Source: Methanosarcina barkeri MS
Lineage (GTDB): Archaea > Halobacteriota > Methanosarcinia > Methanosarcinales > Methanosarcinaceae
DNA: 64,000 nt
NCBI RefSeq assembly: GCF_000970025.1
Contig: NZ_CP009528.1
Location: 1,661,168-1,725,167, forward strand
Reading direction: 5' to 3'
Shown here piece after piece: positions 1 to 64,000 of the stretch. The stretch's first letter is position 1. The number at the start of each line of letters is the position of its first letter. The translations under genes were made by a program, and so were the position numbers. A model generated the notes under the pieces. It saw only the letters and a list, made by a program, of their open reading frames with translations, was not told the origin of the DNA and did not search any database.

Positions 1-147
1 AATAATAATAAGATTCCCTGCCGGTCTCAGAAGGAATAAAACTTACAAGAAAACGGCTCGATTTTTAACAATTTACAAAATTTACAAAAAGATTCCGGGA
101 TTTTCCCTGCATATCTCTAAGTTTTTCCGCGAGATTTTACGATAAAA

Positions 148-188
148 CTTATATAGTCACAATTGTTATGAGTATTCACAATTGTGAA
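148..188 (+). promoter_or_regulatory. iscS promoter with paired palindromic operator
   Basis: A TATA-like element (about 148-155) is followed at once by two copies of a palindromic site. Site 1 at 157-168 is TCACAATTGTTA (one imperfect arm). Site 2 at 175-188 is the perfect 14-bp palindrome TTCACAATTGTGAA. Their centres are 19 bp apart, about two helical turns. The transcription start expected about 25 bp below the TATA box falls inside site 2, so a bound protein should repress. The same arrangement precedes tRNA-Cys at about 2.7 kb. The regulator is not identifiable in this window. Confidence 0.7.
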
Positions 189-197
189 GGTGCAAGT

Positions 198-1382
198 GTG
201 ACCATTAAAGACAAAACCATTTACATGGACAACTCTGCTACAACGCCTGTAAGAAAAGAAGTTGTCGAAGAGATGCTTCCTTACATGACCGAAAATTTCG
301 GAAACCCTTCTTCTATCTACGAGATCGGAAAAATCTCAAAACATGCAATAGACAAAGCAAGAGCAAAGGTTGCCAATGCTCTCGGGGCTAAAGAAAACGA
401 GATCTATTTTACATCCGGAGGCACGGAATCCGATAACTGGGCACTTAAGGGGACTGCCTTTGCAAACCGGAATAAAGGAAAACACATAATCACCTCTTCT
501 ATCGAACACCACGCAGTCCTGCACACTTGTGCCTGGCTGGAAAGACAGGGTTTTGAGGTAACATACCTGCCTGTTGACAAATACGGAATGGTATCTCCTG
601 AGGAAGTAAAGAAGGCGATTCGAGATGACACTATCCTTATTTCTATAATGCTTGCAAACAACGAAATAGGTACAATCCAGCCTGTAGAGGAAATCGGAAA
701 AATCGCTAAAGAGAACCGGATTTACTTCCATACGGACGCTGTGCAGGCGATAGGCCATGTTCCTATCAATGTCAAAAAAATGAATATCGACCTTCTCTCC
801 CTTTCTGGGCACAAGTTCGAAGGTCCAAAGGGCTGTGGAGCCCTCTACATCCGAAAAGGGACAAAAATAGATACCTTTCTGCATGGTGGGGCTCAGGAAA
901 GAAAACAAAGGGCCGGAACCGAGAACGTTCCTTCCATTGTGGGCCTTGGAAAAGCTATAGAGCTAGCAACAGCCGAAATTGAAGAATCAAATAAAACCCT
1001 GCTCGAGCTGAGAGGGCACCTTATTAAAGGTCTTCTGAAAATCCCGAAAACCCACCTCAATGGGCATCCTACACAGAGGCTTGCAAATAACGTGAATGTT
1101 ACATTTGAATACATAGAAGGCGAATCGCTTCTGCTGCTATTGAATGCGAATGGAATTTTTGCATCTACCGGAAGCGCATGTAACTCTTCTTCTCTCGAAC
1201 CCTCACACGTGCTTACAGCCTGTGGAGTCCCACACGAAATCGTTCACGGTTCACTCAGACTCAGCCTTGGAAGGATGAATTCCAAAAAAGACGTGGATAG
1301 AGTACTTGAGGTTCTACCTGAGATCGTGCAGAAGCTACGAAACATGTCTCCACTTACCACGAAAGAGTACAGGACTATTTAA
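198..1382 (+). CDS. iscS: Cysteine desulfurase, IscS/NifS family
   Basis: This is a PLP-dependent cysteine desulfurase that takes sulfur from cysteine for Fe-S assembly on the IscU encoded just downstream. The N-terminal YMDNSATTP motif, the PLP lysine in LSLSGHKFEGPKG and the mobile catalytic cysteine in STGSACNSSS are all present, and the length (394 residues) is typical. An ATG at 168 is in frame, but it lies upstream of the transcription start predicted from the TATA box and inside the operator region. The GTG at 198 has a GAAGG Shine-Dalgarno sequence (186-190) 7 nt upstream, so I chose it. The operator pair at 157-188 overlaps the promoter and probably controls expression. Family assignment is secure; the start is an inference. 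Confidence 0.93.
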   Translation: MTIKDKTIYMDNSATTPVRKEVVEEMLPYMTENFGNPSSIYEIGKISKHAIDKARAKVANALGAKENEIYFTSGGTESDNWALKGTAFANRNKGKHIITSSIEHHAVLHTCAWLERQGFEVTYLPVDKYGMVSPEEVKKAIRDDTILISIMLANNEIGTIQPVEEIGKIAKENRIYFHTDAVQAIGHVPINVKKMNIDLLSLSGHKFEGPKGCGALYIRKGTKIDTFLHGGAQERKQRAGTENVPSIVGLGKAIELATAEIEESNKTLLELRGHLIKGLLKIPKTHLNGHPTQRLANNVNVTFEYIEGESLLLLLNANGIFASTGSACNSSSLEPSHVLTACGVPHEIVHGSLRLSLGRMNSKKDVDRVLEVLPEIVQKLRNMSPLTTKEYRTI

Positions 1383-1533
1383 AGGCAGTATTTAACAGGC
1401 AACGGTGAACGATATTGAAGGAATTCGAGGTTGTTTTGAAAGGTTTTGAATATTTTGAATAATTTTTGAGTAGTTTTTGAACAATTCTAAAATTGAGAGA
1501 ACATAATCGAAAAGCAATACTGGAGGACAGCTC

Positions 1534-1923
1534 ATGGATTACAGCCTTAAAGTAATGGACCACTTTTCAAATCCAAGAAATATGGGAAGCATTGAGAACA
1601 GTGATGGTATAGGAGAGGTTGGGAACGCGAAGTGCGGAGATATAATGAAAATCTACCTCAAGGTAGAAGATAATCGGATTGCGGACGTGAAGTTCCAGAC
1701 CTTCGGATGCGGAGCTGCAATCGCATCAAGTAGTATGGCAACTGAAATGATTAAAGGAAAAACTCTTGAAGAAGCCTGGAAACTTTCAAACAAAGCCGTT
1801 GCAGAAGCCCTTGACGGACTTCCTCCAATAAAAATGCATTGTTCAATGCTTGCAGAAGAGGCGATCCATGAGGCAATTAACGATTATCTAAAGAAAAAAG
1901 GGCTTGAGCCGTGGACAGAATAA
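1534..1923 (+). CDS. iscU: Fe-S cluster assembly scaffold, IscU/NifU-N type
   Basis: The protein is a 129-residue U-type scaffold on which IscS-derived sulfur and iron form clusters. The three expected cysteines are visible in KCGD, FGCGAA and MHCSML. An Asp two residues after the first Cys matches the usual IscU pattern. The start has a GGAGG-type ribosome site about 8 nt upstream. It lies about 150 bp after iscS in the same orientation, probably as one unit. The 3' end overlaps the open frame of the nadA relic. Confidence 0.93.
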   Translation: MDYSLKVMDHFSNPRNMGSIENSDGIGEVGNAKCGDIMKIYLKVEDNRIADVKFQTFGCGAAIASSSMATEMIKGKTLEEAWKLSNKAVAEALDGLPPIKMHCSMLAEEAIHEAINDYLKKKGLEPWTE

Positions 1924-2494
1924 GACGGCGGCTATAAAAGCTGAGTCCGATATCTGCTGCATATCGGCAAACGCTATAAATGTAGTAAATTCAGTTGAAG
2001 ACAAGGAGATTATATTTATTCTGGACAAAACTCTGGGAGCCTTTGTATCTCTTCATACTGATAAAAAGATACATCTCTGGCCCGGATTTTGCCATGTTCA
2101 TGATGACATCAGTGAGGAAAATATACAGAAATTAAAAAAGCTGCATCTTGATGCTGAATTTCTTGAACATCCCGAGTGCAGAATCGAAGTCCTTAACTTT
2201 GCAGACCGGATTCTAAGCACTTCGGGAATTGTAAAGGAGGTGGGAAATTCAGGCTTCACGGAATTTATAATAAGAACCGAAAGGGAAATTGTTCGAAGCC
2301 TGAAAAGGAAATACCCGGATAAGAAGTTCTATCCTGCTTCAAAGAAGGTTTTTTGCTACAATATGAAGAAAATAACTCTCGAGGCTATTCTGAACAGCTT
2401 GCAGAGTTTGGAATATGAGATTCATGTCCAGGAAAATATAAGGGTTAAAGCCAGAAAAGCCCTGAACAGGATGCTTGAGATTAGCGGATCTTGA
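1904..2494 (+). pseudogene. nadA: 5'-truncated quinolinate synthase (nadA) relic
   Basis: From about residue 8 on, the translation matches the C-terminal two thirds of quinolinate synthase NadA: KAESDICC, the LWPGFCHVH region, EHPECR, STSGIVKEV, EFIIRTE, and KKFYPASKKVFCYNMKKITL. NadA is normally about 300 residues and makes quinolinate from iminoaspartate and DHAP on a [4Fe-4S] cluster. Here the first domain, with one cluster cysteine and substrate-binding residues, is missing. The frame opens only with a TTG inside the end of iscU. IscS/IscU-like genes are known neighbours of nadA because of the Fe-S cluster, so this looks like an in situ deletion that fused the remainder to iscU. Translational coupling of a residual domain cannot be excluded. 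Family identification is confident; loss of function is inferred. Confidence 0.8.
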
Positions 2495-2693
2495 TGTATG
2501 GAGAGGAGAGTATACAGGAGAACGGTAACGTCTTAAGGCTCTTTTTCCTTAACTTTTCACGAAAATGGTTTTTATAAAAGATTTTCTGAAACTCTAAAAT
2601 ATGTGTTTGCAGATTATTATCAATAATTATTTATACTTTCTTTTATTATCATAGATAATTATCTGTATTAACATCGCTATTTAGTAGGTAGTT

Positions 2694-2758
2694 ATTTATA
2701 ATAGGTTCACGATTGTGAAGATAATCACAATTGTGAATGTATGCAAGAAGATTGTGAA
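2694..2758 (+). promoter_or_regulatory. tRNA-Cys promoter with two and a half palindromic operators
   Basis: An AT-rich TATA-like box (about 2694-2701) is followed by a near-palindrome at 2706-2719 (TTCACGATTGTGAA), a perfect TCACAATTGTGA at 2725-2736 and a half site ATTGTGAA at 2751-2758. The centres are about 18 and 21 bp apart. The motif and geometry match the iscS promoter at 148-188, which points to a shared repressor. The rest of the gap 2495-2693 is AT-rich and shows no gene. Confidence 0.7.
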
Positions 2759-2780
2759 CACATGCAAAAAGAGAATAATC

Positions 2781-2852
2781 GTCAGGATGGCAGAGTGGTG
2801 ATGCTTCCGGCTGCAACCCGGAATTATGTGAGTTCGATTCTCACTCCTGACT
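2781..2852 (+). tRNA. tRNA-Cys (GCA)
   Basis: A full cloverleaf can be drawn. The acceptor arms GTCAGGA (2781-2787) and TCCTGAC (2845-2851) pair perfectly. The D-stem is GCA/TGC. The anticodon stem TCCGG/CCGGA encloses the loop CTGCAAC with anticodon GCA. The T-stem GTGAG/CTCAC encloses TTCGATT. The discriminator is T (U73), the known identity base of tRNA-Cys. CCA is not encoded and no intron is visible. It lies between paired operators and the homocysteine-forming genes. Confidence 0.95.
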
Positions 2853-2976
2853 TTTCCAAAGATTACGATAAGTCATATAACGACGAATCAGGATGAATAA
2901 AGACGAATAAAAAAACTTCGAGAAATAGCCTGACGGATATCAAAAAAATTTGGACTGGGGATAAGGCTGGAGATAA

Positions 2977-5985
<3,009 letters not shown>

Positions 5986-5996
<11 letters not shown>

Positions 5997-6394
5997 TTCA
6001 GAAAAGTTCAGTTAATTCAGAAAAGTTCAGTTAATTTTGAAGAATCTGATGATTCAAAATCCAAATTCTTTTGTCCAGCACACCACATTCAGCTTGAAAA
6101 GAAGAACTCTGTCTTTTCGGCTCTGTAAGTTATTTTTTAAATTAGTTTTCGTAAGTTCTATTTTGCAAGTTGGTTTTTGTAAGTTATATTTTGTAAATTA
6201 GTTTTACTGAAAAACTTTGAAGGTAGAGGATAAAGTTCCTCAATTTTAAGTTTAGTTTTTTATGACTAATCAAAATTTGTGGTTGGCTGGACAACCATTG
6301 AAATTTGGCATTTTTCTATTATTTGACATTTTTCTATTTTTACTAAATTATGGAAAGTATACATTACATTCTTGAGAGCGATACCATTAAGTAT
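5986..6394. repeat. Gap with 19-bp triplicate and AT-rich decay repeats
   Basis: The metX stop is embedded in three near-perfect copies of AAAGTTCAGTTAATTCAGA (about 5986-6036). Further on (6126-6200) a degenerate GTAAGTT..TATTTTG motif recurs. I see no gene in this stretch. The last part holds the XRE promoter and a weaker copy of its operator (about 6350-6369, ATGGAAAGTATACATTACAT). Confidence 0.8.
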
Positions 6395-6436
6395 ATGGAA
6401 AGCTTACTTTCCATAAATGGAAAGCTTACTTTCCAT
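6395..6436 (+). promoter_or_regulatory. Twin identical operators of the XRE repressor
   Basis: Two identical 20-bp inverted repeats, ATGGAAAGCTTACTTTCCAT, occupy 6395-6414 and 6417-6436. Centre spacing is 22 bp. Each has arms ATGGAAAG/CTTTCCAT. They lie directly before the Shine-Dalgarno sequence (6440-6444) of the small HTH gene, so autoregulation is the simplest reading. A third degenerate site lies at about 6350-6369. Confidence 0.75.
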
Positions 6437-6452
6437 TAAGGGAGATCCCAGT

Positions 6453-6665
6453 TTGAAAAATAGGCTGGAAATATTACGAAAACAAAAAGGAATCAAGCAG
6501 GAAGAACTCGCTGAAGCGCTGGAAGTTTCCAGGCAAACAATAGGTTCTCTAGAAAATGGAAGATATAACCCGTCTATCATTTTAGCCTTTAAACTTGCCA
6601 GATATTTCAACACTACAATTGAAGAAATCTTCATTTATGAGGAGGAAAAAAATGATAAAAATTAA
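6453..6665 (+). CDS. XRE-family (Cro/CI-like) transcriptional repressor
   Basis: This is a 70-residue single-domain helix-turn-helix protein (KQEELAEALEVSRQTIGSLENGRYNPS) followed by FKLARYFNTTIEEIF, typical of small YozG-type XRE regulators. An ATG at 6417 is in frame, but it lies inside the operator and has no ribosome site. The TTG at 6453 has GGGAG about 8 nt upstream and gives the family-typical start KNRLEILRKQKGI, so I prefer it. The gene overlaps the next gene by 14 nt, forming a two-gene unit. The target is likely the twin palindrome at 6395-6436 (inference). Confidence 0.88.
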   Translation: MKNRLEILRKQKGIKQEELAEALEVSRQTIGSLENGRYNPSIILAFKLARYFNTTIEEIFIYEEEKNDKN

Positions 6666-7077
6666 CAGTCAAGTTAAAAATTATATATTAGTTGGGATAA
6701 GTGCAGGAATTATTATAGGATGTTTATTTGCTATAAAATTATATGGCAGGGATATTAGGGTTATTATTCCACTTGTAATAGCATTACTGATATTCGGACA
6801 TTCAGTTGACAACATTTTAAAGATTTTCGCAATTAAAGACTCCACAAAAGCGGAGAAACAACTCAAAATTGAAATGAAAGACGAAAGAAATACCCTCATC
6901 AGGGAAAAAGCCGGGTCCAAAACAAATGAATATATGCTATATCTAAATACTGTTATAGTATTTATATTGGGTTTCATGGGCGCAGAATTCTGGATGCTTT
7001 GTCTTTTCGGTTTTTTAATCCTGGCACAGGGAGTTTTATCCATATTTTTATATAATTACTATGATAACCGATATTGA
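6652..7077 (+). CDS. DUF2178-like four-helix membrane protein
   Basis: The 141-residue protein has two N-terminal hydrophobic helices, a charged linker with DERNTLIREKAGSKTNEY and two further helices. That layout and the ERN..IREKAG motif match DUF2178-type proteins that often pair with small XRE regulators. The ATG at 6652 has GGAGG at 6641-6645. Translation overlaps the HTH gene end, so the two are coupled. Its function is unknown. By analogy the membrane protein may sense or modulate the paired regulator (inference). Confidence 0.8.
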   Translation: MIKINSQVKNYILVGISAGIIIGCLFAIKLYGRDIRVIIPLVIALLIFGHSVDNILKIFAIKDSTKAEKQLKIEMKDERNTLIREKAGSKTNEYMLYLNTVIVFILGFMGAEFWMLCLFGFLILAQGVLSIFLYNYYDNRY

Positions 7078-7359
7078 GACCTCAAATTTATCATTCCAGT
7101 CCAGCGCAAATTCTAGGTTGTAACCTGTACTTTAGGCTGAATAAAAAATGATATATTCAGATACGCTGCAAAAACGAAATTAAAAATGCAATAGTTTTAT
7201 ATAACAAATTTCTTGACAGCTTTTCGAAAACTGAGAAAAATATTGTATTAGGTTTGGTACTGCAAAGCTGATGAGCTTTTTTGTCAGATTTAATCCACTA
7301 TACTCATAGTCGAATTTTCCTGTTTTTATAATCTTTTTGAACCTTTACTTTCTATATTT

Positions 7360-7599
7360 TTACGGCCTTTCTTTTTTAGATATCTTACTTAAGGCTATTA
7401 CGAGTGTTAAGACGAATATCATAGCAAGGAATATTATGTTTAAGGGGCTGGTTAAATCAGAATAGTTATTGACAAAACCAGCAGTGAGAACATCAGTATT
7501 CCCAAGACGTAGTCCATAGTAAGCTCCTTCTAAAATTAATGCTATAAGTGGTACTAAAATGGCTATTAAAAAACTGCGTATTATAGTGTCAAACTTCAT
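7360..7599 (-). CDS. Small two-helix membrane protein, unrecognised
   Basis: The frame encodes 79 residues with two hydrophobic segments (about 7-27 and 53-72) and a Lys/Arg-rich C-terminus (SKISKKERP), which suggests a small inner-membrane protein with a cytoplasmic tail. Upstream signals are weak. I do not recognise a family. It stands alone between the XRE unit and a 1.3-kb gene-free region. Confidence 0.45.
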   Translation of the reverse strand: MKFDTIIRSFLIAILVPLIALILEGAYYGLRLGNTDVLTAGFVNNYSDLTSPLNIIFLAMIFVLTLVIALSKISKKERP

Positions 7600-8882
7600 T
7601 CTTGATCAGATTTATAACTGCACATTGGAATATAAATACGTTTATTTCAGCCGAGGATTATGTAGTATATCAAGGCAGGTCATTTTCAAAATCATAGACA
7701 AAAAGACGACGATCACGAATTGATGATTAGAAATAGTGGTCAGGATTAGTAAAACAAAGATTAAACTTCGCTTCTATTTTGTTATACACTTTGTAGTAAA
7801 TATATATAAATTCGTATTAAAAAGCTAAAATTAAATAAGTAAAGATATATCTGGCTGTTCAAGCTAAAATTAGTGTGTAATTAGTGTGTAATTAGTGAAA
7901 TTTGTTATTTCAGAGCATCCTACAGAGTCAATTTATATGGATTAAATCGTCAATAATTGTATCAATAATTTAAAAATTATTAGTATCTTCTTCAAATTGA
8001 GTGGAAATATCTCAATTTCAATTTTCACTCAATGAACTTTTTATATACTCTTTTTATATAATCTTTTTTATATACTCTTTTTTTATACTCTTTTTTATAT
8101 ACTCTTTTTTATATACTCTTTTTTATATAATCTTTTTTTATATACTCTTCAACTTGTCTGGGTAAATGTAAATTTCATGTATTAACTAATAATTTAAGAA
8201 TTTAACCAAGTTTGAAAAACAACCTCAAGCGATGCATTTAACTTTATAACTGTGTAGTATATTGTTGCACCTTTTTCTAGTTGGAAAATTCTCCATTGAA
8301 TTTGAAGAGGATACAAAAATATGATGGATCTGTTTTATCCCAAAATTATTTCGCCTTTTTGATTTTTTTATTGCATTATCTATCTATTAGGTGACCCACC
8401 ATTTTAATTCAACGTCGAATTTGTTTCTTTTACATGGTTCCTTTTATATGATTATTCCAAAGTACCAAAATGGAATTGGAGTTTACCAGTGTTTAACTTT
8501 TTGCATCGCCTGTTGTTGCATCGTGTATTGAACTTTCAAATGGTTTTGAATCTGCGAAATCATTTCAGGATACAACAGTTTTGATTACTTTAGGTTATTT
8601 TAAGCTATTTTAAGTTATTTTATATTATTTTAAGTTATTTTAGGTTATTTTAAGATATTTTAGGTTATTTCAGGTTATTTTATTATTTTAGGTTATTTCA
8701 GGTTATTTTATTATTTTAGATTATTTTACGTCTCTCGATTCCTGTTTGGATATCTGTCAATTTACTCCTGTTCAAAGAAATGTCCATTTATTCCATTCCT
8801 GTCCACCACTTTTCACAGGATAAGATCTGAAAAAGATCATATCCTGAAAATACACCCAGAAGATGGCGAAAGAATTAACAGA
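7600..8882. repeat. Gene-free 1.3-kb AT-rich region with two tandem repeat tracts
   Basis: No coding frame is credible here. About 8038-8150 is a tract of degenerate 12-14-bp units (TTTTTATATACTC). About 8590-8728 is a tract of 10-bp units of the TAGGTTATTT type. A copy of TAATTAGTGTG is doubled near 7872-7895. The region separates the plus-strand unit from the minus-strand hisD/DUF1699 block, so it also contains the 3' ends of both sides. Confidence 0.8.
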
Positions 8883-9290
8883 TTAATCCACAATTTTTTT
8901 GCTCAGGATATACAGGATCATATCCGAATTCAATTTACTTTCCCTAGAAAGCTTTTCAGCAATAACTTCATTGGTAAAGCGATCGGCTTTTAATTCCTGT
9001 ATTTTCTCCAGAACATTCTGAGAGACATTATAATATTCGTTTATGTCTTTTCTGTGTCCCCATACATCGCCTTCCAGAAGATTTATCTTCTGCATCTCCA
9101 GGAACATTTCAATTGACTTGGAAACCGTCCTTCTGTAAGATTTAGGAAGCTGTATAGCTTCAATTTTCGGACATGTTTCCGCAAGCATGAATACATCCTT
9201 GTTAGACGGTCTGAAAGCAAGATGGATAACCTTTTCGTTCGGGTTCAGGGTAGGAATTTCCTCCCGTGAACTAACTACTCTTATTTTCAT
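8883..9290 (-). CDS. DUF1699 protein, copy A
   Basis: The 135-residue cytoplasmic protein belongs to DUF1699, a family I know mainly from Methanosarcinales. It begins MKIRVVSSREEI, has HLAFRPSNKDVF, CPKIEAIQLPKSY and the strictly shared GDVWGHRKDINEYY. The C-terminal 45 residues are helical and resemble a small DNA-binding helix-turn-helix (QELKADRFTNEVIAEKLS), which is my inference. A GGAG/GGGGAT ribosome site precedes the ATG. Two paralogs lie at 21.4 and 29.6 kb. Function is not known. Confidence 0.88.
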   Translation of the reverse strand: MKIRVVSSREEIPTLNPNEKVIHLAFRPSNKDVFMLAETCPKIEAIQLPKSYRRTVSKSIEMFLEMQKINLLEGDVWGHRKDINEYYNVSQNVLEKIQELKADRFTNEVIAEKLSRESKLNSDMILYILSKKIVD

Positions 9291-9390
9291 ACTATCCCCA
9301 CTCCTTATTTAATATTAGATTTTCATTTATTTAAAAATCAAATTTTGTTTACGCATTTACATTTTAAATACATATCGATTAGCCAATATA

Positions 9391-10692
9391 TTATTTAGAA
9401 GGTTTATACCCAAAACGAGTTCTAATAGCATCAGCATGTGCCTGTAGACCCTCTTCCTCGGCTAATGCGATTACAGTTTCTTTCAGACTTTCAAGCCCAC
9501 TCTTGCTGATTCTCTGAATACTTGAGTATTTAATAAAATGGTTTATATTCAGACCAGAATAAACTCTGGCATATCCAGATGTAGGAAGTACGTGATTTGT
9601 CCCTGAGGCATAATCCCCAACAGGGACAGGAGAATAGTTTCCTATAAAAATCGATCCTGCATTTTTAATCCTATCAAGTACGAAATCCGGGTCCGATACC
9701 ATAATCTCAAGGTGTTCGGGAGCAAATTTATTGCTAAAGCCAATACACTGTTCCAGGGAATCTGCAATAAGAATTGCGGCATTTTCAAGAGAAGCCTTTA
9801 TAATACTGCTTCTTGCAGCCTGTTCCGCCTGAACCAGAACCTCTCTTTTTACAGCTTCTGCCAGCGTATCCGAACCTGTGACGAGTATTGAAACTGAATT
9901 TGGATCGTGTTCGGACTGTGCAAGAATATCCGAGGCGACCATGACGGCATCTGCGGACTCATCTGCAATAATGAGCACCTCGCTTGGGCCAGCCGGAAAA
10001 TCAATTTCTGCAACATCCCTGATCTGCATTTTGGCAGCTGTGACAAAAACATTTCCAGGTCCTACGATTTTATCCACCTTAGGAACCGTTTCAGTCCCAT
10101 AAGCCATTGCTCCTATAGCCTGCACGCCTCCTAGCTTGAACACTTTATCCGCTCCCGCAACCTTTGCAGCGGCAAGCGTAAGCGGGTGTACGGAGCCGTC
10201 CTGTCTTGGAGGTGTACAGACTATAACCTGCTCCACACCTGCAACCCTGGCAGGAATTACAGTCATGAGTACGGTTGAAGGATAGGATGCCCGCCCTCCA
10301 GGAGCATATGCACCCACACTTTCCAGAGGCGTTGCTTTTTGACCCAGCACGATCCCTGGTTTGAGTTCCATAAACCAGGTAGCTTTCGGGAGCTGAGCTT
10401 CATGGAAAGCCCGTATGTTTGCAGCTGCAGACTTAAGGTGATCCAGAAGTTCGGGACTTATGCCGGAAAGAGCCTGTTGAAATTCCTCCTTACTTACCTC
10501 AAAGTTTGCAAGTTCTACTTTATCGAATTTAGCCGTATATTCCCTGAGCGCGGAATCTCCTCTGGTACGCACATCGGAAAGCACGGTTGAAACGGTTTTC
10601 GCTACATCCTCAAGCCCGGAACCCCGGGAGACTAATTTTTGCATTTCAGCTTCCGAAACATCAGACAACTTTTTGAATAACATCATGACCAT
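9391..10692 (-). CDS. hisD: Histidinol dehydrogenase
   Basis: The enzyme oxidises histidinol to histidine in two NAD-dependent steps, the last of histidine synthesis. Family motifs are [26 protein letters not shown], the zinc-site stretch [10 protein letters not shown], the catalytic FAPEHLEI and [15 protein letters not shown]. The 433-residue length is normal. The start is either ATG 10692 or ATG 10686. The gene is monocistronic here; no other his gene is adjacent. Confidence 0.96.
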
Positions 10693-10734
10693 CTCTGAAA
10701 GAACCTGACAGAACCTGATACAGGTTGAAATCTG

Positions 10735-10860
10735 AAATTTGATATAAATTGACTACTCAAATCCGATATAAACTGACTACTCAAATCCAATATTAACTGA
10801 TTATTCAAATCCAATATTAACTGATTATTCAAATCCAATTAAACTGACTCTATTACAAAT
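10735..10860. repeat. Degenerate 25-bp tandem repeat upstream of hisD
   Basis: Units of the form ACTGATTATTCAAATCCAATATTA recur about five times between hisD and the end of hel308. The gap 10693-11032 otherwise contains AT-rich sequence and no gene that I can support. Confidence 0.75.
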
Positions 10861-11032
10861 TAGTAATCGGTAATCTGAGAACCGAATAAGAAGATAATTG
10901 GTTAACTTGATAATCCGATTCAATTAAATCCCTGCTCTCATTTAATATTTTATCCCTTACTGAGCCCATTAATAGAGATAAACCGTAAAGAATATCTGAT
11001 TTGTAAAATTAAAATAAATAAAGCAGGTAAAA

Positions 11033-13222
11033 TCAATAATCACTAATTGTTTTTTGCCCTGAATACGGACTTTTCTCAGGAGGCTTAGACTCAATAATTC
11101 CAGAAAATGCTCCTTTGCTCCTGATCTGCTTGAAAATCCGGTCTGCAATTTTTGGCCCAAGAAGAGCAGCAACTTTCTCAGGATCAACTCCTGCAAGCTC
11201 TGCTGAGGATTTGAAGCCTGCCTCATAGAGTTTCCTTGCTCTCACGCGCCCTATACCTCTGATATTGAGCAGATCCATAAGTTCAGGGGCTGCTCCGTAA
11301 TGTATCCTCTTTTCAAGTTCTGCGGCTTCTTTTGCACCTTTGAGGTCAAGGAGCCCGGCAAGTTGAGAGGTGACGTGCATTATCCATTCTGCAATATCCG
11401 CAATTGAATGAATGTCACCTTCCCCGGTGCCAAACTTTAAGCAAATTTCGTTTTCAGATTTTTCATGGACCCAGTCAAGCAGAAGGAGGGAAGTCTTGAC
11501 TTCCCCAAGGAACCATTCATATTCCGTAGTATCGAAGGGACTGGGCACCTTTACAAACTCGCTCACATGAGCCATTACATAATCATTGATACCCTGATAA
11601 TCATGGCTCCGCATGTAAAGCAGGCGCATGTCAGGTGTGCTGCACACCAGATGCAGCAGAGTAAGCTCACTCAGGCTCTTTGTCTCTTTCAGGCCCCTTG
11701 CAATCCTGGTGGCTGACAGGGGGTCGATATAGAGTCTTGAAACAAGCTTTCCGAAGCTTGTAGGAATAAGGTCATCGTCTTTCTCAAGCATCCCTTCCTG
11801 ACGCAAAAAGTTAAGGCATTCTTTTACAACCGTAGAAAGCCCGAAGTTCGAGTACTGAAAAGCGAAAAATGTTGCTTCAAGAAAATCCATGAGTTCATCA
11901 TATGTCCGCGCAAAACCGTTAGAGATCGTAGAGAGCACATGGGTCCTGAGAGCATTTTCGGTTCCGAGCTTGGACCAGATATCTTCGGCGTTGGCTTCGA
12001 TATAGTTTTCAAAAAGGAAAACAAACTCCTTATATGATTTTGCAACAAGTACAGCTTCTCCGTATGGGTCAAGCCTTGGCCTGCCTGCCCTGCCTGCCAT
12101 CTGTTTGTACTCGAGCACAGGAATAGGCTGCATTCCGTCTTCAGAGGAATAGCGTCGATAATTTCGGATAATTACACGCCGTGCAGGCAGGTTAAGCCCG
12201 GCTGCAAGGGTAGGCGTGCTCGAAATCAACTTTATCTTTCCAGCCCTGAAACCGTCCTCCACAAGTTCTCTTAAAGGCGTGGTAAGACCTGCATGGTGAA
12301 AAGCCGTGCCTGAACGAATACAAGCTGCAAGGTTCGTTGAAGTATCGGTTTCACTGTTTTCAAGGATCTCGTCTGCAATTCCTGCAAGTACATTTCTGTC
12401 TTCGGCTGAGAGTATCTTTTTAACAGTTGAAGCTGCTTTTTTTGCAAAAGCCATGCAGTTTTTTCTGCTGCTTTCGAAAACCAGGCATTGTCCGCCTTTT
12501 TTGAGGGTATCCAGCGCAAGGTTTACAGCATTGTCTTTTGTGGGCTGCTCAACAGCTTTTTCCCTATCTTTGCAATAGAAGGTCCCATTAAAGAATACTC
12601 CTTCAAGAAGCTCAGTAGGCCTCCATTCACTTACTACAAGCTCGGCTTCCAGCCAGGCTGCGAGTTCGTCGGCATTCCCGACAGTTGCAGATAATGCAAG
12701 GATCTGGCAGGAAGGGTTCATTTTCCGAAGCTTTGCAAGGGTAACCTCAAGCGTTGGGCCCCTGTCCGGCGAGTCTATCAGATGCACCTCGTCTGCCACA
12801 ACAACCGAAATTTCCTGCATCCAGACGGTCTCGTTTCTGAGCAGAGAATCGGTTTTCTCGGAGGTTGCAACAATAATGTCGTTTACTCCGAGTCCCTCGT
12901 CCCGCAGGTCATAGTCCCCTGTAGAGATCCCTACCCTTATTCCAAGTTCTGAAAACTCCCGAAAACGCCTGAATTTCTCGGAAGCAAGAGCTCTAAGAGG
13001 CACGATATAGAGTGCTTTTCCTCCTGCAAGGATGGATTTCAACATTGCAAGCTCGGCAAGGAGAGTCTTCCCTGAAGCTGTAGGGATTGCAGCAAGCAGG
13101 TTTCTTCCTTTAAGCAGCCCTTTTTCCACGGCTTCGGCCTGAGGGGGATAAAGTTCCATAATTCCGGAATCGAGATAAAACTGCTTTACTTCATCGGGCA
13201 GATCAAGACTTTCTATCTTCAT
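11033..13222 (-). CDS. hel308: ATP-dependent DNA helicase Hel308 (Hjm)
   Basis: This is a superfamily 2 3'-5' DNA helicase that unwinds lagging strands at stalled forks. Motif I is [14 protein letters not shown], motif II is DEVHLID, motif III is LSATVGN, motif IV onward contains [18 protein letters not shown], and motif VI is [12 protein letters not shown]. The C-terminus has the winged-helix/ratchet region and a helix-hairpin-helix ([19 protein letters not shown]). Its length of 729 residues is standard for archaeal Hel308. It is divergent in spacing from hisD and probably transcribed alone. Confidence 0.96.
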
Positions 13223-13360
13223 TGAAAATCAGACACTCACACATTGGATAAAAACTATTTTGGAATTGCACGCCAGTATCGAAAAATCTTATCTTCAAAA
13301 TCTGAGCCCTCTGTTAAGGGAATCCGGATTCATTGAGATTTTTTGAACGTGATCTAGACT

Positions 13361-13455
13361 TCACTTACTGGACATCACTTGCTGAACATCACTTACTGGA
13401 CATCACTTACTGGACATCACTTACTGGACATCACTTACTAGATATCACTTACTGA
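13361..13455. repeat. 14-bp tandem repeat between abce1 and hel308
   Basis: The unit CATCACTTACTGGA is repeated about six times with minor changes, ending just before the abce1 stop. It has no coding sense and no hairpin of note. Confidence 0.9.
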
Positions 13456-13476
13456 TATCATTTAGAGATACAGAAT

Positions 13477-15243
13477 TTAATCACCTGCTGAGTAATAGTA
13501 ATTTCCGCTCTCTTTTTGCTCCCGATCAAGCCTTGAGCCCAGATTATTCACACGTGGACGCCTTGTTTCCTCATCCCTACGGAAAGTTATACCCAGGTTT
13601 TTCAGGAATCTGTTCATACCGTCTTCCATGCTGAACGGGCCATGCGCTTCACCGTATACTGAAGGCTTGCCTTCAAAAACAACGAGTCTCTGGCTTAGCA
13701 TATCTATCATGTAGATATCGTGGTCTACGACAAGGGCTGTCTTATTGTTGTTTTCGGCAAAGCGGTTGAGGACTTTTGTGACCATGGAACGCTGTTCCAC
13801 GTCCAGATGGGCACTTGGTTCGTCCAGGATATAGAGGTCGGCTTCCTGAGAAAGGCAGGCTGCAATCGCAACTCTTTGCAGTTCTCCACCACTAAGGTCT
13901 GTAAGCATGTTGTCATATATCTTATCAAGCTGGAGTGGGTTTGAAATCTCTACCTCGTAGTAGCTGGTTCCAAAATGCTTTGAGATCCCGCGCAGGAAGT
14001 CCTGTACGCGCACAGGGATGTCGGCTTTAATATACTGAGGCTTGTAAGAAATCTTGACATCTATGCCTGGATCACCCTCTTCAGGTTTGATTTCTCCTGC
14101 AAGTACTTTTACGAAGGTTGACTTTCCTATCCCGTTAGGGCCCACTATCCCTAGCACCTCGCCTTCTCGAAGACTGCCGCCTGTGGCTTTCAGGGAAAAG
14201 CCGTCTCCAAATTTCTTTGAAAAACCATTAAAGGTAACCATAGACCTTAACTGGTAGTCTTCTCTTGGAGGATGGACTTCAAACTTGATGGCCTCAGGCC
14301 GGATCCTTATATTTTCTTCAGGGAGATAGCCTTTGAGGTACTGGTTAATTCCCACACGTACACTCTTCGGAAGAGTAACCACACCGAAACCTGCAGGCTC
14401 TCCGTAGGCAATGTGAATGACGTCTGCGAGCATGTCCAGAAGTGCAAGGTCATGCTCTACTACGAGCACAGTCCTGTCCTTTGAGATATCCTGGATCAGG
14501 CGGGCGACGTTAATCCTCTGGTAGATATCAAGGTAGGGGCTAATTTCATCAAAGAAGTAGAACTGAGCATCCTTTGCCGCACATGCTGCTATTGCTACAC
14601 GCTGCAGCTCTCCACCACTCAATTCCGAGATTTTCCTGTCAACTATGTTTTTTAAATCGAGATAGTCGATAAGCTCATCAAGGACTCCTCTTTCATCGGT
14701 ATTTTCAAGCAGTTCGGAGGTTTTTCCTTTGAAAGCTTTAGGAATGAGGTCCACGTACTGGGGTTTTTGGGAAACCCGAACTTTACCATCCACGACATCT
14801 TTAAAGTAATCGTAAAGTGCAGTTCCGGCATAGTGTTCAAGAACAGTATCCCAATCGCCTTTTTCCTGTCCGAAATTAGGGACCAAAGTTCCTGAAAGGA
14901 TCTGGACGGACGTACTTTTTCCTATCCCGTTAGGGCCGAGAATCCCTGTTACTTTTCCTACCCTGGGTACAGGCAATCCGAAGAGAGCAAAACCATTTAC
15001 TCCGTACCTATGAGTAGGCTCCGTCAGAGTTTCAGGAAGCCCTATGATCATAATGGCTTTAAAAGGGCATTTGTGGACGCAAATTCCGCAACCTACACAT
15101 AATTCTTCGGAAATTACGGGCTTTCCGTCTTCTTCAAAAACAATCGTCTCATCCCCTGTTCGAACTCTAGGACAGTATTTCTCGCACTCCTTACTACACT
15201 GTCTGGGCTGACACTTATCTTTATTAAGTATAGCTATTCTCAT
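13477..15243 (-). CDS. abce1: ABCE1/Rli1 ribosome recycling ATPase
   Basis: The protein splits ribosomes after termination together with aRF1. It has the full ABCE1 layout: an N-terminal Fe-S domain with CQPRQCSKECEKYCPR and CVGCGICVHKCPF, then two ABC cassettes. Each has Walker A (GPNGIGKSTSVQ and GPNGIGKSTFVK), signature LSGGELQRVAIAAC and Walker B (FFDEISPYLD and ILDEPSAHLD). The 588-residue length matches archaeal homologues. The start ATG has a GGGGA site. The first cassette's Walker B has ISPYLD in place of EPS, as is normal in the family. Confidence 0.97.
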   Translation of the reverse strand: MRIAILNKDKCQPRQCSKECEKYCPRVRTGDETIVFEEDGKPVISEELCVGCGICVHKCPFKAIMIIGLPETLTEPTHRYGVNGFALFGLPVPRVGKVTGILGPNGIGKSTSVQILSGTLVPNFGQEKGDWDTVLEHYAGTALYDYFKDVVDGKVRVSQKPQYVDLIPKAFKGKTSELLENTDERGVLDELIDYLDLKNIVDRKISELSGGELQRVAIAACAAKDAQFYFFDEISPYLDIYQRINVARLIQDISKDRTVLVVEHDLALLDMLADVIHIAYGEPAGFGVVTLPKSVRVGINQYLKGYLPEENIRIRPEAIKFEVHPPREDYQLRSMVTFNGFSKKFGDGFSLKATGGSLREGEVLGIVGPNGIGKSTFVKVLAGEIKPEEGDPGIDVKISYKPQYIKADIPVRVQDFLRGISKHFGTSYYEVEISNPLQLDKIYDNMLTDLSGGELQRVAIAACLSQEADLYILDEPSAHLDVEQRSMVTKVLNRFAENNNKTALVVDHDIYMIDMLSQRLVVFEGKPSVYGEAHGPFSMEDGMNRFLKNLGITFRRDEETRRPRVNNLGSRLDREQKESGNYYYSAGD

Positions 15244-15767
15244 AATAGTCCCCGAAAATTGCGTTTTTCGTTAATTTGTTAAATAGTATTAGATTAAGCA
15301 CCTGATGATTTCAAGCGTGACCAGAGCTTAGCAATGTAAATTTTTGCTATAGCAAAGAAGTAACCAGAGCTTAACAGCGTAAATACTTGCTATAGCAAAG
15401 AATGATTCTCACAGCAAAGCAGTATGATAATGCAATGTCTGGTATGTTGAAAGTATATTTTACATATAAAGTATTATTTGAGAAAATATTGCACGTATAA
15501 AGCAATTACTTGAGAAGATATTACATGTATAAATAGCAATTACTTAAAAGGAAATAAAAAGAAATAAATACCTTAGAAAACAGGCTGTTGATTTAAACTC
15601 AGCATTTTTCTTATTTTGTCTCCTTTTTGTTTTAACTATTACTTTTGTTTTAACTATTATTTTTGTTTTAACTATTATTTTTGTTTTAACTATTATTTTT
15701 GTTTTAACTACCATTTTTGTTCTAACTATCATAAATCTATCTCAAACACTCAAAAATACCTAAATCC
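15244..15767. repeat. Gene-free gap with 18-bp tandem repeat
   Basis: The upstream region of abce1 contains two imperfect copies of AACCAGAGCTTA..TGCTATAGCAAAG (15310-15410) and duplicated TTACTTGAGAAGATATT stretches. At 15628-15730 an 18-bp unit TTTTGTTTTAACTATTAT repeats about six times. No gene is supported. Confidence 0.8.
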
Positions 15768-16303
15768 TCAGCTTTCTTTCCACATCATATCGAAGTTGCA
15801 TCTCTTTTTTCCTGATAAGCATACTTGAGACCCTGACACCTGAAATACGACTGGTCTTTCATATAGGCGGCTGGGTCTTTCATATAGTAATAGAAACATC
15901 GTCAGTGAGCTTGATCTCTTCACCCATATAAAATTCCTCGGTATCTTCACAGACACATACAAAATCAATATCATTGAGAAGACTTGTAGTGTTGGAAATG
16001 CCTTGATAGAGTGAACATTCACTAGAGAGTGCGCTTCTAATGGATACAGCAATATTTCTTAGTGCTCCTACAACCTCAGAGAGTTGTGGTTAGACCCTTA
16101 AAACATGCATCTGAACTGTCAAGGACATTCCATACCCTATCAAGGACCAGGGCGTTGCCCCTATTATGTTTCCATCAGCCTGCGCCAGCATCACATCTAA
16201 TAAATTCGAGATTGGTGCCTGCTCCATCAGCTACTTTTAGTATTGCATCAACCAGTTACGGACTTATGCTATCACCGTTTATAACCACTGCTTTCTTAGC
16301 CAT
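15768..16303 (-). pseudogene. Degenerate isocitrate/isopropylmalate dehydrogenase relic
   Basis: Reading the minus strand from the ATG at 16303 gives AKKAVVINGDSISP, a stop, LVDAILKVADGAGTNLEF, CDAGAG, a stop, then RVWNVLDSSDACFKG. After a frameshift near 16080 it continues NIAVSIRS, LLNDIDFVCVCEDTEEFY, MGEEIKLTDDVSITI. These match in order the N-terminal half of NAD(P)-isocitrate dehydrogenase family proteins (GDGI.PE, TPRSVAVSIR, VRENTEG.Y.GEE). At least three stops and one frameshift, and loss of the C-terminal half, mark it as dead. It sits beside a MITE and an IS copy, a decay zone. Confidence 0.85.
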
Positions 16304-16392
16304 ATAAATTTCACTGGCCTCTTAAAGGCATGTTTGCTTATTAAGCCCTGGATATATTCTGAATATATTCTGAATATAACACATAATATTAT

Positions 16393-16522
16393 GAGCCTAT
16401 CCTGAAACTCAAAATTTGATTTTTGAATTTCGTATGTGGAACAGTCAGTTGAATACCTAATCATTAAACTGATCCTGAAAACTCATAGTGATTTAGAATA
16501 AAATAGGTTTTGGGATCGGCTC
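16393..16522. mobile_element. 130-bp MITE, copy 1 (diverged)
   Basis: The element begins GAGCCTATCCTGAAAC and ends GTTTTGGGATCGGCTC, forming terminal inverted repeats of about 16 bp. Its length is exactly that of the copies at 46225-46354 and 57384-57513. Internally it aligns with the third copy (CTCAAAATT.., GATCCTGAAAA, GATTAAGAA-like blocks) but with many substitutions, so it is older. No coding capacity. Confidence 0.8.
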
Positions 16523-16626
16523 TTATATATACAAAATATTAATAACGATCCGCATAAATGCAAAAATATCATGGAAATTATGCAAGAAAGCACTTATAGG
16601 TATTCCATTATCACTAATACTTATTA

Positions 16627-17905
16627 GAGAATCTCAAATTAGCTTTTAAAATCTCAAATCTAATTTGATACTCACTTTTTTAAAAGTATCTCCCAAACGA
16701 ATTCTTATCCTCAACTTTATTTTGCATTTCTGTCAACACCAGTAGTTGATATGCTATGAAACTCAATAGAGAGTAGAGTTTTCTACTCTGATTTCTCACT
16801 CTTCTGATATCGAACTTTACTGTACCTTTAATATGTCCATGTATCTTTTCACATTCAGCTCTCTTTTTATACTGATCATCAAAAGTCTCATCTCTGATAT
16901 TTTGGTTTCTTAGGTACATTCCTACCTGTTCTTTCCTTCCAATTTCATATAGAAATCTGAGTTTGTTTTCCATTGGTGCATGAATATCTCCACCGAGTTT
17001 CCACTTTTTATTCACCCAGTGATCGATTCGTTCCTCTTCACCTTCTTGATTGATTACTGCATTTGAAGCGTAGGAAATAATCGGTTTTGCGTTCAGATTA
17101 TACCAAATATCAGAATGATTGAGGAATGAATCATAACCTCCGTCAGCAGAATAAAATTCCAGATTAGCGTTCATGTTCTTTAGAGCCTCAATATGATCGA
17201 TAAGTTCTGGAGAGTCACCAGAAAGTCCTTTTGTATGAGTCATGAAAATTGGGTAAGTTCCAACCATTGTAATATGTGCCTTATCCATTTTGCATTCATA
17301 ATGAGGATTATAATCAGCATGTTTGTCGTATCTTGAAGCTTCAAGTGGAGTGGAATCAATTTTTGCTTCCTTTTCCTGAGAAAGTTTGAGAATTTTCTCA
17401 CCTATAAGCATCATTATCTCATTGACTCCTTTTTCTCCAAGTCTATACTTCATAAAATGATGAAGGGTTCCACCTGAAGGAAGTTTAATCTGGCCATTTT
17501 CATCATAAAAAGAAAGCAGGATAGCTTCTTCTTCTGTTAAGGAAGAAATGGTTTTATCATATGAGAGTTGCCTGAAACACTTCACAACAAACAGTTTTAT
17601 CATAGAAGAAACACTGTACTTAAAGTGCCAACTTTTGTTGGTGTAAAAAGTACGTTCGACGTGCTTTGCAATATCGTCAATGCAAAGAAAGTACAGGAAT
17701 TGGCAAATTGAAGTACTTTCTCTGCTCAAATAATTATCGAAGGAGTCCTCGAAGAGGACTCCTTTGTATAACATACTGTTTTTTGACATGAGAAAGGCAT
17801 AGAAGGTATTGTTTTAAGTTGCCACTACCAAACAGAGACAAGTGCTATCAGAGTTAGTGGAAAAAAGAATAAGTTTTTAAGTCAAAATTCTAATTTGAGA
17901 GCCTC
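16627..17905 (-). mobile_element. 1,279-bp insertion sequence, copy 1
   Basis: The element is bounded by inverted ends GAGAATCTCAAATTAG and (reverse complement of the right end) GAGGCTCTCAAATTAG, 14 of 16 matching. It contains one transposase gene. The flanks carry a TATTA direct repeat, a probable 5-bp target duplication. A copy of the same length and apparently identical sequence lies at 39955-41233, which implies recent transposition. Confidence 0.92.
16680..17789 (-). CDS. DDE transposase of the 1,279-bp IS (IS4/IS5-like), copy 1
   Basis: The 369-residue protein has DDE-type catalytic stations in AKIDSTPLEAS, YSADGGYDS and KRAECEKIHGHIKG (Asp, Asp, Glu), with an N-terminal helical DNA-binding part. 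It appears intact. A perfect 9-bp-stem hairpin (17740-17764) lies just inside the start of the coding region and could limit translation of read-through mRNA, as known for other IS (inference). The exact IS family is not certain to me. Confidence 0.9.
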   Translation of the reverse strand: MSKNSMLYKGVLFEDSFDNYLSRESTSICQFLYFLCIDDIAKHVERTFYTNKSWHFKYSVSSMIKLFVVKCFRQLSYDKTISSLTEEEAILLSFYDENGQIKLPSGGTLHHFMKYRLGEKGVNEIMMLIGEKILKLSQEKEAKIDSTPLEASRYDKHADYNPHYECKMDKAHITMVGTYPIFMTHTKGLSGDSPELIDHIEALKNMNANLEFYSADGGYDSFLNHSDIWYNLNAKPIISYASNAVINQEGEEERIDHWVNKKWKLGGDIHAPMENKLRFLYEIGRKEQVGMYLRNQNIRDETFDDQYKKRAECEKIHGHIKGTVKFDIRRVRNQSRKLYSLLSFIAYQLLVLTEMQNKVEDKNSFGRYF

Positions 17906-18827
17906 TATTATACTTCTCATCGCTACTACCAATTCATTCCTATGCCACCAGGAGAGTAAGGAGCTGGAGGACGTATATGGACGTCTGGTTCAAGTTGATG
18001 GAAAGAACATGTGTATAGATATAGCGGGTAGCGGGGATCAGGTAGTTGTGCTCTTAAGCGGTTGGGGTTCCCTGTCTCCTGTCCTTGATCTGCGACCACT
18101 TGCTGCAAACTTAGATGATAAGTACACGGTGATAACAGTAGAACACTTTGGATATGGGCTTAGCGATGACACCAACAGTGATCGAAGTGTGGAGAACATT
18201 ACATACGAATTGCACAGAGCCCTTAAGGAAATTGGCTATAATAATTACACTCTGATGGCACACTCCACATCAGGATTGTACGGATTATACTATGCGAATA
18301 TGTATCCTAATGAGGTAAAATTCTTTGTCGGAATAGACACCAGTGTAGCGAATGAAGACGACCTGGAAGCATTCATGCAGGAAAGTCTAAGTTATGGAAA
18401 TACGCTTCGTACATTGAATAATCTTGGAATAATCAGACTTCTCTCTGTAATTGATCCTTCAAGTATAATACCTGAGGTATCTGGGTATCAGCGTTCAGAG
18501 TAAGAACAGGAACTTCTGCGAAAGATGTACCTGAACAGACTGCTATCTCAGAACGCTATGAACGAAATGGAAATGTTGGAAGAAAATTGCAACAAGCTCT
18601 CAGGTATGAAATTCCCAAATAATGTCCCTGTCCTCTTTTTCATATCCTCAGAAAACGTGGAAACAACACCAGGTTGGAAAGAGAAACACGTAGAGCAGTT
18701 CGGCAACAATGGGAAAAACAAACTGATAGTGCTCAATGGATCACACTACCTGTATAATGAGTATGCCCCAAAGATATGTAATACATTTAAAGAATGGGAT
18801 TCTGCAGAACAGGTTGATCGGAGTTAA

Positions 18828-19143
18828 GGACAGTATATGAACTAGGACAACATCTGCACCTTTTCCGAAAACGGAAGAGCGTACTCACATCGACTTGAAC
18901 TTGTTACTATAATTAGAGGAGGACCCGAACAACAGATACAGGATTTGTTGGTTATAAGATGCCTGCTTTGGGATATGAATCGTTGGACTATTACAAGCAC
19001 AAAACTTAGTATACAGAGTTTAATGAAATAACGAACAATACTGGAATTGTGGGTAAATCAAAAAGGTAAAAACCTGTGATAAAAAGGCTGTATAAAAGGC
19101 CCTTAAATTTAGAGAGCCTTTTTGCAGTTCAGGAAATAAGACC
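18828..19143. terminator. Gap with an inverted repeat, possible bidirectional terminator
   Basis: No gene is visible. AAAAAGGCT (19081-19089) pairs with AGCCTTTTT (19115-19123), a 9-bp stem with a 25-nt loop flanked by T/A runs, suited to ending transcription from both converging sides. The rest of the gap shows nothing I can identify. Confidence 0.4.
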
Positions 19144-19581
19144 TTAATTCAGGAGGAGAGTCCAGACGATAAGGAAGAAATCAACGACTATAAACTCTAC
19201 GTAGAACCAGTCCTTGAATTTGAACTCTTTTGTATTGATCTTGATTTGAGGATAGAGAAACTTCTGTATGTAATACGTAAGCCCGATGACGATTGTAAGT
19301 ACAGCATACCAGATCCGATCTTCTCCGGCTCCGTACAGGTGGAAACACAAAATTCCTGCTATTGTGCCAAGTAATGCGGCTACTACTGTCTTTACAACTC
19401 CGTCCCTATGCTCCTTTTGTTTTTCCTCAGGCGTCCTTTCCTTGATAAAAGTCTTCTTCTCTGGAGTCTCAATCTTTGCTGCAGGAACTGCTGAAGTAGC
19501 CTCTGCTATTTTTGCAGGTTCCTTTCTGGACTTTGACTTCGGATTTTGCTTACTCAACCTGTATACTCTCCTGAACGGCAA
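19144..19581 (-). CDS. EMC6-like archaeal membrane protein
   Basis: The 145-residue protein has a charged, Lys/Pro/Glu-rich N-terminal tail of about 60 residues and three hydrophobic helices. The block KDWFYVEFIVVDFFLIVWTLLLN-type end (residues about 122-145) and VVKTVVAALLGTIAGIL match archaeal EMC6-like proteins, relatives of an ER membrane insertase subunit. A role in membrane protein biogenesis is inferred from the family only. It stands alone with AT-rich repeats upstream. Confidence 0.7.
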   Translation of the reverse strand: MPFRRVYRLSKQNPKSKSRKEPAKIAEATSAVPAAKIETPEKKTFIKERTPEEKQKEHRDGVVKTVVAALLGTIAGILCFHLYGAGEDRIWYAVLTIVIGLTYYIQKFLYPQIKINTKEFKFKDWFYVEFIVVDFFLIVWTLLLN

Positions 19582-19599
19582 TTAACATTCCTGGGATGT

Positions 19600-19979
19600 A
19601 GTCGTAGTCAGAATCTAATCTCGGTTAAAAAATTAGACCTGAGTTCTAAGATTTTAATTTGCAGATAAGATATTGATTGTACATAAGATTTTAATTTGCG
19701 GATAAGACTTTGATTTGTACATAAGACTTTGATTTGCAGATTTTTTGCGGATAATATATTGATTTATACATAAGATTTTGATTTGCAGATTTGAGATCTC
19801 AGATTAAAATCATTGTATTTAAATTATTAGAATCAAATTATATATCAGGTAATTATAATTTTTTGCTGAAATAAGATTCTTGAATTACAATACGGACTTA
19901 AATCCTTGGAGTTAGTTTTTGATACAAGGTTCTCGAAATTGAATTGTTAAGATTAATATTAAGACTGGATTTCACAGCT
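19600..19979. repeat. AT-rich gap with degenerate 20-bp repeats
   Basis: Between about 19655 and 19795 the motif CATAAGATTTTGATTTGCAG recurs five or six times with changes. No gene is seen. Confidence 0.7.
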
Positions 19980-20999
19980 TTAAATAAATTCATTACTTAA
20001 AACATTACCGATCTGATCTATAGATATCGAATCAATTCCTATCGAATTTAAATGTTTTGAAAATTTTGAAGGTCTATTCCCTCCTGGGTGATAGACTAGA
20101 GTGACTTCAGGAGAAAGTTTTCTGACCATATCTTCAAGCCCGCAAGCATCAAGATGGTCACTTATCCTGATTGTCGGGTAAGGATAATCCATGCGGCAAC
20201 TTAAAACGTATTTTTTCATGTTCCAGGGCAACTTGTCAAGGTTCCAGGGAGGAACTATGAAAACCCCGTTGCCTTCTCCAGAATCAAGCCCTGCCAGTTC
20301 CCCGGCATCCTCAAGCATGCTGCGGGTAAGAGCCCTTGTCCTCGCCTCCATACAGATGACGCCGTCGTATCCAAAGCTTCTTATAAGTTCGACTGCACGC
20401 TGAGTCTTTCCAAATTCATATGCTCCAAAAGCTACAGGCCCTTTTTTGAAAAGTGCAGATTTCATGCCCTCAAGGTCATCTGCAAAATGGCAGGAGGGGT
20501 CAGCAGGGTCGCCGTAGTTAGCTTCAGTGATAAGGACATCACAGGGAGGAAGGCTACTTGCATCTTTGACGTCGCCTGTAACCAGAATCCTTGTCCCTAC
20601 ATCGTTTTCCCAGTAAAAAGCACTCGCGCCTACGGTATGTTCCGTAGGAAAGGTCTTTACCTTTGTTCCTTTGATGTCAATTTCATCCCCAAGCCTGCAC
20701 ATGCTGCCCGCATATTTTCTGTCGTGCCTGATTTCAAGTGCCATCGCGGTTTTTTCCGTACAAACGGCATTGGGGGATAGCATAGCCGATTTTCCGTTGT
20801 GGTCGGAATGGGCATGGGTGATCAGATAAGCATCGGGCTGGGGGCGCTTTCCAACCGTCCTGGTAGTATCAATGGAAAAGGTGCGCAAGTCCCCGGCTTT
20901 ATCCCTGAACCGAAGAGAGATATGCGGTTTAAATGTCCCGCGAGAATTACGCTGCCTGAGCGCCAGAACACCAAGATCAATTAGTTTTTTAGAAATCAC
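19980..20999 (-). CDS. MBL-fold hydrolase, SNM1/Artemis-like
   Basis: A metallo-beta-lactamase fold is shown by THAHSDHNGK (HxHxDH), FPTEHTVGA and VTGDV. The C-terminal part with RISDHLDACGLEDMVRKLSPEVTLVYHPGG is like the beta-CASP/SNM1 nuclease end, so a nuclease acting on DNA or RNA is likely. The longest open frame reaches 21110, but its first 37 residues look non-coding. The GTG at 20999 has AAGGA upstream and gives a start just before the conserved region, so I chose it (339 residues). Substrate is unknown. Confidence 0.8.
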   Translation of the reverse strand: MISKKLIDLGVLALRQRNSRGTFKPHISLRFRDKAGDLRTFSIDTTRTVGKRPQPDAYLITHAHSDHNGKSAMLSPNAVCTEKTAMALEIRHDRKYAGSMCRLGDEIDIKGTKVKTFPTEHTVGASAFYWENDVGTRILVTGDVKDASSLPPCDVLITEANYGDPADPSCHFADDLEGMKSALFKKGPVAFGAYEFGKTQRAVELIRSFGYDGVICMEARTRALTRSMLEDAGELAGLDSGEGNGVFIVPPWNLDKLPWNMKKYVLSCRMDYPYPTIRISDHLDACGLEDMVRKLSPEVTLVYHPGGNRPSKFSKHLNSIGIDSISIDQIGNVLSNEFI

Positions 21000-21110
21000 G
21001 CAAATCCTTGAGGAAATAATACTTAAGGTATTTAAGGTTAGGGAAAAAATGTAAATTGGTGACGTACTGGTCTTTAAAAATAAGAGAGTGTATAAAAACT
21101 TGTTTCCCAT

Positions 21111-21389
21111 TTAGTGTTGACAGCAACTTCCACAGCAACTCTGGGAGTCCCAATTACTCCACAGATTCTAAATCTCTTAAATAAGTAACAAAAGAAGTTA
21201 ATAAATAAGAAATCCTCTTAAAAAGCGGATTTCAATTATGTTTTCAGGGTTTCCTACTTTCTCTAGGCATAAGCCTTCTCTAGTAGAAGATTTAAGCCGG
21301 AGATCAGATCGCGAGAACGCGAAAGTTCAACGCCTTTGCGGTTCAATCTCCAGTGAAACGCCTTGTAGCGTATTTTATCCAGTTCAAAT
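21111..21389. other. Intergenic, partly structured
   Basis: No gene is supported. Around 21298-21350 there are short self-complementary segments (GGAGAT/ATCTCC enclosing CGCGAGAACGCG) that could form an RNA hairpin, but I see no known class. Confidence 0.3.
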
Positions 21390-21797
21390 TCAGGCTGTGG
21401 ATTCCTTAGTTATAATATAAGCGACCATTTCAGGGTTAAGCATATTTTCTCTTGAAATCTTCGCTTCAATATCCTCAGTGGACATACCTTCGGATCTCAT
21501 TTCCTTTATTTTTTCAGTCACTGAGGTCGGAATCGTGTAATACTCGTTTATATCTTTTCTGTGGCCCCAGACGTCGCCTTCAATGAGTTGGATTCTCTGC
21601 ATCTCAAGGAACATTTCTATGGATTTTGAAACTGTAGCCATATAGGATTTTGGCAACTGAATTACCTCAATTTTTGGGCAGGTCTCAACCAGACCCAAAA
21701 CGTCCTTGTTCGATGGCCTGAAAGCCAGGTGAACAATGCGCTCATTTGGGTTAAGTGTAAAGATTTCTTCTCTTGAGCTAACCACTCGGATCTTCAT
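21390..21797 (-). CDS. DUF1699 protein, copy B
   Basis: The 135-residue paralog of copies A and C shares MKIRVVSSREEI, HLAFRPSNKDVL, LPKSYMATVSKSIEMFLEMQ and GDVWGHRKDINEYYT. The C-terminal third differs (VTEKIKEMRSEGMSTEDIEAKIS) and again looks like a short HTH. AAGGTGAGATGAG lies upstream of the ATG. It is isolated, with its own promoter region (a 600-bp AT-rich gap upstream). Confidence 0.88.
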   Translation of the reverse strand: MKIRVVSSREEIFTLNPNERIVHLAFRPSNKDVLGLVETCPKIEVIQLPKSYMATVSKSIEMFLEMQRIQLIEGDVWGHRKDINEYYTIPTSVTEKIKEMRSEGMSTEDIEAKISRENMLNPEMVAYIITKESTA

Positions 21798-22398
21798 GTT
21801 TTTCTCATCTCACCTTAAATTTTTTTACGTTTTTACATTGATAGTATTAGGATATACTGACTATAAATATTTATCCCATTAAACTAACATTATTTAGATA
21901 GTATATGAGATTTTCGATTCAAAAAACATTTCTTTAATCAAAATTTTCTAGTTTACTCATATAATTATTTGATGTGAACTTATCCAATTATTGTTACCCT
22001 TTTAGAATTTCATAGTTTTTTGGCCAGGAATCTCAGTGACTCACTTTCCGCAGCAAAGTTTTGTATATACATAGTTGTTCTGCTACTGTTTTTAGGTATT
22101 AGATGAATTTACTGGTTTTTTATGAAGAAGTTAAAAATAGCTACATTGTTTAATTTAAAAACCAGAAAAACAGCATTAAATCCCATCAATTTTCCATTCA
22201 GATTTTATATTATTATAATAAGTTTTAAAAACGTTATAAATATATTAAATTTAAAATAAATATTGAAGAATACAGGCAATAAGACTTTTTCCATTTCAAA
22301 GATACAGAAAAAGTCAAATAAACAGATAAAAACGGATATGGAAAAAGATAGCCCCAGGTTTCTGGAACCTCGGGCGGTCTTGTCAGAAAAACTGAGGG
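21798..22398. other. AT-rich gap with possible old element end
   Basis: No gene is seen. At about 22034-22150 a stretch starting CTCACTTTCCGCAG resembles the element at 42420-42571 (TTTCCGCAG, CTGCTA, TTACTG..TTTTATG.AGAAG), suggesting a diverged copy of the same repeat. Confidence 0.35.
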
Positions 22399-22665
22399 TC
22401 AGAGGATCTTATCGAGTTCCGATGCCAGTACACTACCCTGGGTAACCCCCATGAAGCGCTTTACTTCAGCCCCATCTTTCTGGATAATCAGCGTTGGGAC
22501 AGCATGTATGCCGTATTTGGAAGCCATTTCCTGGTTTTCATCCACATCGACAACTTTGAACTCAACTTTATCCCCGTACTTTTTCTCAAGCTCTTCAAGA
22601 ATTGGTTTTTGCATCCTGCAAGGTCCACACCATGTTGCGGAAAAGTCCAATAACATTGGTTTCAT
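22399..22665 (-). CDS. trxA: Thioredoxin/glutaredoxin-like protein
   Basis: A small thioredoxin-fold disulfide reductase with active site ATWCGPCRM and the cis-Pro segment HAVPTLIIQKDG. A frame start at 22707 is possible (102 residues), but the ATG at 22665 has AAGGTGA five bases upstream and yields the usual compact fold (88 residues) beginning KPMLLDFSATW. Likely electron donor for cytoplasmic disulfides. No reductase gene is adjacent. Confidence 0.9.
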   Translation of the reverse strand: MKPMLLDFSATWCGPCRMQKPILEELEKKYGDKVEFKVVDVDENQEMASKYGIHAVPTLIIQKDGAEVKRFMGVTQGSVLASELDKIL

Positions 22666-22895
22666 AAAATCACCTTTATATTTTGAAATGTCTGAGAATT
22701 TCTCCATTTTTATTTAATCCATTCCGGGAAGCATACAGAAGAGTCGTACACACACTGTCTCAAGGGCCTGTACGACAAAGCTGCCGGAAACCCAATCCTG
22801 ACGATAGGCGACATGAAAGCTGGATTTACCAAATACAGGGTCGGGACTCAATAATTGTATATTATCTTCGATGATGTGAAATAATTTTTCATATA

Positions 22896-23055
22896 TTAAA
22901 TTATTTCTTCCTGCTTCATCCTTTTCTCTACCGAGAATAAATCCACAGGATCTACCCTGGAATCTCCAGGTAAATTATTTCCATATCGAAGTGCAATAGT
23001 CTTATATTGCTCGCTGCATTTATATTTCTATCGTGTATAATTCCACAAAAAGGAT
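22896..23055 (-). pseudogene. IS200/IS605 TnpB C-terminal relic A
   Basis: Minus-strand translation gives PFCGIIHDRNINAASNIRLL, the final zinc-ribbon knuckle and catalytic-region end of TnpB (normally C..CG..HDRDINAA.NI). After a frameshift it ends VDPVDLFSVEKRMKQEEII and a stop, a tail typical of IS605 OrfB. Sequence further upstream is too decayed to read. The rest of the gap 23056-23640 shows no gene. Confidence 0.75.
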
Positions 23056-23665
23056 TGAGATCGATACTATCCATTGAAACTAAATTGGATAGAATTGAAA
23101 TAATCGCAAATATTATATTATTTTATACTATTCTGATAATGGTTTGAAAGTGCTAGTTTGTAAGTGTTTTTTTCCATACCAGAGGGCTCTATATTCCAGT
23201 CAGAAGATAAAGCTGCTCACAAAACATCATTTATTGCTTGCGCAAGTTTGTAGTTTTTTGGATTCGATTCATAATACTTCGTTTTTGTAGCCGGTCTAGT
23301 TGGGCAGAAACTAAAATCGGTAGTTTGCCAAACGTAAGTAAATCTATTCTATCATCAAAGGTTTACCAATTTTTTAAAATTATTGATAATAAGAAAGAAT
23401 TATTCTATTGTTATTATATAAAATATAATTATATTTATGTTTATGCCCATGTAAGTTGAGGTCGAATATTTTCACTCAAATAAAAGGGAAAAAAATTAAT
23501 CATTTCGAAAAATAGCTGGCGTGGGTGTATTACAGGATTGAGGAGGCTAAAGTTGAATTTGATCAGATGGTTGCATTCTGATCTTAATAAGTTCATCTTC
23601 TCCAGTATGCAGCGCAAGTGCTAAAAACGTAGAAAGGAAATCGTAAAACTATGGAGGCAAATATA

Positions 23666-23863
23666 ATGGGAGGATATCCATTCTTTAAACACAGGTTCGA
23701 TGGCCGTGGCGGTTGTGGTGGTTATGGCGGCTGTGGTGGTTATGGCGGCTGTGGCGGCTATGGGGGATTTGGCGGCTGTGGCTTTGGTGGCCGGTTTGGT
23801 GGCCGGTTTGGTTGTGACGACAGATTTAAAGGTCGTCGATGCGGGCACCGAAGGTACTGTTAA
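23666..23863 (+). CDS. Cys/Gly/Tyr-rich miniprotein
   Basis: The 65-residue protein starts GGYPFFKHRFDGRGG, then has a core of GGCGGYGG-type repeats (four units), then FGGRFGGRFG and an Arg/Cys-rich tail ending GHRRYC. An ATG at 23651 is in frame, but GGAGG (23653-23657) is well placed for the ATG at 23666. It has seven cysteines and no signal peptide. I do not recognise a family. A metal-binding or structural peptide, or a peptide precursor, are possibilities. The real ribosome site and the clear composition argue for a true gene. Confidence 0.6.
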   Translation: MGGYPFFKHRFDGRGGCGGYGGCGGYGGCGGYGGFGGCGFGGRFGGRFGCDDRFKGRRCGHRRYC

Positions 23864-24243
23864 GGGATCATGACTGTAGCTGTCAATAATGACGCCGAGT
23901 GTGAAATAATTAGTGTGAAATAATTATGAAATAATTATTGAGTATGAAAGGAAAAAGCATAATAACCATCTTTTCACGGCGTGATGAATAAGTCACCGAA
24001 ACTTGTTTTTCTTGAACAGATGACTACTAATTTTTCTTTTTTGGGATATACTTATTATTAGAAAGCTATTGCAGGCTCTCCAATGTAAATTCCTGAAGGA
24101 ATGAGATCTGTACTTTGTACTACGTTTATTAGTTTTACGTAATAATTCCTGTACAAAGATCAGATAACTCTAAAAAACTTTCAGTTTATTGAAGAGTACT
24201 TAAAAAGAAAAAATTCCCTATTATCAGGGAACCCATTAAGGAA
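23864..24243. other. Intergenic, no gene seen
   Basis: AT-rich sequence with a duplicated GTGAAATAATTA segment (23900-23930) and imperfect inverted repeats around the words CTGTACAAAG and CTTTGTAC near 24110-24160. Nothing coding. Confidence 0.5.
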
Positions 24244-25053
24244 TCATACATTTTTCTCGCAGTTTTTATCCTTGGGCCTACCTTTTATTATGTTGCCGAA
24301 GTACATACAGCCTTCCATTGGGATCGTTGGCATATCAGGTGACTCATTTATCATGTTTACAGGAGCACCACGGATAAGCACGCACGGCACACTTTCCCCG
24401 GCTTCTCCCATAAGGAGTTCGGCGGCCGAGACAAGGTTATCTGCTACAGCCTTGTATGTAATACGGAGAGGCCTTCCGTAGATATCGTCAGTTCCCCGCG
24501 CATCTTCCACAGGTACAAAGCCTGAAACTCCAAGTGCAATTCCCGAGCAGCCAAGCCTGAGAGGCTGGGTCCTGCTGTCTCCTATAATTACCCCTAACTT
24601 GCATGAGTAACGCTTCTCAAGCCGGCTCCTGATAATCTCGGAACTTTTTCGTGGGTCTTCCGGGAGCAGGACTACATTGCCTTCAGGGGCATTGGAAGCG
24701 TCGATCCCTGCATTCGGAGCCAGAACACCTTTTGTAATTGTAAGGGCAGCTCCGGGCACACCCCCAAAAATCTCATCGCATTCCTGAAGCACGAGTTCCA
24801 TTTCCCTGGGATCGATCCCGTACTGTTCCCCAAGCACCTTTGCCTTTTCGCCCGGAGTCACGCTTGCAAGCCTGACGATTCTTCTTTCCGCAGTACCAAC
24901 TGCAGATTCTGCAAGTACGAAAATATCCCCGTCAATGGGGACAAGCCCTGCTTCCTCCAGAGCCTTATCTAAAATCTTTACGATATCATCCCCTTCCCTT
25001 ATAATAGGGGTCTTAATCCCAAACATCTGGATGGAAGTATTTTCTGAACTCAT
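24244..25053 (-). CDS. cofE: Coenzyme F420-0:L-glutamate ligase
   Basis: CofE adds glutamates to F420-0 with GTP to make F420-2, the hydride carrier of methanogenesis. Motifs are GIKTPIIREGDDIVKIL, FVLAESAVGTAERR, TITKGVLAPNAGID, LLPEDPRKSSE and IIGDSRTQPLRLGCSGIA. The length of 269 residues is near the family norm of about 250. It has its own upstream region of 350 bp with AAAGATGT-type repeats. The function is established for the family. Confidence 0.95.
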   Translation of the reverse strand: MSSENTSIQMFGIKTPIIREGDDIVKILDKALEEAGLVPIDGDIFVLAESAVGTAERRIVRLASVTPGEKAKVLGEQYGIDPREMELVLQECDEIFGGVPGAALTITKGVLAPNAGIDASNAPEGNVVLLPEDPRKSSEIIRSRLEKRYSCKLGVIIGDSRTQPLRLGCSGIALGVSGFVPVEDARGTDDIYGRPLRITYKAVADNLVSAAELLMGEAGESVPCVLIRGAPVNMINESPDMPTIPMEGCMYFGNIIKGRPKDKNCEKNV

Positions 25054-25129
25054 ACTCTGCTGCCTTTAGAAGTTAATGACTAGATTGGTTTGCTGAATCT
25101 AAAATAAATGCAAAATCAAATCGTAAAAT

Positions 25130-25300
25130 GCCGGAAGATATTGATAAATGTATCCGACGGCTCCCAAAAAGATGTAAGAAGGTATTCTCAAAGATGTAAA
25201 AAGATATTCTAAAAATGTGAAGAAGTATTCAAAAAGATGTGAGATAATGTTCAGAGGATGAGAAGATAATGTCCAAAAGATGAGAAGATATCCAGATAAA
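25130..25300. repeat. Degenerate AAGATGTAAGAAG repeats upstream of cofE
   Basis: Units such as AAAAAGATGTAAGAAGGTATTC and AAGATGAGAAGAT recur six to seven times in the gap between cofE and metF. No gene is seen in 25054-25406. Confidence 0.7.
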
Positions 25301-25406
25301 GTGCTCGATAAGAATAAAAGCCCGAGGGAAATACAGGAAGTAAAAAACCTTATCGCTAAAAAAGAGTTTTCCGGGATAGAAAGAGTGATTTTTGCCTATC
25401 AAAAAA

Positions 25407-26285
25407 TTATTTCCCGGAAATTCCAGCCATAGAAAGTAGTCTCGCGGTATTTTTATGAGAGCCTATAGGCATAATATGAACCCCTCTTGAGAGTTTCATA
25501 AGCTCCTTTATAGTCTCTGAAGCTATTGAAAGACCTTCTTCGACAGGATCAGGTGCATCTTTTATACGAAGCATAATTTCTTCAGGCACATGAATTCCTG
25601 AAATATTCTTGTTCATGAATTCAGCCATACCCAGAGATTTTAGAGGAATCAAGCCTGCAATTACGGGCACTTCAAGGTGGCCTATAGCTTCCGTAAACTC
25701 CTCAAACATGCCTACATCATAGACTGCCTGAGTCTGGATAAAGTCAGCTCCACACCTGACTTTTTTTTCAAGCTTTATGAGTTGCAAAGGTTTTTCAGGG
25801 TCTATACCAGAAACCGCACCTGTACAGAAAGAGGTCCCTCCGTTTAGCTGGTTTCCTGCAAAATTAATGCCTGAGTCAAGCTTTCTTATAAGTTGCAGGA
25901 GCTGTACTGAATCAAGATCGTATACAGGTTTTGAACCTGGGTGATCTCCACAAGAAGGAAAATCTCCTGTCATCACACAGATGTTTCTGATACCCAGAGC
26001 ATACGCTCCGAGAAGATCAGACTGAAGTCCTATCCTGTTCCTGTCCCGGCAGGTGAGCTGCATAATAGGCTCGTGCCCATCATCAAGCAGAAGCTTGCTA
26101 AAAGCTAGAGAGCTCATGTGCATAATTGAGCACTGATTGTCCGTAACATTTATAGCATCTGCAATACCTTTGAGCTGGCGAGCATCTTCTAGGGAAACTG
26201 AGAATTTTGTGCCCTTAGGAGGGGAGACTTCAGCAGTAACCAGAAATTTGCTGGAATTCAGTTTTTCACGAAAATTAAAGAGCAT
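25407..26285 (-). CDS. metF: Methylenetetrahydrofolate reductase (MetF)
   Basis: This TIM-barrel reductase carries SKFLVTAEVSPPKGT, NVTDNQCSIMHMSSL, MQLTCRDRNRIGLQ, CVMTGDFP and FIQTQAVYD, as in MetF. It reduces methylene-THF (or an analogous C1 carrier) to methyl-THF. It is 292 residues and lacks any C-terminal extension. The upstream gene encodes its usual partner MetV, as in the bacterial MetFV enzymes. In a methanogen it may serve C1 biosynthesis alongside the H4MPT energy pathway (inference). Confidence 0.92.
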   Translation of the reverse strand: MLFNFREKLNSSKFLVTAEVSPPKGTKFSVSLEDARQLKGIADAINVTDNQCSIMHMSSLAFSKLLLDDGHEPIMQLTCRDRNRIGLQSDLLGAYALGIRNICVMTGDFPSCGDHPGSKPVYDLDSVQLLQLIRKLDSGINFAGNQLNGGTSFCTGAVSGIDPEKPLQLIKLEKKVRCGADFIQTQAVYDVGMFEEFTEAIGHLEVPVIAGLIPLKSLGMAEFMNKNISGIHVPEEIMLRIKDAPDPVEEGLSIASETIKELMKLSRGVHIMPIGSHKNTARLLSMAGISGK

Positions 26286-26344
26286 TGGGTAGAATATTAG
26301 GAATGAAATTATTTAAAACCATGCTCCTGGATAGTGCATCAGTC

Positions 26345-26430
26345 GGTTAATATTATTTCCAAAACCTTTAATCTGTATCATCCCAGGGTTAATATTATTT
26401 CCAAAACCTTTAATCCGTATCATCCCGTTT
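26345..26430. repeat. Tandem duplication of about 45 bp between metV and metF
   Basis: The segment TTAATATTATTTCCAAAACC followed by TTTAATCYGTATCATCCC occurs twice in a row with one difference. The gap 26286-26557 contains no gene. Confidence 0.85.
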
Positions 26431-26557
26431 TTGCATAGTCCAGTGAGGTTTGCAGTTCAGTGAGATTATTGCAGATATGAATTAATGCCCAAATATATGC
26501 ATTTTAAGCACCGGTAAAAAATCTGATTAAAATATTAAATAAAAACTGTAAATGAGT

Positions 26558-27172
26558 TTAGTCAACTCTATGCTCCTGAGGGGCATGAACTGTGTAAAGG
26601 AGATCAAGCCTATTGATTTTTTTCAACCTATTATAAATCAAAGTCCATACACAGTCGTTCTCTCTGTTGACTTCACACATCCCGTCAATAGCTCCTCCAC
26701 AGGGCCCGTTTAGAAGTCCTTTTGGGCACCGTGATTTGGGACAGATCCCTCCGAATTCACCAATTGTGCATTTTCCACACATCGCACACTGGTCTAAAAG
26801 CAGCTTGCCTTCGCTTGAACCTCCCAGAGAAAGCGTATCATTTGAGCCGAACACAGGCACCTCCGTAACACCGGCAACCGTTGAAACTCCACTACCGCAG
26901 CCCATAACCAGAATACAGCGTGCCTCAGTTATTTTTTCATTTTTCTGGACCAGGGAGTCAAAAGACCGGACGCTGCAGGCTGCTGTGGGGAGAGCCCAGC
27001 CTACTACATGCTTTCCGTTTTTCTCAAGCTGCCTGATCATCTCAAGCACTTCGGGTTCTCCACCGGTCTTCAGTTTTGCAGCGCAGACATTGCATCCGAT
27101 AATAAATATGTCATCTTCGTCCTGTAACAGGGCCAGGATTTCTTCAAGGGGTTTTGCTGAAGTTATAATCAT
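26558..27172 (-). CDS. metV: MetV-like zinc/Fe-S protein (MTHFR C-terminal-type)
   Basis: The protein has IIGCNVCAAKLKTGG, WALPTAACSVRSF and a cysteine cluster (DQCAMCGKCTIGEFGGICPKSRCPKGLLNGPCGG), typical of the MetV partner of MetF that carries Zn and Fe-S sites. The ATG at 27172 has GAGGT five bases upstream, overlapping the end of the DHPS-like gene, so I prefer it to the longer frame from 27220. It forms an operon with the DHPS-like gene upstream and metF downstream. Confidence 0.88.
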   Translation of the reverse strand: MIITSAKPLEEILALLQDEDDIFIIGCNVCAAKLKTGGEPEVLEMIRQLEKNGKHVVGWALPTAACSVRSFDSLVQKNEKITEARCILVMGCGSGVSTVAGVTEVPVFGSNDTLSLGGSSEGKLLLDQCAMCGKCTIGEFGGICPKSRCPKGLLNGPCGGAIDGMCEVNRENDCVWTLIYNRLKKINRLDLLYTVHAPQEHRVD

Positions 27173-27174
27173 AA

Positions 27175-28401
27175 CTACCTCAAATATCGATATTCCAGAT
27201 CGCTCCGCTTTGCAATGCATTCGCGGATCATTTCGGCAATAAGTGGTAGGGAGCGCGCCTGCCCTTCAAGTTTCCTGGCAAGGCGTCCAAGCTGAAGCAG
27301 AGTGCCCATTACAAGCACATCAGTCATCTCTGTTTCGTGGGAAACTGCATTCCTTGTCAAGGCTGCATCCCCTCCTCGGGAAAGTATCTCCTGTTTTATT
27401 ATCAAAGCCTCTGTGGTCGTAAGATTACGAATTTTCAGCATAAGATGGATACTTTTATTCTGCATTATCTTTGAGCCTGTTGTGGTAACTCCAAGTTTTC
27501 GCATTGCAATGGCTGCATCCTGTGGTGTCTTTACCTCGACCACAGAGACCTCATAATTGCCCTCTTTTACTATACTTGGCCTGCTCCTTATAGCTCCTGA
27601 AAACTTTACAACATCAACGGTCTCAGGTACATCATGCGTACGGACGATATGGGCACCTTTGTAGACTGCAATAGATGTTGCAGCCAGGCTGCCATAGAGC
27701 CTTTCAGTTGCAGGTTTTCCAAGTACGTCTCCTATGAAAGATTTTCTTGAGAGAGCTGCTAACAACGGTTTTTCAAAAATTTTAAGGCGCTCAAAATCAT
27801 CAAGAGTTTCAAAGTCATAGATGGGAAGTTTTTCTTCGATCCATCTGCCAGATGCAGGGTCAAGTATAAGTTTTTCCGGATTTATGCCGCCTGCTTCAGC
27901 GGCCTGTATAATAGAATCAAGAGATTCGATAATAGCATCCATTCCGAGGGGATCACCCGGTACTTTATTTGAGGCCATGACAACAGCAGGACATCCATAA
28001 TCTGCCACTACTTCAATCATTCTGGGGTCTGCTGTAAAACCGGAAACATCATTTATGATATCAGCTCCCCTTTTGAGAGCTTCTTCTGCGATTTCAGAAA
28101 ACATTGTATCTACGGAAATCACAGCATCCACATTGCCTTCCAGTGCTTCTAGAACTGGCAAAATACGTTCAAGTTCCTGTTTCCTGCTAATAGGCTCGGC
28201 GTGTAACCAGGTTGAACGGGCTCCAATGTCCAGAAAGGTTGCTCCTTCCTCAACCATTTTTTGAGCTGTCTCAAGCGCGGAATCCGGGCTTACAACCGAA
28301 TCTCCGTAAAAGGACTCAGGACTAAAGTTAATAATACCCATAACATGTGCAGGGTATTGATCTCCTATTTTTATACCACATATTTCAGTATCAACAACCA
28401 T
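27175..28401 (-). CDS. Dihydropteroate synthase-like protein
   Basis: Residues 1-270 form the DHPS TIM barrel: MGIINFSPESFYGD, EGATFLDIGARST, VDTMFSEIAEEALKRGADIINDVSG, LDPASGRW and LAALSRKSFIGDVLG. About 140 further residues are specific to the archaeal form. DHPS joins p-aminobenzoate to a pterin; the archaeal paralogs may act on a different arylamine in folate or methanopterin synthesis. Linkage to metV and metF suggests the folate-type pathway. ATG 28401 is preferred; a TTG at 28410 is possible. Confidence 0.85.
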   Translation of the reverse strand: MVVDTEICGIKIGDQYPAHVMGIINFSPESFYGDSVVSPDSALETAQKMVEEGATFLDIGARSTWLHAEPISRKQELERILPVLEALEGNVDAVISVDTMFSEIAEEALKRGADIINDVSGFTADPRMIEVVADYGCPAVVMASNKVPGDPLGMDAIIESLDSIIQAAEAGGINPEKLILDPASGRWIEEKLPIYDFETLDDFERLKIFEKPLLAALSRKSFIGDVLGKPATERLYGSLAATSIAVYKGAHIVRTHDVPETVDVVKFSGAIRSRPSIVKEGNYEVSVVEVKTPQDAAIAMRKLGVTTTGSKIMQNKSIHLMLKIRNLTTTEALIIKQEILSRGGDAALTRNAVSHETEMTDVLVMGTLLQLGRLARKLEGQARSLPLIAEMIRECIAKRSDLEYRYLR

Positions 28402-28945
28402 TTTTGACAACCAGGATCTATAAGTTTCAATTAAAATAACGCTAGCTAACGCTTAATAGACATTGGTAAATAGATACTAAGGAAGCCGGCTTTACAGAGC
28501 TATCTCTCTGTCGGAAATTTCAACGATATGTCTTTAAATCGCGAAAATAGAGTTTATTCCGCTTTTACTACATTCCGTGAAAAATCTTTATATTCCGTCC
28601 GCAGAGGCTTCCAAACAGGGAGAGTTTGTTTATCGATTATTATCAGGATTTGACAAATAATCACTATAATCATATATTAATTAATACATATAAACTGATT
28701 TTATCAGGTATACTTGTTTAAGGCATGTTTAAGACGCGTTAAAGCAGGTTTCAAGCCTTTCTGTAAGCCCTATTTTGCCGACTGAACACTATTTTAGTAA
28801 TTAAATTATAAATTTAAACTCAATAATTATTTTGATTATTGTTGGCAGTAAACGTCATTGTGATATTATAAGCTTCAATAATACATAAAAATATTGATGT
28901 GTAAGAGTAATCTGGTACAATTAGGAAAGCAGTGTTGTATGTTAA
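28402..28945. other. Upstream region of the folate operon, no gene
   Basis: AT-rich. Contains TTTAAGACGCGTTAAAGC and ATAATTA runs, no supported gene. A similar TTTAAGACGC motif is seen before lsm (35325-35340). Confidence 0.5.
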
Positions 28946-29290
28946 GTGAACTACCACTCCCTGAATCCTTCGCCTCACGGCTCAGTTTCGAGGAAGAAGG
29001 CTTTTTGGTTCATTCCTTTTTCTTTTGAGAATAAGTCCCAAACCCTTCCCAGCGTTCCGCAGGTGTCAGATAAATATATGATTTAGATTTAGATTTTGAT
29101 CTGGATTTTGATCTTGAAATAAGAATTTCTTGATATTGATTGCAGCATTAACGTCCTTATCATGTTTTGTTTTACAATTAGAGCATTCCCATTCTCTAGC
29201 ATAAAGAGTCAGATTAGAGTTATAATATCCACAAACGTTACAAAGTTTAGAAGATGATTCAAATCTTCATAGAAGGATAACTTTAACTTC
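28946..29290 (-). pseudogene. IS200/IS605 TnpB C-terminal relic B with right end
   Basis: Minus-strand reading gives RFESSSKLCNVCGYYNSN, LTLYAREWECSNCKTKHDK and DVNAAINIKKF, the complete TnpB zinc ribbon (CxxC..CxxC), then a stop at 29066. An in-frame TGA lies just upstream of RFESSS. About 120 bp beyond the stop the sequence ends GGGAGTGGTAGTTCAC at 28946, which resembles an IS605 right end terminating in TCAC. The N-terminal part is lost. Such right ends normally produce the guide RNA. Confidence 0.8.
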
Positions 29291-29559
29291 TCCAATATAT
29301 TCATTATTTGTAGATAATTCTGTTTTAACTGATTACAAACCAGAAAGGAATCCATGCGTCTTCGGTTAAGTGAAAAATCGTGATAAATTGTCTTCGGTTC
29401 CATAACAGTTGTCAAATATTCCAATAAATTGTGGGGTGGGACATGATATCAATTTCGTGTAGAGGACAAAATTGATGAGTATACAAGAAAATTATTTAAA
29501 TAAAGTAGTATAACTTATTTTATTGACTCTTTAGTTAAGTTTTGGGTCGGGGGATCTTT

Positions 29560-29967
29560 ATGAAAATAAGAGTTATCAGTTCAAGAAATGAAATTCTGTC
29601 ACTGAATCCAAATGAAAAGGTCGTTCACTTTGCATTCAGGCCATCAAATAAAGATATTTTTCTGCTTGTTGAGACCTGTCCGAAACTGGAGGTAATCCAG
29701 CTTCCAAAATCATACATAAGGACAGTTTCAAGAGCTATAGAGATGTTTCTGGAAATGCAAAAGGTTCAGTTCATTGAAGGAGATGTATGGGGACACAGGA
29801 AAGACATTAATGAGTATTATACTGTCCCCTCATCCATAATATCAAAAATAAGAAGCATGAAAGCTGAAGGCATTCCCAGTGAAAAAATTGCGGAAAAAGT
29901 AGCGCATGAAAGCAAACTTGGTCCTGGAATGGTTTCTTACATTCTGAACAAAAAAGATTTGGAATAA
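29560..29967 (+). CDS. DUF1699 protein, copy C
   Basis: The third paralog, 135 residues, shares MKIRVISSRNEIL, HFAFRPSNKDIF, CPKLEVIQLPKSY and GDVWGHRKDINEYYT. The C-terminus (SIISKIRSMKAEGIPSEKIAEKVAHESKLG) is again HTH-like. The ATG at 29560 follows a GGGGGAT ribosome site; the frame extends to a TTG at 29542 but that lacks support. Unlike A and B it is on the plus strand. The three copies have unrelated neighbours. Confidence 0.88.
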   Translation: MKIRVISSRNEILSLNPNEKVVHFAFRPSNKDIFLLVETCPKLEVIQLPKSYIRTVSRAIEMFLEMQKVQFIEGDVWGHRKDINEYYTVPSSIISKIRSMKAEGIPSEKIAEKVAHESKLGPGMVSYILNKKDLE

Positions 29968-30000
29968 AAACGAGTCTCTGCCCGAGTTCCGCAAGCCTTT

Positions 30001-30250
30001 CTTAAAAACTGCTTGCTTGCAAGTCTTTTTAGGAAGGGTTTGACCGAAAAACCCCTCGTAAAGGCGTGATCAACCGAATCAACGGTTGTAGCACAACCTT
30101 TTTCAAAAAAGGCTTGTCTGCAAATATTTTCAAAAAAGATTTGATCGAAAACACGGTAACGTTTGAGTTTGAGGATCTTATCCCCAAACCCTATCTGCGT
30201 GATCAACCGGCGCAACGGTTGCGGCACAACAGTTGTGCTCAATAGGACTA
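30001..30250. repeat. Duplicated hairpin-bearing intergenic repeat
   Basis: GCGTGATCAACCG appears at about 30063 and 30199. Each copy is followed by a stem CAACCG..CGGTTG (loops AATCAA and GCGCAA) and GCACAAC. Short words such as AAAAAAGGCTTG/AAAAAAGATTTG also repeat between them. It has no coding sense and may be a dispersed structured repeat of the genome. Confidence 0.6.
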
Positions 30251-31026
30251 GCTCAAGTTCAGATTGACATGACATATTCTCAAACAAGACTATATATAAT
30301 CTACGGCACAAAAATTTAAAATTAAAGCTGGTTTTTCTTTGCATTTCGAGTTTTCAAGAAAAGTTTTTACTATATATACTTATGTAGGCAAATTTAATCT
30401 CTAGTCTGACTACCAATTTCTTATTATTGTTAACTATTCTTGAGGAATAAATAAGGTCGCATCCCTGCCTTTTCAAAGGCGGGTTAGACCGTCAACTTCA
30501 ACAGAACTACAAATTTAAAATTTTTATATTTTAAAAGATTAAAACAATTTTATTCAGGCGCATACACAATAACAGTAAGTTCCCATCCTTCGAACTCTTT
30601 AATTGATTACACCAGTATAGACAGAGTTGGATAATTTATAGATAAATAAGTCTATATTTATTGGTTATTAACTTAAATAAAACTTTTATATATTAATATT
30701 GAATAATATTTTCTGTTATACTTATTTTTGAATATTGGTTAAGACATATACTCAAATAAAGAATTTATGGCCAAATCATTAAACAGTATAAATACTGGAA
30801 AGTAATCCAGACTCAAAATCCTCTTGAAAATTGCATTGTTAGAGAGAGTGGACATAAAACTTATAAGGAGTTAAAAAAGAGAAATTTATGGAGTTTTGAA
30901 GTGATTCCCAATGCCACCAGAACTCCATAAAACACGCCCTATGAGGCAGTTATCATGTTTAGCTGTGCGAATATTTAAGCTTACCTGATCCTGCCTCCTA
31001 GAGAAAAATAACTAGGAGTTAAACGA
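30251..31026. other. Gap with an unidentified coding relic and hairpins
   Basis: Around 30465-30490 CCTGCC..GGCGGG can form a short hairpin. At about 30766-30930 a plus-strand frame without start reads GQIIKQYKYWKVIQTQNPLE then ESGHKTYKELKKRNLWSFEV and a stop; it looks like the C-terminal piece of a lost protein that I do not recognise. Its end forms a 10-bp stem (30886-30895 with 30921-30930). Confidence 0.4.
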
Positions 31027-31532
31027 ATGGTTAAGAACAAAATTGGAATAGGAATAATTCTTTTGACAATGCTGGTTGGTATGGCATTGATACCAGCTGT
31101 GAGTGCACAGAAAGAGGTATAGTGTAACTGCGGAGAAAGCCCTTGAGCACGCAAATGCTCACATGATAAACTTTATCTCAACTAACACACCGGGACTTGA
31201 AAACTGGACAGAGGCATATATTGACCCTAAACCATTGGAGCTTTATGACCCAAGTGGTAGAAAATTGTATTATCAATTTTCGGTATACAAAAATAGTAAC
31301 CTAATAGGTAGAATCTACATTGGTGCCGATAAAAAGATGGGGCACTCAGTACAACTCGTTGAACTTGATTCAAAACCTTTTGATGCTGCTAAAGCCATTA
31401 AAAAATCAATTGAAATCGCCAAAAATGAATACCCAGATGGGAAAATTAAGTCAACTCAGTTGGTTGTATATGATTATCCTGCTATAGGAGTGATGACCGT
31501 AGTAAAGGACAAAACAACAGGAAACGAATATC
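31027..31532 (+). pseudogene. Frameshifted, truncated secreted protein
   Basis: ATG 31027, preceded by AGGAG, opens a signal peptide (KNKIGIGIILLTMLVGMAL, then IPAVSAQ) that hits a stop at 31120. A different frame carries on RYSVTAEKALEHANAHMINF, LYDPSGRKLYYQFSVYKN and VVKDKTTGNEYR. Together they form the N-terminal region of a family I associate with Methanosarcina secreted peptidase-like proteins, but one frameshift separates signal and body. The 3' part has been replaced by a TnpB relic. It has no catalytic domain left. Confidence 0.75.
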
Positions 31533-31662
31533 GGATAGCTGTCCTTACTGTGGTCTTACTCTTGATAGGAGATCATAATGCTGCTATTAATATTCTCAGA
31601 CTGGGATTACAGTCTGTAGCGAAAGCTTAGATGCCCGCGACTTCAGTCGCGGGAGTAGTCAC
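31533..31662 (+). pseudogene. IS200/IS605 TnpB C-terminal relic C with right-end hairpin
   Basis: The sequence encodes CPYCGLTLDR and, after a one-base frameshift, DHNAAINILRLGLQSVAKA and a stop, the end of TnpB. Right after the stop is a perfect 8-bp hairpin CCCGCGAC-TTCA-GTCGCGGG (31634-31653), then GAGTAGTCAC ending at 31662. This is the right end of an IS605-type element and the scaffold portion of its guide RNA. The rest of the element has been deleted, fusing it to the secreted protein relic. Confidence 0.85.
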
Positions 31663-31855
31663 GCCCAACCATCCTGAGTCTTTTGGGTAATTTAATGTTT
31701 CATAGAGCACTCTCTACTGGCTATGTCTGTACAGATACAATTCTCATAATGTCTTTCTATATAGCAGTGCTTTAGCGGTATAGTTTAATAATTATCAGGA
31801 TGCCTTTAATGCATCCTGTTTGAATTTTATACTTACTTTTTTATTTTTCAATTTT

Positions 31856-33154
31856 TCAGGCAAGTTCTTTGTTGAAATACTTGTCATAGGAACTCATATC
31901 AAAATGTCCGTGTCCGCTCAGGTTGAAGAGAATCGTTTTTTCTTCTCCGGTTTGCTTGCATTTGAGAGCTTCGTCGATTGCACAGCGGATAGCGTGGGAG
32001 GATTCCGGAGCAGGTACTATACCTTCGGTCCTTGCGAACTGCACAGCGGCATCAAACACCGGGTACTGATCATATGCAACAGCTTCAATAAGCCCTTCAG
32101 CGTAGAGTTTACTTATAATTGGGGAGTCACCGTGGTAACGGAGCCCGCCTGCGTGGATGGCAGGAGGAACATGTTTGTGTCCTAGGGTATACATTTTAAG
32201 AAGCGGGGTCATTTCCGCAGTATCTCCGAAGTCATACCTGTATTCTCCTTTAGTCAGGGACGGGCAGGCGGAAGGCTCGACTGCAATTACTCTTGGATTT
32301 CTCTTTCCTTCAATCTTGTCTTTAATAAACTCAAGAGATATTCCCGCGAGGTTGCTTCCTCCGCCGCAGCAGCCTATAACTATATCAGGATAGGTTTCAA
32401 CCTGTTCAAGCTGCTTCTTGCATTCAGCCCCGATTACTGTCTGGTGGAGCATAACATGGTTGAGGACACTTCCCAGTGAGTATTTAGTGCTATCATGTGC
32501 GATTGCATCCTCTACGGCTTCACTGATTGCTATCCCCAGGCTTCCCGGTGTTTCCGGCTGTTCCTTCAGAATCTTTTTCCCAAATTCGGTATCTTCACTT
32601 GGCGAAGGCACAACATTTCCTCCCCAGACTGTCATCATGGATTTCCGGTAGGGTTTCTGGTAAAAACTGGAACGGACCATATAGACTTTACATTCGAGAT
32701 CAAAGTAATTGCAGGCAAGAGCTAATGCACTTCCCCACTGCCCTGCCCCGGTTTCAGTTGTGATCCTCTCGGTTCCTTCTTTCATATTATAATAAGCCTG
32801 GGCAATTGAGGTATTTGTCTTATGACTGCCTGCAGGGCTTACCCCTTCATTTTTATAGTATATCTTTGCAGGGGTTTTGAGAAGTTTTTCCAGCCTGTGA
32901 GCCCTGTAAAGAGGGCTTGGTCTCCAGAGCCTGTAAATTTCAAGTATCTCTTCAGGGATGTCAATAAACCTTTCACTGCTCATTTCCTGCTTGATAAGAC
33001 CTTTTGGGAAAATAGGTTCAAGAGCCTTAGGGCTTATCGGCTCCCTGGTTCTTGGATCAAGAGGCGGATCGATAGGAGAGGAGAAGTCTGAAAGGACGTT
33101 ATACCACTGTTTAGGCATTTCATTCTCGTCAAGGATAATCTTTGTCTGTTCCAT
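31856..33154 (-). CDS. trpB2: Tryptophan synthase beta-like TrpB2
   Basis: A fold-type II PLP enzyme of the TrpB2 class: PLP lysine in GSHKTNTS, the phosphate loop [21 protein letters not shown], and a C-terminal [11 protein letters not shown]. It makes tryptophan from indole and serine (or phosphoserine). The 432 residues are typical of TrpB2, which is longer than TrpB1. No trpA lies beside it, as is common for TrpB2. Confidence 0.95.
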
Positions 33155-33206
33155 AGGTTTTCTCCATCAGTCTTTTATGCACAAGTTCGTACTTCGACGT
33201 ATATAA

Positions 33207-33600
33207 GTGTTATTTACTTTACATTTAAGGAGTTCACATTCCATTTATGTACTTTTGGGAAAAAGATGTTTGAAGGAAAGTTACTTATCAAAAATAGGGT
33301 CTGAAAAAAGAAAGATTGCCAGAAGCTGGAATCAAAAAAAAGGAAAAACAGCTAGAAGCAAAAACCGGGAAAAAAGTAAAGCGAACAGAATAGGAGCCAA
33401 AAAACGAAAAACGGTTAGAATCAAAATATTGGTTATGAAAAAAGTTTGATTCTAAAAATATTCACTTGAGGTTCTGAGAATTTCACTTAACATTCCGAGA
33501 GTTTCGTTTGACATTCTGAGAATTTCACATGATATTCTGAGAGTTCCACTTGATTTTAAGATGGATTGTCGATAACTGAAGTTCTTGATTTTTAACCGGA
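33207..33600. repeat. Gap with degenerate 28-bp repeats
   Basis: Between about 33469 and 33565 the word GAGAATTTCACTTGACATTCT recurs four times with changes. The purine-rich stretch 33300-33420 encodes no convincing protein. The TrpB2 promoter should lie near 33190. Confidence 0.65.
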
Positions 33601-34947
33601 TTATTGTATCTTTTCTGCAAGCTCCACAGCAAGTTTTGCCACTTCAGTAGCACATCTCCCTAGCAGGCGTATCATTGGTTCTTTTCCCTTGCCTCCTTTA
33701 TCATAGATGACTTTCGGCACGCTTCCGTACTTTTTGATTGCTTCGGCTGTACCCCAGTCCATAGTACTGGAGTTCTCCGGTTCTTCAGCCCTGTCAAAAG
33801 AGGAAATTCCAAGTTTCATATCTATGCAGGCTGCAAGTGCCTCCCTGGAGTATTTTACGTTAATTGCTGCTCTTACTTCAGGATCATAACGAAGGGACGC
33901 AAGAATAATCCTTGCTACATGTCGGCTGGCCCCAAAATCGACACAGCCTACGGGAACTGCCCGATCCCTGTGCCTTACTATCCTGCCTTCGACGGCCGCA
34001 ACGTCTTCGTAGCTGTCAGCTTCGGGAATAGCCATTCCTATGTTACAACCTACTTCGGGAATCAGTTTTGAAAAATCAGGGCTGCTTTCAAGAATCGAAA
34101 CTGCTTCTTTTAATTCTCTTAAAACCAGGTAGCGTTCTTTTTCCTCCAGAATCAATCCAAGCTGGTTTACAGGACTTACTCCCCTGCCTGCAGGCCTGCT
34201 CCTGAGGATTGCCTGTTCAACGAATTTCTTTGCTTTCCTTGCAGCTCCCTCCAGGTTTTCTCCGGAAGCTAAGAAGGCAGTCACTGCCGCAGAGTAAGTG
34301 CAGCCCGTGCCGTGTGTTCCTCCTTTAACAAAAGTGCCCGGAACACGGGTAAAAGTCTCAGAATCAGCTTCATAAATCAAGTCAGTGGCATCCAGATGTC
34401 CTCCTGTAACAATGACAGCTTCAACACCCAGGTCCGCAATTTTCCTGGCTGCAATTTTCGCGTCCTCAGGGGTTTTGACAGACATGCCAGCGAGTGCACC
34501 TGCTTCGGACGCATTGGGAGTCGTAACCTTGCAGAAGGGCAGCAGTTCTTCAGTAAGGACAGAGATAGCTTCTTTTCGCAGAAGGTTTCCTCCTGCTTCA
34601 GCAGCTATGACAGGGTCCAGGACGAGAGAAAGCTCGTACTTCTTTACTTCTTTTGCAACTTCCCTTACGATTTCTGATGAGGCAAGCATACCACTTTTTG
34701 CCCACCTTACCTCCATATCAGTGCAGACGGCTTCGATCTGGCTGGCGACAGTTTCAGGAGTGAGGTCAAAGGTTTTCAACACTCCTGTGGTATTCTGTGC
34801 AGTAACCGATGTAATAGCGCAGGTTCCGTGTACTCCAAGAGCGGCAAAAGTCTTCAGATCCGCAGCAATTCCGGCTCCTCCTCCTGAATCCGAACCTGCA
34901 ATAGTCAGAGCAATCGGGGTTTTTACTTTTAAGGTTTTTTCGGTCAT
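33601..34947 (-). CDS. thiDN: Bifunctional HMP kinase / thiamine-phosphate synthase ThiDN
   Basis: Residues about 10-260 are ThiD ([44 protein letters not shown]), which phosphorylates hydroxymethylpyrimidine twice. Residues about 270-448 are ThiN ([42 protein letters not shown]), the archaeal thiamine-phosphate synthase. The fusion is well known in archaea. The start ATG lies 53 bp into a clean upstream region. I saw no thiamine riboswitch. Confidence 0.94.
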
Positions 34948-35641
<694 letters not shown>

Positions 35642-35770
35642 TCTATATCAAGCACTTCATCTATTATCGTTAAACCTCGGAGCACCAGGACTTATTGTGA
35701 CTGGCCGCAAAGAGTGAATTCAGATGAATAGAATCGCTTCAGATTATCGAATACTGCTCTAACAAATTAA

Positions 35771-35962
<192 letters not shown>

Positions 35963-36011
35963 GCCTGTCTGTTCCACTTTCTCTATTTTTTACCTTCACC
36001 GGAGGTCGAAA

Positions 36012-37445
36012 TTGAAAGAAGAATGTGGCGTTGCAGGCATAATTCTACCAGGCGATAGGCCGCAATCCAATACTGTCGCATTCAAGCTGTATTACGCCTT
36101 GTATGCCCTCCAGCATAGAGGACAGGAATCCACTGGCATAATGGTATATGATGGTACATCCTCTCATTCCATTAAAGGCATGGGTCTTGTCCCTGATGTG
36201 TATAACAAAGATTCTCTCGGACACCTGGTTGGAAATGTAGGAGTAGGGCATGTCCGCTACTCAACCACCGGAGGATCAAAAATAGAAAACTGCCAGCCCT
36301 TTGTTCTGAAATTTAAAGGAGGAGCAGTTGCAATTGCCCATAACGGGAACCTGGTTAATGCCAGAACGCTCAAGGATGAACTGGAGTGCGAAGGCCGTAT
36401 CTTTATCAGTGAGTCCGATACCGAAGTTATTGGCCACCTTCTTGTAAAAGAACTGATAAGGCATGACCCTATAGAATCAATCCGGAATGTCATGCGCAAG
36501 CTTGTCGGTTCCTATTCCCTGGTTATCCATATAGGCGGTGTTCTGTATGCTGTGCGGGATCCTCTCGGTCTTAAGCCGCTCTGCTTCGGGAAAGTCGATG
36601 GTGGATATGCAGTCTTCTCGGAAAGCGTAGCCCTTGACACCCTTAATGGCACCCTTATCAGGGATGTGCGGCCAGGTGAGGTCATAGTCTTTACAGGCAA
36701 CAGTTTTGAGAGCTACCAGATAGGAAACGAGACTCATCCTGCACATTGTGTTTTCGAGTTCATTTATTTCGCAAGGCCTGATTCTATTATTGACGGAAAA
36801 CTGGTATACAAAGTGCGGGAAAATATCGGGAGAGAGCTAGCCAGAGAACATCCTGTAGAGGCTGATGTTGTTTCTCCTGTTCCTGACTCCGGGATTACTT
36901 CGGCAATTGGATATGCCAGGGAATCAGGTACCAAATACCTTGAAGGTCTTATGAAGAACCGTTACATAGGGCGTACATTTATCCTGCCTGGCCAGGAATT
37001 GCGTGAAACCGCAGTCCGGCTTAAAATGAATACCATTCAGGATAATGTTAAAGGCAAACGTGTTGTTCTGGTTGACGACAGCATTGTCCGGGGTACAACC
37101 TCAAGGCGGATTATAGATATGGTCCGCAGGGCAGGTGCGTCAGAAATCCATGCAAGGATAGGAAGTCCTGCAATTATTGCCCCCTGCTATCTGGGTATAG
37201 ATATGGCTACCCGGCAGGAACTTATCGCCTCTTATAAAACCGTAAAAGAGGTTGAAAGCCTTATTAATGCGGATTCCCTCGGATATCTGAGTATTGACGG
37301 ACTTATGAGGGCTCTTGGGCGCGATAAGTGCGACATGTGCCTTGGTTGCCTTACAGGTGAGTATCCTGTAGAAATTCCTGGAGAAAACTGCATAAGGAAG
37401 CAGACACGTCTGGATGATTTTAACAATAACCAGGAAAGTTCCTGA
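36012..37445 (+). CDS. purF: Amidophosphoribosyltransferase
   Basis: PurF makes phosphoribosylamine from PRPP and glutamine, the first step of purine synthesis. A TTG start (GGAGG 11 nt upstream) gives MKEECGVAGI, so the catalytic Cys5 would be freed by removing a four-residue propeptide. The PRPP loop is VVLVDDSIVRGTTSRRI. C-terminal cysteines (DKCDMCLGC) are placed as in Fe-S forms of the enzyme. Length 477 residues. Confidence 0.96.
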   Translation: MKEECGVAGIILPGDRPQSNTVAFKLYYALYALQHRGQESTGIMVYDGTSSHSIKGMGLVPDVYNKDSLGHLVGNVGVGHVRYSTTGGSKIENCQPFVLKFKGGAVAIAHNGNLVNARTLKDELECEGRIFISESDTEVIGHLLVKELIRHDPIESIRNVMRKLVGSYSLVIHIGGVLYAVRDPLGLKPLCFGKVDGGYAVFSESVALDTLNGTLIRDVRPGEVIVFTGNSFESYQIGNETHPAHCVFEFIYFARPDSIIDGKLVYKVRENIGRELAREHPVEADVVSPVPDSGITSAIGYARESGTKYLEGLMKNRYIGRTFILPGQELRETAVRLKMNTIQDNVKGKRVVLVDDSIVRGTTSRRIIDMVRRAGASEIHARIGSPAIIAPCYLGIDMATRQELIASYKTVKEVESLINADSLGYLSIDGLMRALGRDKCDMCLGCLTGEYPVEIPGENCIRKQTRLDDFNNNQESS

Positions 37446-37639
37446 ACGGCTCTTCCAAGTCGATTCGTAAGGAACTTTCTTTACGATTCTTTTTGAATTT
37501 TCACTGTATTTGTGAATTCTTTCACTATCTATTTGATTTTCCACTACTCTTTTTGAATTATCAATGTCTATTTGATTTTCCACTACTCTTTTTGATCCGT
37601 TCGTAGTTTTTATCTATTCTACGTTTATTCGTCATCTTG
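37446..37639. repeat. Repeats between purF and the YjbQ-type gene
   Basis: Units close to CTATTTGATTTTCCACTACTC and TCTTTTTGAA recur two to four times over 37490-37595 between convergent genes. They may include termination signals (T-rich on the plus strand). Confidence 0.65.
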
Positions 37640-38035
37640 TTAAGCCTTTAAAAGCGTAACATTAACTGTCCTGCTTCTTGGCCCATCCATTTCGGCAAAA
37701 AAGATTCTCTGCCACGTCCCGAGCTCAAGCTTTCCTGCCGAAACAGGCAGGGCTTCGCTTGCTCCAATCAGTACTGCTTTGAGATGGGAATCCGCATTGT
37801 TATCTATGCGATCGTGCCTGTAACCAGCACCGGCAGGAACAAGCTTATTTAAAAGATCCAGTATGTCCTCTTTTAGCCCGCTTTCGTTCTCGTTTATTAT
37901 GATACCTGCGGTAGTATGTCGTGTACTGATAAGGCATATGCCTTCAATTATTTCGCATTTCATTACTTCTTCCTGAACTTGTGAAGTGATATCAACCAGT
38001 TCAATGCGTTTGGACGTCTCGATTTTGAGTTGCAA
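37640..38035 (-). CDS. YjbQ/UPF0047 family protein
   Basis: The 131-residue protein has STRHTTAGIIINENE and the signature HDRIDNNADSHLKAVLIG, with GTWQRIFFAEMDGPRSR. UPF0047/YjbQ proteins show weak thiamine-phosphate synthase activity in vitro, and their physiological role is unsettled. It stands alone opposite purF. Confidence 0.93.
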   Translation of the reverse strand: MQLKIETSKRIELVDITSQVQEEVMKCEIIEGICLISTRHTTAGIIINENESGLKEDILDLLNKLVPAGAGYRHDRIDNNADSHLKAVLIGASEALPVSAGKLELGTWQRIFFAEMDGPRSRTVNVTLLKA

Positions 38036-38242
38036 AGTCTTTCCCTCTAAAGCTTTCTAGATTCTATTTCAGTCTTTTCTTACAAAAAATGCATTGATTC
38101 AACGTAATATCCTATTTTCCTCACTTCTTAATGCAGTGCGCGGACTTGCTGTAAATTCAAAGTTCATTTTTTGCTTACTGAATATAATCCATTCTCTTAA
38201 TATTGGATTTTAAACTACCAACTTTTTGAGATTTCTAATTTT

Positions 38243-38500
38243 ACAGAAAAATAGGCATACTGCTTAAGTTTTTATAGAAAGCAGGAACTAGGTAAAGACG
38301 ACGTTCAGTAAATCCTAAACCGTTAATGCACATTGCCTTAATTACAGCAGAATGAGAAATGTTGTGGCCACTTTTCTGAGGAGAAGAGTGTAAATCGAAT
38401 ATGAACTATCGAGTTCGTCAAATACGCCAGCAATAAGGCCATAATGACTAAGATGAGTTGTGGATTCAGATCTAGGAGAGAGAGTCATTATGGCAAAATT
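38243..38500 (-). pseudogene. IS1634-type transposase N-terminal relic (DUF4277)
   Basis: Minus-strand reading gives TTHLSHYGLIAGVFDELDSS, then in a second frame SGHNISHSAVIKAMCINGLG followed by FTERRLYLVPAFYKNL and a stop. This matches in order the start of IS1634-type transposases (HYGLIAGVFDEL, VIKAMCINGLGF..R.LYL). Only about 80 of some 500 residues remain, with a frameshift. Confidence 0.82.
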
Positions 38501-39094
38501 AGGTGAGATTTTATAAAAAGTAAGTACACGATTTGAAAAATATTAAACCCAAAAAATTTACTGTGGGAAGGCAATATATTATATTAAAGAAACATATCTG
38601 ATAGTCGTCTCTTCTTTAATGAGAAGTACTTGCGTATTTATTCTAAAAGCAGCCCAATGTCAAAAATTGTTGATTCTCAGTAGTGGTTTTACCTCTTTAA
38701 AGCAGCACAGCTTCCTCTTTCTAAAAGTACTTTTCTTCGAATTGATACAACAAGAACCTCGAATAGGTGTAGTAGATTGCGCCAAAAACTATAATTTTAA
38801 TTTCTGAATTATTTTCAAAGCTAATGCCACAAGTATAATAAAAAATATTATTCTCAATATTATCGTTATTACTACAATGGTGTCTATCATTTATATTCCT
38901 CATATTCATAAATTTTGAATTTATTTTTGATTTTTCTTTATGTTACTATAATTTCAACTCATCAAATATATTTATTTTTTGAAACGTTTGAGTTCTATAC
39001 CGCATATTAATAGCAAATAATGTTTATTATTAACTATTATTTCCTTTTTTCTATCGAAGTTGAATTTTAATACCCCAAGACTAAATTATCGCAC
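38501..39094. other. AT-rich gap, no gene
   Basis: Short frames here lack ribosome sites or family resemblance. The region lies between two IS relics and is probably decayed element sequence. Confidence 0.5.
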
Positions 39095-39792
39095 GAGCCC
39101 ATCCCAAAATTTGATCTAATCTTATTATTGCTGCCACCATTTACAACTCCAAGGTACGATATTTCTTTGATTTCATATCTTGGAAACACTTTCTTGCATG
39201 ACTTTATCCAGTTAAAGAACCATTTTATTGCACTTTTCTTTTTGTATTCTTCCTGATTTACCTTTATTGGTCTTCCTCTCTTCTTTTTCTTCTGATTTTT
39301 CTTGTTTACTGTATATTTGACTTTATTCCTCTTTTTCGGTTATATTCCCTAATCTTAGCTGTATCATACATCCATCGGCTGTCTTACTTTTTTGTAGCCA
39401 TCATATTCGGTGGTTCTCCTTTTTTAGCTGGAATATACTTTGTATCAGTAAAGCAATGAGATAGATCTATTTTCTTCAAGTCGTAACCTTTGTTTAAGAG
39501 CTCATTGAAAATTTTCAGATATGTGTACTATGTTCACAAAAATAGAGATGGAACCTATGAACTGTTGACTTAGATCCCTAGCAACGGGGAACATCTTTTC
39601 ACGTACAACCTGTCATAACAACGTACAAATACCGTTCATTAACTTACTCATATCTGCACACGGCCTTCCTGCATGTGGTTTATGTGGAGAAAGATAAGGC
39701 TCTATGGACTCCCAGAAAGCATCATCGATTTCACGGAAAGACATTAAAGTAAATTTATAATTTCAATATAATATTACTTTTGGGATTGGCTC
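39095..39792 (-). mobile_element. Degenerate IS5-like element, likely parent of the MITEs
   Basis: The ends GAGCCCATCCCAAAATTT and (reverse complement of the right end) GAGCCAATCCCAAAAG match the MITE termini. The minus strand encodes MSFREIDDAFWESIEPYLSP, HKPHAGRPCADMSKLMNGI, a stop, then in other frames LNKGYDLKKIDLSHCFTDTK and YEIKEISYLGVVNGGSNN. This is the order of an IS5-family transposase. Several stops and frameshifts and a shortened length (698 bp) show that it is dead. Confidence 0.85.
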
Positions 39793-39954
39793 CATAATTA
39801 TTTATAGAAGTTGACCTCTTTTTCATTAGGGGTGTATGAAATTTTTAATAGGGTGCTTTTTGAATTTAAATCAGTAATTATCGAGAAAAGATGAGGTGAT
39901 AAGATTAACAGAATTCGTATTTTGAACTTTTGGTGTGTCTCGTTTGTATATTTA

Positions 39955-41233
39955 GAGAATCTCAAATTAGCTTTTAAAATCTCAAATCTAATTTGATACT
40001 CACTTTTTTAAAAGTATCTCCCAAACGAATTCTTATCCTCAACTTTATTTTGCATTTCTGTCAACACCAGTAGTTGATATGCTATGAAACTCAATAGAGA
40101 GTAGAGTTTTCTACTCTGATTTCTCACTCTTCTGATATCGAACTTTACTGTACCTTTAATATGTCCATGTATCTTTTCACATTCAGCTCTCTTTTTATAC
40201 TGATCATCAAAAGTCTCATCTCTGATATTTTGGTTTCTTAGGTACATTCCTACCTGTTCTTTCCTTCCAATTTCATATAGAAATCTGAGTTTGTTTTCCA
40301 TTGGTGCATGAATATCTCCACCGAGTTTCCACTTTTTATTCACCCAGTGATCGATTCGTTCCTCTTCACCTTCTTGATTGATTACTGCATTTGAAGCGTA
40401 GGAAATAATCGGTTTTGCGTTCAGATTATACCAAATATCAGAATGATTGAGGAATGAATCATAACCTCCGTCAGCAGAATAAAATTCCAGATTAGCGTTC
40501 ATGTTCTTTAGAGCCTCAATATGATCGATAAGTTCTGGAGAGTCACCAGAAAGTCCTTTTGTATGAGTCATGAAAATTGGGTAAGTTCCAACCATTGTAA
40601 TATGTGCCTTATCCATTTTGCATTCATAATGAGGATTATAATCAGCATGTTTGTCGTATCTTGAAGCTTCAAGTGGAGTGGAATCAATTTTTGCTTCCTT
40701 TTCCTGAGAAAGTTTGAGAATTTTCTCACCTATAAGCATCATTATCTCATTGACTCCTTTTTCTCCAAGTCTATACTTCATAAAATGATGAAGGGTTCCA
40801 CCTGAAGGAAGTTTAATCTGGCCATTTTCATCATAAAAAGAAAGCAGGATAGCTTCTTCTTCTGTTAAGGAAGAAATGGTTTTATCATATGAGAGTTGCC
40901 TGAAACACTTCACAACAAACAGTTTTATCATAGAAGAAACACTGTACTTAAAGTGCCAACTTTTGTTGGTGTAAAAAGTACGTTCGACGTGCTTTGCAAT
41001 ATCGTCAATGCAAAGAAAGTACAGGAATTGGCAAATTGAAGTACTTTCTCTGCTCAAATAATTATCGAAGGAGTCCTCGAAGAGGACTCCTTTGTATAAC
41101 ATACTGTTTTTTGACATGAGAAAGGCATAGAAGGTATTGTTTTAAGTTGCCACTACCAAACAGAGACAAGTGCTATCAGAGTTAGTGGAAAAAAGAATAA
41201 GTTTTTAAGTCAAAATTCTAATTTGAGAGCCTC
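39955..41233 (-). mobile_element. 1,279-bp insertion sequence, copy 2
   Basis: It has the same length and ends as copy 1 and its sequence appears identical throughout. The flanks carry TATTTA on both sides, the probable target duplication. The insertion lies in the signal peptide of the flanking gene. Confidence 0.93.
40008..41117 (-). CDS. DDE transposase of the 1,279-bp IS, copy 2
   Basis: The 369-residue product is identical to that at 16680-17789, with the same catalytic stations and intact frame. Both copies are therefore potentially active. Confidence 0.92.
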   Translation of the reverse strand: MSKNSMLYKGVLFEDSFDNYLSRESTSICQFLYFLCIDDIAKHVERTFYTNKSWHFKYSVSSMIKLFVVKCFRQLSYDKTISSLTEEEAILLSFYDENGQIKLPSGGTLHHFMKYRLGEKGVNEIMMLIGEKILKLSQEKEAKIDSTPLEASRYDKHADYNPHYECKMDKAHITMVGTYPIFMTHTKGLSGDSPELIDHIEALKNMNANLEFYSADGGYDSFLNHSDIWYNLNAKPIISYASNAVINQEGEEERIDHWVNKKWKLGGDIHAPMENKLRFLYEIGRKEQVGMYLRNQNIRDETFDDQYKKRAECEKIHGHIKGTVKFDIRRVRNQSRKLYSLLSFIAYQLLVLTEMQNKVEDKNSFGRYF

Positions 41234-42419
41234 TATTTAATATTAAGTTTGGCGACAATTTCTATTTGTACGGCAGAATCATTGGATTTAGAAAACAAAT
41301 TCAATGATACTGAATATAATATACAGTTGAAAGATATGATAGTAGAAATCAACAAACTCGATGATGATGTTGGGCTAGGGAGAATCACTCAGGAAACTGC
41401 TAATAAAACAGCAGCTTCTCTTATAGATGATCCACGATATAACCAAGTTAAATTGAAAAAGCAAATTGATGAAAGAGACCATGAAATTTTACTACGCGAC
41501 AAAAGTAGGTTCAATGATACTGAATATAATATACAGTTGAAAGATATGATAGTAGAAATCAACAAACTCAATGATGATGTTGAGCTAGGGAGAATCACTC
41601 AGGAAACTGCTAATAAAACAGTAGCTTCTCTTATAGATGATCCACGATATAACCAAGTTAAATTGAAAAAACAGATTGTTGAAAGAGAACACGAAATTCT
41701 GCTACGCAATGAAAGGCCACCGCTCCCAAATTGTACAGCTTCATTAACTAATAGTTTATTAAACCCTATAGGTCTTTCAAATACTATTTATTACTACCCC
41801 TACGTAGGGGAAATGCGAGTATATAGTGACGGATGGGGAGTAGGCTATGCTGAAGCTATAAAACATGAAGCAACTACATCTGATCCCGACCAGTATGTGA
41901 GGGTTGCAGCTCGGGTCGAGGGTGCTGGTTCATATTATGCAGATGGATATATGTTCAGTTATACTTCAACCCAACAACCTCCATCAGGTAATGCAAATGT
42001 AGGCGTTGATTTTGATTGGATTGGAGGTTGCGTGTTTCCTGACGATTGTACTATAGACTTTGTTCTGTGGGAATTAGTAGAAGTGGGACCACTAGAATAC
42101 CAATGGGTTAAGGCTGGTGAAGATCAAGATGTAGTTAGCTTAACTGGCATAACGTCTGCAATTGACGACCCTTCTGATGCGAGTGGAAGTTTTTCAAATT
42201 ATATGGACGGTAATATTTTATTATATTGCTTCGCTCTCGAAGTCCATACAAACGCGAGTTGTATTGGTTCTGCGTCTTCAGCTAATTTTGGATTTGCTGA
42301 TATTACTAGAACTTCTAGAGTAAAATGGAATCAAGGGAGGATAATTTACTAATCTTTGAGCTTATCCCAAAATCCATTGTATTTAATCACGAAAGATAAC
42401 TATTCAGCCTGACAAAACA

Positions 42420-42571
42420 ACCCACTTTCCGCAGTAAAATCTCAGATTTTATAATTTTTCCTGCTATCGATTTTCAATCTAGCACGGATCTACTGAACTT
42501 TTATGCAGAAGGTAAAAGCAACTATATGGTGTATTCAGAGACCAAAATTTTCAAAAAATACTGCGGAACGT
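42420..42571. mobile_element. Possible second MITE type, CTTTCCGCAGTA ends
   Basis: CTTTCCGCAGTA near 42424 and TACTGCGGAACG near 42560 form 12-bp inverted ends with one or two mismatches around about 150 bp without coding capacity. A diverged relative starts at about 22034 and a shorter one at about 56515. Just upstream, GAGCTTATCCCAAAATCC (42359) looks like one end of the other MITE family. Confidence 0.5.
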
Positions 42572-42789
42572 AGGTAATATCTTCGAAAAGCTGGATATGA
42601 TACGGAAAAAGTACTATTCTGAAAATAATACTCGGGAAATAGTACTCCGAAAAATAAAACTCAGGAAATATGAGAATCTAAAAATAGTAATCAGGAGGGT
42701 AATTTATTCCAATCTGACCCTAAAAGACAGATATACTTGTTTGTCAGATTAGATTAATAACCCTCACTATGCTACCAATTTACTTTGTT

Positions 42790-45231
42790 TTATCTATTCT
42801 TACTTCTATACAGGAAAATACAGAATAAACATACAATGCCACTGACTATACTAAATCCCGGAGACTTTGTACTTTCTTCAGCTACCTTATTTTCAATAGT
42901 ATTTGCATTACTGCTTGCGTTACTGCCTTCATTAATGCCTGTACTACTGCCTGCGTTACTGCCCGTAGTATTATTTGTGGCTACTTGAGCAGGTTCTGCA
43001 GCTATTGTGTTGCCTTCGTCTTTTGTACCTGTTATTGCGAAGGAAGAGTAGCCAGGTACGTTTGCTGTGAAATGCAAGAACTGATCATCTTCACCTGTTA
43101 GACTTACTGGCAGTTCCATCCACTCTTTTTTCTCGTCATCGTACCAATCAAGTATAATCGAGGACTTGTTTATGTTGTTCTCGTCTACCCATGAGGTATT
43201 AACTTTAAAATTGACAGTTGGACTCTCAACATTCTTTGAGGTGCCATAACCACCGTTTCCAACCCATATATTGAATGATTTGTAGACGATACCTTCAGGA
43301 AGCTCGGAAACCAGACTTGACTTATTTTTCAGTTCCTCTACTATTGTAGTGGTCTTTCCTACGGTTTTTGTTGATCTGAATGTTATCGATTCAACACAGG
43401 TTGCATTATTTGTAAAATTAAAATTCACATCATTTCCACTGGAAATAAAGTTCTGTAAAGTCTCTTTTACCTGGACGTTATTCGCGGGTTCAGGGGACCC
43501 ACCAATGCCACCACTGCTACCTCCGCTCTTGTGGCTGTGTCCTCCACTACTGCTACCACTGTTACTGTCGCTTTCGCTATTACTGTCGCTTTCGCTATTA
43601 CTATTGCTTTCGCTGTTGCTATCACTTTCGCTAATAGTGTCACTGTTACTATCGCTGGAACTGCTTTCTTCCAGTACGTTTATTGTACTGATTGTTGAGG
43701 CTGTTTTGTTTTCATTAACTACTGTCAGGTTGACTTCATAGTTTCCGGGAGAGGAATAAGTGTGCATTGGATTTTGTTCGGTTGAGGTTTCTCCGTCTCC
43801 AAAGTTCCAGTACCATTCATTTGCATTTTGCGACAGATCTGTGAATTGCACAGAGAGAGGTGCATAGCCGCTCGTAATATCTGCATCAAAGTCCGCTACA
43901 GGAAGGATTTCTTCTTGACCCGGTTCTTCCTCTACAGTTATACTTAGAGATTTTGAGCTCGAACCATTTTCATTATTTACGGTCAAGACAGCAGTATAGC
44001 TTCCGGCTGAACCATAGGTATAAGCTGGGTTCTGCTCTGTTGAGGTAGCTCCATCTCCAAAATTCCAGTTCCATTCATTTGCATTTTGTGACAGATCTGT
44101 AAATTGAACGTAAAGAGGAGCAGAGCCACTCGTAGTATCTGCATCAAAGTTAGCTACAGGAATGATTTTTTCTTGTTCCGGTTCTTTCTCTACATTTATA
44201 CTTAGAGACTTAGAACTCGATCCATTTTCATTATTTGCTGTCAGGACAACTTTATAAGTTCCAGCTGAAACATAGGTATGCGCTGGATTCTGCTCTGTTG
44301 AGGTTTCTCCGTCTCCAAAGTTCCAATTCCATTCGTTTGCATTCTGCGATCGATCTGTAAATTGCACAGAAAGTGGAGCAGAGCCACTGATAGTGTCTGC
44401 ATTAAAGTTTGCTACAGGAATGATTTTTTCTGCAGCTGGTTCGCTCTGAACAATTACTTTTTGAGTCTTTGAGCTTGAGCTCTTTTCATTTTTTACAGTC
44501 AGGACAACGTTATAGTTTCCAGCTTCAGAGTATGTATGCTTTGGGTTTTTCTCTGCTGAAGTACTCCCGTCTCCGAAACTCCAGGACCAGGAAGTTGCAT
44601 CTGTACTTTTGTCAGTAAATACTACGTTCAATGGAGCTTTTCCGGAGGTAGGGGACATAGAGAATGCAGCAACCGGCGGGTTTACATCGTTATTCTCGGG
44701 AGTTTCATCATTATCTGTGTCATCGGTCCCTGTATCATCGCTTCCACCAGGGTTCCATTTTGCATAATACGGCAATCCTTCTTTATACACACCACTAACA
44801 CTTTCTGTCGTAACCGTTTTTGTATCAAAAGATGTGTCTATAAATTGCCCGCCTCCTATGTATATTCCAACATGACTGGTAAGCCAGTAATTTCTGTTAT
44901 TTTTAGTAATGTCTTTTTTCCAAAAAATTACATCACCAGGCGTCGGAGAAGCTGTAGTAACATAATATGCATTTTTTTTCATGTTAGGTACAGTTTGGAA
45001 CACTATATCTTTGGCTCCAGCTTGCTTGTATACTTGATACACTAAGTGAGAACAATCAATTCCCGATCGGCTATTGCCGCCATGTACTGATTTAACTCCA
45101 ATCCAGCTTTTTGCGGCTGCTACTACTGTAGATTCAGACGTTCCTGCAGGAGCTGCTGATGCAAGGGGTATGAATGCTATTAAGATAGCTACAAGGAGTA
45201 TGGCCATTAATTGATGTTTATTTATCTTCAT
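42790..45231 (-). CDS. Surface NlpC/P60-PKD protein with PGF-CTERM anchor
   Basis: Order in 813 residues: signal peptide (1-26); NlpC/P60 domain with catalytic Cys in GIDCSHLVYQVY and His in TSHVGIYIGGG (about 30-165); acidic linker; four PKD domains (about 185-515, each with WNFGDG or WSFGDG); Ser/Asn/Asp-rich stalk; a PGF-pre-PGF domain (about 590-740); and a C-terminal PGF-CTERM signal (SPGFSIVSGIVCLFCIF plus basic end). The last is removed by archaeosortase ArtA. An NlpC/P60 hydrolase in an archaeon without murein suggests cleavage of pseudomurein, bacterial peptidoglycan or protein crosslinks (inference). 45232-45890 upstream shows no gene. Confidence 0.92.
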   Translation of the reverse strand: MKINKHQLMAILLVAILIAFIPLASAAPAGTSESTVVAAAKSWIGVKSVHGGNSRSGIDCSHLVYQVYKQAGAKDIVFQTVPNMKKNAYYVTTASPTPGDVIFWKKDITKNNRNYWLTSHVGIYIGGGQFIDTSFDTKTVTTESVSGVYKEGLPYYAKWNPGGSDDTGTDDTDNDETPENNDVNPPVAAFSMSPTSGKAPLNVVFTDKSTDATSWSWSFGDGSTSAEKNPKHTYSEAGNYNVVLTVKNEKSSSSKTQKVIVQSEPAAEKIIPVANFNADTISGSAPLSVQFTDRSQNANEWNWNFGDGETSTEQNPAHTYVSAGTYKVVLTANNENGSSSKSLSINVEKEPEQEKIIPVANFDADTTSGSAPLYVQFTDLSQNANEWNWNFGDGATSTEQNPAYTYGSAGSYTAVLTVNNENGSSSKSLSITVEEEPGQEEILPVADFDADITSGYAPLSVQFTDLSQNANEWYWNFGDGETSTEQNPMHTYSSPGNYEVNLTVVNENKTASTISTINVLEESSSSDSNSDTISESDSNSESNSNSESDSNSESDSNSGSSSGGHSHKSGGSSGGIGGSPEPANNVQVKETLQNFISSGNDVNFNFTNNATCVESITFRSTKTVGKTTTIVEELKNKSSLVSELPEGIVYKSFNIWVGNGGYGTSKNVESPTVNFKVNTSWVDENNINKSSIILDWYDDEKKEWMELPVSLTGEDDQFLHFTANVPGYSSFAITGTKDEGNTIAAEPAQVATNNTTGSNAGSSTGINEGSNASSNANTIENKVAEESTKSPGFSIVSGIVCLFCIFLYRSKNR

Positions 45232-45893
45232 TTTTGCTCAGTGCCCGTACTTTACTAACTTAGTTGTACTATCTGCATTTTATTATTATTAGAGTAACAC
45301 AACGACTCAACTGAATTTTTAAAAACATAACTCAATTTGAATGTAAACCTGGTACCAGTACTCATTTATGTACGTGAAATTGGATACATTGACTTTGCAT
45401 TTATAATTATTTAGTAGGATTTATCCAGTATCCTCTTCCCCAGATATCTAGCTTTTCCTTTATGGAACTGGCTTTTTTAAAAAACGTGTCAGCAACTTTT
45501 GCCTTAAAATGTAGTACAAATGTAGTTACTCTGGCTTTTACTGTATATCCAGCAGTTTAAATTTAGAGTTCTGAGACAATGAAAAGAGATAATAAAAAGA
45601 AAGCGTTTAAAGTCTTTAATTAAAAAAAGAATTCGTTTATTACTGAAGATTATTATAGTATATCCTTTCTAAATAGGGCGGCTACTAATAATTGATTTTA
45701 TAACAACGTAAAATAAGAATGTAAATCAGAATAAGAGTAACTGCACAAAAACCTGAACTGCAATTGAGATTTAGAATTTATCTTATCTGGCTCTTTGACA
45801 TTCCGATTTTCTTACCTTTTCAGCATTATTTTCATTTTTAGTATTTTTATTGTATTTTCGACTCAGTTCCAAAATCTAGTGATAAAAGTAAGT

Positions 45894-45943
45894 GTAACAT
45901 CACTACACAAAATTATAATTCTATAATTATGTAATGATGTTAC
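45894..45943. repeat. 50-bp palindrome, one of two inverted copies
   Basis: GTAACATCACTACA.. and ..TGTAATGATGTTAC form a long near-perfect inverted repeat. The flank CTCAGTTCCAAAATCTAGTGAT (45862 on) continues the match. The reverse complement of the whole (45862-45943) recurs at 53201-53287. It lies next to a transposase start (45954), so it may be the end of that element. Confidence 0.75.
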
Positions 45944-45953
45944 GGCAAAAACA

Positions 45954-46169
45954 ATGGTAACTATAAACCTTACTCTTAATAACTTTTCGGAGCTCCCTTC
46001 TCTCTTAGACGTTTTTGGTTGTTTTGGAAACGATTATGAATATACTACACGAGGACTTCTTCGTAGAAAAATTCCTCCAGTCTGTTTCATTTGTAGTACT
46101 CTAATGGTTCATAATGGCTATAATCCCCATACTAAAGAAGGTCCTGGAGAAATCAACATTGGTCGATAG
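45954..46169 (+). pseudogene. Transposase N-terminal relic
   Basis: The 71-residue frame ends with CFICSTLMVHNGYNPHTKEG and GEINIGR and a stop. The pattern CP.C...MVHNGYNPYTK.G.G...IGRY is one I know from Methanosarcina transposases. The rest of the transposase is missing. It is preceded by a long palindrome that may be the element's end. Confidence 0.65.
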
Positions 46170-46224
46170 TTTTTGTTCTGAAATATCCTATCCAAATAAT
46201 TAATTTGGTAGAGAATTAGTTATA

Positions 46225-46354
46225 GAGCCTATCCCAAAAGTCATTTCGTTCTTAATCATCAAGAATTTTCAGGATTGTTTTCATGATCAGAAACTTGATT
46301 GATTGTTCGGAATACAGGATTCAGAGAAGCAATTTTGAGTTTTGGGATCAGCTC
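46225..46354. mobile_element. 130-bp MITE, copy 2
   Basis: Ends are GAGCCTATCCCAAAAG and TTTTGGGATCAGCTC (reverse complement GAGCTGATCCCAAAA). It is nearly the exact reverse complement of copy 3 (57384-57513). Flanks carry ATA on both sides, a probable 3-bp target duplication. The termini match the dead IS5-like element at 39095-39792, so it was presumably mobilised by that transposase. Confidence 0.9.
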
Positions 46355-47577
46355 ATAAAAAAAGAATTAGATCTACTGAATCTACATGATTTTTTGAGCA
46401 AATATTCTGAGGGAGCCACTTATCATATTGTTTTTAGTAATCCAGATATTAATAAAGAGACTGAAGTATTCCTGCCTTTGATTAATTAATAAAGAGACTG
46501 AAGTATTCCTGCCTTTGATTAAAAACTCTCATGGTGAAATTGTTTCTTTTCTTAGATTTTTTGACAATTGCAGGCTTTTTGTATTCCCCCAAATTATGGA
46601 TAAAAGTGTATTCTTAGAAGAGTTACTAACAAATCAATTACCCACTTTATGGCCAGATCTATTTTCATTTAATTCAAAGTTTAAATGGCTTGAACAAGAA
46701 GCGTATATGTTACCGAATGTCAGAACATTTGCTTGAAGAAAAAGAATCTCTAATTAAAAGATTCGATACAGAAATTGAACGAAAAGAAAAAGAAATTGAA
46801 TCTAACTACAAAAAGTATGAATGCCTACATCGTTTATTAACAGAAAGTGGGGATGAACTTGTAAAATCCGTAAAGTCTTTTCTTGAATGGTTAGGCTTTG
46901 AGAAAATAAGAATCATGGATGAAGCAAGTGAAGGATTATTGGAAGAAGATTTACAAGTGGAGACTGAAGATGGATTGCTATTTATAGAAATCAAAGGTAT
47001 TGGGGGCACATCAACAGACGAACAGTGTAGCCAAATTGAAAAAATAAAAAACAGAAGAAGAAAGGAGAGAAGAAATTTCGACGTTTTTGGCTTATACATT
47101 GTCAATCATCAGAGATATCAGCCTCCATTATTATGGAAAAATCCTCCATTTAAAATAGAACAGATACAAGATGCTGAAAATGATGAAAGAGGTTTATTGA
47201 CAACATGGCAATTATTTAATTTATACTATTCCATAAAAGATGGCTGCATATCAAAAGAAGAAGCGCGAAAAGCTTTATTAAAATATGGATTGATTGAATT
47301 TTCACCTCAAACCTGTGTTTCATTAGGCGAACCAGTGAAGATATTGCATAATGGAAAAATTATTCTTTTAGATCTGTCTCCTAAGATGAAAACTAATGAC
47401 GAGTTAATAATAAAAAGAGCAGATCGATATATAAAAACTCAAATTTTGGAAATCCAAGTTAATGATAAGAACGTTGAGTTTGTAGATTCTGGCCCAGTTG
47501 GAATCAAAATTAAAATTCACGTAAAAAAATCAGATGAGTTACTCCTAAAAAGCAACGACTCTTTGGATATATCTTAA
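46355..47577 (+). pseudogene. Broken PD-(D/E)XK-like protein gene
   Basis: The C-terminal frame (46690-47577, 295 residues) is intact: a coiled coil (LLEEKESLIKRFDTEIERKE), then a restriction-endonuclease-like core with LGFEKI, LQVETEDGLLFIEIKG (E..x..EIK). The N-terminal part is present in other frames: ATYHIVFSNPDINKETEVFL, then NSHGEIVSFLRFFDNCRLFV and WPDLFSFNSKFKWLEQEAY. A 37-bp tandem duplication (46451-46487/46488-46524) and a second frameshift near 46720 separate the pieces, and a MITE abuts the 5' side. The function could be nucleic-acid defence (inference). Confidence 0.7.
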
Positions 47578-47720
47578 TTTACTTCTGTTAACCATACATA
47601 TACTAAAGTTAAATTTTCAATTTTCAATTTTAATTTCTTTCTATCCCATACCTTTTAATATTCCAAATACCGTAACTATGAAAACTTACGCATGCTAATC
47701 ATCTTCAGGTGACGTTATCA

Positions 47721-48878
47721 ATGTACTCTGATCGAATCAATGCACTACCCCCATATCTTTTTGCTACTATAGACGAAGCGAGGGACGAACTGATTGCCAG
47801 GGGAGTCGATGTTATCGACCTTGGCGTAGGGGACCCTGACCTGCCGACGCACCCGCACATTGTAGAGGCTATGCGAGAAGCTGTCTGCGACCCAAAAACG
47901 CATGATTATCCATCTTATGCCGGAATGCCGGAATTCAGGAAAGCGGCGGCGGACTGGTGTAAGAAATACAAGGGGATTGAGCTTGACCCTGCAACTGAAG
48001 TCCTTGCCCTGCTAGGGTCAAAGGAAGCGGTTGCACACATTCCGCTTGCTTTTGTCAATCCTGGAGATGTCGTGCTCTATACTGATCCCGGGTATCCGGT
48101 TTACAAAATAGGAACAATGTTTGCGGGTGGAGAACCGTATCCTCTGCCGCTGACTGCCGAAAATAATTTTCTGCCTGACCTGGACTCAATTCCTGAGGAT
48201 ATCCTGAAAAAGGCAAAGTTATTCTTCTTCAATTACCCGAACAACCCCACCGCTGCAACTGCGGACATGCAGTTTTTTGAAAAGGTCGTTGAGTTCTGCA
48301 AACAGAATGACATCATTGCAGTGCATGACAATGCCTATTGCCAGATGACATACGATGGGTATGAGTCTCCTTCTTTCCTTGCTGCCGACGGGGCAATGGA
48401 TATTGGCATGGAACTCTATTCTCATTCCAAGACCTACAACATGACAGGCTGGAGGCTTGGGTTTGCGGTCGGAAATAAAGACCTTATAAAGGGGCTCGGC
48501 AAGGTCAAATCCAATGTGGATTCAGGCGTCTTTGATGCTATCCAGATCGCGGGCATTGCAGCCCTCTGTTCATCCCAGGCCTGTGTCGAAGAAACAAATA
48601 AAATATATCAGGAGAGACGGGATGCTCTGACAGAAGGGCTCAAAGCCATAGGCCTTAAAGTAAAGCCGCCAAAAGCTACTTTTTATATCTGGGCTCCGGT
48701 ACCTGAAGGTTTTACCTCAATGAGTTTTGCAAAACTCCTGCTTGAAGAAGCCGGAATCATTGCAACCCCTGGTGTCGGGTTTGGAGAAGCCGGTGAAGGT
48801 TATGTCAGGTTTGCCCTCACAAAGCCCGTTGAGAGGATTATAGAAGCTGTCGAGAGAATGAAGAAACTGAAATTCTAA
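47721..48878 (+). CDS. dapL: LL-diaminopimelate aminotransferase
   Basis: DapL converts tetrahydrodipicolinate directly to LL-diaminopimelate for lysine synthesis. It is a class I/II PLP aminotransferase with [24 protein letters not shown], and PLP lysine in [16 protein letters not shown]; the variant with 385 residues is the methanogen type (DapL2). AGGTGA precedes the ATG at 47721; a GTG at 47709 is in frame but overlaps that ribosome site. Confidence 0.94.
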
Positions 48879-48949
48879 CTGACTGGATTTAGAAAAGTTC
48901 TGAGCTTTAGAGAAACTATAAGTTTTGGAAAAGCTTTGAACGTCTCAAA

Positions 48950-49085
48950 ACATTCGATATAATATTTGGATTTTAAATATTCGAAGAAAATATTCGGATT
49001 TAAAATATTCAAAGAAAATATTCGGATTTAAAATATTCAAAGAAAATATTCGGATTTAAAATATTCAAAGAAAATATTCGGATGT
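48950..49085. repeat. 28-bp tandem repeat after dapL
   Basis: AAATATTCAAAGAAAATATT plus CGGATTTA recurs about four and a half times, nearly perfect. The remainder of 48879-49528 contains no gene that I can support. Confidence 0.9.
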
Positions 49086-49528
49086 GTAAAAATAATCTGG
49101 TCAGGCGCCTTGGATCCCAGGCCAGAAAAATTTTCCGTTTTTATCTAGGTGTATCCTTTTTTGAAAGTCCTGATAGGAGCTTTATTCTTACAGGTCTTAT
49201 TTTCTGATGTTCCATCTTTATTCGATTGATGTTTTAAAACACCTGAGAACTTTATTGAAACAATGCTGTACTTTATTTTCTTTTACTAAGTTGGGAGCAG
49301 CGGATGAATATATATCATTATTTGTCATGTATACCTTTTTACGTATGGAACCCTAGCTCAGTAAAGGTTAACTCCCACATTTATCGTAACCATAACAGTA
49401 CTTGGGACTGTATATTATTTACAGATAAATAAGTTAACTACCGCGTCAAAAAATAGATCTCAACATAATACAGCGAGTAGTGAGTAAAAAATAAGGGTTG
49501 CATGACTTACTCTTTGCCAGGAAATGCC

Positions 49529-50485
49529 TTACCGTAAAAAGTACACCATAATGAAAGGTATAAAGTACTGAATGATATATCCCGCTGCGGCACTTATACC
49601 AAACAGTAGAAGCAATACAACAAACATATTTTTTTTGTCTTTTTCCTCTTTAAGCAGGACTAATAATCCTACACCGCCGCTGGCGCAGAGCCCGGCAATC
49701 ACTGAGCCATAAGCGATAACACCTTTGAGATACAACATCGTTATTGCGACAGAAGCAGCACAATTTGGAATGAGTCCAAATAACGCTACTAAAAACGGTT
49801 GGAAAACACTATGCATTAAAAACATTTTTTCAAAAGTTTCTTCACCCATTTGAGCAATAGCAAAACTTATTGCAAACGAAACACCAAAAATAAATATAAA
49901 AATCTTGACGGTATGGATTACAGGATGAAAGATAATCTCTTTTGGATTAAATTCTGTTGATGAAGGACTTGTGCTGTGATCGCAACAAGCTTTTTCGTTC
50001 ATGATTGTTTCATGGTTATGATATTCGTTATTGTGACCTTCTGCATATGCCTTAATGTGGGCTAAGGTCTTTTTGTTTGATTCCTTAAAAGCGAAATCAA
50101 CAGCATATCCACCGATTAGAGCGATAATAATTTTTGTTATCATCAAAGGCACAACAATTTTAGCATTTCCCGGTTGAGATAGAATTACCGGAATTGCCTC
50201 GTCTGAAGTGGACAAATAAACAGCAAGTAAAGTACCAATAGTGATTAACCTTTGCGTGTATAGAGCCGAAGCGACAACGGATATGCCGCACTGAGGAAAA
50301 CTACCTGTCACTGCTCCTATAGCAGGACCAAGTACTCCAGCTTTTTGTACCGTTTCTCTGATATTGTTTGAATATTTATATTCAACTAATTCAATTCCAA
50401 CAAAAATAACAAAAAGTAATGGAATCATTTTTGCGCTATCTGTTAAAGCGTCTAAGAAAATATCGAACAAATAAGCTACTTCCAT
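49529..50485 (-). CDS. ArsP_2-type putative metal (manganese) exporter
   Basis: The 318-residue polytopic membrane protein has about eight to ten helices in two halves, each with a signature: GAVTGSFPQCGISVVAS and LIPNCAASVAITMLYLKG. A cytoplasmic or periplasmic His/Cys loop (HNNEYHNHETIMNEKACCDH) lies between. This layout fits the ArsP_2/DUF2899 family, annotated as 10-TM heavy-metal or manganese exporters. The metal is not determined. It stands alone on the minus strand. Confidence 0.8.
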   Translation of the reverse strand: MEVAYLFDIFLDALTDSAKMIPLLFVIFVGIELVEYKYSNNIRETVQKAGVLGPAIGAVTGSFPQCGISVVASALYTQRLITIGTLLAVYLSTSDEAIPVILSQPGNAKIVVPLMITKIIIALIGGYAVDFAFKESNKKTLAHIKAYAEGHNNEYHNHETIMNEKACCDHSTSPSSTEFNPKEIIFHPVIHTVKIFIFIFGVSFAISFAIAQMGEETFEKMFLMHSVFQPFLVALFGLIPNCAASVAITMLYLKGVIAYGSVIAGLCASGGVGLLVLLKEEKDKKNMFVVLLLLFGISAAAGYIIQYFIPFIMVYFLR

Positions 50486-50656
50486 CTAATGGCCTCTACT
50501 TCGATTTAGTTTACCATTTTTTGGGCTTCCTGGGTCTTCACTCCACCAAATTTGGGAAGTAAACCTCAGTAACCTTTCACACGTCATCGATTTTGCCAAT
50601 AACTTATTCTCTTAGTGACTCCTGGTCTGGAAGTTGCTTCATCGATTCCTCAATAC

Positions 50657-50765
50657 AATATCCAGTATCTAAACCCCATATCTAAATCTAGTATCTAAAC
50701 CCCATATCTAAATCTAGTATCTAAACCCCATATCTAAATCTAGTATCTAAACCCAGTATCTAAAC
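50657..50765. repeat. 26-bp tandem repeat
   Basis: GTATCTAAACCCCATATC plus TAAATCTA is repeated about three and a half times between the exporter and the nitroreductase. No gene lies in 50486-50982. Confidence 0.9.
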
Positions 50766-50982
50766 CGAATAAAGTATAATTTTTGTTGAACTTCCGTGTT
50801 TGATATTATCTTTATGCGGCAACTAAGCTGGTTAAGAGAAACTCTTTCTAATGCAATGTTCTTGAGTCACTCTTTAATATATAATTACAATTTTATAAAT
50901 GTATGCAATTTATGTGAAAATAAAGCTCTGTAACAATAAGGTTTATCCGCTATAAAAAAACATTATCGATTGGGGGAATTTT

Positions 50983-51492
50983 ATGGAAACAATGGACGCA
51001 ATTTTAACCCGAAGAAGTATCCGAAAGTATTTGCCAGACCCGGTAAAACGGGATGTGATTGAGAATGTTTTAAAAGCCGGAATGAATGCACCATCCGCAG
51101 GAGATGAACAGCCCTGGCATTTCATTGCAATTGATCAACATGACCTGCTTGAGAAAATCTCAGAGGTACATCCATATGCAAAGATGCTTAAGGGTACTCC
51201 AGCTGCAGTGCTTGTCTGCGTGGATCAGCACGCTCCAAAATTTAACGATTTCTGGATTCAAGACTGTTCGGCTGCAAGTCAAAATATGCTGCTTGCCGCC
51301 CACGATTTAGGGCTTGGTGCTGTCTGGATTGGGGTTTATCCTGTTGAAACGATGATTCAGGAACTAAGGAATTTGTTAAATATTCCGGCGCATGTAGCTC
51401 CGTTTTCGATTATTGCTATGGGTTATCCGGCAGAGGAAAAATCAGGCAGGATGAGGTATGATACTTCCAGAATCCATAGTAATTCCTGGTAA
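50983..51492 (+). CDS. Nitroreductase family protein
   Basis: The 169-residue FMN enzyme has RRSIRKYLPDPV at the start, NAPSAGDEQPWHFIAI (FMN binding), QNMLLAAHDLGLGAVWIGV and the C-terminal ..GYPAEEK.. segment. Its substrate is unknown. GGGGG precedes the ATG. A fusion relative lies at 54203. Confidence 0.93.
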   Translation: METMDAILTRRSIRKYLPDPVKRDVIENVLKAGMNAPSAGDEQPWHFIAIDQHDLLEKISEVHPYAKMLKGTPAAVLVCVDQHAPKFNDFWIQDCSAASQNMLLAAHDLGLGAVWIGVYPVETMIQELRNLLNIPAHVAPFSIIAMGYPAEEKSGRMRYDTSRIHSNSW

Positions 51493-51835
51493 AATTTCTC
51501 GAACCCGAGTCCGAGTCCAGAATAATGCCTTATTTCAATCAGGCAGCCTTCTACATAAGTTCCCGGAGGAAGGTGTGTTACTGAGAAGTATGATTTATAC
51601 TGTTATTATTTTCACTGAAGCTTTCCTTTACTTTTTATTATTTATAGTTAAACTTTTTAATATTTGTCTCAGATATTCTTTTGGAAATGTTGTCCAATTA
51701 AAGAGCAACTAAGTGTAAACTCAAGCAGTGATGTAAATTAAGTGCAAACTCAGGCAGTAATGTAAATTAAATTAAAAGTAAGCAGTAATCTAAATTAAAT
51801 GCAAAATTGAGCAATAGTGCACAGAGGGCTGGTTT
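51493..51835. repeat. Gap with degenerate GTAAATTAAGTGCAAACTC repeats
   Basis: From 51710 to 51820 the motif GCAGTAATGTAAATTAAATG recurs four times. No gene. Confidence 0.7.
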
Positions 51836-52900
51836 ATGGAAAAGAAGCTGACATTAAGTCTTATTTTACTTATAATTATTTTTGCTGCACTGCCTTACTC
51901 AGCAGGAGCTGCCAATGAAAATTTTCTTAAATATACGAGTTCAGGAAATGCTTTTGGAGCTGGTGAAGTTCTTCAGATCGACCAGGACATTCAGGGAGAC
52001 CTGGTGCTTGCTGGGTCCCAAATTGAAGTAAATGGAAACACAGGAGGTAATTTCCTGGGTGCCGGCGGGGAGATAATTGTTAATGGAAACATTTCAGGAA
52101 ACATTATCGCGGCCGGAGGCTCCATAAGGGTAAATGGAAATGTAGGTGGAGATGTGGCAGCGATAGGCGGCCAGATTGTTCTTTCTCGAGACAGCGTGGT
52201 TAAAGGTGATATTCTGCTTGGCGGAGGGGAAGTAACACTCAACGGAATAGTTGACGGAAATGGAGATATCTCGACAGGTACTCTCAAAACCGGAGATGAC
52301 TTCGAGCTTAAAGGAAACCTTGCACTCCAAGCCAATAATTATCCACCCAATCTGAACGATAAAGTTGGCGGAAACCTGAATATTACGCAGGTAAATGCAA
52401 AAGAAGAACAGCATGAAGGTGTTTTTGAAGGGTTTAGCATTTTCTTCTTCATCCTGAGACTGCTCGCGTCTCTGGCTCTGGGCCTGGTTCTGATCTATCT
52501 TTTCCCGGGGTTCGTAGGTGGGGTTGCGGAACTCGTAAAAGATTCACCTCTTAAGGCAGGATTACTGGGTTTTCTGACTCTAATTTTCCTTCCAGTGCTC
52601 TCAATAATCTTGCTTATTACTTTCTTTGGATGGAGTCTTTCGATTCTTATTATCCTGCTTCTGATACTTGCACTTCTTATCGCGACAGTGCCTGTGAAAC
52701 TGCTTGCAGGCGAGATAATCTATAATAAAATATTAAAAAAGGAAGCGGGAAAACTAATGTACTATCTTGTCGGGGCAGTCCTGTTTGCAATTGTATACGA
52801 AATTCCTTTCCTGGGAGGGCTTATACGTTTTATTGCCCTCATTATTGGGTTAGGAGCAATAGTAGTCTGGCTTGCAACTCGCGCCAGACCAACTGGTTAA
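51836..52900 (+). CDS. Bactofilin-like polymer-forming membrane protein
   Basis: Residues 1-25 form a signal peptide. Residues about 40-175 are a right-handed beta-helix of short repeats (GNTGGNFLGAGG, GNISGNIIAAGG, GNVGGDVAAIGG), as in bactofilins. The C-terminal half has four to five transmembrane helices (about 200-350). The repeat domain should face outside and could form a polymer at the cell surface. A GAGGG site precedes the ATG. Function unknown; family architecture is well known in archaea. Confidence 0.85.
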   Translation: MEKKLTLSLILLIIIFAALPYSAGAANENFLKYTSSGNAFGAGEVLQIDQDIQGDLVLAGSQIEVNGNTGGNFLGAGGEIIVNGNISGNIIAAGGSIRVNGNVGGDVAAIGGQIVLSRDSVVKGDILLGGGEVTLNGIVDGNGDISTGTLKTGDDFELKGNLALQANNYPPNLNDKVGGNLNITQVNAKEEQHEGVFEGFSIFFFILRLLASLALGLVLIYLFPGFVGGVAELVKDSPLKAGLLGFLTLIFLPVLSIILLITFFGWSLSILIILLLILALLIATVPVKLLAGEIIYNKILKKEAGKLMYYLVGAVLFAIVYEIPFLGGLIRFIALIIGLGAIVVWLATRARPTG

Positions 52901-53200
52901 GCGGGTGAATTTTCTAAGAGGGAAAATTTCAATTTTTTTCATTCAGGTAGCTTCAGACAGATTTTCAAAAAACCTGATAAAACCAGAAAATTTGGAGAAA
53001 ACAGGGAAATTTGGAGAATTCAGACAAAGACAGCGATATCCTGTTTGATTACCATATTAAATCCGTTGTTGACGGAACTTGTGAACTGGAAAGTGGGAAC
53101 GAATATCCTTAATTAACGGCCAAGAACGTCTAAAAGAGCGGAGAGCTCCAAAAAGATATTATGAGTGAAATTATGAGTGAAATTTATAGCTTCCGTTATA

Positions 53201-53287
53201 TCCATCACAACATCAAATAATTATATAACTATAAATTTCTGTAGTGATGTTATACTGGATTTTTATCACTAAATTTTGAAACTGAGT
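53201..53287. repeat. Second copy of the 45.9-kb palindrome, inverted
   Basis: CATCACAACATCAAAT..TGTAGTGATGTTATA (53203-53254) and the flank TTTTATCACTAAATTTTG (53260 on) match the reverse complement of 45862-45943. Here no transposase follows; the next gene is a hydrolase at 53337. 52901-53200 shows only a short relic-like frame ending DYHIKSVVDGTCELESGNEY at 53113. Confidence 0.75.
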
Positions 53288-53336
53288 CTAATGAAGGCGA
53301 ATAAAATTTATTTTTTGCTTATAGATAAGTGATAGA

Positions 53337-54056
53337 ATGGAGAAAAGACATTTTTATATTTCAAATAATAAAATTCGTATTCCTGCCGTTCTGTGGGGAA
53401 AGCAGAGTGAAAAGCTGTTGATTGAAGTTCATGGCAATCTTTCTAATAAAGAGGACACCGTAATTTCCATGATGGCACAAAAAGCCGTTGAAAAAGGTTA
53501 CCAGGCGTTAAGCTTTGACCTGCCTATGCATGGTGAACGTGTAGATGAGGAATATGCCTGTATTCCCAAAAATTGCGTAAGTGATTTGGCCGCTGTTTAT
53601 GAATATGCAAAGTCACTTGCACCTGACATTTATTTGTTTGCGTGCAGCATGGGAGCTTATTTCAGTCTGCTTGCCTATCATGACATTAACATAAAGCAAA
53701 GTTTTTTTCTCTCGCCCGTCGTCAATATGGAACGCATCATACACAATATGATGGAAGGTTTCCAGGTAAGTGAAGAAAGACTAAAAGCAGAGCATGAAAT
53801 CCGATTGCCGATTGGACAAACACTGGAATGGAACTATTATTGCTACGTGAAAGAAAACCCAATTTGTTTTGAATGGAAAGTACCTACTGCCATTTTGTAT
53901 GGTTCTGACGATAATCTCTCTGAATGGGATGAGATCTCAGCATTTGCAGAGAGGTATCAATCAACAGTTAAAGTCCTGGAACATGGAGAACATTACTTCC
54001 ATACGGAAGAGCAATTAAAGGTTTTTGATAGATGGGCAGATGAAAATCTGCTGTAA
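53337..54056 (+). CDS. Alpha/beta hydrolase
   Basis: The 239-residue protein has LLIEVHGNLSNKED, LSFDLPMHGERVD and the nucleophile elbow FACSMGAYFS (Ser in a CSMGA variant of GxSxG). An acid in YGSDDNLSEW and a His in HGEHYFH complete the triad. It resembles serine hydrolases of anaerobic Firmicutes, so transfer is possible. It follows an element-like palindrome. Confidence 0.85.
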   Translation: MEKRHFYISNNKIRIPAVLWGKQSEKLLIEVHGNLSNKEDTVISMMAQKAVEKGYQALSFDLPMHGERVDEEYACIPKNCVSDLAAVYEYAKSLAPDIYLFACSMGAYFSLLAYHDINIKQSFFLSPVVNMERIIHNMMEGFQVSEERLKAEHEIRLPIGQTLEWNYYCYVKENPICFEWKVPTAILYGSDDNLSEWDEISAFAERYQSTVKVLEHGEHYFHTEEQLKVFDRWADENLL

Positions 54057-54202
54057 AACTTGATGTTATACTGCAAACAGAGAAGTATGCAGTATTTATT
54101 ATTTTACTCACGTGGTGATCGAATAATTCAGGTTTCACAGATTGAGAAATAACGAAAAGTAATAAATGCTGATGATCAATATATCTGTCCAGAGGATTTG
54201 AT

Positions 54203-55024
54203 ATGATGTCTCACCTTATCATTGATCAGGATCGCTGCACAGGATGCGGCCTTTGTGTAAAGATGTGCTCCTCAGGTATTATTGCTCTGGATGATAAGTC
54301 AAATTTTCCTCAGGTGCAGGAAGAAAACGTTTCCCACTGTCTCTATTGCGGGCACTGCGAGGCATTTTGCCCATCTCAGGCACTCACCCTGAATTTCCTA
54401 CCTGATGAAAAAGTTTCCCTGCCTGCCGGTGCTGGCAATATCTCTCAGGAGGATATAGCTTTCTATCTCAAAAAACGCAGGTCTATCCGGCATTTTACCA
54501 GGGAACCCGTACCAAAGGAGAAAATCCTTGAAGTCCTCGATATTGCCCGTTATGCAGCATCTGGAGGTAACGGTCAGCCGGTGCAGTGGCTGATAATCCA
54601 TGATCCTGAAGAAGTAAAGAAGATTGCCGGGCTAACTATCGAATGGATGAAAAACCTGCTGAACACCGACCACCCTATGAGCGGGTTTGTGCCGATGCTT
54701 ATTTCTGCATGGGAACAGGGAATTGATGTCATCTGTCGGGGCGCTCCACACCTGCTTTTCGCCCACATCCCAGAGGACAACCCTATTGCGCCTACTGATG
54801 CCATCATCGCCCTCACCCATTTCGATATCGCTGCACCGGCATTCGGGATCGGGACATGCTGGGCAGGATTCGTTGCGGCTGCTGCCATGTCCTATGCACC
54901 TCTCCAGAAGGAACTGGGCTTTCCAGAAGGAAGGAAATGTGCCTACGCAATGATGTTTGGCAATCCGGAGTACAAGGTTTATGGAATCCCACGCAGGAAG
55001 CCTCTTGAGGTTATGTGGAAGTAA
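54203..55024 (+). CDS. Ferredoxin-nitroreductase fusion
   Basis: Residues 1-70 carry two [4Fe-4S] motifs (CTGCGLCVKMC and CLYCGHCEAFCP). Residues 90-273 form a nitroreductase-type FMN domain (RRSIRHFTREPV, ARYAASGGNGQPVQW, GTCWAGFVAAA). Electrons likely flow from ferredoxin clusters to FMN; the acceptor is unknown. GAGGA precedes the ATG. The protein is complete. Confidence 0.93.
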   Translation: MMSHLIIDQDRCTGCGLCVKMCSSGIIALDDKSNFPQVQEENVSHCLYCGHCEAFCPSQALTLNFLPDEKVSLPAGAGNISQEDIAFYLKKRRSIRHFTREPVPKEKILEVLDIARYAASGGNGQPVQWLIIHDPEEVKKIAGLTIEWMKNLLNTDHPMSGFVPMLISAWEQGIDVICRGAPHLLFAHIPEDNPIAPTDAIIALTHFDIAAPAFGIGTCWAGFVAAAAMSYAPLQKELGFPEGRKCAYAMMFGNPEYKVYGIPRRKPLEVMWK

Positions 55025-55054
55025 GGTTGAAGTTTTGAAAAGCGACAAACCACT

Positions 55055-55216
55055 ATGATAAGAATTGCCGTTCTCCTGGGAAGCCCTTGAATGAACGGCA
55101 GCACCACTATTTTGCAGGGATCACAGCTCGGGCCAAAACCTGGCTCGACTAACTCTTTCCATATACAGGCATGGACCTGAGTCCAGAAATGCCGGAAATT
55201 AAACACCTGCTTTATT
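55055..55216 (+). pseudogene. Flavodoxin-fold (NADPH-FMN reductase-like) relic
   Basis: The ATG at 55055 starts IRIAVLLGSP, an in-frame TGA, then MNGSTTIL, the FMN-phosphate loop of iron-sulfur flavoproteins/FMN reductases (LLGSPR.NGNT). The remaining 110 bp is a scrambled fragment ending in a stop. It follows the ferredoxin-nitroreductase gene directly. Confidence 0.7.
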
Positions 55217-55664
55217 AGCGTCCATCAAACCTGATAATAAATCCGGTCTTAGATTTACACTCAAATCCAGCATTTTCATAAAACGGTATAGCTTCTTTTC
55301 TTCCTGTAAGGAGCATAATTTTATAACAGCCTTTTTCTCTGGCTATTTCCTGTGCCTTTTTTAAAAGTCTTGTTCCAATTCCCCTTTTTCTATAATCTGG
55401 ATGCGTCACAACACTCTCGATAATGGCATAAGGACTTGCGCTCCTTGTCAGGTTCTTGATAATAATCATTACGCAGGTGGATACCAGTTTTCCATCTACT
55501 TCAACCACAAGGTAGTGCTGACTCGGATCTTCCAATATTTCCTGCCATAGCTTTTTGAGCTCAGCATCCTCTACAAGATCTGGATCGTCCTTGTTCAGGT
55601 ACTTATAGAGATCCAGCAGTTCTCTCAATTCATGTTTTTGAATATAGCGAATAATTTCATTCAT
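55215..55664 (-). CDS. GNAT-family N-acetyltransferase
   Basis: The 149 residues show the GNAT core: VVEVDGKLVSTCVMII, ESVVTHPDYRKRGIGTRLL (acetyl-CoA loop RKRGIGT) and the C-terminal AIPFYENAGFECKSKTGF. The acceptor is unknown. It lies 29 bp below the DJ-1-type gene, probably one operon. Confidence 0.93.
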   Translation of the reverse strand: MNEIIRYIQKHELRELLDLYKYLNKDDPDLVEDAELKKLWQEILEDPSQHYLVVEVDGKLVSTCVMIIIKNLTRSASPYAIIESVVTHPDYRKRGIGTRLLKKAQEIAREKGCYKIMLLTGRKEAIPFYENAGFECKSKTGFIIRFDGR

Positions 55665-55693
55665 AGTCAGTCCTTTTCCTCAGTTCCTTTTCC

Positions 55694-56323
55694 TTAGTCC
55701 CTTTTCCTTAAATACTCAGGAGCCTGCGGAATTTTATGCATCATACCATAAGATCTGCCTGACGGGTAGTACTCGGCACCGAGCTGAATTTTTCCTGCCG
55801 TTTTTTCGTCTGTCATATATTCTATAAATGCAAATGCAAGATCAATGCCAGCAGAAATGCCTGCCGAGGTCCAGATGTTTCCGTCTCTAACAATTCGATC
55901 CTCCACTACCTCCACGTCACCCAGGTCTCGTAGTTTCTGGAGTGAAGCCCAGTGGGTAGTAGCTCGCCTGTTTGAGAGTAGGCCAGCACGGTGAAGGATG
56001 AATGTGCCGGTACAGACCGATAGTACAGCTTTGCAATGTCTGGCTTGCTCGGCAACGAATTTAATTAGGGATGGGTTATCAACTTCTCTCTGTGTACCTT
56101 CCCCGCCCGGCACAAGGAGAAAATCAAGTGGAGGGCAATCTGCAAAGGTGACATGAGGATTTATGGACATTCCTTTGCTACAGATCACGGGAGCGGGATT
56201 TTCGGCAACCATGAAGCATTTCTCAGGTCCCTGGGCAAATTTGCTCCAGAGTGATATTATTTCCCAGGGGCCAACAAGGTCCAGTTCTTCCAGCCCTGGG
56301 AAAATCAAAAATCCGAAATTCAT
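55694..56323 (-). CDS. DJ-1/PfpI family protein (GATase1-like)
   Basis: The 209-residue protein has the nucleophile elbow AVLSVCTGTFIL and acid Glu in PGLEELDLVGPWEI, like isonitrile hydratase/AraC-N type DJ-1 proteins. No HTH domain is attached. It precedes the GNAT gene. A role in small-molecule or glyoxal detoxification is a guess. Confidence 0.9.
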   Translation of the reverse strand: MNFGFLIFPGLEELDLVGPWEIISLWSKFAQGPEKCFMVAENPAPVICSKGMSINPHVTFADCPPLDFLLVPGGEGTQREVDNPSLIKFVAEQARHCKAVLSVCTGTFILHRAGLLSNRRATTHWASLQKLRDLGDVEVVEDRIVRDGNIWTSAGISAGIDLAFAFIEYMTDEKTAGKIQLGAEYYPSGRSYGMMHKIPQAPEYLRKRD

Positions 56324-56752
56324 GTTAGAAAGGTTGGGGATGTTTTGTAAATAATTTTCTATGGCATAACTAAAAATAGATTTTCATACTTTTTTGAAGA
56401 TATCGTATTTAGCTGTCAGCAATTGATTCCATAACTTGATTCCTAAGAAGAGTCCAATAAGTATTTCATTATAATCCCAAAAAGTATTTTATGTTAGTGG
56501 AAACAATTACAACTGTCTTTCCGCAGATGTCATCTTAAAATGAATAATTTTCTTGCTATCGTTTTGGTGTACTGGCCTGTTATTATGGGGTTCTGTTGCT
56601 TATTACGCTCCTGAATTTCTATTAAACTAATTTCATTCAAAAGTTTGTTTTGTTATCCTACCCTGCAATACCAATTTTACTTTTTTTATGAATAAGGAGC
56701 AGGAAAGTCTGGATCTAATAGGGCCAGTATGAAAAATTTGATAAAAAAGAGC
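56324..56752. other. Intergenic, possible element relic
   Basis: At 56515-56640 CTTTCCGCAG and TTGCTATCGTTTTGGTGTACTG resemble parts of the element at 42420. No gene is seen. Confidence 0.4.
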
Positions 56753-57214
56753 TTATCGAACACGCGGATCCTGCTGCATTATCCCGAATATGTTTCTCTC
56801 GGTATCGAGGCAGTATGCGTACCAGCCTACTCCACTAATGGGCTTTTTTTCCATAGTAATTTTTCCACCATGCTTTTGTATTCTGATAAGGTATTCATCG
56901 ATATCCTGGACGCCTATTGTGCAGATATAGGTACTTATCGGCGTATCTGCCTTTGGTTCCATTCCCTGCCTTTTCATCAGGCCACCATCGATTCCGGTCT
57001 CGTCTTCCTTGCCGGTGGTTATATTCCAGTATTCCATCGAACCTTCCGATCTCTCTATTTTCCAGCCAAACACATCTTGATAGAATTTCTTAGCTCTTGC
57101 AATGTTTCCTGCGTATATCTCAAAATGAATTACTCTTGGCGTGAGAATTACCCCCTGTCTTATTAGATAATTTGGACGATATTCATATATTAATTTAGGT
57201 TTTATTTTAAACAC
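56753..57214 (-). CDS. Glyoxalase/VOC superfamily protein
   Basis: The core PRVIHFEIYAGNIARAKKFY followed by VFGWKIERSEG, GIDGGLMKRQ and NIFGIMQQDP is a VOC-fold domain as in glyoxalase-like bleomycin resistance proteins. The conserved part begins about 24 residues after ATG 57214; between them no ATG, GTG or TTG is in frame, so the start is uncertain. A GGGGG stretch lies just before the conserved region. Confidence 0.82.
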   Translation of the reverse strand: MFKIKPKLIYEYRPNYLIRQGVILTPRVIHFEIYAGNIARAKKFYQDVFGWKIERSEGSMEYWNITTGKEDETGIDGGLMKRQGMEPKADTPISTYICTIGVQDIDEYLIRIQKHGGKITMEKKPISGVGWYAYCLDTERNIFGIMQQDPRVR

Positions 57215-57239
57215 TTAGTTTTCTGATCCAGAACGACAT

Positions 57240-57335
57240 ATATAAGTCAGGAAACTATTAGAGGATACTCAGGAAACTATTAGGGGATTCTCAGAAAATT
57301 CTTAGGAGATACTCAGGAGATTCTTAGGTAATTAG
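57240..57335. repeat. Degenerate 24-bp tandem repeat
   Basis: CAGGAAACTATTAGGGGATTCT and variants repeat four times upstream of the VOC gene. No gene in 57215-57383. Confidence 0.8.
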
Positions 57336-57383
57336 AAGATTCAGACTGGCTTTTTCGCTTTGTCGCTCTTTCCTTTATTCTAA

Positions 57384-57513
57384 GAGCTGATCCCAAAACT
57401 CAAAATTGCTTCTCTGAATCCTGTATTCCGAACAATCAATCAAGTTTCTGATCATGAAAACAGTCCTGAAAATTCTTGATGATTAAGAACGAAATGGCTT
57501 TTGGGATAGGCTC
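57384..57513. mobile_element. 130-bp MITE, copy 3
   Basis: It is the near-exact reverse complement of copy 2. Ends are GAGCTGATCCCAAAAC and TTTTGGGATAGGCTC. The flanks carry TAA on both sides (probable 3-bp target duplication). Confidence 0.9.
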
Positions 57514-57591
57514 TAACACTTAACTTTTCTACCAGACTGGTTAAGATTCTGGCTTTTGAGCAGCTTTTGGGCAAAGAATTAAAGAGAAATG

Positions 57592-57774
57592 TTAATCCTT
57601 CTTTTTAGCTAAAAATTGTGCAACATATTCAGTGAAAAGTTCCATATCTCCAATGTCATTTTGCAGATTTTCGTAAAGCCGATCCAGCTCTATTTTCGCA
57701 TACTTCAGCTCTACTTTCGCATACAATGTACAAACACATTTAATGAGATAAATATTGAGGCAGGAATTATCCAA
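57592..57774 (-). CDS. Small hypothetical protein
   Basis: A 60-residue frame, charged and helical at its C-terminus (LDRLYENLQNDIGDMELFTE, then QFLAKKKD), without a clear ribosome site. It may be the end of a lost protein. I do not recognise it. Confidence 0.3.
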   Translation of the reverse strand: MDNSCLNIYLIKCVCTLYAKVELKYAKIELDRLYENLQNDIGDMELFTEYVAQFLAKKKD

Positions 57775-57990
57775 TTGTAGAAATCAAAATGGTTTTGATA
57801 CCACCCGGAAAGATTACTATTTCATCTTATCGACGAAATAGTTTTGGAAATATCTTGAAAACATAAAAGGAAACCCACGAACGATGTTGTTGGATTCTCT
57901 CCTGAATAATAAATAAATATAAATATAATAAGGTAGCAGGCTTGTTGCAATTAAAGCTTATTACATTAAATCTGATTTATGGCATTATGA

Positions 57991-58713
57991 ATGATAAGAA
58001 TAAAAATGATAAGAAATGAAAATAAAGTATTTTTTAATAAATTAACTTCAGAATCAGTAGAACTTGGCATACTTCTTGCAATTGTAGGGGGATTTCTTGA
58101 TGCTTACACATTCGTTGGAAGAGGTGGAGTTTTCGCCAATGCCCAGACCGGAAATGTCGTGCTTATGGGCATAGAAGCTGCAACAGGAGAATGGGGGCAG
58201 GTAGTGCTTCATGCGGTTCCTATTCTGGCATTTATGGTCGGAGTGGTAGTTGCCGAGATGATTAAAAAGCTTTCAATGCGCATGTTTATAGCGGATTTTG
58301 AAAGAGCAGTTTTAATTCTTGAAACTGTAGTACTTTTTATTGTAGGCTTTATACCGTATACAAGCCCGAATATCATTGTAACGGTTGCTGTTTCATTTGT
58401 CTCTTCAGTTCAGATATCTTCATTTCGCAAACTCGTTGGTTCTACATATAGCACAACAATGGTTACGGGAAATTTACGTTCAGCTACACAAGAAGCTTAT
58501 ATTGCTTTCACAAAAAAAGATGAGGAATCGGCTCGCAGAACCATTCGATACTCTGCAATTAACCTTTCGTTTCTAGCAGGAGCTATTTTGGGAGGGTTGC
58601 TTACATCAGTTATTGGAGTTAAAGCCGTATGGGTAGCTGTTGTCGTGCTGATATGTTCTATAATTTTGTTCAATAACGAATGTAAGAGTATGGATGATGT
58701 TATTGAAATATAA
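57991..58713 (+). CDS. YoaK/DUF1275 membrane protein
   Basis: The protein has about six helices with the family signature FLDAYTFVGRGGVFANAQTG followed by NVVLMGI and the second half SFRKLVGSTYSTTMVTGNLRS. DUF1275 proteins are widespread transporter-like membrane proteins of unknown role. Two closely spaced ATG codons (57991, 58006) precede the body; either may serve. Confidence 0.88.
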   Translation: MIRIKMIRNENKVFFNKLTSESVELGILLAIVGGFLDAYTFVGRGGVFANAQTGNVVLMGIEAATGEWGQVVLHAVPILAFMVGVVVAEMIKKLSMRMFIADFERAVLILETVVLFIVGFIPYTSPNIIVTVAVSFVSSVQISSFRKLVGSTYSTTMVTGNLRSATQEAYIAFTKKDEESARRTIRYSAINLSFLAGAILGGLLTSVIGVKAVWVAVVVLICSIILFNNECKSMDDVIEI

Positions 58714-58779
58714 AAAACTCAATGGGTTAACATTAGATTGGTGAACCACTGAAAACAAATCAGGAAATTCATAACAATT

Positions 58780-59030
58780 AGAGCGGTAACAGTCTAAGTA
58801 GTAACAGTTAGAGCATTAACGGTCTAAGTAATAACAATTAGAGCATTAACAGTCTAAGTAATAACAGTTAGAGCATTAACAGTCTAAGTAATAACAGTTA
58901 GAGCATTAACAGTCTAAGTAGTAACAACCTAAGTAATAACAGTCTAAGTAATAATAGTCTAAGTAATAACAGTTAGAGCATTAACAGTCTAAGTAATAAC
59001 AATTAGAGTATTAACAGTCTAAGTAGTAAA
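58780..59030. repeat. Composite 30-bp tandem repeat tract
   Basis: AGTAATAACAGTTAGAGCAT plus TAACAGTCTA recurs about eight times with a few shortened units. It is continuous, without unique spacers, so it is not a CRISPR array. Confidence 0.92.
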
Positions 59031-59153
59031 TCACTAACAAAAGTCCGTTTACTCTGGGCAAAGATTATTGAATTCTTGGCAAAAGTCGGGAAATTACTGA
59101 CAAAAAAGTTTTTGCGCAATCTATATCAGCTTTCAATGCAGGGAAGGTAAGCA

Positions 59154-59945
59154 ATGGCAAGAGATAGAAGAGATTATTATTATCACCAGGCAAAAGAAGA
59201 AGGGTACCGTTCCAGAGCTTCCTTCAAGCTCAAGCAGATTAACGAAAGACACCATGTTATCAATCGGGGAGATTCGGTTGTTGATCTGGGTGCAGCCCCA
59301 GGCGGATGGCTCCAGGTTGCAAAGGAACTGTCTGGAGGTAAGGTTCTTGGTGTGGATCTTCAGAGAATTGTGCCTATTGAAGGCGTCGAGACCATTCAGG
59401 GCAATATAAACGCAGATTCAACCATACAGAAAATTATTAAGAACGTAGGGGCAAAAGGAGCTGATGTGGTACTTTGTGACGCAGCCCCTAACCTGTCAGG
59501 AAACTGGTCTTATGACCATGCAAGGTCAATCGAGCTTGCAACTTCAGCTCTGGAATGTGCAAAAAAAATTCTCAAGCCCAAAGGGAATTTCGTTGTGAAG
59601 GTTTTCCAGGGAGACATGTTTAATGATTACATGCAGAAAGTAAGGGATAACTTTGTCCGAACAATGGCTTATTCTCCGAAAGCATCGCGTTCCCAGAGTG
59701 CTGAAATCTACGTTATCGGAAAGAAGTTCCTTACAGCTCCACTCCGCAAAGGCGACAAATTCGTTGTGGACATCGAAAAGCTAGGCTCGAGTGGGGATGG
59801 GGCTGTGCTCATCGAAGGATTTGTTGTCTTCGTAAAGGAAGTTGAGATCGGAGAAAAAGTCAGGATCAAAATAACGGATGTCAAGCCCAACTTCGCTTTT
59901 GCCGATGTCGCAGAAAGGCTTGGAAAAACTGAAAAGCCTGAGTAA
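59154..59945 (+). CDS. rlmE: FtsJ/RlmE rRNA 2'-O-methyltransferase with TRAM domain
   Basis: The catalytic K-D-K-E tetrad can be seen in RASFKLKQI, LCDAAPNLSG, NFVVKVFQGD and SAEIYVIGKK. AdoMet binding is in DLGAAPGGWLQVAK. Residues about 200-260 form a TRAM domain (KGDKFVVDIEKLGSSGDG, VFVKEVEIGEKV), a usual archaeal addition for RNA binding. It methylates a 23S rRNA uridine by family knowledge. Length 263. Confidence 0.96.
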   Translation: MARDRRDYYYHQAKEEGYRSRASFKLKQINERHHVINRGDSVVDLGAAPGGWLQVAKELSGGKVLGVDLQRIVPIEGVETIQGNINADSTIQKIIKNVGAKGADVVLCDAAPNLSGNWSYDHARSIELATSALECAKKILKPKGNFVVKVFQGDMFNDYMQKVRDNFVRTMAYSPKASRSQSAEIYVIGKKFLTAPLRKGDKFVVDIEKLGSSGDGAVLIEGFVVFVKEVEIGEKVRIKITDVKPNFAFADVAERLGKTEKPE

Positions 59946-59959
59946 TTAGACACATCAGT

Positions 59960-60110
59960 TAACACAAACTAGAATAACACAAACTAGAATAACACAAACT
60001 AGAATAACACAAACTAGAATAACACAAACTAGAATAACACAAACTAGAATAACACAAACTAGAATAACACAAACTAGAATAACACAAACTAGAATAACAC
60101 AAACTAGAAT
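59960..60110. repeat. Ten perfect 15-bp tandem copies
   Basis: The unit AACACAAACTAGAAT repeats about ten times without interruption between rlmE and the PHP gene. Copies are perfect, which suggests recent expansion. Confidence 0.96.
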
Positions 60111-60251
60111 ATCCAGCAAGAAACTATATACTTAAATAATTAAATATATATTTTAACTATTAACTATATTGGTTAATTGAATACGCAGTTGGTAAAATTA
60201 ATAAGAGTCTACCCCGATTTTAAAAACCACTTTCAAAACACGGTGATCCGG

Positions 60252-60899
60252 TTGATTGACCTTCACACTCACACGATTTTCAGTGATGGGGAACTGATCC
60301 CCAGCGAACTTGTCCGGCGGGCGGTTATTCACGGCTATAAGGCTATTGCACTTACCGACCATGCCGATTACACCAATCTCGAACAGCTTATCGAAGCAGG
60401 ACATAAAGCAAAATACCTTGAAAGTGAATGGGATATCCGCGTTCTAGCCGGGGTTGAACTGACACATGTGCCGCCACGGAAAATAGCCCCACTTGCAAAG
60501 AAAGCAAAAGAGCTGGGTGCAGAAATTGTGGTCGTGCACGGGGAGACCACCTCCGAGCCAGTCGCCCCCGGAACAAATGCAGCATCTGTTGTTTGTGAGT
60601 ATGTGGACATCCTGGCCCACCCGGGCCTGATCTCTGAGGAAGATGTCGAGAGGGCTAAAGAGAACAATGTCTGCCTTGAAATTACAGCCAGGAACGGGCA
60701 CAACCGGACAAACGGCCATGTCGCCCGGCTTGCTCTTGAAATTGGTGCAACGCTTCTGGTAAATACCGACACACATGCCCCTGAAGACCTTATCACCGAT
60801 GAAACTGCCATGAAAATCGCCATGGGAGCTGGGCTTACCGAGGCAAAGGCAAGAGAAGTGTTAAAAGCATCTGCAAAAACGATAGCAGATATTGTTTAA
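60252..60899 (+). CDS. PHP-domain phosphatase, histidinol-phosphatase-like
   Basis: Metal-binding motifs are IDLHTHTIFSDGEL, LTDHADYTN, VHGETTSEPV, DILAHPGLI and NTDTHAPED, as in PHP phosphoesterases. The 215-residue form starts at TTG 60252, which has GGTGATC just upstream; GTG 60243 and TTG 60177 are in frame but lack good ribosome sites. It may be the histidinol phosphatase, since hisD is in the window, but that is inference. Its last 63 bp recur at 62378. Confidence 0.9.
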   Translation: MIDLHTHTIFSDGELIPSELVRRAVIHGYKAIALTDHADYTNLEQLIEAGHKAKYLESEWDIRVLAGVELTHVPPRKIAPLAKKAKELGAEIVVVHGETTSEPVAPGTNAASVVCEYVDILAHPGLISEEDVERAKENNVCLEITARNGHNRTNGHVARLALEIGATLLVNTDTHAPEDLITDETAMKIAMGAGLTEAKAREVLKASAKTIADIV

Positions 60900-61056
60900 A
60901 CTGTAATTTCATACTCTTTTTCTATTTCTTCCCGTGCTTTTTCTCAATTATTCCATTTTGAATTTATTTCTAGTTCGTTTTCGTTTTTCTTTCAGTTTAT
61001 CCCTTTTTTTTACTATTTCTTTGTTTCCTCAGCTTATTTATTACTACGGGAGCGCA

Positions 61057-61106
61057 GAGGGTTCACTTCATCCCCATTCTTTAGATTGGGGATGAAGTGA
61101 ACCCTC
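61057..61106 (+). terminator. Perfect 20-bp-stem hairpin
   Basis: GAGGGTTCACTTCATCCCCA pairs perfectly with 61087-61106 around a 10-nt loop. A T-rich tract follows (61107-61127), so it could terminate transcription. Its length and purity exceed a typical terminator; it might also be a mobile element end or part of a small RNA. Confidence 0.6.
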
Positions 61107-61248
61107 GTCTCTTTTTGTTTTCTTTTTTAAACCTCTGTACCGTTGCTTCTTTGCAAAGTAGGTTTCTTAGTCTCATGGTTACATAAATTGGTAATGAAAC
61201 TCTGCATCAAGGAAGTCTTATAAATGGATACTTAACTATTTTCCGGAA

Positions 61249-61305
61249 ACCGGGCGGCCCGAAGATACCCCATCCTTTTTATGGTGGGGTGGCCGCACGC
61301 AATTT
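61249..61305 (+). ncRNA. Possible structured RNA or element end
   Basis: A nested hairpin is visible: outer arms GCGGCC/GGCCGC, inner arms ACCCCAT/ATGGTGGGGT around CCTTTTT. With the hairpin at 61057 it forms a 250-bp GC-rich island in a gene-free region (60900-61718) of AT-rich sequence. Either a non-coding RNA or the remnant of an IS200/IS605-type end; the sequence alone cannot decide. Confidence 0.35.
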
Positions 61306-61718
61306 GATTTTTTATTCTATTAAATAAGAAACATAATTACCAAATCCGCGCTAGATATTCTAAATAAGATATAAATTGAACAGAAAAATATTAAATAAAT
61401 AGATGAATATTGGCAAATATAAAAAGGTTTTTTAGTGTTTGTGGCATTTTCTTTTCGAAAAGTAAATGCTATCTGAAATATTTAGCGTACTTTATAGTTA
61501 AACTCTCGATCTGCTATTTAGCTGAATTTCCAATATTCTTTATAGGAGGTTTCACCTCAAAGAATCTAACTGTTTATATTATGTAAAATATTAGATTTGG
61601 ATTTGCAGTAAACTTCCAAAACTCCCAAAATTGGATTACTGATATTGAAAATTCAGGACTTATAGATACAACTCTTTGAGATTGAGAGTTAAAGTTCGAG
61701 AATATCTGAGGTACTATA

Positions 61719-62093
61719 ATGAAAAAAGTAAGTTTTTTAGTGATCGGCTTGCTACTTATGTCAATAGTAGCTATGTCAGGATGTGCTGATAATAAGACAT
61801 CTGACAATACTGCTCCTGCAGAAGAGAATGCAGGCAATATGTCAGCTAATAATACTATGCCTCCAGGAGGAGAAAACCAAGGTCAGATGCCACCTGACAA
61901 CGCTACTATGCCCCCAGAAGGAGCTCCAGGTAACATGTCAGGTAATGGTTCCATGTATCATGGAGACGCTCCAGGTAACATGTCAGGTAACATGTCAGGT
62001 AACGGTTCCATGTATCATGGAGATGCTCCAGGTAACATGTCAATGCCCCCTGAAGGAGCTCCTCAGGCAGGAAATGCAGATAACATGTCATAA
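61719..62093 (+). CDS. Sequon- and Met-rich surface lipoprotein
   Basis: The 124 residues start with a lipoprotein signal (KKVSFLVIGLLLMSIVAMS, then GCAD, the lipobox). The mature part is low-complexity: MPPEGAPGNMSGNGSMYHGD units, with about 15 N-x-S/T sequons, many Met, and no Lys/Arg. Such a chain should be heavily N-glycosylated outside the membrane; the Met/His pattern could bind copper (inference). I know no family. GAGGT lies upstream of the ATG. Confidence 0.75.
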   Translation: MKKVSFLVIGLLLMSIVAMSGCADNKTSDNTAPAEENAGNMSANNTMPPGGENQGQMPPDNATMPPEGAPGNMSGNGSMYHGDAPGNMSGNMSGNGSMYHGDAPGNMSMPPEGAPQAGNADNMS

Positions 62094-62377
62094 TTTGACT
62101 AGTTGAAACATGGCTTTCAACTGGTTAAACAAGGCTAAAAGGTAGTTGATTAAATAACAGGTTTACTACCTTTACCTTGACTTTTTGATTATGCTTTAAA
62201 TTTCTCGCATCGGTAGTAAAGGTTTATCCTTAATTGTTAGAGAGAATCAAAAACAATATCTTAGAAGATATTGAAGAGATATTCTATTTTAGGTGTGATT
62301 CTTGTCAGAGTAGCTATAAAAATGCCCTAAAAATCTTATCCGTACTGAAACTGTCTGAAAATCACATGGAAGCCAGA

Positions 62378-62440
62378 ATTACCGAAGCAAGGGCCAGAGA
62401 AGCGTTAAATGCATCTGCAAAAATAACAGAGATTGTTTAA
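62378..62440 (+). pseudogene. Duplicated 3' tail of the PHP phosphatase gene
   Basis: The frame ITEARAREALNASAKITEIV matches the last 21 residues of the PHP protein (LTEAKAREVLKASAKTIADIV) and shares the stop and following bases. The rest of the 68-residue open frame (62234 on) has no resemblance to that protein. It is a partial duplication 1.5 kb downstream of the parent. Confidence 0.75.
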
Positions 62441-62475
62441 ATTATGGTTTTTAGCTTTATATTTTTCTCTCTATA

Positions 62476-63939
62476 TCAAGAAAAATATTTTTTCTTTATA
62501 ATATATAGCCCCAGGGATATGATGCCACTCACTACTGCAATAATAATACCAGCAACTATTGGATGTTCCAATACAGATTTTTTGGAACTTAGATCTTGAC
62601 CTATTAGTGTGAAAGAAGAGGATGTACTTGGTCTAAACTGATTATTGCCTTTATATCTTGCTATTATCGAATGTGAGCCATTTGAAAGCAATGAAGTATC
62701 CAAAATTGCTTGTCCATCACTTAAAGTTTCAGTTCCTATGGATGTGGCCCCTTCCATGAAGGTGACTGTGCCTGAAGGTTTTTCTGTTACTTGAGACGTT
62801 GCACTAACTGTAGCAGTAAGTGTTCTTGATTCCCCAACAAGAAATCGATTGGGTGAAGAAGTTAAAGTAGTCATTGTTTCCACTCTGGATCCTGGAACAG
62901 AACCTATAAACTGACCTAAACCAGAAGGAAGAATTCCTACAGAAATTGGCTGGCCCATAACTGTTTTGGTTTCAGTGTCAATTACAGAAACAGTGCCTCC
63001 AAGATCATCAGTGGTGCCGGAATTTGTCACATATATCTTTGTTCCATTTTTGTTGACTGCAACTCCACAAGGATTTTTTCCTACAGTTATATTTGTAACA
63101 TCTTTTGTGGTTGTGTTAATCACAGAGACTGTGCCCATGGGAGTGTTATGGTTTGCCACATATACCCATTTTTCATCTGGTGTGACTGCAATTCCATGAG
63201 GATCTTTTCCTGCAGTTAAATTGTCTGTAACTTCATTGGTTATTGTGTTAATTACAGAAACATTGCTACTCTCCATGTTCGTGACATATACTTTTGTTCC
63301 ATTCTTGTTGACCGCAACTCCATAGGGTTTGACTCCTACGTTTACCGTCTTTGTAACATTGTTCGTTACTGTGTTAATCACAGAGATAGTATTGCTGCCG
63401 GTGTTAGCCACATATATCCTTGATCCGTCCGGGGTGATTGCAATTCCGCAAGGGTCGGTTCCTACAGGTATATCAGAAGCTTTGTTGGTTATTAGGTCAA
63501 CTGCACGGACTTTTCCATTCAATAATTTTGCCACATATACTTTTTGTTCATACGGATAGATTGCAACTCCAGCAGGTTTGCCTGGTTTGCCTTCTTCTAC
63601 ATTCATCGATGTAACCTCTTCGGTGGCCGTATCAATTATGGAAACAGTACGTCCGGGAATGTCGTCATTACCAAAGTTAGTCACATATACCTTTGTTCCA
63701 TCAAGGCTAATTGCAACACCCACAGGAACATTTCCCACAGGCACCGTGGAGATAACAGCGTCAGTTGTTGTGTTAATCACAGAAACAGTATTGCTTTTTT
63801 CATTAGGCACATATGCATATTCAGCGGACAAGTCGCTATGCGCAGTAGCCACCAACTCTATAGATGAAATAATAATTAAAAGTAAGAGAAAAGCTGTTGA
63901 AGTTAAAAACAGTGAGTATGATTTGTCCCCCTTTCTCAT
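62476..63939 (-). CDS. YVTN beta-propeller surface protein
   Basis: Order: signal peptide/anchor (1-33); about seven beta-propeller blades with YVTN-type repeats (KVYVTNFGNDD, RIYVANTGSNTISVINT, KVYVTNMESSN, WVYVANHNT, KIYVTNSGT) to about residue 350; an Ig-like (Big_3-type) domain (about 365-455); and a C-terminal transmembrane helix. Such proteins form part of the Methanosarcina cell surface. N-glycosylation sequons are frequent. The right part of the window (63940-64000) is its promoter side. Confidence 0.93.
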   Translation of the reverse strand: MRKGDKSYSLFLTSTAFLLLLIIISSIELVATAHSDLSAEYAYVPNEKSNTVSVINTTTDAVISTVPVGNVPVGVAISLDGTKVYVTNFGNDDIPGRTVSIIDTATEEVTSMNVEEGKPGKPAGVAIYPYEQKVYVAKLLNGKVRAVDLITNKASDIPVGTDPCGIAITPDGSRIYVANTGSNTISVINTVTNNVTKTVNVGVKPYGVAVNKNGTKVYVTNMESSNVSVINTITNEVTDNLTAGKDPHGIAVTPDEKWVYVANHNTPMGTVSVINTTTKDVTNITVGKNPCGVAVNKNGTKIYVTNSGTTDDLGGTVSVIDTETKTVMGQPISVGILPSGLGQFIGSVPGSRVETMTTLTSSPNRFLVGESRTLTATVSATSQVTEKPSGTVTFMEGATSIGTETLSDGQAILDTSLLSNGSHSIIARYKGNNQFRPSTSSSFTLIGQDLSSKKSVLEHPIVAGIIIAVVSGIISLGLYIIKKKYFS

Positions 63940-64000
63940 TTATGTTACATCCTTAAAATATAATATATATAAATTAGATTTCGCAAATAAGTTTGAGATG

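What the first reader, a model, noticed from the sequence alone, without database searches (positions are those of the whole stretch)
23666..23863. Cys/Gly/Tyr-rich 65-residue protein
Four GGCGGYGG units, seven cysteines, a basic Cys-terminated tail and a well-placed ribosome site. Composition is like structural or metal-binding peptides or peptide natural product precursors, but without leader features or nearby modification enzymes. GC content is well above its surroundings.
Basis: partly seen in the sequence, partly recalled or inferred. Interest (0 to 1): 0.55.

Follow-up and report, generated by a model that had tools for sequence, protein, structure and literature searches.

The report
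Methanosarcina small-protein cassette with leader RNA
The small cysteine-, glycine- and tyrosine-rich protein is a real archaeal gene and one copy of an apparently undescribed family of gene cassettes in the methane-producing genus Methanosarcina, in which very different tiny peptides sit behind the same promoter and the same folded leader RNA.

Summary
The ORF is real: 65 codons, conserved start and Shine-Dalgarno, intact orthologs between thioredoxin and cofE genes in 6 of 30 Methanosarcina genomes, in-frame indels, dN/dS about 0.2. It is not an isolated oddity. Its promoter (TTATTCTA-N6-TTATATAA, 4 exact copies in this genome), its ~200-nt 5' leader and its 3' region recur around other tiny ORFs, often in a tandem cluster near an mptE-like gene. 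The leader starts with a 14-bp helix; 10 of 14 pairs show compensatory changes (27 leaders). A covariance model finds it in 26 of 30 Methanosarcina genomes (one by a weak hit) and in none of 94 other genomes of the order. 77 of 80 leaders precede a Shine-Dalgarno-led ORF, against 226 of 2000 random AT-rich sites. The products (mostly 20-85 aa) differ greatly but are mostly rich in Trp/Phe/Tyr, often with Gly and Cys. No Pfam, NCBIfam or Rfam match above threshold. One secreted Gly/Tyr-repeat family carries a related promoter and, less certainly, the leader. Function is inferred: co-regulated self-assembling (coat/matrix/condensate-like) peptides; rivals are membrane-active or toxin-like peptides, metal/thiol binding, or a functional RNA. 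The cassette family is well supported; its function is not.

The parts
23400..23421 (+). promoter: box TTATTCTA (23400-23407), 6 nt, TATA box TTATATAA (23414-23421)
   Evidence: exact pattern occurs 4 times in the whole genome, all before cassette ORFs; no site with 1 mismatch, 34 with 2; the reversed control pattern has 2 sites with up to 1 mismatch and 37 with up to 2
23437..23562 (+). 5' leader RNA, match to covariance model R1 (65.7 bits); the window leader is one of the 27 rows that built R1
23444..23457 (+). left arm of leader helix P1 (predicted to lie near the 5' end of the transcript; start site inferred, not mapped)
   Evidence: A3 columns 11-25
23514..23527 (+). right arm of leader helix P1; 13 of 14 pairs standard in the window copy
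   Evidence: A3 columns 86-101
23539..23630 (+). second part of the leader, possible helix P2 (weak support: 5 pairs, 3 with compensatory changes, energy -0.11 kcal/mol)
23653..23657 (+). Shine-Dalgarno GGAGG, 8 nt before the start
   Evidence: GGAGG or GGGGG in the intact orthologs; mostly unpaired in the predicted fold
23666..23863 (+). small-protein ORF, 65 aa, Gly/Cys/Tyr/Phe/Arg-rich
23707..23782 (+). 18-bp tandem repeat inside the ORF (GGCGGY units)
23915..24045 (+). conserved 3' region shared with other cassettes; a hairpin plus T-run can be drawn in several paralogs, not supported by covariation or by stability in the window copy

Best explanation
What it is (well supported): a small-protein gene built as a cassette: shared promoter, structured 5' leader, short ORF with a strong Shine-Dalgarno, conserved 3' region. 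Methanosarcina genomes with the leader show 1-7 leader hits each, followed by different small ORFs; the window holds a dispersed copy, while many units lie in tandem near an mptE-like gene. How it most likely works (inferred): a regulator reading the TTATTCTA box switches the cassettes on together, the leader helix tunes stability or translation of the mRNA, and the strong Shine-Dalgarno yields peptides that self-assemble through Gly-aromatic stacking and Cys cross-links or metal bridging, as material of a coat, matrix or intracellular condensate. Variable sequence with constant composition fits selection on material properties rather than on an active site. My split: real cassette family with shared promoter and leader about 0.95; structural/self-assembling role about 0.35-0.4.
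For: Orthologs, start, in-frame indels, dN/dS about 0.2. Exact promoter box 4 times in the genome, all at cassettes; of the 51 exact boxes listed (a cut list), 43 are followed directly by a leader hit and 4 more by W-type leaders with a visible P1. P1: RNAalifold found 14 pairs, 10 with compensatory changes; 93.6% of cells paired against 31-53% when slid, 0 of 500 shuffles reach the covariation score. Leader in 26 of 30 genus genomes at E<=0.1 (90 hits), 0 of 94 non-genus genomes of the order. 77 of 80 leaders precede a Shine-Dalgarno-led ORF of 15 aa or more, 51 of them with Phe+Trp+Tyr+Cys of at least 0.30; of 2000 random AT-rich sites in the window 226 and 4. 3' region shared: 45 nhmmer hits, 40 with a leader or box within 1 kb upstream. 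A secreted Gly/Tyr-repeat family has a related box in 10 of 10 loci examined, with 1-3 mismatches, and a clear leader in one of them (35 bits).
Against: No expression, localisation or assembly data. The cassette products have no recognisable signal peptide (by eye, no predictor run), so an extracellular coat needs an unknown export route. AlphaFold of the window protein alone gives no model (mean pLDDT 43.6). Some short products (e.g. MVFSYYYSRVCWYYEKVCFFMKVCY) look more membrane-active than structural. For the secreted family only 5 of 10 loci give a same-strand leader hit at E<=1, four of them weak, and opposite-strand hits of similar score occur in these loci; the loci are related and a box with 3 mismatches was not controlled for chance. 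In G001 the leader of the window ortholog has lost the right arm although the ORF is intact, and in G016 P1 of the ortholog is poor, so the leader is not indispensable there. 29 of 80 leaders have a first ORF below 0.30 Phe+Trp+Tyr+Cys or none, and 4 of 65 control ORFs reach 0.30.
Confidence: 0.4

Rival explanations
1. Membrane-active peptides: an archaeal analogue of type I toxins or of leaderless bacteriocins / phenol-soluble modulins. The folded leader holds back translation until a trigger; the peptides disturb membranes of the own cell or of competitors.
For: Tiny ORFs, tandem copies (several mRNAs carry two near-identical peptides), long structured leader, found only in this genus and strongly divergent; many products are hydrophobic/aromatic with a few basic residues.
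Against: The Gly/Cys-rich products, the window protein included, do not look like membrane helices; no immunity or transporter gene among the eight neighbours scanned in G000, although in G013 a transporter-like ORF lies some 6 kb beyond the cluster (L129:2692-3933, read by eye); antisense RNAs were not searched for; the window Shine-Dalgarno is mostly unpaired in the predicted fold.
Confidence: 0.2
2. Thiol/metal proteins: Cys-Gly chains bind Fe-S, Zn or Cu or act as redox buffer; the neighbouring thioredoxin would fit.
For: Seven Cys in the window protein; conserved CCITAVRACK motif in paralogs; thioredoxin gene next door.
Against: The thioredoxin gene is divergent from the ORF and none was found among the scanned neighbours of the main cluster; several leader-controlled products have no or one Cys but many aromatics (MGYFTLYYSNYKVVYERTKLYMRARW, MYIENFVILLSQKFKVIFNDWF); only two of the seven Cys are invariant in the five orthologs aligned.
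Confidence: 0.13
3. The RNA is the main product: a dual-function regulatory RNA with conserved 5' and 3' domains, whose short ORF serves mainly RNA stability or regulation.
For: Leader and 3' region are alike in cassettes whose peptides are unrelated.
Against: The window ORF is under purifying selection, starts with a strong conserved Shine-Dalgarno, and the products keep a biased composition.
Confidence: 0.12
4. Precursor of a modified peptide natural product (RiPP).
For: Small Cys/Gly-rich peptides; conserved N-terminus MGG(F/Y)PFFK with variable middle.
Against: No maturation enzyme, protease or transporter among the eight scanned neighbours of the window locus and the main cluster; no NCBIfam or Pfam precursor family hit. 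Enzymes elsewhere in the genome were not searched for.
Confidence: 0.05
5. Chance low-complexity ORF.
For: Gly-codon repeats easily give open frames; 23 of 30 genus genomes gave no intact or decayed copy of this particular ORF.
Against: Conservation, dN/dS about 0.2, shared promoter and covarying leader.
Confidence: 0.02

Closest known systems
YjcZ family sporulation proteins of Bacillaceae (Pfam PF09680)
   Same: Tiny, Gly/Cys/Tyr-rich N-terminal part; the only plasmid DNA matches of window 23385-24050 (60 nt, 2 Priestia megaterium records) fall in such genes
   Different: Pfam recognises YjcZ by a hydrophobic segment that the window protein lacks; no meaningful protein alignment; the DNA match is the Gly-codon repeat
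High glycine-tyrosine keratin-associated proteins
   Same: Composition: small Gly/Tyr-rich multigene proteins of structural material (search listing only)
   Different: Animal hair proteins; no homology suggested, resemblance of composition only
Bacterial type I toxin mRNAs (hok, ldr, tisB; recalled)
   Same: Short ORF behind a long structured leader, tandem paralogs
   Different: No antisense RNA shown; many products Gly/Cys-rich; archaeal; toxicity untested
Small proteins of Methanosarcina mazei found by Ribo-seq (PMC11456600)
   Same: Same genus, unannotated small ORFs are common; sORF_06 is a predicted cytoplasmic standalone protein with four Cys (passages and sections 11 and 13 seen)

Membership tests
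YjcZ_2 (PF09680) | hydrophobic segment matched by the Pfam profile | tested here: not met
   no Pfam family up to E 10 for the window protein; a real YjcZ protein scores 5.7e-12
Any curated protein family (Pfam-A, NCBIfam) | score above curated cut-off | tested here: not met
   window protein and 6 paralogs; only sub-threshold Toxin_12 and LINC-PINT matches for one paralog
Any Rfam family (release 15) | gathering score | tested here: not met
   window 23300-23900 and 6 cassette loci: only matches far below the gathering score
RiPP precursor | maturation enzymes in the neighbourhood | tested here: not met
   Pfam of five window neighbours and three genes flanking the main cluster; enzymes elsewhere in the genome not excluded
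Type I toxin-antitoxin | antisense RNA antitoxin | not tested
   no search for antisense promoters was made; needs RNA-seq
Type I toxin-antitoxin | toxicity on overexpression | not testable with these tools
   bench experiment
Riboswitch / cis-regulatory leader RNA | conserved, covarying structure in 5' leaders of related genes | tested here: met
   P1: 10 of 14 pairs with compensatory changes; that the DNA is transcribed is inferred from promoter and position
Riboswitch / cis-regulatory leader RNA | ligand-dependent control of expression | not testable with these tools
   no ligand candidate
Methanosarcina cassette family described here | box + leader + Shine-Dalgarno-led small ORF | tested here: met
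   window 23400-23863; the window copy also helped to define the family

The most novel reading that the evidence does not exclude
Methanosarcina carries an archaeal modular peptide regulon: one promoter, one folded leader RNA and one 3' domain form a cassette into which unrelated aromatic/Gly/Cys-rich peptides are exchanged, so that each species makes its own blend of self-assembling or membrane-active peptides together with a secreted Gly/Tyr-repeat protein. Such a system, with the RNA frame conserved and the peptide exchangeable, would have no counterpart known to me in archaea.
Probability: 0.45. Interest if true: 0.85.

Novelty: new variant of a known kind. Interest (0 to 1): 0.68.

Why it matters
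Structured leader RNAs and co-regulated small-protein families are little known in archaea (my own knowledge). A leader with clear covariation, found in 26 of 30 genomes of a genus with genetic tools and in none of the 94 sampled genomes of the rest of its order, gives a directly testable regulon and about 90 leader sites, most of them followed by a tiny ORF of unknown function. It also shows how to find such genes: by promoter and leader, since the peptides are too short and biased for sequence searches.

Tried and rejected
A genome-contig scan with the single window protein found no relative; with alignment A2 it found one locus, in Methanosarcina spelaei MC-15. Viral contigs with A2, phages with the window DNA and PDB chains with A2: nothing. 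Plasmids: only the Gly-repeat match in YjcZ genes, rejected as homology.

AlphaFold of the window protein gave no usable model; no fold search was made. Paralogs were not sent to the folder because its stated rule admits only window proteins and proteins of loci from other tools.

Leader alignment: a first alignment of 51 leaders, W-type included, gave almost no consensus structure (-4.5 kcal/mol). The result reported rests on 27 chosen leaders without W-type (A3). In the pairing survey of 54 leaders the helix was absent or weak in the window orthologs of G001 and G016, and the best pairing lay elsewhere in G007 and in one G020 leader. Six of the 54 (G001, G016 and G007 among them) were left out of the swap test; its arms were chosen as best native pairings, so its difference (-18.5 against -11.1 kcal/mol, 48 leaders) is biased. 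One search is the evidence used. P2 is weak.

3' region: RNAalifold found no pairs, the window hairpin is no more stable than shuffles (z -0.82), and the pairs vary mostly on one side; I claim sequence conservation only. 5 of its 45 hits have no leader or box within 1 kb upstream.

The composition control was contaminated by W-type cassettes that had not been masked (only 14 of 77 family ORFs exceeded its 95th percentile); it was replaced by 65 masked control ORFs and by 2000 random AT-rich sites of the window. The rule 'first Shine-Dalgarno-led ORF' picks some wrong frames (e.g. in L172 and L179).

For some searches I used 80 of the 105 hits: overlapping loci, opposite-strand hits and hits below 29 bits were dropped.

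Literature: six searches listed nothing that looked like such a family; of papers I saw passages and two sections of PMC11456600 and passages of PMC8351635 and PMC5368272, the rest as listings.

Full report
Setting. The window lies in a Methanosarcina genome (G000:C2:1661168-1725167): G016, in the same genus, has a contig of 35,975 bases that equals one of M. spelaei MC-15. The ORF sits in a long intergenic region between a thioredoxin gene (22399-22707, -) and cofE (24244-25053, -).

The gene. The frame 23666-23863 gives 65 aa with 27 Gly, 7 Cys, 8 Phe, 5 Tyr, 9 Arg. The protein search matched 6 of 59 genomes (G000, G028, G001, G016, G020, G023), all of the genus, out of 30 genus members and 29 others; G013 was added through the promoter DNA and its ORF. 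Six copies are intact; in G020 the start is lost by a deletion and the tail is shifted. Thioredoxin and cofE genes flank the locus in all six other genomes, G020 included. The start (ATG, GTG in G028) and GGAGG/GGGGG before it are conserved, the upstream ATG is not, and indels are multiples of three. Pairwise dN/dS against G000 is 0.20-0.25; over all 15 pairs of six copies 0.08-0.42.

The promoter leads to the family. The DNA upstream (23380-23560) matched not only orthologs but other places in the same genomes, in groups about 1.2-1.4 kb apart. These hold tandem tiny ORFs rich in Gly, Cys and aromatics. They share TTATTCTA-N6-TTATATAA with fixed spacing. In this genome it occurs exactly 4 times: three in the cluster at C2:1297093-1300107 and once in the window. 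No site has one mismatch and 34 have two; the reversed control has 2 sites with up to one and 37 with up to two mismatches. Of the 51 exact sites listed across the genus (its list was cut), 43 are followed directly by a leader hit, and 4 of the remaining 8 are W-type units with a visible P1. An mptE-like gene lies in the cluster locus fetched from 16 genomes (in G012 only in part).

The products. (a) Trp-rich, MWFGNCGWGGCGGWGG..; (b) MGGFPFFKKFDGCGC..CCITAVRACKIKG..GWW (alignment A2, 16 sequences); (c) the window type; (d) aromatic peptides such as MVFSYYYSRVCWYYEKVCFFMKVCY and MGFFSLYYNKIIAYYESTQLYIWAGWD, several as two near-identical copies behind one leader; (e) others such as MCFFFFRFICIRIRCCVPRFYWRCC. 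A2 finds 12 of 30 genus genomes and, in an order sample of 119, 3 genomes, all of the genus. 77 of 80 leaders of at least 29 bits are followed within 30-420 nt by a Shine-Dalgarno-led ORF of 15 aa or more, 51 of them with Phe+Trp+Tyr+Cys of at least 0.30; of 2000 random AT-rich sites of the window 226 and 4 (with a stricter Shine-Dalgarno rule 75 and 52 of 80 against 115 and 0 of 2000). The three without an ORF are L192:5344, L169:511 and L186:1414. In this genome the four products have Phe+Trp+Tyr+Cys 0.31-0.52; 65 masked control ORFs average 0.134, 95th percentile 0.324, so the window protein (0.308) stands out less by this measure than by its Gly content (0.415 against about 0.05).

The leader RNA. 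Start codons lie about 210-330 nt after the TATA box in most units. Right where a transcript should begin, the leaders pair: P1, in the window 23444-23457 with 23514-23527. On 27 leaders RNAalifold gave 14 pairs, the same ones I had marked by hand; 10 have compensatory changes; 93.6% of cells are paired, against 31-53% for slid versions, and no shuffle of 500 reaches the observed covariation score. The sequences are related, so the shuffle count is no probability. A covariance model (R1) finds 90 hits in 26 of 30 genus genomes at E<=0.1; G018 rests on one hit at E 0.099, and the weakest of the others may be chance. In an order sample of 99, with stricter filters and E<=0.01, 4 of 5 genus members match and none of the 94 others. 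No Rfam family matches above threshold. A second helix is only weakly supported.

The 3' region. Window 23915-24045 is shared with other cassettes: 45 hits at E<=0.01 in 57 loci and the window, orthologs and overlapping loci included; 40 have a leader or box within 1 kb upstream. A hairpin followed by T-runs can be drawn in several paralogs, but covariation does not support it.

A secreted relative in the regulon. One leader in G008 precedes a 113-aa protein with a signal-peptide-like N-terminus and Gly-Tyr repeats. Relatives occur in 23 of 30 genus genomes at E<=0.001. The 10 loci examined have a box with 1-3 mismatches 120-328 nt upstream; leader hits on the gene strand at E<=1 occur in 5 of 10, one strong (35.1 bits), four weak, while opposite-strand hits of similar score also occur. 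In G000 its box (C2:713297) is one of the 34 two-mismatch sites. I take this as a lead towards the cell envelope, not as proof.

Function. Nothing measured says what the peptides do. No maturation enzymes, transporters or immunity-like genes were found among the eight neighbours scanned (window locus; MptE-like, inorganic pyrophosphatase and PAS histidine kinase at the main cluster of G000). Constant composition with changing sequence, Gly-aromatic repeats, Cys and the lack of a predicted fold favour self-assembling material; tiny hydrophobic tandem peptides behind a folded leader favour toxin-like or membrane-active peptides. I give the first about 0.4 and the second 0.2.

Comparison. YjcZ sporulation proteins look alike in composition but are not relatives by the tests made. 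The M. mazei Ribo-seq study shows that small ORFs are widely translated in the genus, without describing this family in the parts I saw. Six literature searches listed no such cassette family; the library holds only open-licence papers.

Noticed in passing
L010 (G020), about 6300-6570: Ortholog of the window gene is decayed: start region deleted and tail shifted, while neighbours and 3' region remain.
   Followed up: partly
L008 (G001), 9154-9313: Leader of the window ortholog has lost the right arm of P1 although the ORF is intact.
   Followed up: partly
G000:C2:712778-713104 (L201) and relatives L196-L205: Secreted-looking Gly/Tyr-repeat family; the G008 member has no Pfam match; related promoter box in 10 of 10 loci and a possible leader.
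   Followed up: partly
L170, L171, L180, L121, L118: Single leaders followed by two tandem, identical or near-identical peptides, each with its own Shine-Dalgarno.
   Followed up: no
L043:3040-3486, L113:8815-9033, L121:4173-4448: Second, partial mptE-like stretches inside or near the cassette clusters, perhaps traces of the duplication that made the tandem units.
   Followed up: no
window 24057-24205: Intergenic stretch behind the 3' region, conserved among orthologous loci only; function unknown.
   Followed up: no
L168 (G012), about 1428-1900: Behind a cassette, a secreted-looking protein with tandem ASGEGTCAEKGNVM repeats.
   Followed up: no
window 15544-15732: ORF made of a short Val-Lys-Thr-Lys-Ile repeat, perhaps a simple tandem repeat in intergenic DNA.
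   Followed up: no
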